Part shown: piece by piece, positions 1-35,791 of the stretch
Layout of the letters: each line of letters begins with the position of its first letter
How positions within the stretch are numbered: position 1 is the first letter of the stretch
Virus record (IMG/VR): IMGVR_UViG_3300023184_000006
Location: 1-35,791 of that record
Direction: 5' to 3' (one strand)
Origin: a virus
Length of the DNA stretch: 35,791 nt
The notes under the pieces: generated by a model
Told to the model about the DNA's origin: nothing
The model's input: only the letters and a program-made list of their open reading frames with translations
Databases searched by the model: none
Program-made: the position numbers and the translations under genes

Positions 1-24
1 CCTGTGTTGGCCGTTCCAGCCGTG
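1..24. repeat. Left copy of 24-bp terminal direct repeat
   Basis: These 24 bases are identical to positions 35768-35791. The tail-fibre reading frame passes through either copy in register, since 24 nt is 8 codons. A repeat this short at contig ends is the usual sign of a circular assembly graph, not of physical terminal repeats. Confidence 0.95.
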
Positions 25-2072
25 TTGGTGCCGCCGCCGCCACCGGACCCTCCAGTGCCGTTAGTATTACCTTGATAGCCCCCCGCCCCGCCGCCGCCAA
101 AATAACCAGATGCGCCGTAAGATGCGAATGTCGGCACATAAACACCGGCACCGCCGTTACCGTTTACGCCAACACTACCGTTACCTCCGCAGCCACCCGC
201 GCCGCCGCCACCACCCGCTGGGAACGGGCTTACCGCAGAAGCAAAGCCGCCGGAGTTTCCTTGCGCGCCCCCGGGGGCGGGAGTTCCTAAATTACTTGAT
301 GTTGCATTACCGCCAGCGCCGCTTGCTCCTGTTAGTGGCCCTGTTAACTGACCATAGGATTTATCTGTCGAAGCACCGCCACCGCCGCCGCCGAAAGCTA
401 CAAGAGAACCGAAAGACGAGTTTACGCCAGTCGCACCGACACCGCCGCCCGCGCCAACGACGGCAGTAATTCCTACTCCCGGGGTGACTGCGTAATAGGG
501 GATATACAAAACACCACCAGCACCGCCGCCTGCACCACCAGTACCGCCGCCGCCGCCACCGCCGCCCACTATCAAAACTTGAACGTAAGTGATGCCAGTA
601 CCGGGCGTAAACGTATTGCTGCCAGAAGTGTACTGCGTGAAATTCGTCACGATGTTTGGGTTAAGTGGCCTCCAAGCTCCAACGTAGATTTCGACAGTAT
701 TAGTCGTCGTGTTGTAGCCCATCTGATCGGTAGTGGGCGAACCCGGACGCCCAGCCGTTGTCCAAGACTGAAGTAGAATTGCGCCGCCATTGACAGCGAA
801 AGCGCCGGACGATCCTGTGTTGACCCCAAGCGCGGTAACAACGCCCGTCCCGGTTGTTATGCTAGACGGGGCAGCGCCAGCGCCGCCGCCCTGCACCAAC
901 GCGCCCGCCGTAAGGGCAGCAGACGTAGCCCATGTCGATGCGCTGTTGAAATAAGGCACGCCGCCTGACGTACCAGCCACTGTCAGGGCCAATGTACCGC
1001 TGGACGTAATGGGCGAGCCAGCAACGCTAATAATGCCGCCAGTGAAGGTCTGGGCAACGCTAGTGACCGTTCCCGTTGTCGGGGTAGTCCAGATCGGCGT
1101 ACCGGCAGTCGCAGAGGTCAAAACCTGCCCAGTCGTGCCAGCCGCCGTGTACGCATGAGCCGTGCCGGTACCATAGCCAATACCGCCAGCCGTAGGCGTA
1201 GCTGTGGAATTAGTGCCGCCATTGGCAATCGGGACCGTGCCAAGGCTTAAATTGGGCGTAGCGCCACCGCTGGACGCAATGGGGCTAGACGCCGTGACTG
1301 ATGTAACCGTGCCAGTGGTCGGCGTGGTCCAGGTTGGCGTACCAGCGCCCGCAGATGTCAGGACTTGGCCCGTCGTGCCAGCCGCAGAAAAGCCATAAGC
1401 CGTGCCAGTACCATACGGGACCGCGCCCGCTGTCGGGGTTGCCGTGCCAGCCGTGCCGCCATTGGCTATAGCAACCGTGCCAGTCAGGCTCAAATTAGGC
1501 GTCGCCCCGCCGCTAGAGGCTAGGGGGCTAGACGCTGTGACCGACGTAACCGTGCCGGTGTCCGGGGCCGATATCGTTATCGTGCCATGCCCATTGGTGA
1601 TCGTGACGCCCGTGCCAGCCGTCAAGGTAGCAGCCGTCAAAGTATTGCCGGTGGTATTGCCAATAAGAAGCTGGCCGTCCGTATAGGAAGTCTGGCCGGT
1701 GCCGCCATGAGCAACGTCAACCGTGCCGGTCAGGCTGATATTGGGGGCCGTACCGCCGCTTGAGGCAATAGGGCTAGACGCCGTGACGCCCGTAACTGTG
1801 CCATTCTCAGGCGCAGACAACGTGATCCCGCCAGCCGTATTGGTGATTGTCATGCCGGTGCCAGCCGTCAGATTGGCAACCGTGTAGCCAGTTCCATTGC
1901 CAATTAGCAGTTGGCCGTTGGCCGGTACGCTTGTCGTGTTTGTACCGCCGTTGGCTATAGGCAACGTGCCGGTGACATCATGCGTGTCGTTCCAATTGGA
2001 CGGGCGGACAACCGTTGCGTCCGCGCCGTCTGGAATGGCTGATACAAACTTGTGCGTTAGCGATAGCGTCAC
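1..2072 (-). CDS. Tail fibre / glycine-rich adhesin, N-terminal and main part (continues at right edge)
   Basis: The frame is open from a GTG at 2072-2070, which overlaps the portal TGA as GTGA, to the left edge. It continues at 35791-35683 to a TAG, giving about 718 aa in all. The N-terminus is hydrophilic. About 600 nt follow that encode roughly 80-residue repeats with the core ANGGT...TASSPIASSGG, as in repetitive phage fibre shafts. The C-terminal third is extremely Gly-rich (QVLIVGGGGGGGG and many GGGG runs), resembling the Gly-rich tip domains of tail-fibre adhesins. It lies directly downstream of the portal in the late block. It probably forms or tips a receptor-binding fibre. Length and repeats support a fibre; the exact role (main fibre or tip adhesin) is inferred. 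Confidence 0.85.
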   Translation of the reverse strand, partial: MTLSLTHKFVSAIPDGADATVVRPSNWNDTHDVTGTLPIANGGTNTTSVPANGQLLIGNGTGYTVANLTAGTGMTITNTAGGITLSAPENGTVTGVTASSPIASSGGTAPNISLTGTVDVAHGGTGQTSYTDGQLLIGNTTGNTLTAATLTAGTGVTITNGHGTITISAPDTGTVTSVTASSPLASSGGATPNLSLTGTVAIANGGTAGTATPTAGAVPYGTGTAYGFSAAGTTGQVLTSAGAGTPTWTTPTTGTVTSVTASSPIASSGGATPNLSLGTVPIANGGTNSTATPTAGGIGYGTGTAHAYTAAGTTGQVLTSATAGTPIWTTPTTGTVTSVAQTFTGGIISVAGSPITSSGTLALTVAGTSGGVPYFNSASTWATSAALTAGALVQGGGAGAAPSSITTGTGVVTALGVNTGSSGAFAVNGGAILLQSWTTAGRPGSPTTDQMGYNTTTNTVEIYVGAWRPLNPNIVTNFTQYTSGSNTFTPGTGITYVQVLIVGGGGGGGGTGGAGGGAGGVLYIPYYAVTPGVGITAVVGAGGGVGATGVNSSFGSLVAFGGGGGGASTDKSYGQLTGPLTGASGAGGNATSSNLGTPAPGGAQGNSGGFASAVSPFPAGGGGGAGGCGGNGSVGVNGNGGAGVYVPTFASYGASGYFGGGGAGGYQGNTNGTGGSGGGGGTNTAGTANT
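1215..1949 (-). repeat. Approximately 243-bp coding repeats in the fibre shaft
   Basis: A conserved segment, whose plus-strand core is GCCGCCATTGGC or close variants, recurs at about 1215, 1455, 1701 and 1944. Spacings are 240, 246 and 243 bp, all multiples of three. Each unit encodes a peptide like GTVTSVTASSPIASSGG followed by PNLSLTGTV and ANGGT. These are protein-level repeats of the fibre shaft and could recombine with each other. Confidence 0.8.
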
Positions 2073-4375
2073 TGCATCATCCCCTGCGGTACAGCCGGTA
2101 CAGGCTCAACGCCTAGCGCCCTGCCGTCAGGCCCCCGGACAATACGCTTGGGAGCGTTGGCAGCCTGTAGAACGTCATGGAGCTTCTGCATGGACTCACC
2201 GTGCATGTTCGCCATGTTGTTGTGGGCCTGCGTCATCTGGTCCATCGCCATGCGGACATTCTGGCCTAGGTCCGCCGTAATCGTGTCAGTAGCCGCCTGC
2301 TGGGCCTCGATCATGGGCAAGTCCATGCCGGGGTTGGCCGCAATACGGGCAACCATGATCTTGGTGGCCGCGTCCAGTTCAGACTTCCAGCGGTCAAACT
2401 GCTCCTTAGCCGCAAGCTCCTGCATCTTAAGCTGGGACTCATTCTGCTGCCGCTGGTTCTCAAGCTGAGTTTCCATCTGCATCTTCATCTGCTCAATCTG
2501 CATGTCAGCCTGTGCGCGGGCTTGCTGGCCCTGTACATCAGCTTGGACCTTCATCTGAGTAGTTTGCTGGTCAGCCTGTATCTTCATCATTTCAGGATTG
2601 GGCTGCGGGTTCTGCGCTTTCTGGGCATTGGCAGCAACCAGCTTATCCAGCGCAGCGTCAATAGACCCTTCCATAGACTGAGCCTGTTTAAACCCGCCAA
2701 TGCCGAACTTCATCATGTCCATCAGCAACGGCACCATTTCAGGCGAAGCCTGACCAGCCGGGACAGCTTCCCGCAGGAATGTCGAGAACGCGTTCAGGAA
2801 CTCCATGCGGTCCTGTTTGTTCTGGTTCTCGTCAAGCTGGACAAGGCTATCAGCCGCGACTTGAATACGGAACGAGCGAAGGGGACTATCCTGCATCAGT
2901 TGCAAGGCTTGCGGGATCATCTGCTGATCAGCAGGCGACATTTGGGCAGCCGCAGCTAGTTGCAGGATAGTTTCTGGTTGGAACTTAGTGCAAATTATTT
3001 GCGCTTTGAGGCGGAGTAGTTCGCTTGCGAATAGAGCAACGCTTTCCTGCATAGCGCGCAGTCGCAGTCCAGCATATTGTCCCTTGAGCTGTTGGGCCGT
3101 GGCGGATTCAGACGCAGCGCCAGCACCGCGAAGAATGTCCGAAATGCCGGTAATTTCATAAATCTGCCCCTTAATGTTGGCCTGCGCCTGATAACAATTA
3201 ATGAGCGCGGAAGCCAACGTTTCGATGGGAAGAAGGTCGATAGAACCCTTCAAGCCACCTTTCTCGCTGAAGGCCATCCATTTATCGACGGGGATCAACG
3301 TGTTGTTGTCCCCTTCCGTCAACAAACGCTGTAGTGCTGGCTGCGAAGCATCGTACACACCACGGACGCGCAGGGATTTGACTAGGCCGTCGATGCGGTC
3401 AGTCAAGATGTCGAGTTCGTTCGCCTGATCCTGATACAGGATAAAGTCAGGCACCGGGATGAGGCTGTCGCTGGTGGTCGTGGCATACAGCGGCTTGGCG
3501 CACGGGAAGAAGCCTTCCAGACCCAGCGGGTCATCGCGCTCGTCCAGAAGTTCCGCGTAGCTTTCCATGAGCCAGTAAACCTTATTGGTTTCCTTGTCCC
3601 ACAGTTCGCAGACCTTGGCCTTGTCGTTCGGCTTTTCCTTCTGGCCGTATTTGGTCAGGCCGTCCGGGCTGCTATTGAAAGAAATCTTCTTGGCGATCTT
3701 CTTGCCAAAGCGTTCGTTCACAGCGTCCTTGGACATATAAACCCAGCGCCAGACCTGCGTTACTTCTTCCCAAGTACGCGCGCAAGTATGGCCGAAATCC
3801 TTCCAATGAACGTAATCTGTGGGGGCGCACTCGTAGTCAATTTCTTCAGGGATTCCTTCATTTCCGGCGGTCTGGTTGTGGATGTCGCCTTGGCCTTCTT
3901 CGGCTTCGCCTTGCTCAATGTCTTCGGTGACTTGGTAGCCATCTTCAGGTACGTCCTGCTGTTTGATATGCGGGTCATAGCGGACCCACGCCACTCCACG
4001 CCCGCCAAGGAAGCGATCTTCCACGGCGTGACGCATAGATGCACGAAAATCGGGGTAATGCTCGATTTCGTAATCAAGAGCGCGTTCGATCAGCAAAGAC
4101 GCAACGCGGCCAACTGGGTCGTTGTCGCCAAAGCGGCGGGATACGTCCGCCTTGGGCAACCGGGAATAAACGGCAGGGATCAGCGTGTTGACATTGGACC
4201 AAAGGATGTTGAACCGCGCAGCCTCGTTCGTCATGCCGGTGCCAGTTCCCTGGTCATCCCGGTAACGGCGAATGATCTTCGTGGTACGCGCTTCCCACTT
4301 CTTGAACTCACCATTGTAGTTGCTGATGCTGCTCAAGAGTTTCTGGACAGTCGAATCGACTTTTTCCAATGCCAT
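2069..4375 (-). CDS. Portal protein (P22-like)
   Basis: This 768-aa protein should form the dodecameric ring at the capsid vertex through which DNA enters and leaves. The N-terminal half looks like podovirus portals, with an RRYRDDQGTGTG stretch near residue 36, AARFNILWSNVNTLIPAVYSRLP around 52-74, and a central region typical of the P22 type. Residues from about 555 to 700 are rich in Gln, Met and Lys with a long predicted coiled coil (repeats of QMKMQ type), which would match the portal barrel or core-binding segment. The ATG is preceded by AAGGAT at 8-nt spacing. It sits downstream of the terminase and overlaps the tail-fibre GTG. The length is near that of P22 gp1 (about 725 aa). Confidence 0.9.
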   Translation of the reverse strand: MALEKVDSTVQKLLSSISNYNGEFKKWEARTTKIIRRYRDDQGTGTGMTNEAARFNILWSNVNTLIPAVYSRLPKADVSRRFGDNDPVGRVASLLIERALDYEIEHYPDFRASMRHAVEDRFLGGRGVAWVRYDPHIKQQDVPEDGYQVTEDIEQGEAEEGQGDIHNQTAGNEGIPEEIDYECAPTDYVHWKDFGHTCARTWEEVTQVWRWVYMSKDAVNERFGKKIAKKISFNSSPDGLTKYGQKEKPNDKAKVCELWDKETNKVYWLMESYAELLDERDDPLGLEGFFPCAKPLYATTTSDSLIPVPDFILYQDQANELDILTDRIDGLVKSLRVRGVYDASQPALQRLLTEGDNNTLIPVDKWMAFSEKGGLKGSIDLLPIETLASALINCYQAQANIKGQIYEITGISDILRGAGAASESATAQQLKGQYAGLRLRAMQESVALFASELLRLKAQIICTKFQPETILQLAAAAQMSPADQQMIPQALQLMQDSPLRSFRIQVAADSLVQLDENQNKQDRMEFLNAFSTFLREAVPAGQASPEMVPLLMDMMKFGIGGFKQAQSMEGSIDAALDKLVAANAQKAQNPQPNPEMMKIQADQQTTQMKVQADVQGQQARAQADMQIEQMKMQMETQLENQRQQNESQLKMQELAAKEQFDRWKSELDAATKIMVARIAANPGMDLPMIEAQQAATDTITADLGQNVRMAMDQMTQAHNNMANMHGESMQKLHDVLQAANAPKRIVRGPDGRALGVEPVPAVPQGMMQ

Positions 4376-4396
4376 GACTAAATCCTTAATGACGTA

Positions 4397-4648
4397 TTAA
4401 CGCGGGGGCATACGATTCTGCATAGCCCGCATCTGCTGCAACCGCATCATGTCGGCGTCGCTCATCTGGCCCTGACCCTGCATAGGCTGCGGCATCTGCT
4501 GCTGCATCTGCATCGGGGGCTGCGGCGTAACAATATCACCGCCGCCATTGTATTCACCGCTGGGGGGCAAACCACCAGCCGCGCCCGCCTGACGGGCAAG
4601 CCGCATACGCTGCATGATTTCGGCTAGTTTGCGTGGGTCTATGGGCAT
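4397..4648 (-). CDS. Small Met/Gln/Pro-rich hypothetical protein
   Basis: The 83-aa product has a helical, basic N-terminus (IMQRMRLARQAG) followed by a low-complexity tail of Met, Gln and Pro (for example MQMQQQMPQPMQGQGQM). The ATG has AAGGAAA upstream at about 8 nt. Its place between terminase and portal and its composition echo the Met/Gln-rich C-terminus of the portal. It may therefore be a small virion or assembly protein, but no family is recognised. Confidence 0.6.
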   Translation of the reverse strand: MPIDPRKLAEIMQRMRLARQAGAAGGLPPSGEYNGGGDIVTPQPPMQMQQQMPQPMQGQGQMSDADMMRLQQMRAMQNRMPPR

Positions 4649-4659
4649 GATGTATTTCC

Positions 4660-4947
4660 TTACTTGTTACGATTAGAAATTGCTGCGGCCTTGGACTTTG
4701 CGTCTGCCTTGCTGGACGCGCCCCAAGCCTTTAGGGCCAGAGCCAAACGAGTCGGCTTGCCATTCTTTTCCATCGGACCCGGCATACCACCCATCCGAGC
4801 AAGGAATGACGCGCGGCGTGGATTGTCGCCGCCCTTGACCGGGGGCTTTAGCGTGCCGCCCGTTTCAGCCTTGTAGGACGCGCGGCCCTTGGCGTTCAAG
4901 CCGCCTTTGGGGTTCTTGCCTTCGCTGCGCGTCCATGCTGCGGTCAT
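4660..4947 (-). CDS. Conserved small basic phage protein (DUF6321-like)
   Basis: The 95-aa, Lys/Arg/Gly-rich product begins MTAAWTRSEGKNPKGGLNAK and contains SYKAETGGTLKPPVKGG and RRASFLARMGGMPGP. I recognise these as a widespread conserved family in podovirus head modules, which I recall as DUF6321. The start ATG overlaps the TGA of the preceding gene (ATGA). The function is unknown; its position next to terminase and portal suggests a packaging or head role. Confidence 0.7.
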   Translation of the reverse strand: MTAAWTRSEGKNPKGGLNAKGRASYKAETGGTLKPPVKGGDNPRRASFLARMGGMPGPMEKNGKPTRLALALKAWGASSKADAKSKAAAISNRNK

Positions 4948-5099
4948 TTGCTTTTCCCCTTGGCCGTCTTGGCAGACTCCTTGAACGCGCTGGCAGTCGG
5001 CGCACCGGCATCGCCCGGCTTACGCATCTTCTCACCGGACCCAGCCTTGATCCGCTCCTGCTTTGCAAGGATGTTGGCGTATAGCCCAGCCTTACGCAC
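4944..5099 (-). CDS. Small basic conserved phage protein, 51 aa
   Basis: A GTG-initiated frame at 5099 encodes a 51-aa, very Lys-rich protein starting (M)RKAGLYANILAKQERIKAG, then SGEKMRKPG and GAPTASAFKESAKTAKGKSK. This motif set is familiar from many phage genomes, next to the family encoded just downstream. The GTG overlaps the end of the preceding gene by 8 nt, and the TGA overlaps the next ATG. Charge and position fit a DNA- or assembly-associated protein; no function is established. Confidence 0.7.
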   Translation of the reverse strand: MRKAGLYANILAKQERIKAGSGEKMRKPGDAGAPTASAFKESAKTAKGKSK

Positions 5100-5415
5100 T
5101 GAAGATGCCGACAGCCATGACTTCTACGCCAGCGCCCGTGGTGATCTTCCACGCGCCGTTGGCCGACACAGCATTGAGTTCGATGTTGTACACGCCGGGG
5201 ATTATAGACGCGCTGGCCGGAAGGACAGTATGCGTGAGAACGCCCGACCCCGTGCCATCGACAATTACGACATTGCCAGTCGCGCCAGTCGTGACCGTGC
5301 AAATCAAACGATGCAGATAGTCGCCTACTGCGCCAGTCGTGCCAAGAACCTGCGCGGACTGGGATGCCGCCACATGCTCATAAAAATACCGATATGGGTT
5401 GTTTACGCCGCTCAT
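5092..5415 (-). CDS. Hypothetical virion-module protein
   Basis: The 107-aa protein is predicted to be mostly beta strand, with Thr/Val/Gly-rich segments (ICTVTTGATGNVVIVDGTG, GVYNIELNAVSANGAWKI). The ATG overlaps the TerL TGA as ATGA. The sequence looks like a small beta-sandwich structural protein. It lies between TerL and portal, where small decoration or completion proteins are sometimes found. Family not recognised. Confidence 0.6.
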   Translation of the reverse strand: MSGVNNPYRYFYEHVAASQSAQVLGTTGAVGDYLHRLICTVTTGATGNVVIVDGTGSGVLTHTVLPASASIIPGVYNIELNAVSANGAWKITTGAGVEVMAVGIFSA

Positions 5416-6749
5416 AGTCTAGCCCTTTTCTTTGTTTTCTGTGACGCCCACATGTCGTTAAGCGTCGCCGTATTAGTACTGCCCACAATCAATGGGCGCT
5501 CACTCGCAATTGACTTGCTTGGCATTTCCTTGCGCCACGCCACAGCCAGCATTCTAAACGCATCTGCCGGGTGGCTGCACCAGTTATGCTTGGGAGCCGA
5601 CCTGAATGCCTTCTTATCCTCGTCGTATTCGCGCTCGTACTGCCGTAGGGCCTCAATGCCCTCGCGGCAATTAAATTCGTCAAAATAGCACTTTGGCAGC
5701 GCCATACGCACAGCCTGGATGCCGTCCTGAACGCCAAGGTCCGCGACGATGTTCAGGTTCGTCATGCCAAGGTGTTCAGCCAACTGCTCAATGACAGATT
5801 TGCCTTGTGCAGCAAGAGTCTTAGCTCGTGCGTCATGAGGCAGATAGTGCTTGTCATAGTGGTAAGGCTTTTCCATAACAACTTTGGCAATATCAGCAAT
5901 AGAAGCGCCGGAAACAGCATAATAATCGATAACATGGATTTCGTTCCTCGTTACCTGATACCACCAGATGGCAGTATCATCACGAAAGCCCAAGTCCCAA
6001 GCCGTGTACGTCGGCAGGCTAGGATCATACGGCACATCGCTAATACGGTGCGCGTCCTGCGCCTCGCGCATTTCAACGCCGTAATAAGCGCCCAGAATGG
6101 CCGCCTCAAAGCTGCATTCGTATTCCTGCATATACTGGTCAGGCGTGATCTGGGATTTGACCGCATCAAGCTCATTCTGTGATACAATCTGGCTGTCAGT
6201 CGCCGTCAATCTTAGGAGGAACCACTCTTTTGGGTTTTTCTTGGCATCCGTGTAAATATCCCAGAATTGGTTCTTGCCCTTGGGCGTTCCCATGAATACA
6301 GCCCAGCCCTCCTTGTCAGACAGCGTGGGCCGAATGACATGTCCCCACACGCTGGGCCGGAAATCGCCGTATTCGTCTAGCAAAACGCCATCAAAACCCA
6401 AACCACGCATAGCGTCAGCGTTGTCAGCCCCAAAAAGACGGATTTTGGCTCCATTGATCAAATCAATCTGTAATTCAGCCTCGTTGGCCGATCTGGCGAT
6501 GGGTTTGCTATAACGCTTCAGGTAATCCCAGGCCACAGACTTGGCTTGGCTGCGATACGGGGCAATGTAGCCAAAAAGCGGATTTTCCGACTTGCAAGTG
6601 ACCGCCGCCCGAATGAGGTCATTGACGGCAGCAACTGTCTTTCCAGCCCGACGATGCGCCACAAGGCAACCCCACCGCTGCGAGCGGTTGTGAAACGGCT
6701 CAAAAGCGTCGCGGGGCGAGTATGCAATGGCTATTTCTTTTCTTGCCAC
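5412..6749 (-). CDS. terL: Terminase large subunit
   Basis: This 445-aa packaging motor and nuclease shows the expected order of motifs: Walker A AHRRAGKT (31-38), Walker B VLLDEYGD (122-129), an MGTPKG coupling motif (153-158), then the RNase H-like nuclease domain with TAWDLGFRDD around residue 249 and a C-terminal HPADAFR containing a likely metal-binding Asp. It should hydrolyse ATP to pump DNA into the prohead and cut the concatemer. The start is GTG, 19 nt inside the preceding TerS-like gene, with only a weak ribosome site. The length matches the short podovirus TerL class. Confidence 0.93.
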   Translation of the reverse strand: MARKEIAIAYSPRDAFEPFHNRSQRWGCLVAHRRAGKTVAAVNDLIRAAVTCKSENPLFGYIAPYRSQAKSVAWDYLKRYSKPIARSANEAELQIDLINGAKIRLFGADNADAMRGLGFDGVLLDEYGDFRPSVWGHVIRPTLSDKEGWAVFMGTPKGKNQFWDIYTDAKKNPKEWFLLRLTATDSQIVSQNELDAVKSQITPDQYMQEYECSFEAAILGAYYGVEMREAQDAHRISDVPYDPSLPTYTAWDLGFRDDTAIWWYQVTRNEIHVIDYYAVSGASIADIAKVVMEKPYHYDKHYLPHDARAKTLAAQGKSVIEQLAEHLGMTNLNIVADLGVQDGIQAVRMALPKCYFDEFNCREGIEALRQYEREYDEDKKAFRSAPKHNWCSHPADAFRMLAVAWRKEMPSKSIASERPLIVGSTNTATLNDMWASQKTKKRARL

Positions 6750-7030
6750 GAAATGACCAGTTCAACAGGGCCTTCATCCGGGCCAGTTACCTCGTTACGC
6801 GCCAGCTTTGGCACATGGTACTCAATCAAGTCCGAAAAACACTGAAATGCAGCCCGGGGGCCGTCACGCTCGTAAACTTCGTCAAGCCAGCCGTTCAGCC
6901 GGTCCGCATTGCCATCAATAAAGCTGGCAATCATTTCCTTGGCCTTCTTCGTGGACTTGTCCTTCGAGCCTTTTGGACGCCCAGCGCCCCGGCTCATGAT
7001 ATTACCCTTTTTGAATGGGTTACTGACCAT
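6731..7030 (-). CDS. Probable terminase small subunit / DUF5681-like
   Basis: The 99-aa product has a basic N-terminus NPFKKGN...GRPKGSKDKSTKKAKEM, similar to DUF5681-like and small-terminase proteins, followed by helices ending KLARNEV. It lies immediately upstream of TerL and overlaps it by 19 nt. That position, together with DNA-binding character, supports a role in recognising packaging sites. Two starts are possible. The ATG at 7030 overlaps the upstream TAA as TAATG. The ATG at 6997 has AAGGG at good spacing. I keep the longer start because the NPFKKG segment is family-like. Confidence 0.65.
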   Translation of the reverse strand: MVSNPFKKGNIMSRGAGRPKGSKDKSTKKAKEMIASFIDGNADRLNGWLDEVYERDGPRAAFQCFSDLIEYHVPKLARNEVTGPDEGPVELVISWQEKK

Positions 7031-7200
7031 TATGTGTCGTCCCGTGTCATGTTTCGCATGGCTTTAGCCAGCTTGGGGCCTTTGTCAGCCTGGTTGTATT
7101 CCTTGGCTACCTTGGTCGGTATGCCAGCTTTCTTGGCAAATTTGGGGTTGTGGGCCGCCGCAGCCATGAAACGGCGCTGCTTGTCAGAATGTGAAGGCAT
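7030..7200 (-). CDS. Small conserved phage protein, first gene of late block
   Basis: The 56-aa, Lys-rich protein begins MPSHSDKQRRFMAAAAHNPK and continues FAKKAGIPTKVAKEYNQADK. This Q-x-x-FM-x-A-A-H-N/G-P pattern recurs in small proteins beside phage terminases. It is the first gene after the strong leftward promoter at 7231-7259, and its TAA overlaps the next ATG. Function unknown; context suggests packaging or head assembly. Confidence 0.7.
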   Translation of the reverse strand: MPSHSDKQRRFMAAAAHNPKFAKKAGIPTKVAKEYNQADKGPKLAKAMRNMTRDDT

Positions 7201-7230
7201 ATCGCACCATATTTAGGTGAATCCCCGTGG

Positions 7231-7259
7231 ATTATGGGCATATTTGGACGCGGCGTCAA
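7231..7259 (-). promoter_or_regulatory. Strong sigma70-like late promoter
   Basis: On the minus strand TTGACG (7259-7254) and CATAAT (7236-7231) are separated by exactly 17 nt, matching five of six bases at each box. Transcription would start near 7224, just before the first late gene at 7200. A perfect odd palindrome GACGC-G-GCGTC (7247-7257) overlaps the -35 box and spacer and could be an operator. Confidence 0.75.
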
Positions 7260-7302
7260 GATGTGGGTGGCGTTGCGGGCAGCGCAAGGACCATTTTGGG
7301 GT

Positions 7303-7331
7303 ATCTTAAAAATTTTGTGCAAGCAGCGCAA
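7303..7331 (-). promoter_or_regulatory. Possible secondary leftward promoter
   Basis: On the minus strand TTGCGC and TAAGAT are 17 nt apart, within an A/T-rich segment. Each box matches consensus only partly. It would feed the same late block as the stronger promoter downstream of it. Confidence 0.3.
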
Positions 7332-7410
7332 GATTGATTTTATGCGGCCCGTTTGTGGGGGGGGCCTATGTTTATATCGACCCCACCCCGTCGAAGAACG
7401 AAACGGAAAC

Positions 7411-7460
7411 GCGAACGACTCGCAGTCGCAGGGGCGTGGTGCGAATGAGGCGCAGTCGCA
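7411..7460 (+). repeat. Imperfect direct repeat, 30-bp period
   Basis: Two 20-bp units begin at 7411 and 7441 and match at 17 of 20 positions. Both end in the identical decamer CGCAGTCGCA. They precede the G-rich tract. Two copies are too few to call iterons, but regular spacing in a control region is suggestive. Confidence 0.6.
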
Positions 7461-7464
7461 TGGC

Positions 7465-7500
7465 GGGGGGGCTGGCATGGGCGGGGGGCTGGGGGTGGGG
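7465..7500 (+). other. G-quadruplex-type G tract
   Basis: On the plus strand runs of 7, 3, 6, 5 and 4 G are separated by loops of 7, 1, 2 and 1 nt, meeting the standard G3+ four-run pattern. Other long G runs lie nearby (8 G at 7357-7364, 6 G around 7511). Confidence 0.7.
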
Positions 7501-7538
7501 TATGAGCGCGGGGGGATAGGGCAAGGCTCTATGCCAGG

Positions 7539-7557
7539 GCCGGGCCGGAGGCCCGGC
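7539..7557. other. Perfect GC hairpin
   Basis: GCCGGGCC, loop GGA, GGCCCGGC: an 8-bp all-GC stem with a 3-nt loop. No U-tract follows on either strand, so it is not a classical terminator; it may be a structural or protein-binding element. Confidence 0.6.
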
Positions 7558-7586
7558 AGGACAACAACAACAAAGGCTTTGGGCAT

Positions 7587-7745
7587 GGCTTACATCCGGG
7601 GGGTAAGTACCCCCCCCCGGAATGTTGTAAGCCTTACGATTTGCGGGGACGGCGACGAAGGCTAACGAAGGCTTACATCGGCTTACGTTTCCAAGGCCTA
7701 ATACCCACACGAAAAGTAAGGCCAACATTTGCCGATGTAAGCCTT
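7587..7745. repeat. GGCTTAC repeat cluster (candidate iterons or operators)
   Basis: GGCTTAC or near variants occur at 7588-7594 (+), 7633-7627 (-), 7631-7637 (+, variant), 7660-7666 (+, variant GGCTAAC), 7670-7676 (+), 7680-7686 (+), 7722-7716 (-, variant) and 7742-7736 (-). At 7655-7684 three decamers lie head to tail with a 10-bp period: ACGAAGGCTA, ACGAAGGCTT, ACATCGGCTT. The 15-mer AAGGCTTACATCGGC (7668-7682) recurs as a perfect inverted copy at 7731-7745, with a 63-bp offset. Helical phasing and inversion are typical of origin iterons or cooperative operators. Confidence 0.7.
7598..7615. other. GGGGGGTA-AG-TACCCCCC palindrome
   Basis: Two 8-nt arms around AG form a perfect palindrome between the first two GGCTTAC copies. 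It could extrude as a hairpin or bind a dimeric protein. Confidence 0.6.
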
Positions 7746-7751
7746 GGCCTA

Positions 7752-7775
7752 GGATATGCGGGATTTTGCATATCC
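7752..7775. other. Inverted repeat GGATATGC/GCATATCC
   Basis: Perfect 8-bp arms flank an 8-nt loop (GGGATTTT). With a single bulged C the pairing extends outward to CTA/TAG. It lies just downstream of the GGCTTAC cluster and upstream of the early genes, so it may be an operator or part of an origin. Confidence 0.55.
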
Positions 7776-7969
7776 CTAGAGGGCCTGGAGGGTGACGGGC
7801 AGGGCCGGAAATTTCGGATTATTTATGCGGTATCCCGCTACCACTGCGTCAACCCACCGCATGATATTCCGCCATTTATCACATGCCCGGCCCGTGATAG
7901 GTATTGCGCCACGCGCAACGATATGGGCATATTCATCTTGTTGAACCGCCAACCCAAAGGAACCGCCAA

Positions 7970-8311
7970 ATGGACTATTCCAACGTCATAGCATCCGCCC
8001 ACGCTGCCGGCATGGCCGCCGGCAATGCGATAAACCCGATCCCCATGCACGTTATTGAGTCAGACTCGAAAATTTACGTTGTGCCGGACGGCCCATGCGG
8101 CTTTTCATGGGTTAAAATCAAAGGAAACACGGCATTTGGCAGATGGGCCAAAAAGAACGGTATTGCCCGCCCCAGCTATCCCAATGGCCTACAGATATCT
8201 TGCCATGAATTTAATCAGTCTATGGTGCGAAAAGAGGAATATGCCTTCGCCTATGCCTATGTCCTTCGCGGTGCCGGCATTGATTGCCATGTTGAAAGCC
8301 GGATGGACTAG
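7970..8311 (+). CDS. First early gene, hypothetical, 113 aa
   Basis: This soluble protein starts at an ATG preceded by AAAGGAACCGCCA, the leader shared by several early genes here; the upstream in-frame ATG at 7904 lacks such a site. The sequence starts MDYSNVIASAHAAGMAAGNA. It contains GFSWVKIKGNTAFGRWAKK and ends in an AFAYAYVLRGAGIDCHVESR segment. I do not recognise the family. As the promoter-proximal early gene it is a candidate host-takeover or anti-defence factor. Confidence 0.75.
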   Translation: MDYSNVIASAHAAGMAAGNAINPIPMHVIESDSKIYVVPDGPCGFSWVKIKGNTAFGRWAKKNGIARPSYPNGLQISCHEFNQSMVRKEEYAFAYAYVLRGAGIDCHVESRMD

Positions 8312-8321
8312 CCCTCCAGCC

Positions 8322-8350
8322 TAAGCCCAGCCCTAACCCGGCTGGGCTTA
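8322..8350 (+). terminator. Intergenic hairpin with CTAACCC loop (1)
   Basis: TAAGCCCAGCC, loop CTAACCC, GGCTGGGCTTA: an 11-bp perfect stem 11 nt after the stop of the first early gene. No U-tract follows, so it may be an attenuator, a processing site or an mRNA-stabilising element. The loop is identical to that of the hairpin at 8581-8603. Confidence 0.5.
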
Positions 8351-8393
8351 TACGGGACGGCCTGACAGCCCCGAAACCGCCAAAGGAACCGCC

Positions 8394-8573
8394 ATGAAAC
8401 ATCGCGAATACAAATTGAAGCGCAATGCCGCAAATCGCATGGTTATGCTGCAATGCCGCTTCCCCGACAAAGAATTTTGGATTGCTCCGACGCAAAACTT
8501 CAAATGGGCCGTTTACACTCGCCGCGCAACTATATTGCAAGACGATCCTAACAGCATCGCTGTTTGCGCTTAA
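8394..8573 (+). CDS. Small early hypothetical protein, 59 aa
   Basis: An ATG directly after the leader AAAGGAACCGCC opens a 59-aa basic protein: MKHREYKLKRNAANRMVMLQ, then CRFPDKEFWIAP and YTRRATILQDD. It is flanked by two hairpins with the same loop. No family is recognised. The shared leader and the open frame support it as a real gene. Confidence 0.7.
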   Translation: MKHREYKLKRNAANRMVMLQCRFPDKEFWIAPTQNFKWAVYTRRATILQDDPNSIAVCA

Positions 8574-8580
8574 CCCCCTA

Positions 8581-8603
8581 GGGGCGGCCTAACCCGCCGC
8601 CCC
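8581..8603 (+). terminator. Intergenic hairpin with CTAACCC loop (2)
   Basis: GGGGCGGC, loop CTAACCC, GCCGCCCC: a perfect 8-bp stem 8 nt after the stop of the 59-aa gene. It lacks a U-tract. The loop heptamer equals that of the hairpin at 8322-8350, while the stem sequences differ. Confidence 0.5.
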
Positions 8604-8630
8604 GCCCTAACCCTAATTGGAGAACCCGCC

Positions 8631-8864
8631 ATGATCCCTGCAAAGGAAGTATTTTACCACGCGTTCCAGAACTATGAGGACGGGCAAGACTATTGCGAGC
8701 CGGAAGAGGACGCAGACGGGTGGACAGTCTTTACCCGTACACTTTCGGCGGATCGTTCGGAAGAGTTCATCGTGGACGAAATAGACTTCGCCACCTATGA
8801 GGAAGCAAAAGCCCATGCTGAGGCCCGTGCGGCATTGCTAGGCGTTCCAGCTTCCGTTCGATAG
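8631..8864 (+). CDS. Small acidic early protein, 77 aa
   Basis: The start has GGAGAACCCGCC directly upstream. The product is strongly acidic (DGQDYCEPEEDADGW, RSEEFIVDEIDF) and ends in an Ala-rich helix. Small acidic phage proteins often act as DNA mimics or bind host enzymes, but nothing here identifies a target. Family unknown. Confidence 0.7.
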   Translation: MIPAKEVFYHAFQNYEDGQDYCEPEEDADGWTVFTRTLSADRSEEFIVDEIDFATYEEAKAHAEARAALLGVPASVR

Positions 8865-8935
8865 CCCCCCTTGCCCACCGCCTAACCTTGCGCCATACTC
8901 AACCATACGCCAAGCCAAACACACAGGAGAACACA

Positions 8936-9292
8936 ATGGACCTCTGGAACACTGAAACCGCCATATCTGAAATCCCCGGCCTTGAAATTGATATTCCGCG
9001 CTGGATAGGCCAATACATAAGCCCATACGACATTGCCGCCATTGTACAGGGCGGATGCGCTTCCGGGGCGTATATGCCCGCCGTCACATATTACACCGCC
9101 GCCAAGACAATGGCCGAACATGGTGACGAGGTGCTGGACTATATAGAAAGCAACTACGGCCCATTGCCTGACGTAAACGGGCAGGGCTGGTCACAAATGG
9201 CCTCCACCTATCTTTCATGCGCCGTGGAGCTTTGGGCTTGCAGCATCGAAAGCGAATTGGAAGCATTTGAGCCGGAAGCGGAGGCCGCCTAA
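8936..9292 (+). CDS. Early hypothetical protein (DUF7222-like?), 118 aa
   Basis: Start chosen at the ATG after AGGAGAACACA; the frame is open 48 nt further upstream but without a site. The sequence contains DIPRWIGQYISPYDIAAIVQGGCASGAYMPAV and a C-terminal acidic helix. The ISPYDIAAIVQGGCASGAYM segment resembles a small phage family I recall as DUF7222; this is a weak recollection. The stop overlaps the next start as TAATG. Confidence 0.7.
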   Translation: MDLWNTETAISEIPGLEIDIPRWIGQYISPYDIAAIVQGGCASGAYMPAVTYYTAAKTMAEHGDEVLDYIESNYGPLPDVNGQGWSQMASTYLSCAVELWACSIESELEAFEPEAEAA

Positions 9293-9555
9293 TGACAACG
9301 CAACACACCCCCGGCCCTTGGGAAGTCTGCGATTATGAACTTGGCCTAAAAGCTATATCAACGCCGAATATAAAGCATTATATCGCCACAGAAATTGACG
9401 CCGCAGACGCCCGCCTTATCGCCGCCGCGCCTGACTTGTTGGCGGCGCTGGAAGTGGTGCGCGAATATATGGACCACGCCGCAGATCAATTTAGTTATGA
9501 GGATATTGTTCAAATACGCGCCGCAATCGCCAAAGCCACCAGAGAACCCGCCTAA
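9292..9555 (+). CDS. HTPGPW-family phage protein, 87 aa
   Basis: The protein starts MTTQHTPGPWEVCDYE and has DAADARLIAAAPDLLAALE in the middle. These two blocks define a very common small phage family of unknown function. It is coupled at both ends by TAATG overlaps. It is probably a non-essential early protein. Confidence 0.8.
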   Translation: MTTQHTPGPWEVCDYELGLKAISTPNIKHYIATEIDAADARLIAAAPDLLAALEVVREYMDHAADQFSYEDIVQIRAAIAKATREPA

Positions 9556-9752
9556 TGACAAAGCGCAACGCCTTAGCAAGCGCCCTGTCTAAAATCTGGA
9601 ATGAAACAGGCCCCAACATGGATATCAAATATGGCCCCGAACCGTCCCACTGGGCGCGGATCAAGGGCTTTTCCACCGCCTGCAAAGCGGCTGGCTATAC
9701 GCCGCGCCAAATCCGGCGGTACATTGGATCGGATGCAGATTATTTAGCCTAG
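9555..9752 (+). CDS. Small early basic protein, 65 aa
   Basis: The protein begins MTKRNALASALSKIWNETGP and ends KAAGYTPRQIRRYIGSDADY. The C-terminal stretch looks like a short helix-turn-helix, but this is only an impression. Its start overlaps the preceding TAA, and GAGAACCCGCC lies just upstream. Confidence 0.65.
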   Translation: MTKRNALASALSKIWNETGPNMDIKYGPEPSHWARIKGFSTACKAAGYTPRQIRRYIGSDADYLA

Positions 9753-9785
9753 ACATAAACCCGCCAAGCAAAGGAAGCCAAGACA

Positions 9786-10073
9786 ATGACAGAAAGCAGC
9801 GAAGGATGGAACGTTCGTATCACTCGCAAGGGGATATACGTTTATATGAATAACACCAGACTTCTAACTATGAACCCCCGCGCCTATGGCCCGCATAAGG
9901 GCGCGGTAATAGCAGCGGCGCATTGCATCGCCGCAGCGCCGGAGTGCCAAGAGGTAATGCGAAAATTGAGCGTTGCTTGTGACGCGTTGTTGCCGGAAAC
10001 GCACCGGCCCGCATTTTCCGCCTTGCTTATTGACGCCTTGCTCGCAACAGACAAAAGCGAAGGGATTGTTTAA
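9786..10073 (+). CDS. Early hypothetical protein, 95 aa
   Basis: The ATG follows CAAAGGAAGCCAAGACA, a variant of the local leader. The N-terminal half has beta-strand character (WNVRITRKGIYVYMNNTRLL). It then contains AAHCIAAAPECQEVM, which recalls the IAAAP block of the HTPGPW family two genes earlier; distant paralogy is possible. Function unknown. Confidence 0.65.
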   Translation: MTESSEGWNVRITRKGIYVYMNNTRLLTMNPRAYGPHKGAVIAAAHCIAAAPECQEVMRKLSVACDALLPETHRPAFSALLIDALLATDKSEGIV

Positions 10074-10277
10074 ATGACCCCCACCCTAGATGCCCGTTAC
10101 ACCATAGCACTTGAACACACGGGCGAAGCTGCCCCGGTCTACGTCGCCCGGTTTTGCGGCGATTGGCTAGGATCAGCCCATGCCAGAGAAGATGCAATTC
10201 GCTATGCGATAGCGCATCGCGGTGGCATGGTCGCGGCCATGCTGGCAATAAACACAATGCTGGGGGGCAAATCATGA
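10074..10277 (+). CDS. Early hypothetical protein, 67 aa
   Basis: It starts immediately after the preceding TAA. The sequence starts MTPTLDARYTIALEHTGEAA and continues into an Ala-rich helix (AREDAIRYAIAHRGGMVAAM). No family is recognised. It overlaps the next gene by 4 nt (ATGA). Confidence 0.6.
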   Translation: MTPTLDARYTIALEHTGEAAPVYVARFCGDWLGSAHAREDAIRYAIAHRGGMVAAMLAINTMLGGKS

Positions 10278-10432
10278 AACAAGACACGCGCCCCCTATAC
10301 CAGCCCCGCCCTGTCCAACCGCGTCGCTGGGGCCTTGCCATGCTCTTTAGCATAGCCCTGCTGGCCTGGCTCATGGTCGTCCTGTACGGGGCTGCTTTCG
10401 CCCTGCGTTGGGCCGTCGAGGGCTTGCTGTGA
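10274..10432 (+). CDS. Single-span membrane protein, 52 aa
   Basis: The protein has a basic proline-rich N-terminus (MKQDTRPLYQPRPVQPRRW) followed by one hydrophobic helix, GLAMLFSIALLAWLMVVLYG, and a short tail. Topology would be N-in by the positive-inside rule. An early membrane peptide could interfere with host envelope functions or superinfecting phage; this is inference. It is coupled to its neighbours by ATGA and GTGA overlaps. Confidence 0.65.
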   Translation: MKQDTRPLYQPRPVQPRRWGLAMLFSIALLAWLMVVLYGAAFALRWAVEGLL

Positions 10433-10452
10433 AGCCCGGCAAAAGGACCGCC

Positions 10453-10602
10453 GTGCCGTACGCCGTGCGATGCCGATGCGGTACTATGATACCGCAAGGC
10501 GGGCTTGCAGCATGGGATAGCCGGGAGCGTTTGCGCTACGATTGCGCCGCTTGTATGCCACGCCCAAAACCAAAGCAGGAGAACCCGCCCAATGCCAACT
10601 GA
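10453..10602 (+). CDS. Small zinc-ribbon-like protein, 49 aa
   Basis: The GTG at 10453 is preceded by AAAAGGACCGCC, which matches the leader used by its neighbours. An alternative in-frame GTG at 10429 overlaps the preceding TGA (GTGA) and would add 8 residues. The product has a CRCG and a CAAC pair, consistent with a four-Cys zinc ribbon, and a basic Pro/Asn-rich C-terminus. Such small ribbons often bind nucleic acid. The start choice is uncertain. Confidence 0.55.
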   Translation: MPYAVRCRCGTMIPQGGLAAWDSRERLRYDCAACMPRPKPKQENPPNAN

Positions 10603-10774
10603 CCATGACGCCCGCGCGATCCTCCAGGCCATGCAGGAAGGCCGGACAGAGGCAGAATACATCGAAATGATCTGGTCCAGCCGTTACCCAACGCCTAGCC
10701 ACCCGGCTAGTGCTGGATGGCCTTACCGGGCAAGCACGGGCGTCACGGAATCTAAGCTACGCAAGATCAAATGA
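10592..10774 (+). CDS. Small hypothetical protein, 60 aa
   Basis: The ATG at 10592 follows GGAGAACCCGCCCA. The product starts MPTDHDARAILQAMQEGRTE, probably helical, with a Ser/Pro-rich C-terminus. It overlaps the next gene by ATGA. Family unknown. Confidence 0.6.
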   Translation: MPTDHDARAILQAMQEGRTEAEYIEMIWSSRYPTPSHPASAGWPYRASTGVTESKLRKIK

Positions 10775-11247
10775 ATATTGCGCTGACAAATTACGAAATG
10801 AAAATGGCTGGCTTTGTTGCGGTGCAGCGCGAAGCCGATACGCTATACGATAAGAAGCAGCCGCGATGGGGACAAACCGAAAATATATGGCAAGCCATGA
10901 TCGAGGGCACGCTCGCAGAATACGCCGTGGCGAAGGCTTTAGATATATGCTGGGACGGCGGGGTGGGGACGTTTACGCTCCCTGACGCCGGGCCGTTCCA
11001 GGTCCGGCATACTGAGCGCCCGAATGGTAAGATGCTGCTGCACCCGAGCGACAAAGACGACGAAATATGCGTTCTCGTCGTCGGAAATTACGGCACTTAT
11101 ACCTTGCACGGCTGGGCTGTGATTGGCGATGTTAAACTGCCTGAATACTGGTGGGATCCTAAAGGGGGGCGGCCATGTTACTTTGTACCGCGCGAAGCCC
11201 TGCGCCCAATGGAAGAACTAAGGAGGATCATAAATGAAAGCCGTTGA
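10771..11247 (+). CDS. Possible PD-(D/E)XK-fold phage protein, 158 aa
   Basis: The protein has an N-terminal helix with GTLAEYAVAKAL, then DAGPFQVRHTERPNGKMLLH, LVVGNYGTYTLHGWAVIGD and a C-terminal CYFVPREALRPMEEL. The order (helix with Glu, strand with Asp, QVR strand, HGW strand) and the terminal VPxxxLxPM block resemble a conserved phage family with restriction-nuclease-like topology. Catalytic residues are not clear enough to assert activity. The start overlaps the preceding TGA. Confidence 0.65.
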   Translation: MNIALTNYEMKMAGFVAVQREADTLYDKKQPRWGQTENIWQAMIEGTLAEYAVAKALDICWDGGVGTFTLPDAGPFQVRHTERPNGKMLLHPSDKDDEICVLVVGNYGTYTLHGWAVIGDVKLPEYWWDPKGGRPCYFVPREALRPMEELRRIINESR

Positions 11248-11500
11248 CTTCTTAAGCCATTGCCAAGGCGTTGTAAGGGACCGGGGCGCGGCATACGGCG
11301 ACATTCGCGATAACATGGAGGACACGGCTAAACGCTGGTCTGGCGTTATTGGTGCGCCTGTGACGCCAGCCCAGGTCGCGCTTTGCATGATTGAGTTAAA
11401 GCTGTCGCGCTTGCGCGAGGGGCTGACACCAGATAGCCTAGACAGTATCACTGACATAGCCGGGTACGCTGCCATTATCGCAGAACTGGTTACAGACTAA
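11234..11500 (+). CDS. DUF6378-like (MazG-like fold?) protein
   Basis: The 88-aa protein starts MKAVDFLSHCQGVVRDRGAA, with RGAAYGDIRDNMEDTAKRW and VTPAQVALCMIELKLSRL followed by DIAGYAAI. These are the marks of the phage DUF6378 family. It is all-helical and possibly related to MazG-type NTP pyrophosphohydrolases that adjust nucleotide pools. A perfect AGGAGG lies 8-9 nt before the ATG, and the gene overlaps the previous one by 14 nt. It is the last gene of this rightward block, facing the hairpin pair. Confidence 0.75.
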   Translation: MKAVDFLSHCQGVVRDRGAAYGDIRDNMEDTAKRWSGVIGAPVTPAQVALCMIELKLSRLREGLTPDSLDSITDIAGYAAIIAELVTD

Positions 11501-11506
11501 ACGCAC

Positions 11507-11572
11507 CCGCCCTTATGCTCCAGAGGGCGGAGTGCGGTCCCCCGGCTTGGCTTGGCGGTTTCGCCGGGGGAC
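11507..11572. terminator. Two hairpins between convergent genes
   Basis: First hairpin: CCGCCCT (11507-11513) pairs with AGGGCGG (11524-11530). Second: GTCCCCCGGC (11537-11546) pairs with GCCGGGGGAC (11563-11572), a 10-bp perfect stem with a 16-nt loop. They fill the 74-bp gap between convergent genes and probably stop transcription from both sides, although U-tracts are lacking. Confidence 0.6.
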
Positions 11573-11574
11573 AC

Positions 11575-13491
11575 CTAATCGGCCATTGCCCAGGTCTTTG
11601 GCGTTGTTTCCTGAATACGCAAAGCCGCCTTTAGGTCAGTCAGTGTGCGCCTGACGCCCATGCTTGAAGCGTCTGCCGACAGTTTAAACGTATCGCGCAG
11701 CACCTTTCTAAATTCAGCCTCAGTGCAAGAACCTTTTTCGGATAACATCTTGAGAATGAGGGCATCATACTTCCCGCCCTTGTAATTCTTTCGCACTGAA
11801 ACCACGGCGTCATGAAATTCAGCCACAAGGCTAGTGAGTTCCTCGCCGTCCTCGTCGCTGCCAAGAACATGCCTGTTTAAATCGAAGTACAGGCCCTTAA
11901 GCATGTCGCCGTCCTTCTGCTTGGTCACATCCAGCTTCGCGTTCATGGCCTCGGCATCGGCGCGATAGCAGCCGATTAGAAAGTCCACGTTGGCCGTGAT
12001 GGCAGACGACCCACGGGGGCGCTCGGTGGCATTGTGGCCGGTATGATGGATCACCAGCACCGTGCAGTTAAACGCCGCCCTGATTTCGCTATTGATCGTG
12101 CGAAGGTATGCGCCGATGTCGCTGGAACTGTTCTCGTCACCGCTGAAGGTCTGCGAAAGGGTGTCAATCACCACAAGAGCCGGAATTTGCGGCAGTGCAG
12201 CAATGGCCTTACGCAAGGCACCGATTTCGTCTTTGGCGCTCAGGAGCAAGGGAACGCGGCAGATATGGAAATTCTTAGGAAATTCCGCACCACAGGCTTT
12301 GTGCCAGGCGTCGATACGCCTAGCCACACCGGCACCGCCTTCCGCAGCCACATAGACAACGCCGCCCGTAGCGGTCCTGTGCTTTGTCCAGTCAACGCCG
12401 TGCGCGACTGACAGGCAAAGGTCGATTGCTATAAAGGACTTAAACGTGCCGGACGCGCCGAATAGCATACCCATTGCGTCTTGCGGAATTAGGTTCTTGA
12501 CGAGCCACTTGATGTTCTTTGTGGCCGCTGTGACTTCCTCGATTGTTTCCAGCAGCGTGGTGGAAACGATGGGATCAGGCTCCTTCGGCGCATACTTCTC
12601 AGCCGTTGACACCATGCGGGTTAGCTCAGAGCCAAACCGCTGTTGCCAACGGTCAAGCTGGGCCGGGTCGCCTTCTGGCTTTGACGCCAGCATGATGGAG
12701 CGTATAACATTAACGGTTGCGCCGGGGCGCAGCCCACCGGCAATCAGGGACGCGCTGATCTTGAGCAGCGGATCGTGATAGTCGCGTTCTTCCAGATTGG
12801 GCGTGATGATAGCTTTAAACAGGTCTGACGCATCGCCTGTCGCTTCGATCTTCGTCCGGGGCGTTTCGATGCCGCGCTTGATGTCGTCAAGGTTAAGCCC
12901 GAACGTCTTGGCCGCGTCAGCCAGTGGATATACTTCGTCAAGGTTGCAGATAAGCACCCGCTGCGTCCACATTCCCGTATCGCGCTTTTTGGTATTGGTG
13001 CCGATGGGAAGCCGGGCGTAGCGCACCGGGTTATTGCCGCTGCTGTCGGCCTTGATGAAGCCGCTGGCGCTCATGGCGTGCAGCAGGGCGTCGATCAGGG
13101 CTGGGTTGCGGGTATCGGCGTCTTCTGGGTCAAGAATGACGCCGACTTGGTAGTTCTCCTTGGACGTTTCCAAGGCATAGGAATAGTTGCCGACCAAATC
13201 TTTTAGCCCGGCTGGGCTAATGTCATCGGCCAGCAGGACGGCAAGGCGACCAAAGACTTCCTTGGATCTGCGCTTTTTGCCGTCGCGGGCATACATAACG
13301 CCGACAGAGTAGTAGTTATTATCCTCTTTGCGCTGGTCTATAACCGTCTTCTGGGCGTCCGTGCCTGTCCATGCAGACCCCAGCCAAAGGGCACCGGACG
13401 CTGTGCCGGGGTCGCTGGCGAAGGATGTAGTCCAGCCGTAGTCGTTCCGTAGCTTGCCATATATGGCCGCTAGGAACTCTGAATTTAGCAT
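11575..13491 (-). CDS. Primase-helicase (RepA-like replicative helicase)
   Basis: The 638-aa protein should prime and unwind phage DNA. The C-terminal half is a RepA/AAA_25-type hexameric helicase: Walker A GASGTFKS (345-352), Walker B ALVVIDTLS (438-446), then VIHHTGH (480-486) and RPRGSSAI (491-498). The first 200 residues contain a probable primase domain, with VGNYSYALETSKENYQVGVI and PVRYARLPIGTNTK resembling RepB/AEP-type phage primases. The start follows AGAGGGTGCA. It lies downstream of a Cro-like gene on the strand opposite to its surroundings. With no DNA polymerase in the genome, it probably loads host replication machinery. Confidence 0.88.
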   Translation of the reverse strand: MLNSEFLAAIYGKLRNDYGWTTSFASDPGTASGALWLGSAWTGTDAQKTVIDQRKEDNNYYSVGVMYARDGKKRRSKEVFGRLAVLLADDISPAGLKDLVGNYSYALETSKENYQVGVILDPEDADTRNPALIDALLHAMSASGFIKADSSGNNPVRYARLPIGTNTKKRDTGMWTQRVLICNLDEVYPLADAAKTFGLNLDDIKRGIETPRTKIEATGDASDLFKAIITPNLEERDYHDPLLKISASLIAGGLRPGATVNVIRSIMLASKPEGDPAQLDRWQQRFGSELTRMVSTAEKYAPKEPDPIVSTTLLETIEEVTAATKNIKWLVKNLIPQDAMGMLFGASGTFKSFIAIDLCLSVAHGVDWTKHRTATGGVVYVAAEGGAGVARRIDAWHKACGAEFPKNFHICRVPLLLSAKDEIGALRKAIAALPQIPALVVIDTLSQTFSGDENSSSDIGAYLRTINSEIRAAFNCTVLVIHHTGHNATERPRGSSAITANVDFLIGCYRADAEAMNAKLDVTKQKDGDMLKGLYFDLNRHVLGSDEDGEELTSLVAEFHDAVVSVRKNYKGGKYDALILKMLSEKGSCTEAEFRKVLRDTFKLSADASSMGVRRTLTDLKAALRIQETTPKTWAMAD

Positions 13492-13500
13492 TGCACCCTC

Positions 13501-13737
13501 TTACTCGAAGACGATACCCGACAGGTCTTGCAAGTTGATCTTAATGCCTCTTTCGTTGGCATGATTGAGCAGCTTGACCCAGTGGCTCTGTGGTATGACT
13601 CCATTGGTGCCGGTCTTGACCATCCAACGACTAACTGTGGCAGGGTACAGCTTGAGGATTTTAGCTGTTGCGGTAACGCCGCCAAAGCGGCAGACAATGG
13701 TGTATGCCGGTTCGCAACGGCCTTTGATATGCGCCAT
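13501..13737 (-). CDS. Cro-like helix-turn-helix regulator
   Basis: The 78-aa protein contains FGGVTATAKILKLYPATVSRW, a helix-turn-helix with the FGG-x(3)-A-x(3)-L-x(5)-V-x-x-W layout of YdaS/Cro-like and carph-isopro phage regulators. The ATG has AAAGGA at 8 nt. It is the first gene of the short leftward operon with the primase-helicase and is divergent from the recombination block. It probably binds the 13738-13873 intergenic region. Confidence 0.8.
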   Translation of the reverse strand: MAHIKGRCEPAYTIVCRFGGVTATAKILKLYPATVSRWMVKTGTNGVIPQSHWVKLLNHANERGIKINLQDLSGIVFE

Positions 13738-13765
13738 TAAGAAGTCCTTTCAGTGGTGATTCGTA

Positions 13766-13794
13766 GTTACAACATGATAGACAATATCGTGCAA
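13766..13794 (-). promoter_or_regulatory. Leftward promoter for regulator and helicase
   Basis: On the minus strand TTGCAC (13794-13789) and TGTAAC (13771-13766) are 17 nt apart, placing the transcript start about 20 nt before the regulator's ATG. A TTGCA-type box lies on each strand (13788-13794 and 13819-13826) in near-inverted arrangement around an AT-rich core, a possible operator pair. Confidence 0.5.
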
Positions 13795-13818
13795 TAGTAA
13801 ATTTAATAAAAAAACATC

Positions 13819-13848
13819 TTGCAACGTGAAACAGACAGGTGCTAGACC
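13819..13848 (+). promoter_or_regulatory. Possible rightward promoter of recombination block
   Basis: TTGCAA at 13819-13824 and TGCTAGACC at 13840-13848 (extended -10 type) are spaced by about 18 nt. The -10 box is weak. It would drive the genes from 13874 onwards. Confidence 0.35.
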
Positions 13849-13873
13849 GTCCCCTCAACGATGGAGAACGATG

Positions 13874-14272
13874 ATGGACCTATCTAATAGCGATGCAGAA
13901 CTGGAACACTTGGCCGACCAGTGGCTTGTGACCAAAGAGGCGGAGCGGGAAGCTAATGCAGCCCGGCTCAGAATAGAAGACAAAATCCTAAAGTTGTGCC
14001 CGGCTAGGGAAGAAGGCTCGTCTACCCGGCTGCTTTACAATGGCTACAAGATCAAGACAACCGCCAAGCTGATATACAAAGTTGATTTAAATCAATTGGT
14101 TACGCTGTCTGAGGACTGGCCCCAAGACTTGCAGCCCTTCAAGACGGAAATCAAGCAGGATGACGCTGTTCTAAAGCACCTTCGTGCCGACAGGCCCGAT
14201 CTATGGCGTTTAATCGCCCCCGCCGTGACCACCAAACCCGCCAAGACTGGCATCACAATAGAGGACTTCTAA
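13874..14272 (+). CDS. Hypothetical protein upstream of Sak4-like gene
   Basis: This protein of about 132 aa begins MDLSNSDAELEHLADQWLVT with a coiled-coil-like helix (KEAEREANAARLRIEDKIL) and then a small beta/alpha region. The ATG at 13874 is 6 nt after GGAGAACG; an ATG at 13871 is also possible. Its stop is 1 nt before the Sak4-like start, and this pairing is common in phage recombination operons. Function unknown, probably linked to DNA metabolism. Confidence 0.75.
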   Translation: MDLSNSDAELEHLADQWLVTKEAEREANAARLRIEDKILKLCPAREEGSSTRLLYNGYKIKTTAKLIYKVDLNQLVTLSEDWPQDLQPFKTEIKQDDAVLKHLRADRPDLWRLIAPAVTTKPAKTGITIEDF

Positions 14273-14273
14273 T

Positions 14274-15002
14274 ATGGCTTTCGATCTTAAATCTATCAAG
14301 AAAAACACGGCTATATCTGCGCCGCGTGTGTGCCTGTTCGGGGTCGAGGGCATAGGCAAGACGCAGTTCGCCGCTGGTTCGCCCAACCCCATTTTCATCC
14401 TGACAGAGGATGGCTTGGGTTCGCTCAAGGTGGACCACTTCCCGATTGCTACGTCATTCAAGGATGTAATGGACGCCATTAGCTCCCTGTATAACGACAA
14501 GCACGACTATAAGACCGTTGTGATCGACAGCCTGGACTGGCTAGAGGCTATCATTCAGCGGGAAATCGAACAGAAATACGATGCCAAAGACCTTGCTTAC
14601 GGCAAGGGCGCGGTCATCGCTGCTGAACGCTGGCGCGAAGTTCTGGAAGGACTGAACGCCTTGCGTCTGGATCGTGGAATGATAACGATCCTGATTGCCC
14701 ATACTACGATTAAACGCTTCGACAGCCCTGAAGTTGAGCCTTACGACAGGTATCAGCCCAAGCTGCAAGAGCGCAGTAACGCAGTAGTTCGCGAATGGGT
14801 AGATGCCTTGCTGTTCGCTAACTACAAGACCATCGTTAAGAAGGACGATGTAGGCTTTAATCAGACCAACAATCGCGGTATTAGCACGGGTGAGCGTCTG
14901 CTCTACACAAGCGAGCGCCCGGCCTACATGGCTAAGAACCGCTACAATCTTCCCGAAAGCATCCCGCTGTCTTGGGACGCTTTTGCTGAAGCAATCAACT
15001 AA
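14274..15002 (+). CDS. Sak4-like RecA-fold ATPase
   Basis: The 242-aa protein has Walker A GVEGIGKT (23-30) and Walker B TVVIDSLDWLE (from 81), then a RecA-like core with ITILIAHTTIKRF. It matches phage Sak4-type single-strand annealing/RecA-like proteins (AAA_24) in size and motifs. The role would be ATP-dependent annealing or strand exchange, together with the SSB-like protein encoded next. No extra domains are seen. Confidence 0.85.
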   Translation: MAFDLKSIKKNTAISAPRVCLFGVEGIGKTQFAAGSPNPIFILTEDGLGSLKVDHFPIATSFKDVMDAISSLYNDKHDYKTVVIDSLDWLEAIIQREIEQKYDAKDLAYGKGAVIAAERWREVLEGLNALRLDRGMITILIAHTTIKRFDSPEVEPYDRYQPKLQERSNAVVREWVDALLFANYKTIVKKDDVGFNQTNNRGISTGERLLYTSERPAYMAKNRYNLPESIPLSWDAFAEAIN

Positions 15003-15022
15003 ACCCAGAAGGAACTAAAACG

Positions 15023-15481
15023 ATGCCTATCATTGACTTTGACGTTACGTCCTACGAACCCCAGATCAAAAGCAGCTTTGAACCGCTGCCTCCGGGCGAC
15101 TACCAAGCGATCATCAGCGACAGCGCCATCAAGGCCACGAAGGCCGGGACTGGCGAATACATCGAACTGACCATGCAGATCACGGACGGCCAGCACTCTG
15201 GTCGCCGCATCTGGGAGCGCCTGAACATCAGCAATCCCAACAAGGTCGCTGAAGAAATCGCTCGCAGCCAGCTCAACGGCCTTCGCGCCGCGCTGGGTAT
15301 CGCCAAGCTGGAAAGCACTGAGCAGCTTCACGATACGCCCTTTGTCTTGTCGCTGGACATTGACCGCAAGGAGCCGACACGCAATCGCGTGATGGGCTAT
15401 AGCTCTGCCAAGACTGCTCGTCACACGCCGCGCCCGGCTACCGCTGAAGCGGCTACCAGCAAGCCCTGGGAGCGTAAATAA
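15023..15481 (+). CDS. DUF669 single-strand DNA binding-like protein
   Basis: The 152-aa protein has LPPGDYQAIISDSAIKATKA, GEYIELTMQITDGQHSGRRI and WERLNI, followed by a Pro/Ala-rich tail ending in KPWERK. This is the DUF669 pattern, often encoded beside Sak4 and thought to be an OB-fold SSB. AAGGAA lies at the proper distance from the ATG, and the stop overlaps the next start (TAATG). Confidence 0.85.
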   Translation: MPIIDFDVTSYEPQIKSSFEPLPPGDYQAIISDSAIKATKAGTGEYIELTMQITDGQHSGRRIWERLNISNPNKVAEEIARSQLNGLRAALGIAKLESTEQLHDTPFVLSLDIDRKEPTRNRVMGYSSAKTARHTPRPATAEAATSKPWERK

Positions 15482-16497
15482 TGCCAAACCTGCCCGCATC
15501 CATGCACACCACGGCCCGCAAGATTTACGACTGGTACGAAAGCCAGAAGGAGGATCACCGCGAGCATTTGGGCGCGTCATTGATCGGGCATCACTGTGAC
15601 CGTTACCTGTGGCTGAACTTCCGTTGGAGCGTGTCCCCTCAATTCGAGGGGCGCGTTCTGCGGTTGTTCGGCACGGGCAAGCGCGAAGAAACGAGGGTCT
15701 ACGATGAACTACGCGCCATTGGAGTTGAAATACATACAGAAGCGGATGGTAAGCAGATTGTTTGCCGCGATCCTTCCGGCCACTTTGGCGGCAGTCTTGA
15801 CGGCATCGGCCTGGGCTTTCCTGAAGCACCGAAAACGTGGGCGGTCCTAGAGGTCAAGACATGCAACGCCAGCAGCTTTGCCAAGCTGGCTAAGTCCAAG
15901 AGCGTCAAGGCTGAGAAGCCCCAGCACTACGCCCAGATGCAGACCTACATGGGCATGATGAAGCTAGACCGGGCGCTGTACTTCGCGGTCAATAAGGACA
16001 CAGACGATCTGTATACCGAATGGGTCCACGCGGACAAGGAGGCGTATCTTGACGCCCTGGCGCGGGCCAAGCGTGTCGTGAACGCCACCAGCCCGCCCAG
16101 CAAGATCAGCGAAGACCCGGCACACTGGTTGTGCAAAATGTGCGACATGTACAAGCTATGCCACAAGCAGGAGCCAGCCGAGGCCAACTGCCGCACATGC
16201 TGCCACGCCACGCCGCGCGACGGCGGGAAATGGCATTGCAACGAGTTTGCAAAGGACTTGACCGCAGAAGCCCAGCGCGCTGGCTGTGACAGCCATATAT
16301 TCATCCCCGCCCTAGTTCATGCAACGCCTATTGATGGCGGCACTAATTTCGTCGAGTACTTTGTCGAAGGCACAGGCGAAACATTCAAGAACGGCCCGGC
16401 ACATAGGACTAGCAGGGCGTTAGCCAAGAAGCGTAAGAAGCCCTTGCCGCCGGATGACGGCATCCCCTTTGTCGACGATGACATCGTACCATTCTAG
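15481..16497 (+). CDS. Cas4/RecB-like PD-(D/E)XK exonuclease with Cys clusters
   Basis: The 338-aa protein has the nuclease motifs GGSLDG (Asp107), VLEVKT (Glu124, Lys126) and QHYAQMQTYMG (QxxxY). Cys39 together with Cys218, Cys221 and Cys227 reproduces the split four-Cys arrangement of Cas4/AddB iron-sulfur nucleases. A second cluster (C237, C240, C241, C253) follows and is less usual. It would resect DNA ends to give the single strands that the neighbouring DUF669 and Sak4-like proteins use. The extra Cys domain and the acidic Pro-rich C-terminus are unexplained. Confidence 0.82.
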   Translation: MPNLPASMHTTARKIYDWYESQKEDHREHLGASLIGHHCDRYLWLNFRWSVSPQFEGRVLRLFGTGKREETRVYDELRAIGVEIHTEADGKQIVCRDPSGHFGGSLDGIGLGFPEAPKTWAVLEVKTCNASSFAKLAKSKSVKAEKPQHYAQMQTYMGMMKLDRALYFAVNKDTDDLYTEWVHADKEAYLDALARAKRVVNATSPPSKISEDPAHWLCKMCDMYKLCHKQEPAEANCRTCCHATPRDGGKWHCNEFAKDLTAEAQRAGCDSHIFIPALVHATPIDGGTNFVEYFVEGTGETFKNGPAHRTSRALAKKRKKPLPPDDGIPFVDDDIVPF

Positions 16498-16504
16498 GTG
16501 AACC

Positions 16505-16714
16505 ATGAACGCAGCAGAGCGAGAATCCACCATGTTAGCTTACCGCATAGAACTGCGGGAGCGTGACGATGACAGCCGGTATATTCGGCACCATGCCAAG
16601 TCTGTAGAACTGATCCAGCATAATGCGGAGCGCGGCATGAGCCGCCGGGCAATGGAGAAGATATGGCCGGACAGGCTGCTGAACTTGGTTCTGGGACATG
16701 AGGTGGCGAAATGA
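16505..16714 (+). CDS. Small basic hypothetical protein, 69 aa
   Basis: The product is helical and highly charged (YRIELRERDDDSRYIRHHAK, then MSRRAMEKIWPDRLL). The second part could be a helix-turn-helix. AGGTGAACC precedes the start, and ATGA couples it to the next gene. Confidence 0.6.
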   Translation: MNAAERESTMLAYRIELRERDDDSRYIRHHAKSVELIQHNAERGMSRRAMEKIWPDRLLNLVLGHEVAK

Positions 16715-17031
16715 CCGACATGATCGAATTTAAGGAATTGGAAACCAAGTTGAAGGCCATGCTCAAAACTGATTTTTCATCCCTCACCATCGGCTTCAAT
16801 GATCGCCATGCCCCCAAATATTGCGACGCCAAAAAGTTTGCCGCTGAATATGATGAGTATGAGGCTGGCGATCATTGGATCAGCGATGAGGACCGCGCCG
16901 CCGCGCTGGAAGCAAATTCAGTCTGGTATATCAAATGGTATCCGAACACGCAGGTTAGCTTCTACAGAAAATATGCCAGCAGCCTGCCGAAATTGCTGGA
17001 CTATGTGTTCAACAAATTTCCCAAAGAATAG
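16711..17031 (+). CDS. Hypothetical protein, 106 aa
   Basis: The protein begins MTDMIEFKELETKLKAMLKT. The first five residues are the same as those of the next gene, perhaps from a shared upstream segment. It contains aromatic-rich stretches (WYIKWYPNTQVSFYRKYASS). Family not recognised. The start overlaps the previous TGA. Confidence 0.65.
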   Translation: MTDMIEFKELETKLKAMLKTDFSSLTIGFNDRHAPKYCDAKKFAAEYDEYEAGDHWISDEDRAAALEANSVWYIKWYPNTQVSFYRKYASSLPKLLDYVFNKFPKE

Positions 17032-17042
17032 AGGGACCTGAC

Positions 17043-17303
17043 ATGACCGACATGATCGAACGGGTGGCCGTGGCAATCAACCAAGCCATGCTTTTGCATG
17101 ACGACTATGATCCTGATCTGCTTGCCCGCGCCGCCATTGCCGCCATGCGTGACTGCACTCCGGCCATGCTGGACGCTGGATCAGGCGCGCACCCGGCTGG
17201 CGGGTATGTTCGAGGTACGACACTGAACGACATCATCGAGTGCGAGTGGTGGGCTATGATCGACGCCGCGCTGGAAGAAACCAAATCAACAACCAAAGGA
17301 TAA
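17043..17303 (+). CDS. MIERVA/MIDAAL-family phage protein (copy 1)
   Basis: The protein begins MTDMIERVAVAINQAMLLHD, contains ARAAIAAMRD and ends in WWAMIDAALEE. This block order defines a small phage family of unknown function that is often multi-copy. A second full copy is at 18504-18746 and a C-terminal remnant at 17801-17830. Confidence 0.75.
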   Translation: MTDMIERVAVAINQAMLLHDDYDPDLLARAAIAAMRDCTPAMLDAGSGAHPAGGYVRGTTLNDIIECEWWAMIDAALEETKSTTKG

Positions 17304-17307
17304 TGAC

Positions 17308-17565
17308 ATGAAAATTTTAGTCGAACAAAAGGACGGCGAAGGTTTTGAGGCATTGCTAGGCCAGCGCATCACGCTGTTCTGCATGAACTATATCTACACC
17401 GGCAAGCTGGTCGGCGTGAATGTGACTTGCGTTAAGCTGTCTGACCCGGCCATTGTTTACGAAACGGGCGCATTTGGTGACAAGGCGTGGAAAGACGCGC
17501 AGGCGCTGCCCAACGATCTGTACATTTCGACCGCCGCCATTGAGTCGTTTGGTGTTGTGAAGTAA
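17308..17565 (+). CDS. Conserved small phage protein, 85 aa
   Basis: The protein has LLGQRITLFCMNYIYTGKLV, VKLSDPAIVYETGAF and LYISTAAIESFG. I recognise this set as a conserved beta-rich phage family of unknown function. Its TAA overlaps the ATG of the repeat-encoded ORF that follows (TAATG). Confidence 0.75.
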   Translation: MKILVEQKDGEGFEALLGQRITLFCMNYIYTGKLVGVNVTCVKLSDPAIVYETGAFGDKAWKDAQALPNDLYISTAAIESFGVVK

Positions 17566-17804
17566 TGCGCGGATTAAAACAAAAATACAGGTTGGGGTCG
17601 TGGTCGGGGTCGGGTTCGGCGCCGTGGTCGGGATCATGGTCTGGGTCGTGGTCTGGGTCGGAATCTAGGTCGTGGTCGGGGTCGTGGTCAGGGTCGTTGT
17701 CTGGGTCGGGGTCATGGTTGCAATCGTGGTCGGGTTCTTGGTCGTGGTCTGGGCCGTGGTCTGGGTCTGGGTCGTGGTCGTGTTCGGGGTCGGTGGCGCT
17801 ATGA
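17565..17804 (+). CDS. Ser/Gly/Trp-repeat ORF, 79 aa (may or may not be a real protein)
   Basis: After a short start (MRGLKQKYRLG) nearly the whole product is SWSGSGSW-type repeat encoded by hexanucleotides. The ATG overlaps the preceding stop as TAATG. The TGA overlaps an ATG of a nine-codon remnant that itself overlaps the next gene, so ribosome coupling could pass through it. Repeat-driven frames are open by chance: the opposite strand is also open, giving Asp/Pro/His repeats. Protein status is therefore uncertain. Confidence 0.4.
   Translation: MRGLKQKYRLGSWSGSGSAPWSGSWSGSWSGSESRSWSGSWSGSLSGSGSWLQSWSGSWSWSGPWSGSGSWSCSGSVAL
17594..17795 (+). repeat. Degenerate hexanucleotide tandem repeat, about 34 units
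   Basis: Roughly 200 bp consist of variants of TGGTCG, GGGTCG and TGGTCT. The period is six, so all three plus frames stay regular. Such tracts are rare in compact phage genomes and could vary in length by slippage. Confidence 0.9.
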
Positions 17805-17830
17805 TCGACGCCGCGAAGGAAACAAAATGA
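17801..17830 (+). pseudogene. Remnant of a MIDAAL-family 3' end
   Basis: Nine codons (MIDAAKETK) and a TGA match the C-terminal end of the family at 17256 and 18717, including the 14 identical bases ATGATCGACGCCGC. The stop overlaps the next start as ATGA, as at the intact copy at 18743. It probably remains from a copy whose upstream part was replaced by the repeat tract. Confidence 0.6.
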
Positions 17831-18507
17831 CATTACAGATTGTCACGCAGCGGTTCACATGGCCGTCTGAATACGTCAACCGGCTGTATCATAACATCAG
17901 GCGGCTAACGACGCTGGAGTTCGACTTTGTGTGCTTTACCGACGCGCCAGAAGGGCTGGACCCGGCTATCAAGGTCCGCCCGCTGCCGTACAAGCTCAAG
18001 CCTGGCTGGGAGAATAGCTACCCGTTTGACTCGTACCACTGGTCGCTTGGGCTGCTGGAGCGTATGCCTATGTTCAAGAAGGGCATGTTCCCCAAGGATG
18101 ACATGATTGCGTTTATCGACTTGGACACGGTATTCACGGGCAAGAGCCTAGACCCGATCCTGTCCTATAAGGGCGACTTTGCTATTCTGCGCGATTTCTA
18201 CCGCCCGGACGGCCTGCAATTCAGCTTCGCAATGTGGCGCGTCGATGAACATGTTTACGACATCTACGACTTCTGGCAGGATGACGGTGCGCCGCTGGAC
18301 AGGTCCGATCAGCAGCGGATCGAGGATACGACATACAAGCCTGACATCTTCCAGAACATGTTCCCCGGCCAGTTCGTTAGCTGGAAGGCCAATGACTGTC
18401 AGGGCGGTATCCCGCAGGAAGCCAGCGTGGTGATATTCCACGGGGTGCCGAAGCCCCATGACATTGTAGACGGGCCATTACCGGCCATGTGGAAGGGCGA
18501 GGAATGA
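17827..18507 (+). CDS. Glycosyltransferase-like protein with DXD motif
   Basis: The 226-aa protein has FIDLDTVFTG, with a DLD motif at 98-100 typical of metal-dependent GT-A glycosyltransferases. It also has a conserved first block (VTQRFTWPSEYVNRLYHNI, DFVCFTDAPEG), Asp-Gln at 161-162 and a terminal VVIFHGVPKPHD. It probably transfers sugar from a nucleotide donor. The acceptor (phage DNA, a virion protein or a host surface polysaccharide) cannot be told. It is coupled to its neighbours by ATGA overlaps. Confidence 0.75.
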   Translation: MTLQIVTQRFTWPSEYVNRLYHNIRRLTTLEFDFVCFTDAPEGLDPAIKVRPLPYKLKPGWENSYPFDSYHWSLGLLERMPMFKKGMFPKDDMIAFIDLDTVFTGKSLDPILSYKGDFAILRDFYRPDGLQFSFAMWRVDEHVYDIYDFWQDDGAPLDRSDQQRIEDTTYKPDIFQNMFPGQFVSWKANDCQGGIPQEASVVIFHGVPKPHDIVDGPLPAMWKGEE

Positions 18508-18746
18508 GCAACATGATTGAACGGGTGGCGCGGGAAATACATGATGCAATGGAAGCATTTGATGTATTTGACGATGCCCGCGACGAATGGATAAAGGGAG
18601 CCCGTGCTGCCATTGCCGCCATGCGGGAGCCTACAGAGTCTATGCGCCGTAAGTTGTGGCTATATGGAAACCATCCTGACAAAGAATTTGTTATGGACGG
18701 CGGTATGTGGCGAGAAATGATCGACGCCGCTCTGGAGGAGAAATGA
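18504..18746 (+). CDS. MIERVA/MIDAAL-family phage protein (copy 2)
   Basis: The protein begins MSNMIERVAREIHDAMEAFD, has ARAAIAAMREPTESM and ends in MWREMIDAALEEK. It is paralogous to the gene at 17043 with the same block order. The start overlaps the glycosyltransferase TGA and the stop overlaps the RuvC-like ATG. The family's function is unknown. Confidence 0.75.
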   Translation: MSNMIERVAREIHDAMEAFDVFDDARDEWIKGARAAIAAMREPTESMRRKLWLYGNHPDKEFVMDGGMWREMIDAALEEK

Positions 18747-19222
18747 TTATCCTAGGCATAGACCCCGGCCTGTCAGGCGCGCTAGCGTTCCTAGACGCCC
18801 GCGCCAACACCATCGAAGTCGTGGACATGCCCACAGTCGAGGTCAAGCGCAATAACAAGCTAAAGCGGGAGGTTAGCGCCCAACTCGTCGCGGACATAGT
18901 GGTTAAACGCCATGTCGGGGCGGCGTTCGTGGAGCGTGTGAACGCCATGCCGGGGCAGGGGGTCACTAGCGTGTTCAGCTTTGGACGCTCCACGGGCATC
19001 CTAGAGGGCGTTCTGGCGGCGTTCGATATCCCCACCACGCTGGTCACGCCCAAGGCTTGGCAGAAGGCTATGGCGGTCAGGGACGGCAAGGACGGCAGCC
19101 GGGAGCGGGCTATGCAGCTATTCCCGGCCAGCGCTGAGCTATTCCAGCGCAAGAAGGATGATGGTAGAAGCGATGCTTCGCTGATCGCCAAATATGGCGC
19201 AACTCAAGGAACAAACCCATGA
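18743..19222 (+). CDS. RuvC-like Holliday junction resolvase
   Basis: The 159-aa protein starts MIILGIDPGLSGALAF (Asp7), with FVERV (Glu64) and KKDDGRSDASLIAKYG (Asp140, Asp144) at the C-terminus, the RNase H-fold catalytic set of RuvC-type resolvases. It should cut branched recombination or replication intermediates before packaging. The start at 18743 overlaps the previous TGA; the upstream frame (from 18707) adds only residues lying within the preceding gene. Confidence 0.88.
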   Translation: MIILGIDPGLSGALAFLDARANTIEVVDMPTVEVKRNNKLKREVSAQLVADIVVKRHVGAAFVERVNAMPGQGVTSVFSFGRSTGILEGVLAAFDIPTTLVTPKAWQKAMAVRDGKDGSRERAMQLFPASAELFQRKKDDGRSDASLIAKYGATQGTNP

Positions 19223-19761
19223 ACCGATACCTGCTCACCGCTGCCGTATTGTGCGTTGCAGCCCCCGCCTATGCCGCGCCCAAGCTGGGCATTTGCCATG
19301 GCGAATATGCCCTATGCGCCGCCTCCAGCACGGAAGCCACCGGCAAGACTATGGTCGTTGGCGGCAAGACCTTCATGCAGGGCCATGCCGTCTGCCCCGT
19401 CCTCAAAGGCGAAAGCATTGCCGACCTGCACTTGGTTGGCTCATGCAAGGCCCCGGCTGTCCCCGGCGGCGTCTGGAGCCTGTTCAGCACGGCCACCAGC
19501 TACCCACAGGCCCCAAGCTGGGCTGTTGTCCCGGCTGTTCCCAGGACGTTTACCACCGCCGCTGGGCGTGGCCTTGGCATGAGCAATATGTGGTCCTACC
19601 CGTGCGTTAAGCGTCCGCAGCCCGTCAATGGCGCTGTTCTGGCCGACTGCATTGGGCCGCTGAATGAGTCCCCGTGGGACGGCAGCCATGTCCTGCCGGG
19701 TTCGTCTACCGTGACCGCTGCCCCTGTTGGCGCATCTGACCCCGTGGGCGGCAATTACTGA
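19219..19761 (+). CDS. Secreted protein with signal peptide
   Basis: The 180-aa product has a clear Sec signal peptide, MNRYLLTAAVLCVAAPAYA, with a probable cleavage after residue 19. The mature part has six Cys (26, 33, 59, 76, 129, 144), so up to three disulfides, and motifs KLGICHGEYALCAASS, GGKTFMQGHAVCPVL and NMWSYPC. I have a vague memory of related small secreted phage proteins but no function. Export to the periplasm suggests an envelope, superinfection or lysis-linked role. Confidence 0.8.
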   Translation: MNRYLLTAAVLCVAAPAYAAPKLGICHGEYALCAASSTEATGKTMVVGGKTFMQGHAVCPVLKGESIADLHLVGSCKAPAVPGGVWSLFSTATSYPQAPSWAVVPAVPRTFTTAAGRGLGMSNMWSYPCVKRPQPVNGAVLADCIGPLNESPWDGSHVLPGSSTVTAAPVGASDPVGGNY

Positions 19762-19916
19762 TGAAATCTATCCGCGTGTCCATCGACTTCGATGTCCAGT
19801 ATGATGATTCTGAGCCGGGGGCGTTTAACCGGGCTATGGAAGTCGTTCAAGAACTGCTGGATTTAGAGGTCGATGGGGACGCGGTTAAGATCGTCCAGAC
19901 CCGCAGCTATTCCTGA
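19761..19916 (+). CDS. Small acidic protein, 51 aa
   Basis: The protein begins MKSIRVSIDFDVQYDDSEPG with a beta-alpha-beta look (AMEVVQELLDLEVDGDAVKI). The ATG overlaps the previous stop as TGATG. It is the last gene of the rightward block and its stop overlaps the endolysin stop on the other strand by several nucleotides. Confidence 0.65.
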   Translation: MKSIRVSIDFDVQYDDSEPGAFNRAMEVVQELLDLEVDGDAVKIVQTRSYS

Positions 19917-20428
19917 TTGCGGGCGAATGTCTTGGCCTCTAGCTCGACTTCGCTGACCCGCTGACCCCAGCCCTTTGCAAACGTAGTCCACGTTGGCAGG
20001 GATTTGAGAAAGTCAAGCCTTTTCTGGCTGTAGTCTTCAATCATCCCCGTAAGGTCTGCCCGCTGTAGAGCCGCCAGAGTATGCTTGCCCAGCACCCCAT
20101 CGACCTTGGTGTAAAGGACATACTGGAGCAGCTTAATCGCCCTGCCGGGGCTTGAATTAACCGCGCAGTCGAACATGCAGTAGTCCAGCCCATAGGGCAG
20201 GGCATCGCCTTGGATAGCGTCCCAATAGCGGGCTTTATAGACCGGCTGGACGGCCTCCGGCGTCAGGGCGCGCATATCCGCCTCAGACGCATCCTTGCCC
20301 GTGTGGGCGTCCCAGACGGCCTTGGTAACGCCCAGGTTGGTCATGCCACCTGGGTCTTTGGGATGGTTCACAAAGCCGCCTTCGTGCCGGAGCAGGAGGC
20401 GCAAGGCGGGGTCGAATGTAGGGGTCAT
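19907..20428 (-). CDS. Endolysin, GH108-type muramidase
   Basis: The 173-aa protein has RHEGGFVNHPKDPGGMTNLG (catalytic Glu16 in the EGG motif) and GVTKAVWDAH, then ARYWDAI and a C-terminal part typical of the PG-binding_3 domain. It should cut peptidoglycan at lysis. The ATG overlaps the stop of a small membrane protein, in a lysis cassette with a 3TM-type holin. It is the last gene of the late block. Confidence 0.92.
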   Translation of the reverse strand: MTPTFDPALRLLLRHEGGFVNHPKDPGGMTNLGVTKAVWDAHTGKDASEADMRALTPEAVQPVYKARYWDAIQGDALPYGLDYCMFDCAVNSSPGRAIKLLQYVLYTKVDGVLGKHTLAALQRADLTGMIEDYSQKRLDFLKSLPTWTTFAKGWGQRVSEVELEAKTFARNQE

Positions 20429-20637
20429 TTTTCGTTCATTACCCGGCTGCCCAGTACACCGCAGAACACGCCAACTACGGTCTGGAAGGCGGGGCCTAAA
20501 ATCTTGAAAATAGCCTCATTGTCCACGATGGGGTCAAACAACCCAGCCAGCATGACTATGATGACCGCCAGCAGGACTAGGGCCAACGTGCAGACAACGA
20601 TCATGTAGATCAACGGGACAACGGGCGGCGGGGTCAT
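20425..20637 (-). CDS. Small two-span membrane protein (lysis cassette)
   Basis: The 70-aa protein has two hydrophobic stretches: about residues 8-33 (LIYMIVVCTLALVLLAVIIV) and about 45-63 (ILGPAFQTVVGVFCGVLGS). It is encoded between the holin-like gene and endolysin, with ATGA overlaps at both ends. It may be a second holin or an antiholin. No spanin motif (lipobox) is present. Confidence 0.7.
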   Translation of the reverse strand: MTPPPVVPLIYMIVVCTLALVLLAVIIVMLAGLFDPIVDNEAIFKILGPAFQTVVGVFCGVLGSRVMNEK

Positions 20638-21044
20638 TTCTTGCTCATGGCTTCAGCTACAGAAGGCACAATCTTCTCTACTGACCGGCCAATAACATAT
20701 CCACCTAGGCCAAGCTGCACGATATCCCAGAGCTTCAGATACTCAGCCGGTTCAAGGTTTGGCGCGGCCCAGCCAAACCAGCGGGCTACGATCAGGCCTA
20801 CAAAGACCAACATCGTGATCGGACGCCAGCTAGAGGCCAGAAGGCCCCCGGCGGCTTCCGTTTTCACGATGTCAGCAGCCCCCTTGGAAAGCTCAGAATT
20901 AGCCGCTATTTGGGCCAAGACACCCGACTGCTGTAGCTCCATCAGCTTCAGCTTGGCCGCGTCCCGCTGTGTAGGGTCGGGCCACAGGCGGTCAATCAAC
21001 TTTCCGCCTACATCAAGAGCTGCGCTTACGGGGTCAAAGGCCAT
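20634..21044 (-). CDS. Holin, 3TM-type (PF11351-like)
   Basis: The 136-aa protein has a cytoplasmic helical N-terminus, then ASSWRPITMLVFVGLIVARW and a second hydrophobic segment GLGGYVIGRSVEKIVPS. The WRP(I/L)TML motif and the IGRSVEK ending are characteristic of the Holin_3TMs family. It should form membrane holes to release the endolysin. Confidence 0.85.
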   Translation of the reverse strand: MAFDPVSAALDVGGKLIDRLWPDPTQRDAAKLKLMELQQSGVLAQIAANSELSKGAADIVKTEAAGGLLASSWRPITMLVFVGLIVARWFGWAAPNLEPAEYLKLWDIVQLGLGGYVIGRSVEKIVPSVAEAMSKK

Positions 21045-21051
21045 GTGTCAC

Positions 21052-21405
21052 CTATTTGAGGTTGGTCAGCTTGTACAGGGTAGTCGAGTATTCGGCAGTA
21101 AACCCATCCAGCAGGTTCAGCAGCATGGGGTTCTTCTGGCAAATCTTGTCCCGGTTGTTGCAGACCCAAGTCAATTCGCTATGAATCTTGGACGTAATGT
21201 CCGACTTGGGGATGACAGTAATCCGCACCTCGCCCAGAAGGCCATAATAACCCTGATAGGCTTCCACGATGCCGTCCACGCCCTCGATCAGGGCGTCGTA
21301 AAACTTGCCCAGCGTCTTATGTTCTGCATAGGACTTGGACGCCCAATGGGCTAGGTGAGTGGCGTTGCGGAGGGCAAATACATGCCCGACAAATTCTTCC
21401 ATCAT
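21052..21405 (-). CDS. DUF5856-like protein, 117 aa
   Basis: Starting at the ATG at 21405, which overlaps the previous TGA, the protein is helical: FALRNATHLAHWASKSYAEH, KTLGKFYDALIEGVDGIVEA, YQGYYG. This His-rich helical pattern matches the DUF5856 phage family as I recall it. Function unknown. It sits between a small membrane protein and the holin. Confidence 0.7.
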   Translation of the reverse strand: MMEEFVGHVFALRNATHLAHWASKSYAEHKTLGKFYDALIEGVDGIVEAYQGYYGLLGEVRITVIPKSDITSKIHSELTWVCNNRDKICQKNPMLLNLLDGFTAEYSTTLYKLTNLK

Positions 21406-21584
21406 GACTTTGCTACTCCATGTCCAGCGGCCAGCATAAGCATACCAACCACAACAATGCCAACGGCCCAATATATCTTCTGAGCGACGGACTTGCCGAT
21501 CTGCTCATAGACCTTCTCGATTGCCCGGTTTGCAGCCCGTTCGGCAATCGCGTTGATTTCAGCTTCGCTTAAAGGTTCGCTCAT
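21402..21584 (-). CDS. Small single-span membrane protein, 60 aa
   Basis: A charged amphipathic N-terminus (AEINAIAERAANRAIEKVYE) precedes one hydrophobic helix (WAVGIVVVGMLMLAAG). Overlaps with both neighbours (ATGA) place it in the late operon next to the lysis genes. It may be a pinholin- or anchor-type peptide. Confidence 0.65.
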   Translation of the reverse strand: MSEPLSEAEINAIAERAANRAIEKVYEQIGKSVAQKIYWAVGIVVVGMLMLAAGHGVAKS

Positions 21585-22483
21585 AGCTTGGCTTCCAATT
21601 CAGCTACGCGGGCCGACAGCTTCTCGACTAGGGCGTACAAGTCCTTGACGCCCCACAGAGCCAGATGCCCAAAGGGTTCAGCAGAGGCACCCCATGTGCC
21701 TTCTTCAGTATCTGGCTTACTAACGCCAAGCCCGCCAAGGGTGGCGTGGGCCTGCTGGGCGCGGACACCAAAGCCTTGCAGGCCGCTTTCCTTCCATGTG
21801 TAATCGCCAACCCACAGGGCTTTAATGGCCTTGCTGTAGTCAGTCTGGGGGACAGACTCCCAGTCCTTCAGGCGCTCATCAGAAACAGAGGCATAAGTCG
21901 TGGTCGTGCCAGTCGAAGTGATATACCCAGCCTGAACATTAGCGCCATACCTGAAATCGCAATGGGTTACAGGATTAGCACCGGATGCGCCTGAATTTAT
22001 AAAAAACGCATTAGTTTTCTGATATTGGCCCTGCCCAAATTCTATATTATTTGTGTTGTCGGCATTGGTCACGCCAATAAAGTTCTGAACGGTATTTGCG
22101 GCTGTTGCGCTGCCAGAATTTACCGTCATTTGGAAGGCTGTTACACGCCCCCCGCAGCTAACATCACCACTAGCCGTCACAGTACCAACCAGCCTGCTCG
22201 TCGTGCCAACCCACAGCGCCTTCTGCGTGGATATACCGCCAGCCGTGATGATCGAGCCAGTCGTGGCCGACGTTGCATCCGTGGTGAGCGTGGAGCTAAT
22301 GCCCGCCGCAAAGGGGACGCGAACCGTGGTCGCGGTCTGCCCGTCCTTCGTGATCGCCGTGGACAGGCCCGTAGCTAGGTCCGCCGTGAGGGCATTAAAC
22401 GCCGTGGATGATATGACCGTGCCAGTGACCACAGGTTGGCCTGTGCTGTTGATCTGGAATGTGCCGCTGCCGTTGTAGGACAA
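21581..22483 (-). CDS. Tail fibre with S74 intramolecular chaperone domain
   Basis: This 300-aa protein starts MSYNGSGTFQINSTGQPVVT, a common phage fibre N-terminus, and continues with beta-rich repeats. The C-terminal 100 residues have SDERLKDWESV (Ser201, Lys206), YSKAIKALWVGDYTWK and FGVRAQQAHATLGGLGV, the signature of the peptidase S74 / intramolecular chaperone auto-processing domain, then a C-terminal coiled coil (VEKLSARVAELEAKL). The domain trimerises the fibre and then self-cleaves at the Ser of the motif. It is the second fibre in this genome. Confidence 0.87.
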   Translation of the reverse strand: MSYNGSGTFQINSTGQPVVTGTVISSTAFNALTADLATGLSTAITKDGQTATTVRVPFAAGISSTLTTDATSATTGSIITAGGISTQKALWVGTTSRLVGTVTASGDVSCGGRVTAFQMTVNSGSATAANTVQNFIGVTNADNTNNIEFGQGQYQKTNAFFINSGASGANPVTHCDFRYGANVQAGYITSTGTTTTYASVSDERLKDWESVPQTDYSKAIKALWVGDYTWKESGLQGFGVRAQQAHATLGGLGVSKPDTEEGTWGASAEPFGHLALWGVKDLYALVEKLSARVAELEAKL

Positions 22484-22520
22484 TGTGATTACTCCTTAAT
22501 TCTGTGTGATGCGGGGCGGG

Positions 22521-24620
22521 TCATTGAGTTTGGTTTCCTGTATTCCCGGAACGCCCTAAATAATACGAGCCGCCGAGTATCGAAGCTGGTACGGCAACTT
22601 TCCCTGCGACTTTAACGGTTTTTTTAAGAATACTAATAACTTTTGTACGCATGGTAGGAGTAATGCCAAGAAGCCTCTTAGCCTTACTCAACTGGTCATA
22701 CGCGGCATCGTATTCCGCCTTGGTCATGCCACCGGCTTCTCTTACATCAGTAATGTGTTTGTAGGCCGCATCCAACGCTTTATCAGGGCTTAGTTTGGAA
22801 AGATCATTAAATTCTTTGATGCCCGTTTCAATCTTTCTAACTTCCGTACCGGCAGTCGCTACAGCTTTTCTTGCAGTCGGAACCTTTAACGAAAGGTTCT
22901 CCGCTGTCACACCAGCGGTTTCCGCGTCTTTCAACCTTGTCATGTAATTTTCAATTTGCGGTTTAAACGATGCTAATTCCGGGTGTTTTAATTGGTCAGA
23001 TAGTCTTCCGCCAGGTGCCATTTCTTTGACAAATGTATCATAATTTGCGCCGCTAAATTTAGTTTCTATGGCGTCAGCTATCGACTGCCGAAGCTGTGGC
23101 CTAAGTTTATCAGCAGTGGCTTCAAACAAATCGTCAATTTGCGTTCTGTCACCAGACGTTAAAACATCAGCAAACTGGGCTGGCGTCATAACTGGCTTGC
23201 CTTCAGTGCCATAAGTTTTAATGACACGCGACACAAGCGGGTTTTCTTCAAACCGTTCTAAAGATTGTTTAGACCTAGAATAATTGTCTTTCCACGCTTG
23301 AGAAGTTCCAGCGGTGTATTCATTTTCTGCTTTGTTCAAAAGATCATAAAGGTCTGTTTGAATAGATTTTTTAATAGCCCCGTAACCGCCAGTTTCTTTG
23401 TTAAAGGCTTGCCCAAGAAATCTACGCAAATCTGACGCGGCAGAAAACGAGTTATTAAATGTCCGCGTAATGGTTTCTTTCGTAATTGGGTCTACATACG
23501 AAAATTCTTTGTTTGCCAAAGCATCATGGACAAGACGATACAATGAACGAGTCTGCCTATCCGATGTTGGCAACAAGGTTGGCGCTGTAGCTGGATCAAA
23601 ATTCTTAAACGGCGCTGCCTTTTTCAGTATTTCTTGGACGCCAGCAGTTTCTACAAATGGTTTTCCAGCAGCTTCGTTCAAATCGACAGCATCCTGCTCA
23701 AGATCTTGCAAATATTTGCGGGCTGCCTCCGTGGCTTCTTTTTCAGCTTGCTGAGTAGTAAAGATATTGCGCTGCGCCGCCCCAGCTATATCGCTAACGT
23801 CCTTCGCTTCGCCAATGCCGATTGAAGCGGGCGCGGCAGGAACACCAGCGGCTTCAGAAAGCCCTTTTGTAATGCGCTCGTTTTCCGCAAGGGCATCAGC
23901 CAATACCTGCTGTGCTGCTTTATCCTTTGTTGCCAGAGCTGTAGTCCCAACGCTTGTAACTATTTTCTTACCACGGCTATACGGTATTAGTAATTCTGCT
24001 GTTTTTTGAGCCACCGTCTTTACAGCGGGTATTTCTCCAGCAATCGCAGTACCGGCTTTAAGGAATGGCGTGGCACTTGGGGCAACCGCCATAGCAGATT
24101 GCCACGGGTGTTCTGATATTTGCCCATAAATATCTTGTGTTAATGCACTTTGAGGGGGCGGCGCATTATTAGTAGCCAAGCTAAAAACACCGGGATGCTG
24201 CTTTGCAAAATCGGCGGCTAATACATTTCCTAAATAATTTCCACTTTCTTTTGCATAATTTTCTACAGCCGAAGTCGCGGAATTAATATATTTACTAGGG
24301 TCTTCAATAATATTTTTTACACCCTGCTTTGTTGCAGACAATGCATTCTCAATCGCGGCTGGCGCTTCAGTTATATGAGTAAGAGCAGATGGTATGCTGG
24401 TTAAAACATTATAAACATCTGACGCCATGTTCTTAGCGCCACCTGCTAAAGAACCACCAAGCGTTTGTGTCCGCTTATCGGCGGCGGCTTCGGCACTAAA
24501 TTGCTGCGGAGTTTTGGGTTGTTTTTTAGGCGAAGAATCTAAAACAGACGCAATTTCTTCATCCGTAAAATCGCTAGGAACGGAAATAACGCGACCATCA
24601 AATGTAATTGTCTTGTCCAT
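22521..24620 (-). CDS. Large internal virion / ejection protein candidate
   Basis: The 699-aa protein is predicted mostly helical, with Ala-rich amphipathic stretches, a hydrophobic C-terminal segment (VAGKVAVPASILGGSYYLG), and an N-terminus DGRVISVPSDFTDEEIASVL of the kind seen at the start of phage internal virion proteins. No enzymatic motif (for example transglycosylase) is visible. The gene is visibly AT-richer than its neighbours. Its position among other tail and ejection genes suggests a protein injected into the host. Confidence 0.6.
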   Translation of the reverse strand: MDKTITFDGRVISVPSDFTDEEIASVLDSSPKKQPKTPQQFSAEAAADKRTQTLGGSLAGGAKNMASDVYNVLTSIPSALTHITEAPAAIENALSATKQGVKNIIEDPSKYINSATSAVENYAKESGNYLGNVLAADFAKQHPGVFSLATNNAPPPQSALTQDIYGQISEHPWQSAMAVAPSATPFLKAGTAIAGEIPAVKTVAQKTAELLIPYSRGKKIVTSVGTTALATKDKAAQQVLADALAENERITKGLSEAAGVPAAPASIGIGEAKDVSDIAGAAQRNIFTTQQAEKEATEAARKYLQDLEQDAVDLNEAAGKPFVETAGVQEILKKAAPFKNFDPATAPTLLPTSDRQTRSLYRLVHDALANKEFSYVDPITKETITRTFNNSFSAASDLRRFLGQAFNKETGGYGAIKKSIQTDLYDLLNKAENEYTAGTSQAWKDNYSRSKQSLERFEENPLVSRVIKTYGTEGKPVMTPAQFADVLTSGDRTQIDDLFEATADKLRPQLRQSIADAIETKFSGANYDTFVKEMAPGGRLSDQLKHPELASFKPQIENYMTRLKDAETAGVTAENLSLKVPTARKAVATAGTEVRKIETGIKEFNDLSKLSPDKALDAAYKHITDVREAGGMTKAEYDAAYDQLSKAKRLLGITPTMRTKVISILKKTVKVAGKVAVPASILGGSYYLGRSGNTGNQTQ

Positions 24621-24624
24621 TTAA

Positions 24625-26076
24625 TTATTGCCGCCTAGGTTTCTTGGTGACTGGATCGCGAACCCATACTTCGGCCGTGCCGGGTGGTGGAGTATTACCG
24701 GGGGGTGGCGTGTTGGCAGGGCTTGGATACCCAACATCCAACCCAGCATTGGCCAGAATGTCATCTACAGACCCAACCATGCCGTATTTTGGCTTGTACC
24801 CTTGAATAGTATTGTTTTGACCAAAATAACTCATGGCGTCTTGTTTTGCCTGTGCAGCTTCTTGCACTGATTTCAGAAGGCGCATTGCTCTATCCAAGTT
24901 TACCGCAGTCGGCTGGTTAGGATCAAGTATGCGCTTCATCAGACCCTCACCTTCTTTTGCTGTAAATTGCGGTCCCAGCACTGCCCTTAAATTTGTCTGA
25001 ACAACGTCTTGCACCATTTGCTGAACATTAGCGCCTTCTTTCAATCCGGGGAACAAAGAGCGAATTTCTATCGGTAATGCGCCACTAAGGTTGCCAAACA
25101 ATTCTGGCTTTGCCTTCATAGTATTGATCGCCATACCTAGCTGGTTCATATTTTTGCTAACAGACGCTGAGTCGCCAGTGATGTACTTAGCGTACATTTC
25201 ACCGATTGCTTCGTCAGCTCTATTTACGCCGGGTGGCAATTTCACAGTAACGTTTGACCCTGTCGGAGCCGGACCAATATCAGCCCCGGGAGTCCCATCA
25301 GGATTTTGCAGATAAACCCGCCCCCCTAGCGTCATATGACCGGGGACAGGTATTTTTGCATTGGAAGGAGTACTTGACAGCACTTTACCGGTAAGCGGGT
25401 CAATAGTTTCGCTGCCATATTCACTCAAGTTACGGGTTTCCGGCTTCTGCATAAACAGTTCGGCAAGTTTCTGTGTAGTGGGACCGGCTCCGCCCAAAAT
25501 AGACTTAATGCCCAAAGCATTTCTGTCAGCCATGCTAAGGGGCGCTACGGCTGGCGTAACGGTATTTGCAAACCTGCCGGGGGTGGGCATCCCAATATCG
25601 ACATTTTCGACAGGCCCCTTTCCAGCACCAATATCGGGCATCTGAAGCGGGAGCGTATATTTGCCTGTCGTGGGAGCGCCCTGCGATATGCCTTGGCCCA
25701 AAGCAACTTCAGGGCTACCCATAGCTTGTTTATACAGGTCCATAGCATTAGCCCGGTCAGCAGCCGTAAGCCCCGCCGCATCCCTCGCCGCCTTCGCGCT
25801 CATATACGAGCCAGCCCCGGACTGAAGCCCCTTAGCCAAAGCCGCCCAAGGCGAAATGGGCGCTGTAATGCCGCCCGCCGTGGATACGGGAATGTCCTGC
25901 GCGCCCATCTGGGTGAGCATGTCGGCCAGCTTCTGCTGGCGGGCAATTTCAGCCGAGCGCGAGGTGTAGTCGCCGGGGGCTGTATCGCTGGGAGCGAACA
26001 GGCTGACAGCAGCATTTTTAACGCCTGTTACAGCGGGCAAAATGTAATTGCCATAAATATCAAATCCGTCTGACAT
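24625..26076 (-). CDS. Internal virion protein candidate, 483 aa
   Basis: This protein is Ala/Gly/Pro-rich with helical parts (ITAPISPWAALAKGLQSGAG, SYMSAKAARDAA) and a Pro-rich tail (NTPPPGNTPPPGT). It lacks recognisable domains. The start is either the ATG at 26076, overlapping the previous TGA, or a GTG one codon earlier. The neighbours are ejection-type genes, so a role inside the virion is likely but inferred. Confidence 0.6.
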   Translation of the reverse strand: MSDGFDIYGNYILPAVTGVKNAAVSLFAPSDTAPGDYTSRSAEIARQQKLADMLTQMGAQDIPVSTAGGITAPISPWAALAKGLQSGAGSYMSAKAARDAAGLTAADRANAMDLYKQAMGSPEVALGQGISQGAPTTGKYTLPLQMPDIGAGKGPVENVDIGMPTPGRFANTVTPAVAPLSMADRNALGIKSILGGAGPTTQKLAELFMQKPETRNLSEYGSETIDPLTGKVLSSTPSNAKIPVPGHMTLGGRVYLQNPDGTPGADIGPAPTGSNVTVKLPPGVNRADEAIGEMYAKYITGDSASVSKNMNQLGMAINTMKAKPELFGNLSGALPIEIRSLFPGLKEGANVQQMVQDVVQTNLRAVLGPQFTAKEGEGLMKRILDPNQPTAVNLDRAMRLLKSVQEAAQAKQDAMSYFGQNNTIQGYKPKYGMVGSVDDILANAGLDVGYPSPANTPPPGNTPPPGTAEVWVRDPVTKKPRRQ

Positions 26077-27269
26077 CACAATGCTCCGTAGTTGACCATC
26101 TTGTAGCCATTCGAATGTTCCAGAACAGCTTCAGGTATGATCTTTTCAACTTCTTGCGCCATGACACCGCGCTCCCGGCGTCCAAAGATGTCGTATTCGT
26201 AGATGCCAAAGCCCTTGGGATGATCGCCAACTTTGACAATATTGGATTTGAGGCGAATGTCACTAAACCCAAATATACCGCCTGTCCCTGTACCTGCCGC
26301 TCCGCCAGCAATGCTTCCAAGCCCGCTATAAAGCCCACCCAACGCGCCCATCTTGGCGTTATAAGCCGCCGTATCGTAATTGCCCTGATTGGTCGCCGCC
26401 TGAGCCACAGGAGCCGCGCCGATCTGACCGCCGCCGGAATACTGCTGGAACTGCGGGGCTTGTATCTGGGAGCCGGACATAAGCGCCGTAATCTGGTTGA
26501 GTGGCACGTTGTACAGACCAAGCTGCTGCTGCATGGCCTGTTGGGCTGCCGTGTTGCCAAACTGCCCAGCGCCGAGGGCTTGGTTGTAATTCTGACCAAC
26601 GGCTTGGTTGTAGAGGCCAGCGGCCCCTAGTGCTTGGCCGTACCCCTGCTGGTTGGCGCTCATGTCTAGGCCAAGACCCTGCAAAGCCGCCTGACTATAC
26701 AGGTCGTTCTGGCCCTGCTGCTGCTCACGCATGGCATTATTCCACGCTTCCGAGCCGGGCGTAATGCCCTGATTGGCAAGGTTCTGGGCAGTCGCTTTGG
26801 TCTGCTGGTCAATCTGCGGCTGAAGGCGGGCCATAATAGCTGCCTGACCCGTGGTGCCAGCATTGACCGGCATCTTAGCCACGCCAGACATGTCAAGCCC
26901 GCTCTGTGCCTGCTGCTGCGGGCCGAGCGAAGTCTGAATATCGGGGCCACTATAATTAAATGGCGTACCCATAATCCTTTGAGCCGTGCTAACGCCCTGT
27001 TGGCCTAAATCAGCAAGACTGCGCTGGACGCCCTGCTGCGCGGTAAGCGCGGCTTGTGCGTCAGGCGTTAACGTCTGGGTAATCGTGGGCTGTGGCGTGC
27101 CGTCATACCCGCCAGCCGTGTCATAGGTGACCGTCTGATTGCCATACGGGCTGATGATATTGGGGTTGTTAAGAACAGCCGTTTGCTGACCAGCTTTTTG
27201 GTTAGCAACGCCTTGGGCTGTTGCGGCTGCCGCGTAGTCGGGCGCCGGGGGTGCTGATGGCTTACCCAT
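26076..27269 (-). CDS. Virion protein with C-terminal S74 domain
   Basis: The 397-aa protein is Gln/Ala/Gly-rich in its first 330 residues, with many QAL/QG repeats (for example QGYGQALGAAGLYNQAVGQN). It ends with SDIRLKSNIVKVGDHPKGFG (Ser336, Lys341) and GVMAQEVEKIIPEAV, a compact S74/ICA domain at the extreme C-terminus. A strong AGGAGAA lies 6 nt before the ATG. The gene sits among internal-virion-type genes. It is unusual that a Gln/Ala-rich, non-fibre-like protein carries the domain. Confidence 0.78.
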   Translation of the reverse strand: MGKPSAPPAPDYAAAATAQGVANQKAGQQTAVLNNPNIISPYGNQTVTYDTAGGYDGTPQPTITQTLTPDAQAALTAQQGVQRSLADLGQQGVSTAQRIMGTPFNYSGPDIQTSLGPQQQAQSGLDMSGVAKMPVNAGTTGQAAIMARLQPQIDQQTKATAQNLANQGITPGSEAWNNAMREQQQGQNDLYSQAALQGLGLDMSANQQGYGQALGAAGLYNQAVGQNYNQALGAGQFGNTAAQQAMQQQLGLYNVPLNQITALMSGSQIQAPQFQQYSGGGQIGAAPVAQAATNQGNYDTAAYNAKMGALGGLYSGLGSIAGGAAGTGTGGIFGFSDIRLKSNIVKVGDHPKGFGIYEYDIFGRRERGVMAQEVEKIIPEAVLEHSNGYKMVNYGAL

Positions 27270-27675
27270 ATTGTTCTCCTAAAAATCTGCAATCGTCTTT
27301 TTTGAGCGTATAAAGGATAATGTCGCCATCCGGGGCAGCATCGCAAAGCCGGGCTTCTTCAGTAAAACCCAGCTTTTTAGCAAACTTATTGCTTTTGGCG
27401 TTACCGCTACTGATGGGGCAAATCACCTTATGGACGCCGCACTTGCCAAAGGCATAGCGGAAGATTACTCCAATAAATGAACGGGTTAGCTTGCCGGTGA
27501 TAGCCATATGGGCGGTAATAGACTGCTGGTTCCAGTTCTCAAACATCACGCCCGCAATAAGGCAATCGTCCCTTTCGAGGCCAATTGCCGTTCCCGTCGC
27601 GCTGCTAAACGAACCGTTCATCTTATCCGCTACCCAAAGGCCCACTTCTGGGCCGCTAACTATACGCCAGCCCAT
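27262..27675 (-). CDS. GNAT-family acetyltransferase
   Basis: Start chosen at the ATG at 27675, giving 137 aa; the upstream frame lies inside the nozzle gene. Motifs: IAGVMFENWNQQSITAHMAI, then FRYAFGKCGVHKVICPISSG, NAKSNKFAKKLGFTEEARL, the pattern of GNAT motif A/B, including the N-x-x-S-x-x-F-x-x-K-L-G-F block. It should move an acyl group from acyl-CoA to an amine. GNAT genes are known next to podovirus tail genes, with unknown targets. It overlaps the nozzle end by 16 nt. Confidence 0.75.
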   Translation of the reverse strand: MGWRIVSGPEVGLWVADKMNGSFSSATGTAIGLERDDCLIAGVMFENWNQQSITAHMAITGKLTRSFIGVIFRYAFGKCGVHKVICPISSGNAKSNKFAKKLGFTEEARLCDAAPDGDIILYTLKKDDCRFLGEQYG

Positions 27676-29210
27676 CCGTTTTGATACACCACATCTGTCG
27701 AAGCCCATTGTATCTGTATGCCTTGGCTGGCCGTCTTCATCTGTAGCCCGGCGCAGTAGCCAATACCAGTAATGCCCAGCCATGTGTTCTGGATGACCAG
27801 ATCGGCACCCCAGACAGCCGTATCCCACAGCCCCACATCCCAGACGCCATACGATGTCCCCGAAAACGCCAAGGCAGCCGTTGTGTCCGAGGTGTCAAAG
27901 TCGATATTCATGCCGACGCCTATGGTCGGGGTGCCATTCGTGAAGATGCTGGGTCGGGCGCGGGTGAAGTACTTCTTTACACCGCGAGCGCCAAAGTAGT
28001 TAAACGCCTGAATGGTCTGTGTGTTGATGTTGCTTACATCATCCGTGTAGCCGTCATCCCAAGCATGGCCGACATAGCCATCCGAGCCAAAATAGGGGTC
28101 ATCCCCGTAGATTTCCCAGCAATACGAGGCCCAGCCGGTAAACTGGCACCACGACTTCGTGATGGTGTTCATGACGTATTGCTGCTGCTGGCCGTCAGCC
28201 ACTGGAATGTTGATCCAGACGGCATTGTACTTGGCCGTATAAACGACTTGCCAGCCTACAGACGCATGGTTGCCGCCGTATTGGGTTGTGGCGTTAGTAA
28301 TAGCACCCTGAATCTTGTCTGACAGGGCCACACGCGGGTCTAGGCGGCTGGATTGCAGGCTGGCTGCCATAGGCATAAGGCCGTCATAGGTCAGGATCAG
28401 CAGATCGCCGCCCCATTTGAGCATGGCCCTATTCCCGACAGGCGATCCCAGCTTCCAGACGCCTATCAAGGCCCATGTGGCCGCGCTGGCTGGGTCGGTG
28501 CCACGGTAGACGATGACTTCGCCAACGCTGGTAATGAACGCCAGGTTGTCATCAACGCCATAGCCAGCATCGAGCGTCCAGGTGTCTAGATCGACCAGAT
28601 GCCCGCCAAACTTGCACAGGGCGCTCAGGTCCGTGTACTGGGCGGTGCCGCCGATAGAGCTAGTCGGCAGATACCAAGCCTTTAGCGTGTATTGCTCGAT
28701 GAACCAAAGCCGGTTCTTGAACAGGGTGATATTGGACAGATCGGCAGATGACACCCCAGAAATGGACGGATTGGTCCAAGTGCTGCCATTGTACAGAAGC
28801 GCACTGTCGGTCCCATTGACGGCCATAATGTAGCTACCGCCAGCCGTGGTAATGTTCGTGTATTCCCAGATGCCGTTGGTCAGGCCGGTCACAACAGGCG
28901 CTCCAACAGCCCCGGCAGAGGTCACATCATAGATATTGCCAGAGCTAGTTGCGGCGAACATCTTGGAATTGTTGCCATAATTGTATACCATGATGGTCTG
29001 GACCTTACCGCTCAGGCCCGTGGCATGTTTAGTATAGCCGCCGCGCAGGGTCAGGTTGCTGACAGTTGGGAACATGTTAATCAGCGTAATGGCGTCGGCG
29101 GGGTCCATATTGGCAAAGCTGTCACGCGCGTTCCACCCGCCCAGCGGAGCAGGAAGCGACTGCACTTGAGCCGCATTGTGCTGGATCATGGAGCCGGGAC
29201 TAATTCCCAT
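27660..29210 (-). CDS. Beta-propeller tail protein (P22 gp10 / nozzle-like)
   Basis: The 516-aa protein has an N-terminus LGGWNARDSFANMDPADAIT, which is characteristic of gp10-like packaged-DNA stabilisation/nozzle proteins, followed by repeated beta motifs (MVYNYGNNSKMFAATSSGNI, RLWFIEQYTLKAWYL). It should close the tail channel below the adaptor and hold packaged DNA. It overlaps the adaptor gene by 11 nt. Confidence 0.8.
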   Translation of the reverse strand: MGISPGSMIQHNAAQVQSLPAPLGGWNARDSFANMDPADAITLINMFPTVSNLTLRGGYTKHATGLSGKVQTIMVYNYGNNSKMFAATSSGNIYDVTSAGAVGAPVVTGLTNGIWEYTNITTAGGSYIMAVNGTDSALLYNGSTWTNPSISGVSSADLSNITLFKNRLWFIEQYTLKAWYLPTSSIGGTAQYTDLSALCKFGGHLVDLDTWTLDAGYGVDDNLAFITSVGEVIVYRGTDPASAATWALIGVWKLGSPVGNRAMLKWGGDLLILTYDGLMPMAASLQSSRLDPRVALSDKIQGAITNATTQYGGNHASVGWQVVYTAKYNAVWINIPVADGQQQQYVMNTITKSWCQFTGWASYCWEIYGDDPYFGSDGYVGHAWDDGYTDDVSNINTQTIQAFNYFGARGVKKYFTRARPSIFTNGTPTIGVGMNIDFDTSDTTAALAFSGTSYGVWDVGLWDTAVWGADLVIQNTWLGITGIGYCAGLQMKTASQGIQIQWASTDVVYQNGWAGV

Positions 29211-30105
29211 AACCGCTATCCGGGATGTTGTCCCATCCGATCAACACGCTACCCGGACGCGGGGCGAATGACAGGTTGGCCGATGAGGTGTCCTGAGCAA
29301 CCGAGGTTTCAAACTCAGTCAGGTAGTCCCGGTATAGGGCAGTCGTGTCAAAGCCCTTGGCTTGGAAATACTTCAGCTTGGTGGACAGGACCACTAGGCG
29401 GTCAGGGTAGATGCAGGTGTCCGTGTCAACCGTGAAGCTATTCTTGACCGCGCCAGCAGCCGACAACGCCCAGCCCTTGCTGCGGTACTCGAAGCCCAGG
29501 TTCTCATTGGCCGAGTAGCCCGGCCAAATCTGGAAATAACCGCCGAGCAGCCGCCAGCGAATACGCGGGCCGGTGCTGATAAAGCCGCTCAGGAGCCATT
29601 CCCACTGCTGGGCGCTTTCCGGGCCAAGCATTTCCCAATGCTTGCTCTTGTCCCACTGGGTACGCGGCACAATGCTGTCGTAGTCAGACGGCAGGGCGTA
29701 CTTTACCTTTTGGAAATAGACCGTCCCGGCAGTCACGTTGCTGGTAGAGTAGTTGGAAATCGTGACCTGCGTGGCAGAGTCAACGCTCGTGATGAATGTG
29801 GCGTTCGGGATGCCCGTGCCGACAACCATGTAAGTCGTGTCCAGACTGGCAGTGGACGGGATGCCAGTGATGGTCAGGGCGGAAGTGGTATAAGTTCCCG
29901 TCGTGGTCGTGTAGGAAGTGAAAAAGCTATATGTCTGAGTAAGTTCGCGCCAGTCAGCCTTACGCAGCAATTCGTACCCAGAAGCGTTCATCAACGCCAA
30001 AATCTGGATAACGTCTTGGTTCGTATTTCCCGCAACCGTTGTCGGTGTTGGAACGCCTAGTTCATTGGTGACCTGTTGCACCAATTGGAGCATCGTACTC
30101 GACAT
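29200..30105 (-). CDS. Tail tubular A / head-tail adaptor-like protein
   Basis: The 301-aa protein has MLQLVQQVTNELGVPTPTTV and LMNASGYELLRKADWRELTQ at the N-terminus, then a beta-rich insert and YALPSDYDSIVP, WRLLGGYFQIWP. The layout resembles podovirus gp4/gp11-type adaptors and tail tubular A proteins. It overlaps the preceding gene by 44 nt from the ATG at 30105; an ATG at 30093 would give a shorter overlap. Confidence 0.7.
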   Translation of the reverse strand: MSSTMLQLVQQVTNELGVPTPTTVAGNTNQDVIQILALMNASGYELLRKADWRELTQTYSFFTSYTTTTGTYTTSALTITGIPSTASLDTTYMVVGTGIPNATFITSVDSATQVTISNYSTSNVTAGTVYFQKVKYALPSDYDSIVPRTQWDKSKHWEMLGPESAQQWEWLLSGFISTGPRIRWRLLGGYFQIWPGYSANENLGFEYRSKGWALSAAGAVKNSFTVDTDTCIYPDRLVVLSTKLKYFQAKGFDTTALYRDYLTEFETSVAQDTSSANLSFAPRPGSVLIGWDNIPDSGYGN

Positions 30106-30634
30106 CTACATCTTCTTTTCTGGGCTTGCCCGGTTTGCGCTGCGCCATAAGCAAGGCCATCTGGGCCTTTAGCTCATCGAGTTCACTGCGCGTCTTGACC
30201 AGTTCGGAGTTGTTTTCTGCACGGTTTTTACTTGTCAGATACGCCCTAGCGCGCTCACGAAGGCCAGCGGCACCCATACCAATACGCTGCAACTGGGCGT
30301 CCGTAGCCGTCGCAACCTGCTCGACGGTCTGAAACTTAAGAATTTGCAATTCTGCCATTTGGTGTTCATTGAAATCTTCAGGGCAATCCTTGTTCCATGC
30401 GCCAAGCAGGGTGCCGATCACCTGACCGTCATCATTCTTGGACTGGAAATAAAGCCACTGACGAATAAACCGTTCCTTGTGATGTTCGCGGACGGGCTGC
30501 TCAATGATGTTAGTTTTGTCGCCGGGTACCATGATCCTCACGAACGGGACATCCTTGTAGGGAGCCTTATCGTACATGTAAAACTCTACATGCAGGTGAG
30601 CATCGGCATTGGCGGTGTCACTATCCAACGGCAT
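30062..30634 (-). CDS. Hypothetical structural-module protein, 190 aa
   Basis: The N-terminal part contains HLHVEFYMYDKAPYKDVPFV and RIMVPGDKTNIIEQPVREHH. The middle has a helix-hairpin look (LKFQTVEQVATATDAQLQRI, GMGAAGLRERARAYL), and a coiled coil follows (ELVKTRSELDELKAQMALLM). The gene is commonly placed between capsid and connector genes in podoviruses. Its function is unknown; the helix-hairpin segment may bind DNA. Confidence 0.65.
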   Translation of the reverse strand: MPLDSDTANADAHLHVEFYMYDKAPYKDVPFVRIMVPGDKTNIIEQPVREHHKERFIRQWLYFQSKNDDGQVIGTLLGAWNKDCPEDFNEHQMAELQILKFQTVEQVATATDAQLQRIGMGAAGLRERARAYLTSKNRAENNSELVKTRSELDELKAQMALLMAQRKPGKPRKEDVDVEYDAPIGATGHQ

Positions 30635-30644
30635 AATTTACTCC

Positions 30645-31028
30645 TTACGTGGAAGACAGGGCAGCGGTAACAACCCAAGTGGTGGCGGAAGTGCCAAGGC
30701 AAATAGCAGTTTTGGTGGTGCCAAGCGCAACGCCAGTCGAACCGGCAACCGCCGCATTCATGGTCACGCCAGACGTTTCGTTGGTGTAAATCTGCAAGGT
30801 CGAAGCGCCGCCATTATAGACATACACAACAGCACCGGCTTCGCACGGGGGCAGCTTGACGCCAGTGCTGGCGGCAGTGGTGCCGATAGCGTTGACAACA
30901 GCCGAAAGCTGCAAGGCAGTCGCCTGGGTTGTACCAGCGGCAACCAAAGCAGTCGCGCCGTCGCCAGCGATAGAAATGGTCGCCAGCGGGGAATTACCGG
31001 AGGCGAGGATTCGGGAGGGAATAGCCAT
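30645..31028 (-). CDS. Hypothetical beta-rich virion protein, 127 aa
   Basis: Starting MAIPSRILASGNSPLATISI, the protein is Ala/Thr/Gly-rich with strands such as AVVYVYNGGASTLQIYTNET. It looks like a small capsid decoration or connector protein. AAAGGACAACGCT precedes the ATG. No specific family is assigned. Confidence 0.6.
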   Translation of the reverse strand: MAIPSRILASGNSPLATISIAGDGATALVAAGTTQATALQLSAVVNAIGTTAASTGVKLPPCEAGAVVYVYNGGASTLQIYTNETSGVTMNAAVAGSTGVALGTTKTAICLGTSATTWVVTAALSST

Positions 31029-31042
31029 AGCGTTGTCCTTTA

Positions 31043-32386
31043 TTAAGAGTTTTTGACGTAAAACGTAGCATACGGAAAGGCACTGCCTTCGTCCGTATGG
31101 TGATATTCGATTTTGTAGGCAGTAAATTTTTCAAGCCACCATTCGCTAGAATACACAGACAAGTGGAGCGGGTGACCGATCAACTTCCCCATACTATCGT
31201 CAAATAGAGCTATTTTGAAATAGCAACTATCGACGCAATCCATGATATTTCTAATAACGTCAGGCACATCGCCTGGCGAAATATGCTCCATGACATCGGT
31301 GCAGTAACCAATGTCGCCCGTCAGCCAGATTGGGTCGGTTAAATCGGCCAGCGTGAACGGAAGCTCATTGCCCTCATCCAGACAATTGTGTGCAAAATCA
31401 ATGAGTTGAACTTTGCAACCAGCCAGCTTGGCAATCTTGTTACCGCCCCGGCCTGTACCACAGCCGAAGTCAATTACGATGTCAGCCGGGGACGGCTTGG
31501 CAATTTCGATGAAATGGCTGGCAGCGTCGGCACCGGGCGATTCTTCCCGGTAGACCGGCATAGTCCACATGACCTGATACTTCTGCAATTCGGTCATGGG
31601 CGCGGGCGGTTCAGACATAGCCTTGGCAATAGCTGGGAGCAGCCCGAAGCCGTGGACCTGTATGATCGCGTCTGCGTCAGCAAGCTGCTGTGCAGCCGTT
31701 TGGAACTCCATAGCCTGACGGGCCATCCAAGGGGCGGCAATATACTCCTTACCGCCGATCCAGTAGCTTTCGCGGGGATCTTCCGAATTAGCAGCCTGAG
31801 CGTAGGCATGGCCGTCGCCAGACAGGGAATAGCTGGAATCAAAGCCGTAAAGGTGGATCGCCCGGTAGCCCATAGCAAAGGCGATGCTCATGGCCTGAAG
31901 GCCAACAGTAGTTCCGCCGCCAACTAGGGCGCACTCGCGGTCCCCGATATAGTCCTGAATACCCGGATAGGCCGGGTGCCAGACAGTCACATCGTGGCCG
32001 TCTAGGGCGTCAAAGACGCCTTCGCTGCACTGCGATGCGATAAGGTATTTGGTCGCCTTGTCCGGGTGGACAAAGCCCTGATTGTGCGCTCTGGCGTCCA
32101 GAAGCACGAAATAGTCAGGCGTCACATCAACACTGGCTAGGGTCGGGATTGTGCCATTTACGGCAAAAACCTTATGCCCAGCAGCCTGATGACCGGCAAT
32201 CATGGGGAGCAGCGGCTTCATAGAAGGACCGCCCCCCACAATCACAGCAACACCATCGTGTGCATCTGCAAGTTGCAACCACGGAAGATTGCGGGCAACG
32301 GCAGCTTTTACGTTGCCGAAAACCTCGCAATCCTCCGTGTTGCACACGATAGGGATCATTTCGTCTAGGTTAGACGGAAGGATCAT
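31043..32386 (-). CDS. DUF115 (MptE-like) - methyltransferase fusion
   Basis: This 447-aa protein joins two enzymes. Residues about 40-265 form a DUF115/MptE-like domain: VAVIVGGGPSM (47-57), VTPDYFVLLDARAH and GGGTTVGLQAMSIAFAMGYR with HLYGFDSS, as in 6-hydroxymethylpterin pyrophosphokinase-like and motility accessory (Maf) proteins. Residues about 290-447 form a class I SAM methyltransferase with motif I VIDFGCGTGRGG (304-315) and CTDVMEHIS (362-370). The ATG overlaps the preceding TAA (TAATG). It lies inside the virion block between the decoration-like and connector genes. The substrate is not evident. Confidence 0.82.
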   Translation of the reverse strand: MILPSNLDEMIPIVCNTEDCEVFGNVKAAVARNLPWLQLADAHDGVAVIVGGGPSMKPLLPMIAGHQAAGHKVFAVNGTIPTLASVDVTPDYFVLLDARAHNQGFVHPDKATKYLIASQCSEGVFDALDGHDVTVWHPAYPGIQDYIGDRECALVGGGTTVGLQAMSIAFAMGYRAIHLYGFDSSYSLSGDGHAYAQAANSEDPRESYWIGGKEYIAAPWMARQAMEFQTAAQQLADADAIIQVHGFGLLPAIAKAMSEPPAPMTELQKYQVMWTMPVYREESPGADAASHFIEIAKPSPADIVIDFGCGTGRGGNKIAKLAGCKVQLIDFAHNCLDEGNELPFTLADLTDPIWLTGDIGYCTDVMEHISPGDVPDVIRNIMDCVDSCYFKIALFDDSMGKLIGHPLHLSVYSSEWWLEKFTAYKIEYHHTDEGSAFPYATFYVKNS

Positions 32387-32922
32387 TACGTTACGGCACC
32401 CTGCAGATGCGGACGATTGATCGACACGATAACAGTCGAAACAGTCGAGGCAACGGTGGCAAGGTTGGCAGAACGAGCGCCCAGCAACTGCTTGCCAGAC
32501 GCCGCAGTGGCCATAATACGGCCAGTGGTAGCGGACTGGTAAACAGCAACCTGGGGATTGGTCGCAACAGCAGTCTTCTTGACAACCGCGAGGCCGCCAA
32601 TCTGATACCAGCCGAACAGACCAGCGGTGTTGGCCGCCATTGCAACGGCCACCGGAGTCGCCTGATTGGCCGTATTGGCCGACAGGGTAGTCTGGTAGGT
32701 CGTGGCATTGTAGGTCACCAGCGAGCCAACCACGGTGCTGGCAACGCCCAGCAGCATGATAAACTCACCTTCGCCGTAGGTCGGGTCGAACGCGCGGCAA
32801 ACCATGCCGAGCGTCGCCGGAGGCGTGGGAACGGCAGACGAGCCGTTCGCCATCGTAACACCGGAGTCAGTGTTCGCGATCTGGAGCAAACCAGCGCGAT
32901 TTTCCGTGAATGAATAGGCCAT
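32386..32922 (-). CDS. Capsid decoration-like protein
   Basis: The 178-aa, Ala/Thr/Val-rich protein starts MAYSFTENRAGLLQIANTDS. It contains YGEGEFIMLLGVASTVVGSL and GLFGWYQIGGLAVVK, the hallmarks of a family encoded just after the major capsid gene in many podoviruses. It probably coats or stabilises the capsid. AAAGGAAA lies upstream of the ATG. Confidence 0.7.
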   Translation of the reverse strand: MAYSFTENRAGLLQIANTDSGVTMANGSSAVPTPPATLGMVCRAFDPTYGEGEFIMLLGVASTVVGSLVTYNATTYQTTLSANTANQATPVAVAMAANTAGLFGWYQIGGLAVVKKTAVATNPQVAVYQSATTGRIMATAASGKQLLGARSANLATVASTVSTVIVSINRPHLQGAVT

Positions 32923-32934
32923 GTTGTGTTTCCT

Positions 32935-33936
32935 TTAAGCGATGAGAACACCCTGAAACTGCGAACCGGAGCAGGTCATATTGCCAGCCCAGCCGATCAG
33001 CTTCACGATAGCGTCCTGATTGACCGACTGGCGTTCGCCACCAATCGGAACAAAGTTCCTTTCCACATGCGGGCGGAACATCAGGTACTTGGTGTTCAGG
33101 AACCACATATGGTTGGCAGTCGCGGCAGCGCCGATACCACCGTCAAGCACAACATCCGACGCCATACCAGCGCCGTAGTACTTCAGCGAGGCAAAGCCAG
33201 CGCCAGCCATCGACGAACCGGAGTCCGAAATGCGCTGGATGGACTGCAACGACTGTAGGTACAGGCGATAGTAGTTGTTGTCAGCCACGATCAGGTCAGG
33301 CTTGTCCGTACCACGGATAAGCTGCACGGCCAGAGCATCCATATACTGCTGGATGTTCGAGGCAGTAACAGCCGAGCCGCCGTTCGTCACGCCAGAATAG
33401 GCAACCGACTGCCAGAACGTGAACGAAGCGCGGTTGATGCCGCCATACGTTCCGGTGGTGGGCGCGTCAGGAACAGCAGCACCGAGGCCGGTGATGTTCT
33501 TTCCGCTGTTGCCAGTGCCGTCCAGATAGATGTCGCCCGAAATACGGTTAGCCAACTGGGCTTCCGCAACATTCATGCGACCATCCAGCAGGTCGATGAT
33601 GGCTTCTTTACCGGAGTTCTGGATCATTTCCAGACCGGAAATCGTCACCGCCGAGGCATACTGAGTGATGGAGAACTGAGCAGCCGAAATGGGGCTGTTC
33701 TGCGACACGTTCAGCACTTCATAGCCAGAATAGCTATTGGTGTTGTTGGTGCTGCTATCCGAGTACATAATTTCCTGCAAGATGACGTTACCGCCACTGA
33801 AGGTCTTCACGTTGCCACGATCCTTCAGACGGCGAAGGAGCGCGTTATTGTTGGTCACGTTGTCGGCCAGTTCACCGCTGCGGCTCTGAATGTTCGTCGC
33901 AATGATGTCACTGATCGAACTATTGGCGAAAGCCAT
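32935..33936 (-). CDS. Major capsid protein (HK97-fold type)
   Basis: The 333-aa protein starts MAFANSSISDIIATNIQSRS. It has ITQYASAVTISGLEMIQNSG, AEAQLANRISGDIYLDGTGN and a C-terminal KYLMFRPHVERNFVPIGGER, typical of podovirus capsid proteins. It follows the scaffold gene, with AAAGGA upstream. It assembles the icosahedral shell. I assign it from sequence style and position; no structural motif can be proved here. Confidence 0.88.
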   Translation of the reverse strand: MAFANSSISDIIATNIQSRSGELADNVTNNNALLRRLKDRGNVKTFSGGNVILQEIMYSDSSTNNTNSYSGYEVLNVSQNSPISAAQFSITQYASAVTISGLEMIQNSGKEAIIDLLDGRMNVAEAQLANRISGDIYLDGTGNSGKNITGLGAAVPDAPTTGTYGGINRASFTFWQSVAYSGVTNGGSAVTASNIQQYMDALAVQLIRGTDKPDLIVADNNYYRLYLQSLQSIQRISDSGSSMAGAGFASLKYYGAGMASDVVLDGGIGAAATANHMWFLNTKYLMFRPHVERNFVPIGGERQSVNQDAIVKLIGWAGNMTCSGSQFQGVLIA

Positions 33937-33957
33937 TGGGTAGTCCTTTCCAGTTTA

Positions 33958-34947
33958 TCAAAAACGCTCGTTCACACTGTCGAATTGTTCCAACAGCATA
34001 GAGCGTCTATCTTGCGCTTTGGTCGATGTTTTGGCGCCGGGTGTGGAGCTTTTAACGCTAACCGCTGCCGCCTTAGCTGCTTTCGCAGCCCGATTGGCCG
34101 ATGACGATTTCTGAGCCGCAGCTTCTGCCTGTGAGCGTTGCTGGGTCTGCTGGAAAAGATCATCGTTAAGGCGAATCGCCTTTTCATAGGCGTCTTCTAA
34201 CGTGCCTGCTACGCCACTCTGTAGGAGTTGGATCATAACCGGACGCGCTTCTTCAAAGTACTCTGCCTTACCGGCAAAGTTGTTGATTTCACCCAGCAAG
34301 GATTGGTTTTCAGCCTGTTCCTGCTGCTGCTTGAAACTACTGATTTCCCCGCGAACGCTATTGAGTTCGTTCTGCAAGGCATAATAATTCGGGTCAATGG
34401 GTCCGCCCTGTGAGGCATAGTCCACTCCACCCAAATCAATTCCATAGGACCGCGCCAGACTGGCAAGATATGCCCGCTTCTGGTCCGGTGGGCTATTACG
34501 CAGCACATGGTCGGCTTCCATGAGCGCCTTCACGGCGCGCGGAGCATCAATACCAAGGCCCTGAATCGTGTTCATATAAGGCTGGATGGCCTCATTCATC
34601 TGGTCGGCAAACTGGGCCTTAGACCGCAGCGGCTCAATGCCAGCGCGCATTTCTTCTTCGCGCTTATAGGCGTATTCCTGCAAGCGGGGGTCAGCGGTCT
34701 GCCAGACTTCATGGAAGTCGCGCTTCCAGGAGGACGGCGGGCGCTTCCAGACGGGTTCTTCAGCATCCGGTGCAGCCTCTGCGGCTTCTTTGGCTTCCGG
34801 GGTAACGGGCTTGTTGTAAGCCTTGGAAAACCTGTCATTGGGGTCGTTATCGTCAGCCTCGATGTCATCGAACTGCTGGGCCAGCAGGTCTTTGCGGTCT
34901 ACGAGCTTTTCGTCGTCTGATGGAATGATCTGGTCTTGGGTGTCCAA
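33958..34947 (-). CDS. Scaffolding protein candidate
   Basis: The 329-aa, highly charged and helical product begins MDTQDQIIPSDDEKLVDRKD. It contains EEPVWKRPPSSWKRDFHEVW and a long coiled coil (ALQNELNSVRGEISSFKQQQ) and ends in a basic Ala/Lys-rich tail (AAKAAKAAAVSVKSS). Acidic front, coiled coil and basic tail are the layout of capsid scaffolds. It starts at TTG 34947 with GGAG 9 nt upstream and sits directly before the capsid gene. Confidence 0.78.
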   Translation of the reverse strand: MDTQDQIIPSDDEKLVDRKDLLAQQFDDIEADDNDPNDRFSKAYNKPVTPEAKEAAEAAPDAEEPVWKRPPSSWKRDFHEVWQTADPRLQEYAYKREEEMRAGIEPLRSKAQFADQMNEAIQPYMNTIQGLGIDAPRAVKALMEADHVLRNSPPDQKRAYLASLARSYGIDLGGVDYASQGGPIDPNYYALQNELNSVRGEISSFKQQQEQAENQSLLGEINNFAGKAEYFEEARPVMIQLLQSGVAGTLEDAYEKAIRLNDDLFQQTQQRSQAEAAAQKSSSANRAAKAAKAAAVSVKSSTPGAKTSTKAQDRRSMLLEQFDSVNERF

Positions 34948-34949
34948 GT

Positions 34950-35297
34950 TCAGTTTCTCCGTAGCTGTTTCAGTATCTGATTTGCCTGCCTGTCACTCAT
35001 GTCAGCCAGACGCCGATGCAGTAGTTCCCGCCTGTTATTGCTGGGCGGCGGGGGCGTGTTTTGCATCTTCTCGTTTCCGATTTCGATGCAGTTATGTTGA
35101 CGCAGATGCTCCCTATGCTTGGATCGGGAAGTAATCATACTTCCGTCAACCATGCTCTTGTAGGGCTGAATGTCAAGCATAATCATAGGACTGCTTGCTT
35201 TATCCCCGCTGGAATCTTCACGGACCCATGTGAGTTCTCCATCATGGTACTCAGCTACTTTGCCTTTACTGTCGTATATTGCCTTGTACTTGCTCAT
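34950..35297 (-). CDS. Conserved head-module protein, 115 aa
   Basis: The start at the ATG 35297 overlaps the previous TGA (ATGA); the frame extends upstream but inside the neighbouring gene. The product begins MSKYKAIYDSKGKVAEYHDG and has MIMLDIQPYKSMVDGSMITS, then RSKHREHLRQHNCIEIGNEK, motifs shared with a small family encoded upstream of scaffold and capsid genes in podoviruses. Function unknown. Confidence 0.75.
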   Translation of the reverse strand: MSKYKAIYDSKGKVAEYHDGELTWVREDSSGDKASSPMIMLDIQPYKSMVDGSMITSRSKHREHLRQHNCIEIGNEKMQNTPPPPSNNRRELLHRRLADMSDRQANQILKQLRRN

Positions 35298-35695
35298 AAC
35301 AGCACCATCAGGTCTTCGTCTTCCATGTCCAAGTATTCGTTCCAAAGCTGCTCAACACGGTCCAAGTCTTTAAGGAACTTATCAAAGTCAATAGTAGGCT
35401 GCAATACTTGGCCTTTGCTTTTGCTAGTCTTGGCCTTTACTTCAAACCCTGCCACGAGTTCTTTGGCTAGGTCTGGCTTGCCTTCCACGATGCGCTCATA
35501 GGCGGCAATGACCGCCTCGCGCTTTAGCTTAACCCGTTGATTTTCCTCATCAAAACGCTTCTGTAGGCGCTTGTGATAGTCGCCGTCGTGCGTGTCATCA
35601 ATGATGATCGGGGGCGGCGCTCCAGAAATCTGGAACGCATTGGTCTGGAAGGCGTTAGATTGGAAGGCTGTCTGTGTAGCCACTACTGATACCAA
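35294..35695 (-). CDS. Hypothetical protein with AFQ repeats
   Basis: The 133-aa protein has an N-terminal AFQSNAFQTNAFQISGAPPP repeat seen in phage structural proteins, followed by a highly charged helical region (RLQKRFDEENQRVKLKREAV). The start is a TTG (35695) overlapping the tail-fibre end, with no clear ribosome site; a downstream GTG is possible. It is the first gene after the fibre in the late block. Confidence 0.6.
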   Translation of the reverse strand: MVSVVATQTAFQSNAFQTNAFQISGAPPPIIIDDTHDGDYHKRLQKRFDEENQRVKLKREAVIAAYERIVEGKPDLAKELVAGFEVKAKTSKSKGQVLQPTIDFDKFLKDLDRVEQLWNEYLDMEDEDLMVLL

Positions 35696-35791
35696 GCAAC
35701 AATAACCGTACCCGAACCGCCGTTCTGGCTAGCACTACCGCCGCCATAGTAGCCGCCGCCGCCGCCGCCTGTGTTGGCCGTTCCAGCCGTG
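35683..35791 (-). CDS. Tail fibre C-terminus (continuation of 1-2072)
   Basis: This is the end of the Gly-rich fibre: GGGYYGGGSASQNGGSGTVI then VAWYQ and a TAG at 35685-35683. Joined to the left-edge part through the shared 24 bp, it completes an uninterrupted frame. Confidence 0.85.
   Translation of the reverse strand, partial: TAGTANTGGGGGGYYGGGSASQNGGSGTVIVAWYQ
35768..35791. repeat. Right copy of 24-bp terminal direct repeat
   Basis: Identical to positions 1-24. Confidence 0.95.

Follow-up and report, generated by a model that had tools for sequence, protein, structure and literature searches.

A coupled two-gene unit of diverse uncultivated phages encodes a predicted Sm-like protein and a hexamer-repeat X-Ser protein

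The uncultivated virus IMGVR_UViG_3300023184_000006 of IMG/VR carries a small open reading frame built largely of hexamer repeats, which raises the question of what such an ORF is and what it could do for a phage. Positions refer to the 35,791-nucleotide stretch of this record that was analysed as a whole, hereafter the window, and all features lie on the plus strand. The original prediction of about 34 hexamers in a Ser/Gly/Trp-repeat ORF proved exact: 34 hexamers with the consensus NGGTCN, each encoding (W/G/other)-Ser, lie in register at 17595-17798. TRF reported this array at 17590-17792 (period 12, 16.9 copies, score 154) as by far the strongest of the window, and the best 192-nt stretch contained 123 period-6 self-matches, far beyond chance, as none of 100 dinucleotide-preserving shuffles exceeded 77. 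The array fills gene 2 (17565-17804), which encodes a 79-aa (X-Ser)n protein reading MRGLKQKYRLGSWSGSGSAPWSGSWSG...SGSVAL (also given for this ORF as MRGLKQKYRLGSWSGSGSAPWSGS...SGSVAL) and beginning with a conserved basic leader, MRGLKQKYR (17565-17591). Gene 2 is preceded by gene 1 (17308-17565, 85 aa), whose stop codon overlaps the gene 2 start in TAATG. At the 3' end (ctATGA), the gene 2 stop overlaps the ATG of a nine-codon ORF, MIDAAKETK (17801-17830), and the TGA of this ORF overlaps the ATG at 17827 of a glycosyltransferase gene (phrog_1962, 17827-18507), a neighbour outside the module. The arrangement of overlapping start and stop codons predicted at these three junctions, including the second ATGA, was thereby confirmed.

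Searches of Pfam, PHROGs and NCBIfam found no family match for gene 1 or gene 2, and a sequence-profile search with gene 1 reached no PDB chain at a significant E-value. An AF2 model of gene 1 based on a 100-sequence alignment (pLDDT 94.2, pTM 0.83) consists of a short N-terminal helix followed by a five-stranded, strongly bent beta barrel. All 50 of the PDB matches listed for this model were Sm, LSm or archaeal SmAP proteins or complexes containing them (prob 1.00, TMq 0.57-0.69), including Lsm1-7, archaeal SmAP and spliceosomal Sm, the best being 4m75_K (E 9.6e-4, prob 1.00, TMq 0.66). The gene 1 family of the window (F1) has a diverged counterpart, F2, characterized by the motif LEDAAWIADTGRF...NEVEPFPDG. 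Profile comparison identified the two as homologous (hhalign prob 96.9, E 1.4e-10), and an independent model of F2 (pLDDT 95.8) has the same predicted fold, with PDB matches listed that were Sm/LSm throughout except for one NatC entry. The Sm1 motif, G-x-L-x-x-x-D-x-x-hydrophobic-N-x-L, is partly matched; G32 is invariant in the gene 1 family and L34 and L44 are nearly so, the D position is a conserved N38, and the canonical Asn position is V42 in the window protein. The canonical Sm2 signature is missing from the family, which has I78-E79-S80 (IESF) rather than IRG or the KH of Hfq. We conclude that gene 1 is confidently predicted to encode a phage relative of the RNA-handling Sm/LSm proteins that had so far gone unrecognised. 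Taken alone, this Sm-like half would count as a distant new branch within a superfamily that is already known.

Remote structural matches to the Sm-like model in BFVD included DUF6948 proteins of uncultured Caudovirales phages and an 'RNA binding protein' of a Gordonia phage. Since several uncharacterised phage proteins match the model structurally, Sm-like folds may be common in phages.

A DNA-pattern search of IMG/VR for six consecutive GGTCNN units returned at least 120 stretches. Among the 120 arrays listed, an F1 relative lay upstream in 37 (some of these matches are weak) and an F2 relative in 30; no gene 1 was recognised by a simple motif test in 33, and 20 were too close to an edge. 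Several of the 33 keep leaders of the usual kind; others are simple WSWS or SRSR microsatellites. We also searched with gene 1 only, which avoids bias towards repeats. This search yielded 90 loci, comprising 80 kept from 145 IMG/VR relatives, nine in GTDB contigs and one in an INPHARED record, and pairing was counted in the 65 dereplicated loci having at least 100 nt downstream of gene 1. Gene 2 was present downstream in 64 of them, with L195 as the only exception. Its form was a long X-Ser ORF in 58 cases, a short one in two (L178, L238) and a non-repetitive ORF in four loci of Nitrospinaceae. Within the 58 long-array loci, gene 2 starts with ATG in 50 and overlaps gene 1 by 4 nt (ATGA/GTGA) in 20.

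No other neighbour family recurs in more than five of these 58 loci, once two larger antisense clusters, which are just gene 1 and the array read from the opposite strand, are set aside; hitchhiking within a single phage lineage therefore does not account for the pairing. Where flanking genes could be recognised, most serve replication and recombination, as do the window neighbours, which encode a Cas4-type exonuclease, Sak4, a primase-helicase and RuvC. INPHARED contained a single metagenomic phage record each for F1 and F2, a search of PLSDB gave no match to the gene 1 family, and the absence of F2 from 369 genomes of one bacterial class is an uninformative negative. These sequence comparisons lead us to conclude that a mobile, translationally coupled unit of two genes, of which the repeat ORF is the second, occurs across very diverse uncultivated phages. 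Six loci contain either two or more consecutive repeat ORFs (L007, L064, L090, L111, L150) or two Sm-like genes (L121), which suggests tandem duplication of the unit.

The nine-codon ORF downstream of gene 2 bears on how the unit reached this position. A full-length MIDAAL protein (MIERVA...AAIAAM...MIDAAL) is not encoded at 17801-17830, which holds the last nine codons only. The match of this remnant to both neighbouring MIDAAL genes stood up, and the 14 identical bases first noted became an exact 18-nt match with the intact copy at 17043-17303. The 18-nt sequence, GCTATGATCGACGCCGCG, occurs inside the intact gene at 17253-17270 and again at the remnant at 17798-17815, so that the two direct repeats flank the cassette. 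Locus L154 shares the Sm-like gene and the array with the window, together with a MIDAALECSTK tail next to them, and no other part of its 5.3-kb stretch aligns. This junction in otherwise non-aligning sequence indicates that the MIDAA tail either travelled with the cassette or was acquired by it. L142 has gene 1 and the array in common with the window, followed by a different gene, while L124, the closest exonuclease relative, is without the whole block. Taken together, the L154 and L142 comparisons indicate that a MIDAAL 3' end either travelled along with the cassette or served as the site of its recombination, and it is plausible that the 18-nt direct repeats were the exchange point. Among the few DNA matches between the queried region and isolated phages, 20306-20387 resembles a lysozyme gene of Sphingomonas phage Eidolon (79% over 82 nt), a weak hint at a sphingomonad-like host.

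We next consider array length, for which near-identical relatives are available. With flanks essentially identical (at least 99.9% over the aligned stretches), the arrays differ by 6 nt in L169/L170 and L218/L225, by 48 nt in L158/L159 and L182/L183, and by 84 nt in L192/L193, although these lengths may be distorted by short-read assembly; the remaining contig pairs compared have arrays of equal length. The expectation that tract length varies was thus borne out, over a range of 6 to 84 nt. Every difference observed is a multiple of 6 nt. As all of them keep the reading frame, an ON/OFF frameshift switch is excluded, and it is possible that changes in array length tune the size of the protein. 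Contigs end within 500 nt downstream of gene 1 at 18 of the 90 loci, compared to four that start within 500 nt upstream, the excess that is expected if arrays break assemblies. In the deposited phage record MW202825.1 (L150), where gene 1 is unannotated, a sequencing-adapter-like stretch, AGATCGGAAGAGCGTCGTGTAGGGAAAGAGTGT, lies at about positions 4628-4665 of that locus, right after the second repeat ORF and is an apparent assembly artefact at the array.

These results bear directly on the model first proposed for the locus, in which the repeat arose inside a third MIDAAL copy and serves as a length-variable switch for the glycosyltransferase. The genuine MIDAAL 3' remnant, the overlapping start and stop codons and the variable array length agree with it. 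However, the Sm-like plus repeat unit recurs in dozens of unrelated phages that have no MIDAAL gene, and in L154 the cassette is found, MIDAA tail included, in otherwise non-aligning sequence. The proposed switch fares no better, because a 6-nt unit cannot shift the frame and none of the other module loci yielded a homologue of the glycosyltransferase; the glycosyltransferase used as an IMG/VR query likewise found no relatives. The model is thus already contradicted, and we regard it as barely credible.

The gene 2 family shares a layout in which a basic leader, [K/R]-x-[K/R]-[Y/F/W]-R-S, is followed by 9-39 X-Ser dipeptides, with X being a near-random mix in which Gly makes up about 35%, Arg/Lys 30% and aromatic residues 28%. 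The window array is atypical in having few Arg residues, almost none of them in the repeat, and in being more degenerate. In 69 arrays the Ser codon is near-uniform within an array and different between arrays (TCT, TCG, TCA or AGC), whereas Trp is TGG and Arg is AGG or CGG. The Ser third base accordingly has an entropy of 0.19 within loci as against 1.78 between loci. AGC serves as the array Ser codon in six loci on six separate tips of the gene 1 tree, which is poorly resolved; the best tree implies 22 Ser-codon changes, of which well-supported branches force only one or two per group. GGG accounts for 549 of 583 Gly codons in the arrays (94%), compared to 65 of 511 in gene 1 (13%). Within loci, variation is concentrated at the first base of the X codon (1.54 bits), with at most 0.39 bits at the remaining positions. 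The proportions of aromatic, Gly and Arg/Lys residues are homogeneous over 57 arrays (chi2 113, df 112), and Gly and aromatic residues are never lost, L175 having Tyr in the place of Trp. In the RGLKQKY part of the leader, codon comparison of eight loci gave 117 synonymous and 17 nonsynonymous pairwise differences. Our reading of these patterns is that gain and loss of hexamers homogenises neutral synonymous sites and that selection at the protein level keeps the W/G/R mixture. The Arg codon tends to track the Ser codon at F1 loci, being CGG in most TCG/TCA arrays and AGG in most TCT/AGC arrays, with exceptions.

A different possibility is that the GGTC array acts as DNA or RNA, as a set of protein-binding sites, an origin or an RNA motif, and that the ORF is incidental. 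Such a role would fit the strong conservation of GGTC in the window array and the almost invariant GGG codon for Gly. At other loci, however, AGC replaces TCN with the protein unchanged, and the leader and the Nitrospinaceae copies described below are under purifying selection on protein. Frames +2, -0 and -2 contain 197, 147 and 159 stops, while the XS frame is open in 58 of 58 arrays, as it must be given that the ORFs were selected for it. This explanation is largely refuted, and we consider it highly improbable. Two specific candidates, GGTC as a DNA or RNA motif and the products of other frames, including a minus-strand Asp-His-Asp-Pro ORF, were rejected on the grounds that TCN-to-AGC switches keep only the XS protein constant.

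The bacterial copies of the unit provide evidence that does not involve repeats. Gene 1 occurs in six of 46 Nitrospinaceae genomes, with one copy on a 1.6-Mb contig, and the accompanying gene 2 is non-repetitive (L234, L235, L237, L239, L252, L253). The order ParA-like / HTH / gene 1 / gene 2 / Mrp-like / gyrA is kept in L235, L237, L239 and L252, and in part in L234 and L253. Gene 2 encodes 50 aa with a consensus of about MxRRNRFRxR..SASGxKSWAxSWSGPF..FSWSG..SWxG, starts within a conserved 4-nt ATGA/GTGA overlap with gene 1, and has an RNRFR leader similar to phage leaders such as KRNKFRS. The pN/pS values were 0.21-0.58 for gene 2, with a third-position excess, and 0.15-0.33 for gene 1. The Nitrospinaceae copy is the strongest evidence for translation and function of gene 2.

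As for the role of the pair, we give about even weight to a two-gene module consisting of an Sm-like RNA-binding protein and a low-complexity tail made in trans. The Sm-like protein would form an RNA-binding ring, and gene 2 would supply the tail, in which aromatic and Arg residues could act as 'stickers' and Gly/Ser as 'spacers'. Composition and the conserved pairing suggest that gene 2 would dock on gene 1 via its leader. The resulting multivalent RNA-protein assembly would handle phage or host transcripts early in infection, and changes in array length would adjust its multivalency, not turn a gene on or off. More tentatively, the unit may be an unnamed RNP module of very diverse phages in which an Sm-like ring and a W/R/G-Ser protein build an RNA condensate, with fast hexamer turnover at constant W:G:R, and which has been domesticated chromosomally in Nitrospinaceae.

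The main rival to this RNA-binding module is a toxin-antitoxin-like or membrane-active pair, in which a cationic Trp/Arg-rich gene 2 product would attack the cell or function at lysis and would be held in check by gene 1. Two small coupled genes, a mean net charge of +10 with abundant Trp in gene 2, and retention beside an HTH gene in Nitrospinaceae chromosomes would all suit such a pair. Ser at alternate positions and wide length variation would nevertheless be unusual for a toxin, the window repeat has almost no Arg, the phage copies lie among replication genes, and PADLOC-DB contains no model that matches gene 1 or gene 2. We therefore consider this rival unlikely. Still more doubtful is a virion or surface role, with gene 2 as a fibrous or adhesive decoration and gene 1 as a small-barrel structural adaptor; repeat proteins and small barrels do occur in virions, but the flanks consist mainly of replication and recombination genes, and bacterial chromosomes retain the pair next to gyrA and an Mrp-like ATPase.

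Returning to the module with a tail in trans, Sm/LSm proteins are central to RNA handling across all three domains of life, and two diverged phage families, F1 and F2, each come with a low-complexity partner of one kind. What is new is the pair as a unit, which we found in none of the family libraries or literature searched. No description of the module, or of a phage-encoded Sm/LSm family, emerged from our literature searches on phage Sm/LSm/Hfq proteins, phage dipeptide repeats, condensates and DUF6948. Although it is widely distributed among uncultivated viruses, the module has escaped annotation, and short-read assemblies apparently break at it. The arrays amount to a natural experiment, in which W, G and R are swapped by single changes at one codon position in dozens of loci; as overall composition stays constant under this exchange, the sequence grammar of a disordered protein becomes directly testable. 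A broad survey found aromatic residues and Arg to be under-represented in low-complexity regions of prokaryotes and phages (PMC6821194).

Several known systems resemble the module in part. Like simple sequence contingency loci it has length-variable short tandem repeats inside a gene, but in contrast to frameshift phase-variable genes its 6-nt unit, a multiple of 3, keeps the frame and gives no ON/OFF state. SR proteins and FUS-like domains are also low-complexity with Arg-Ser, Gly-Ser and aromatic residues, whereas gene 2 shows no homology to them and encodes a stand-alone short phage protein. Archaeal SmAPs (1m8v, 1h64, 1i81, 4xq3) are among the best structural matches listed, although the sequence profile of the gene 1 family does not reach them, and we know of no low-complexity partner gene for archaeal SmAP. 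Eukaryotic SmB, SmD1 and SmD3 share the predicted Sm fold and have Arg-Gly-rich tails comparable to the Arg/Gly low-complexity partner, but structural matches are at about 10-22% identity, there is no Sm2 IRG, and the phage-encoded tail is in trans, Ser-alternating and Trp-rich. To our knowledge, a split into an Sm protein and a separate tail has no precedent among Hfq or eukaryotic Sm proteins. As described in two papers (PMC6561178, PMC10590398), Hfq joins an Sm fold to a disordered C-terminal domain in a bacterial setting, a likeness to the predicted fold and low-complexity tail of the module. Unlike in Hfq, the tail is a separate gene of X-Ser dipeptides with Trp, Gly and Arg, sequence similarity is not detectable, and the Sm2 KH is missing. 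By the features tested the module belongs to neither group, and in working principle it would be comparable to the Hfq CTD or to the RG tails of Sm proteins.
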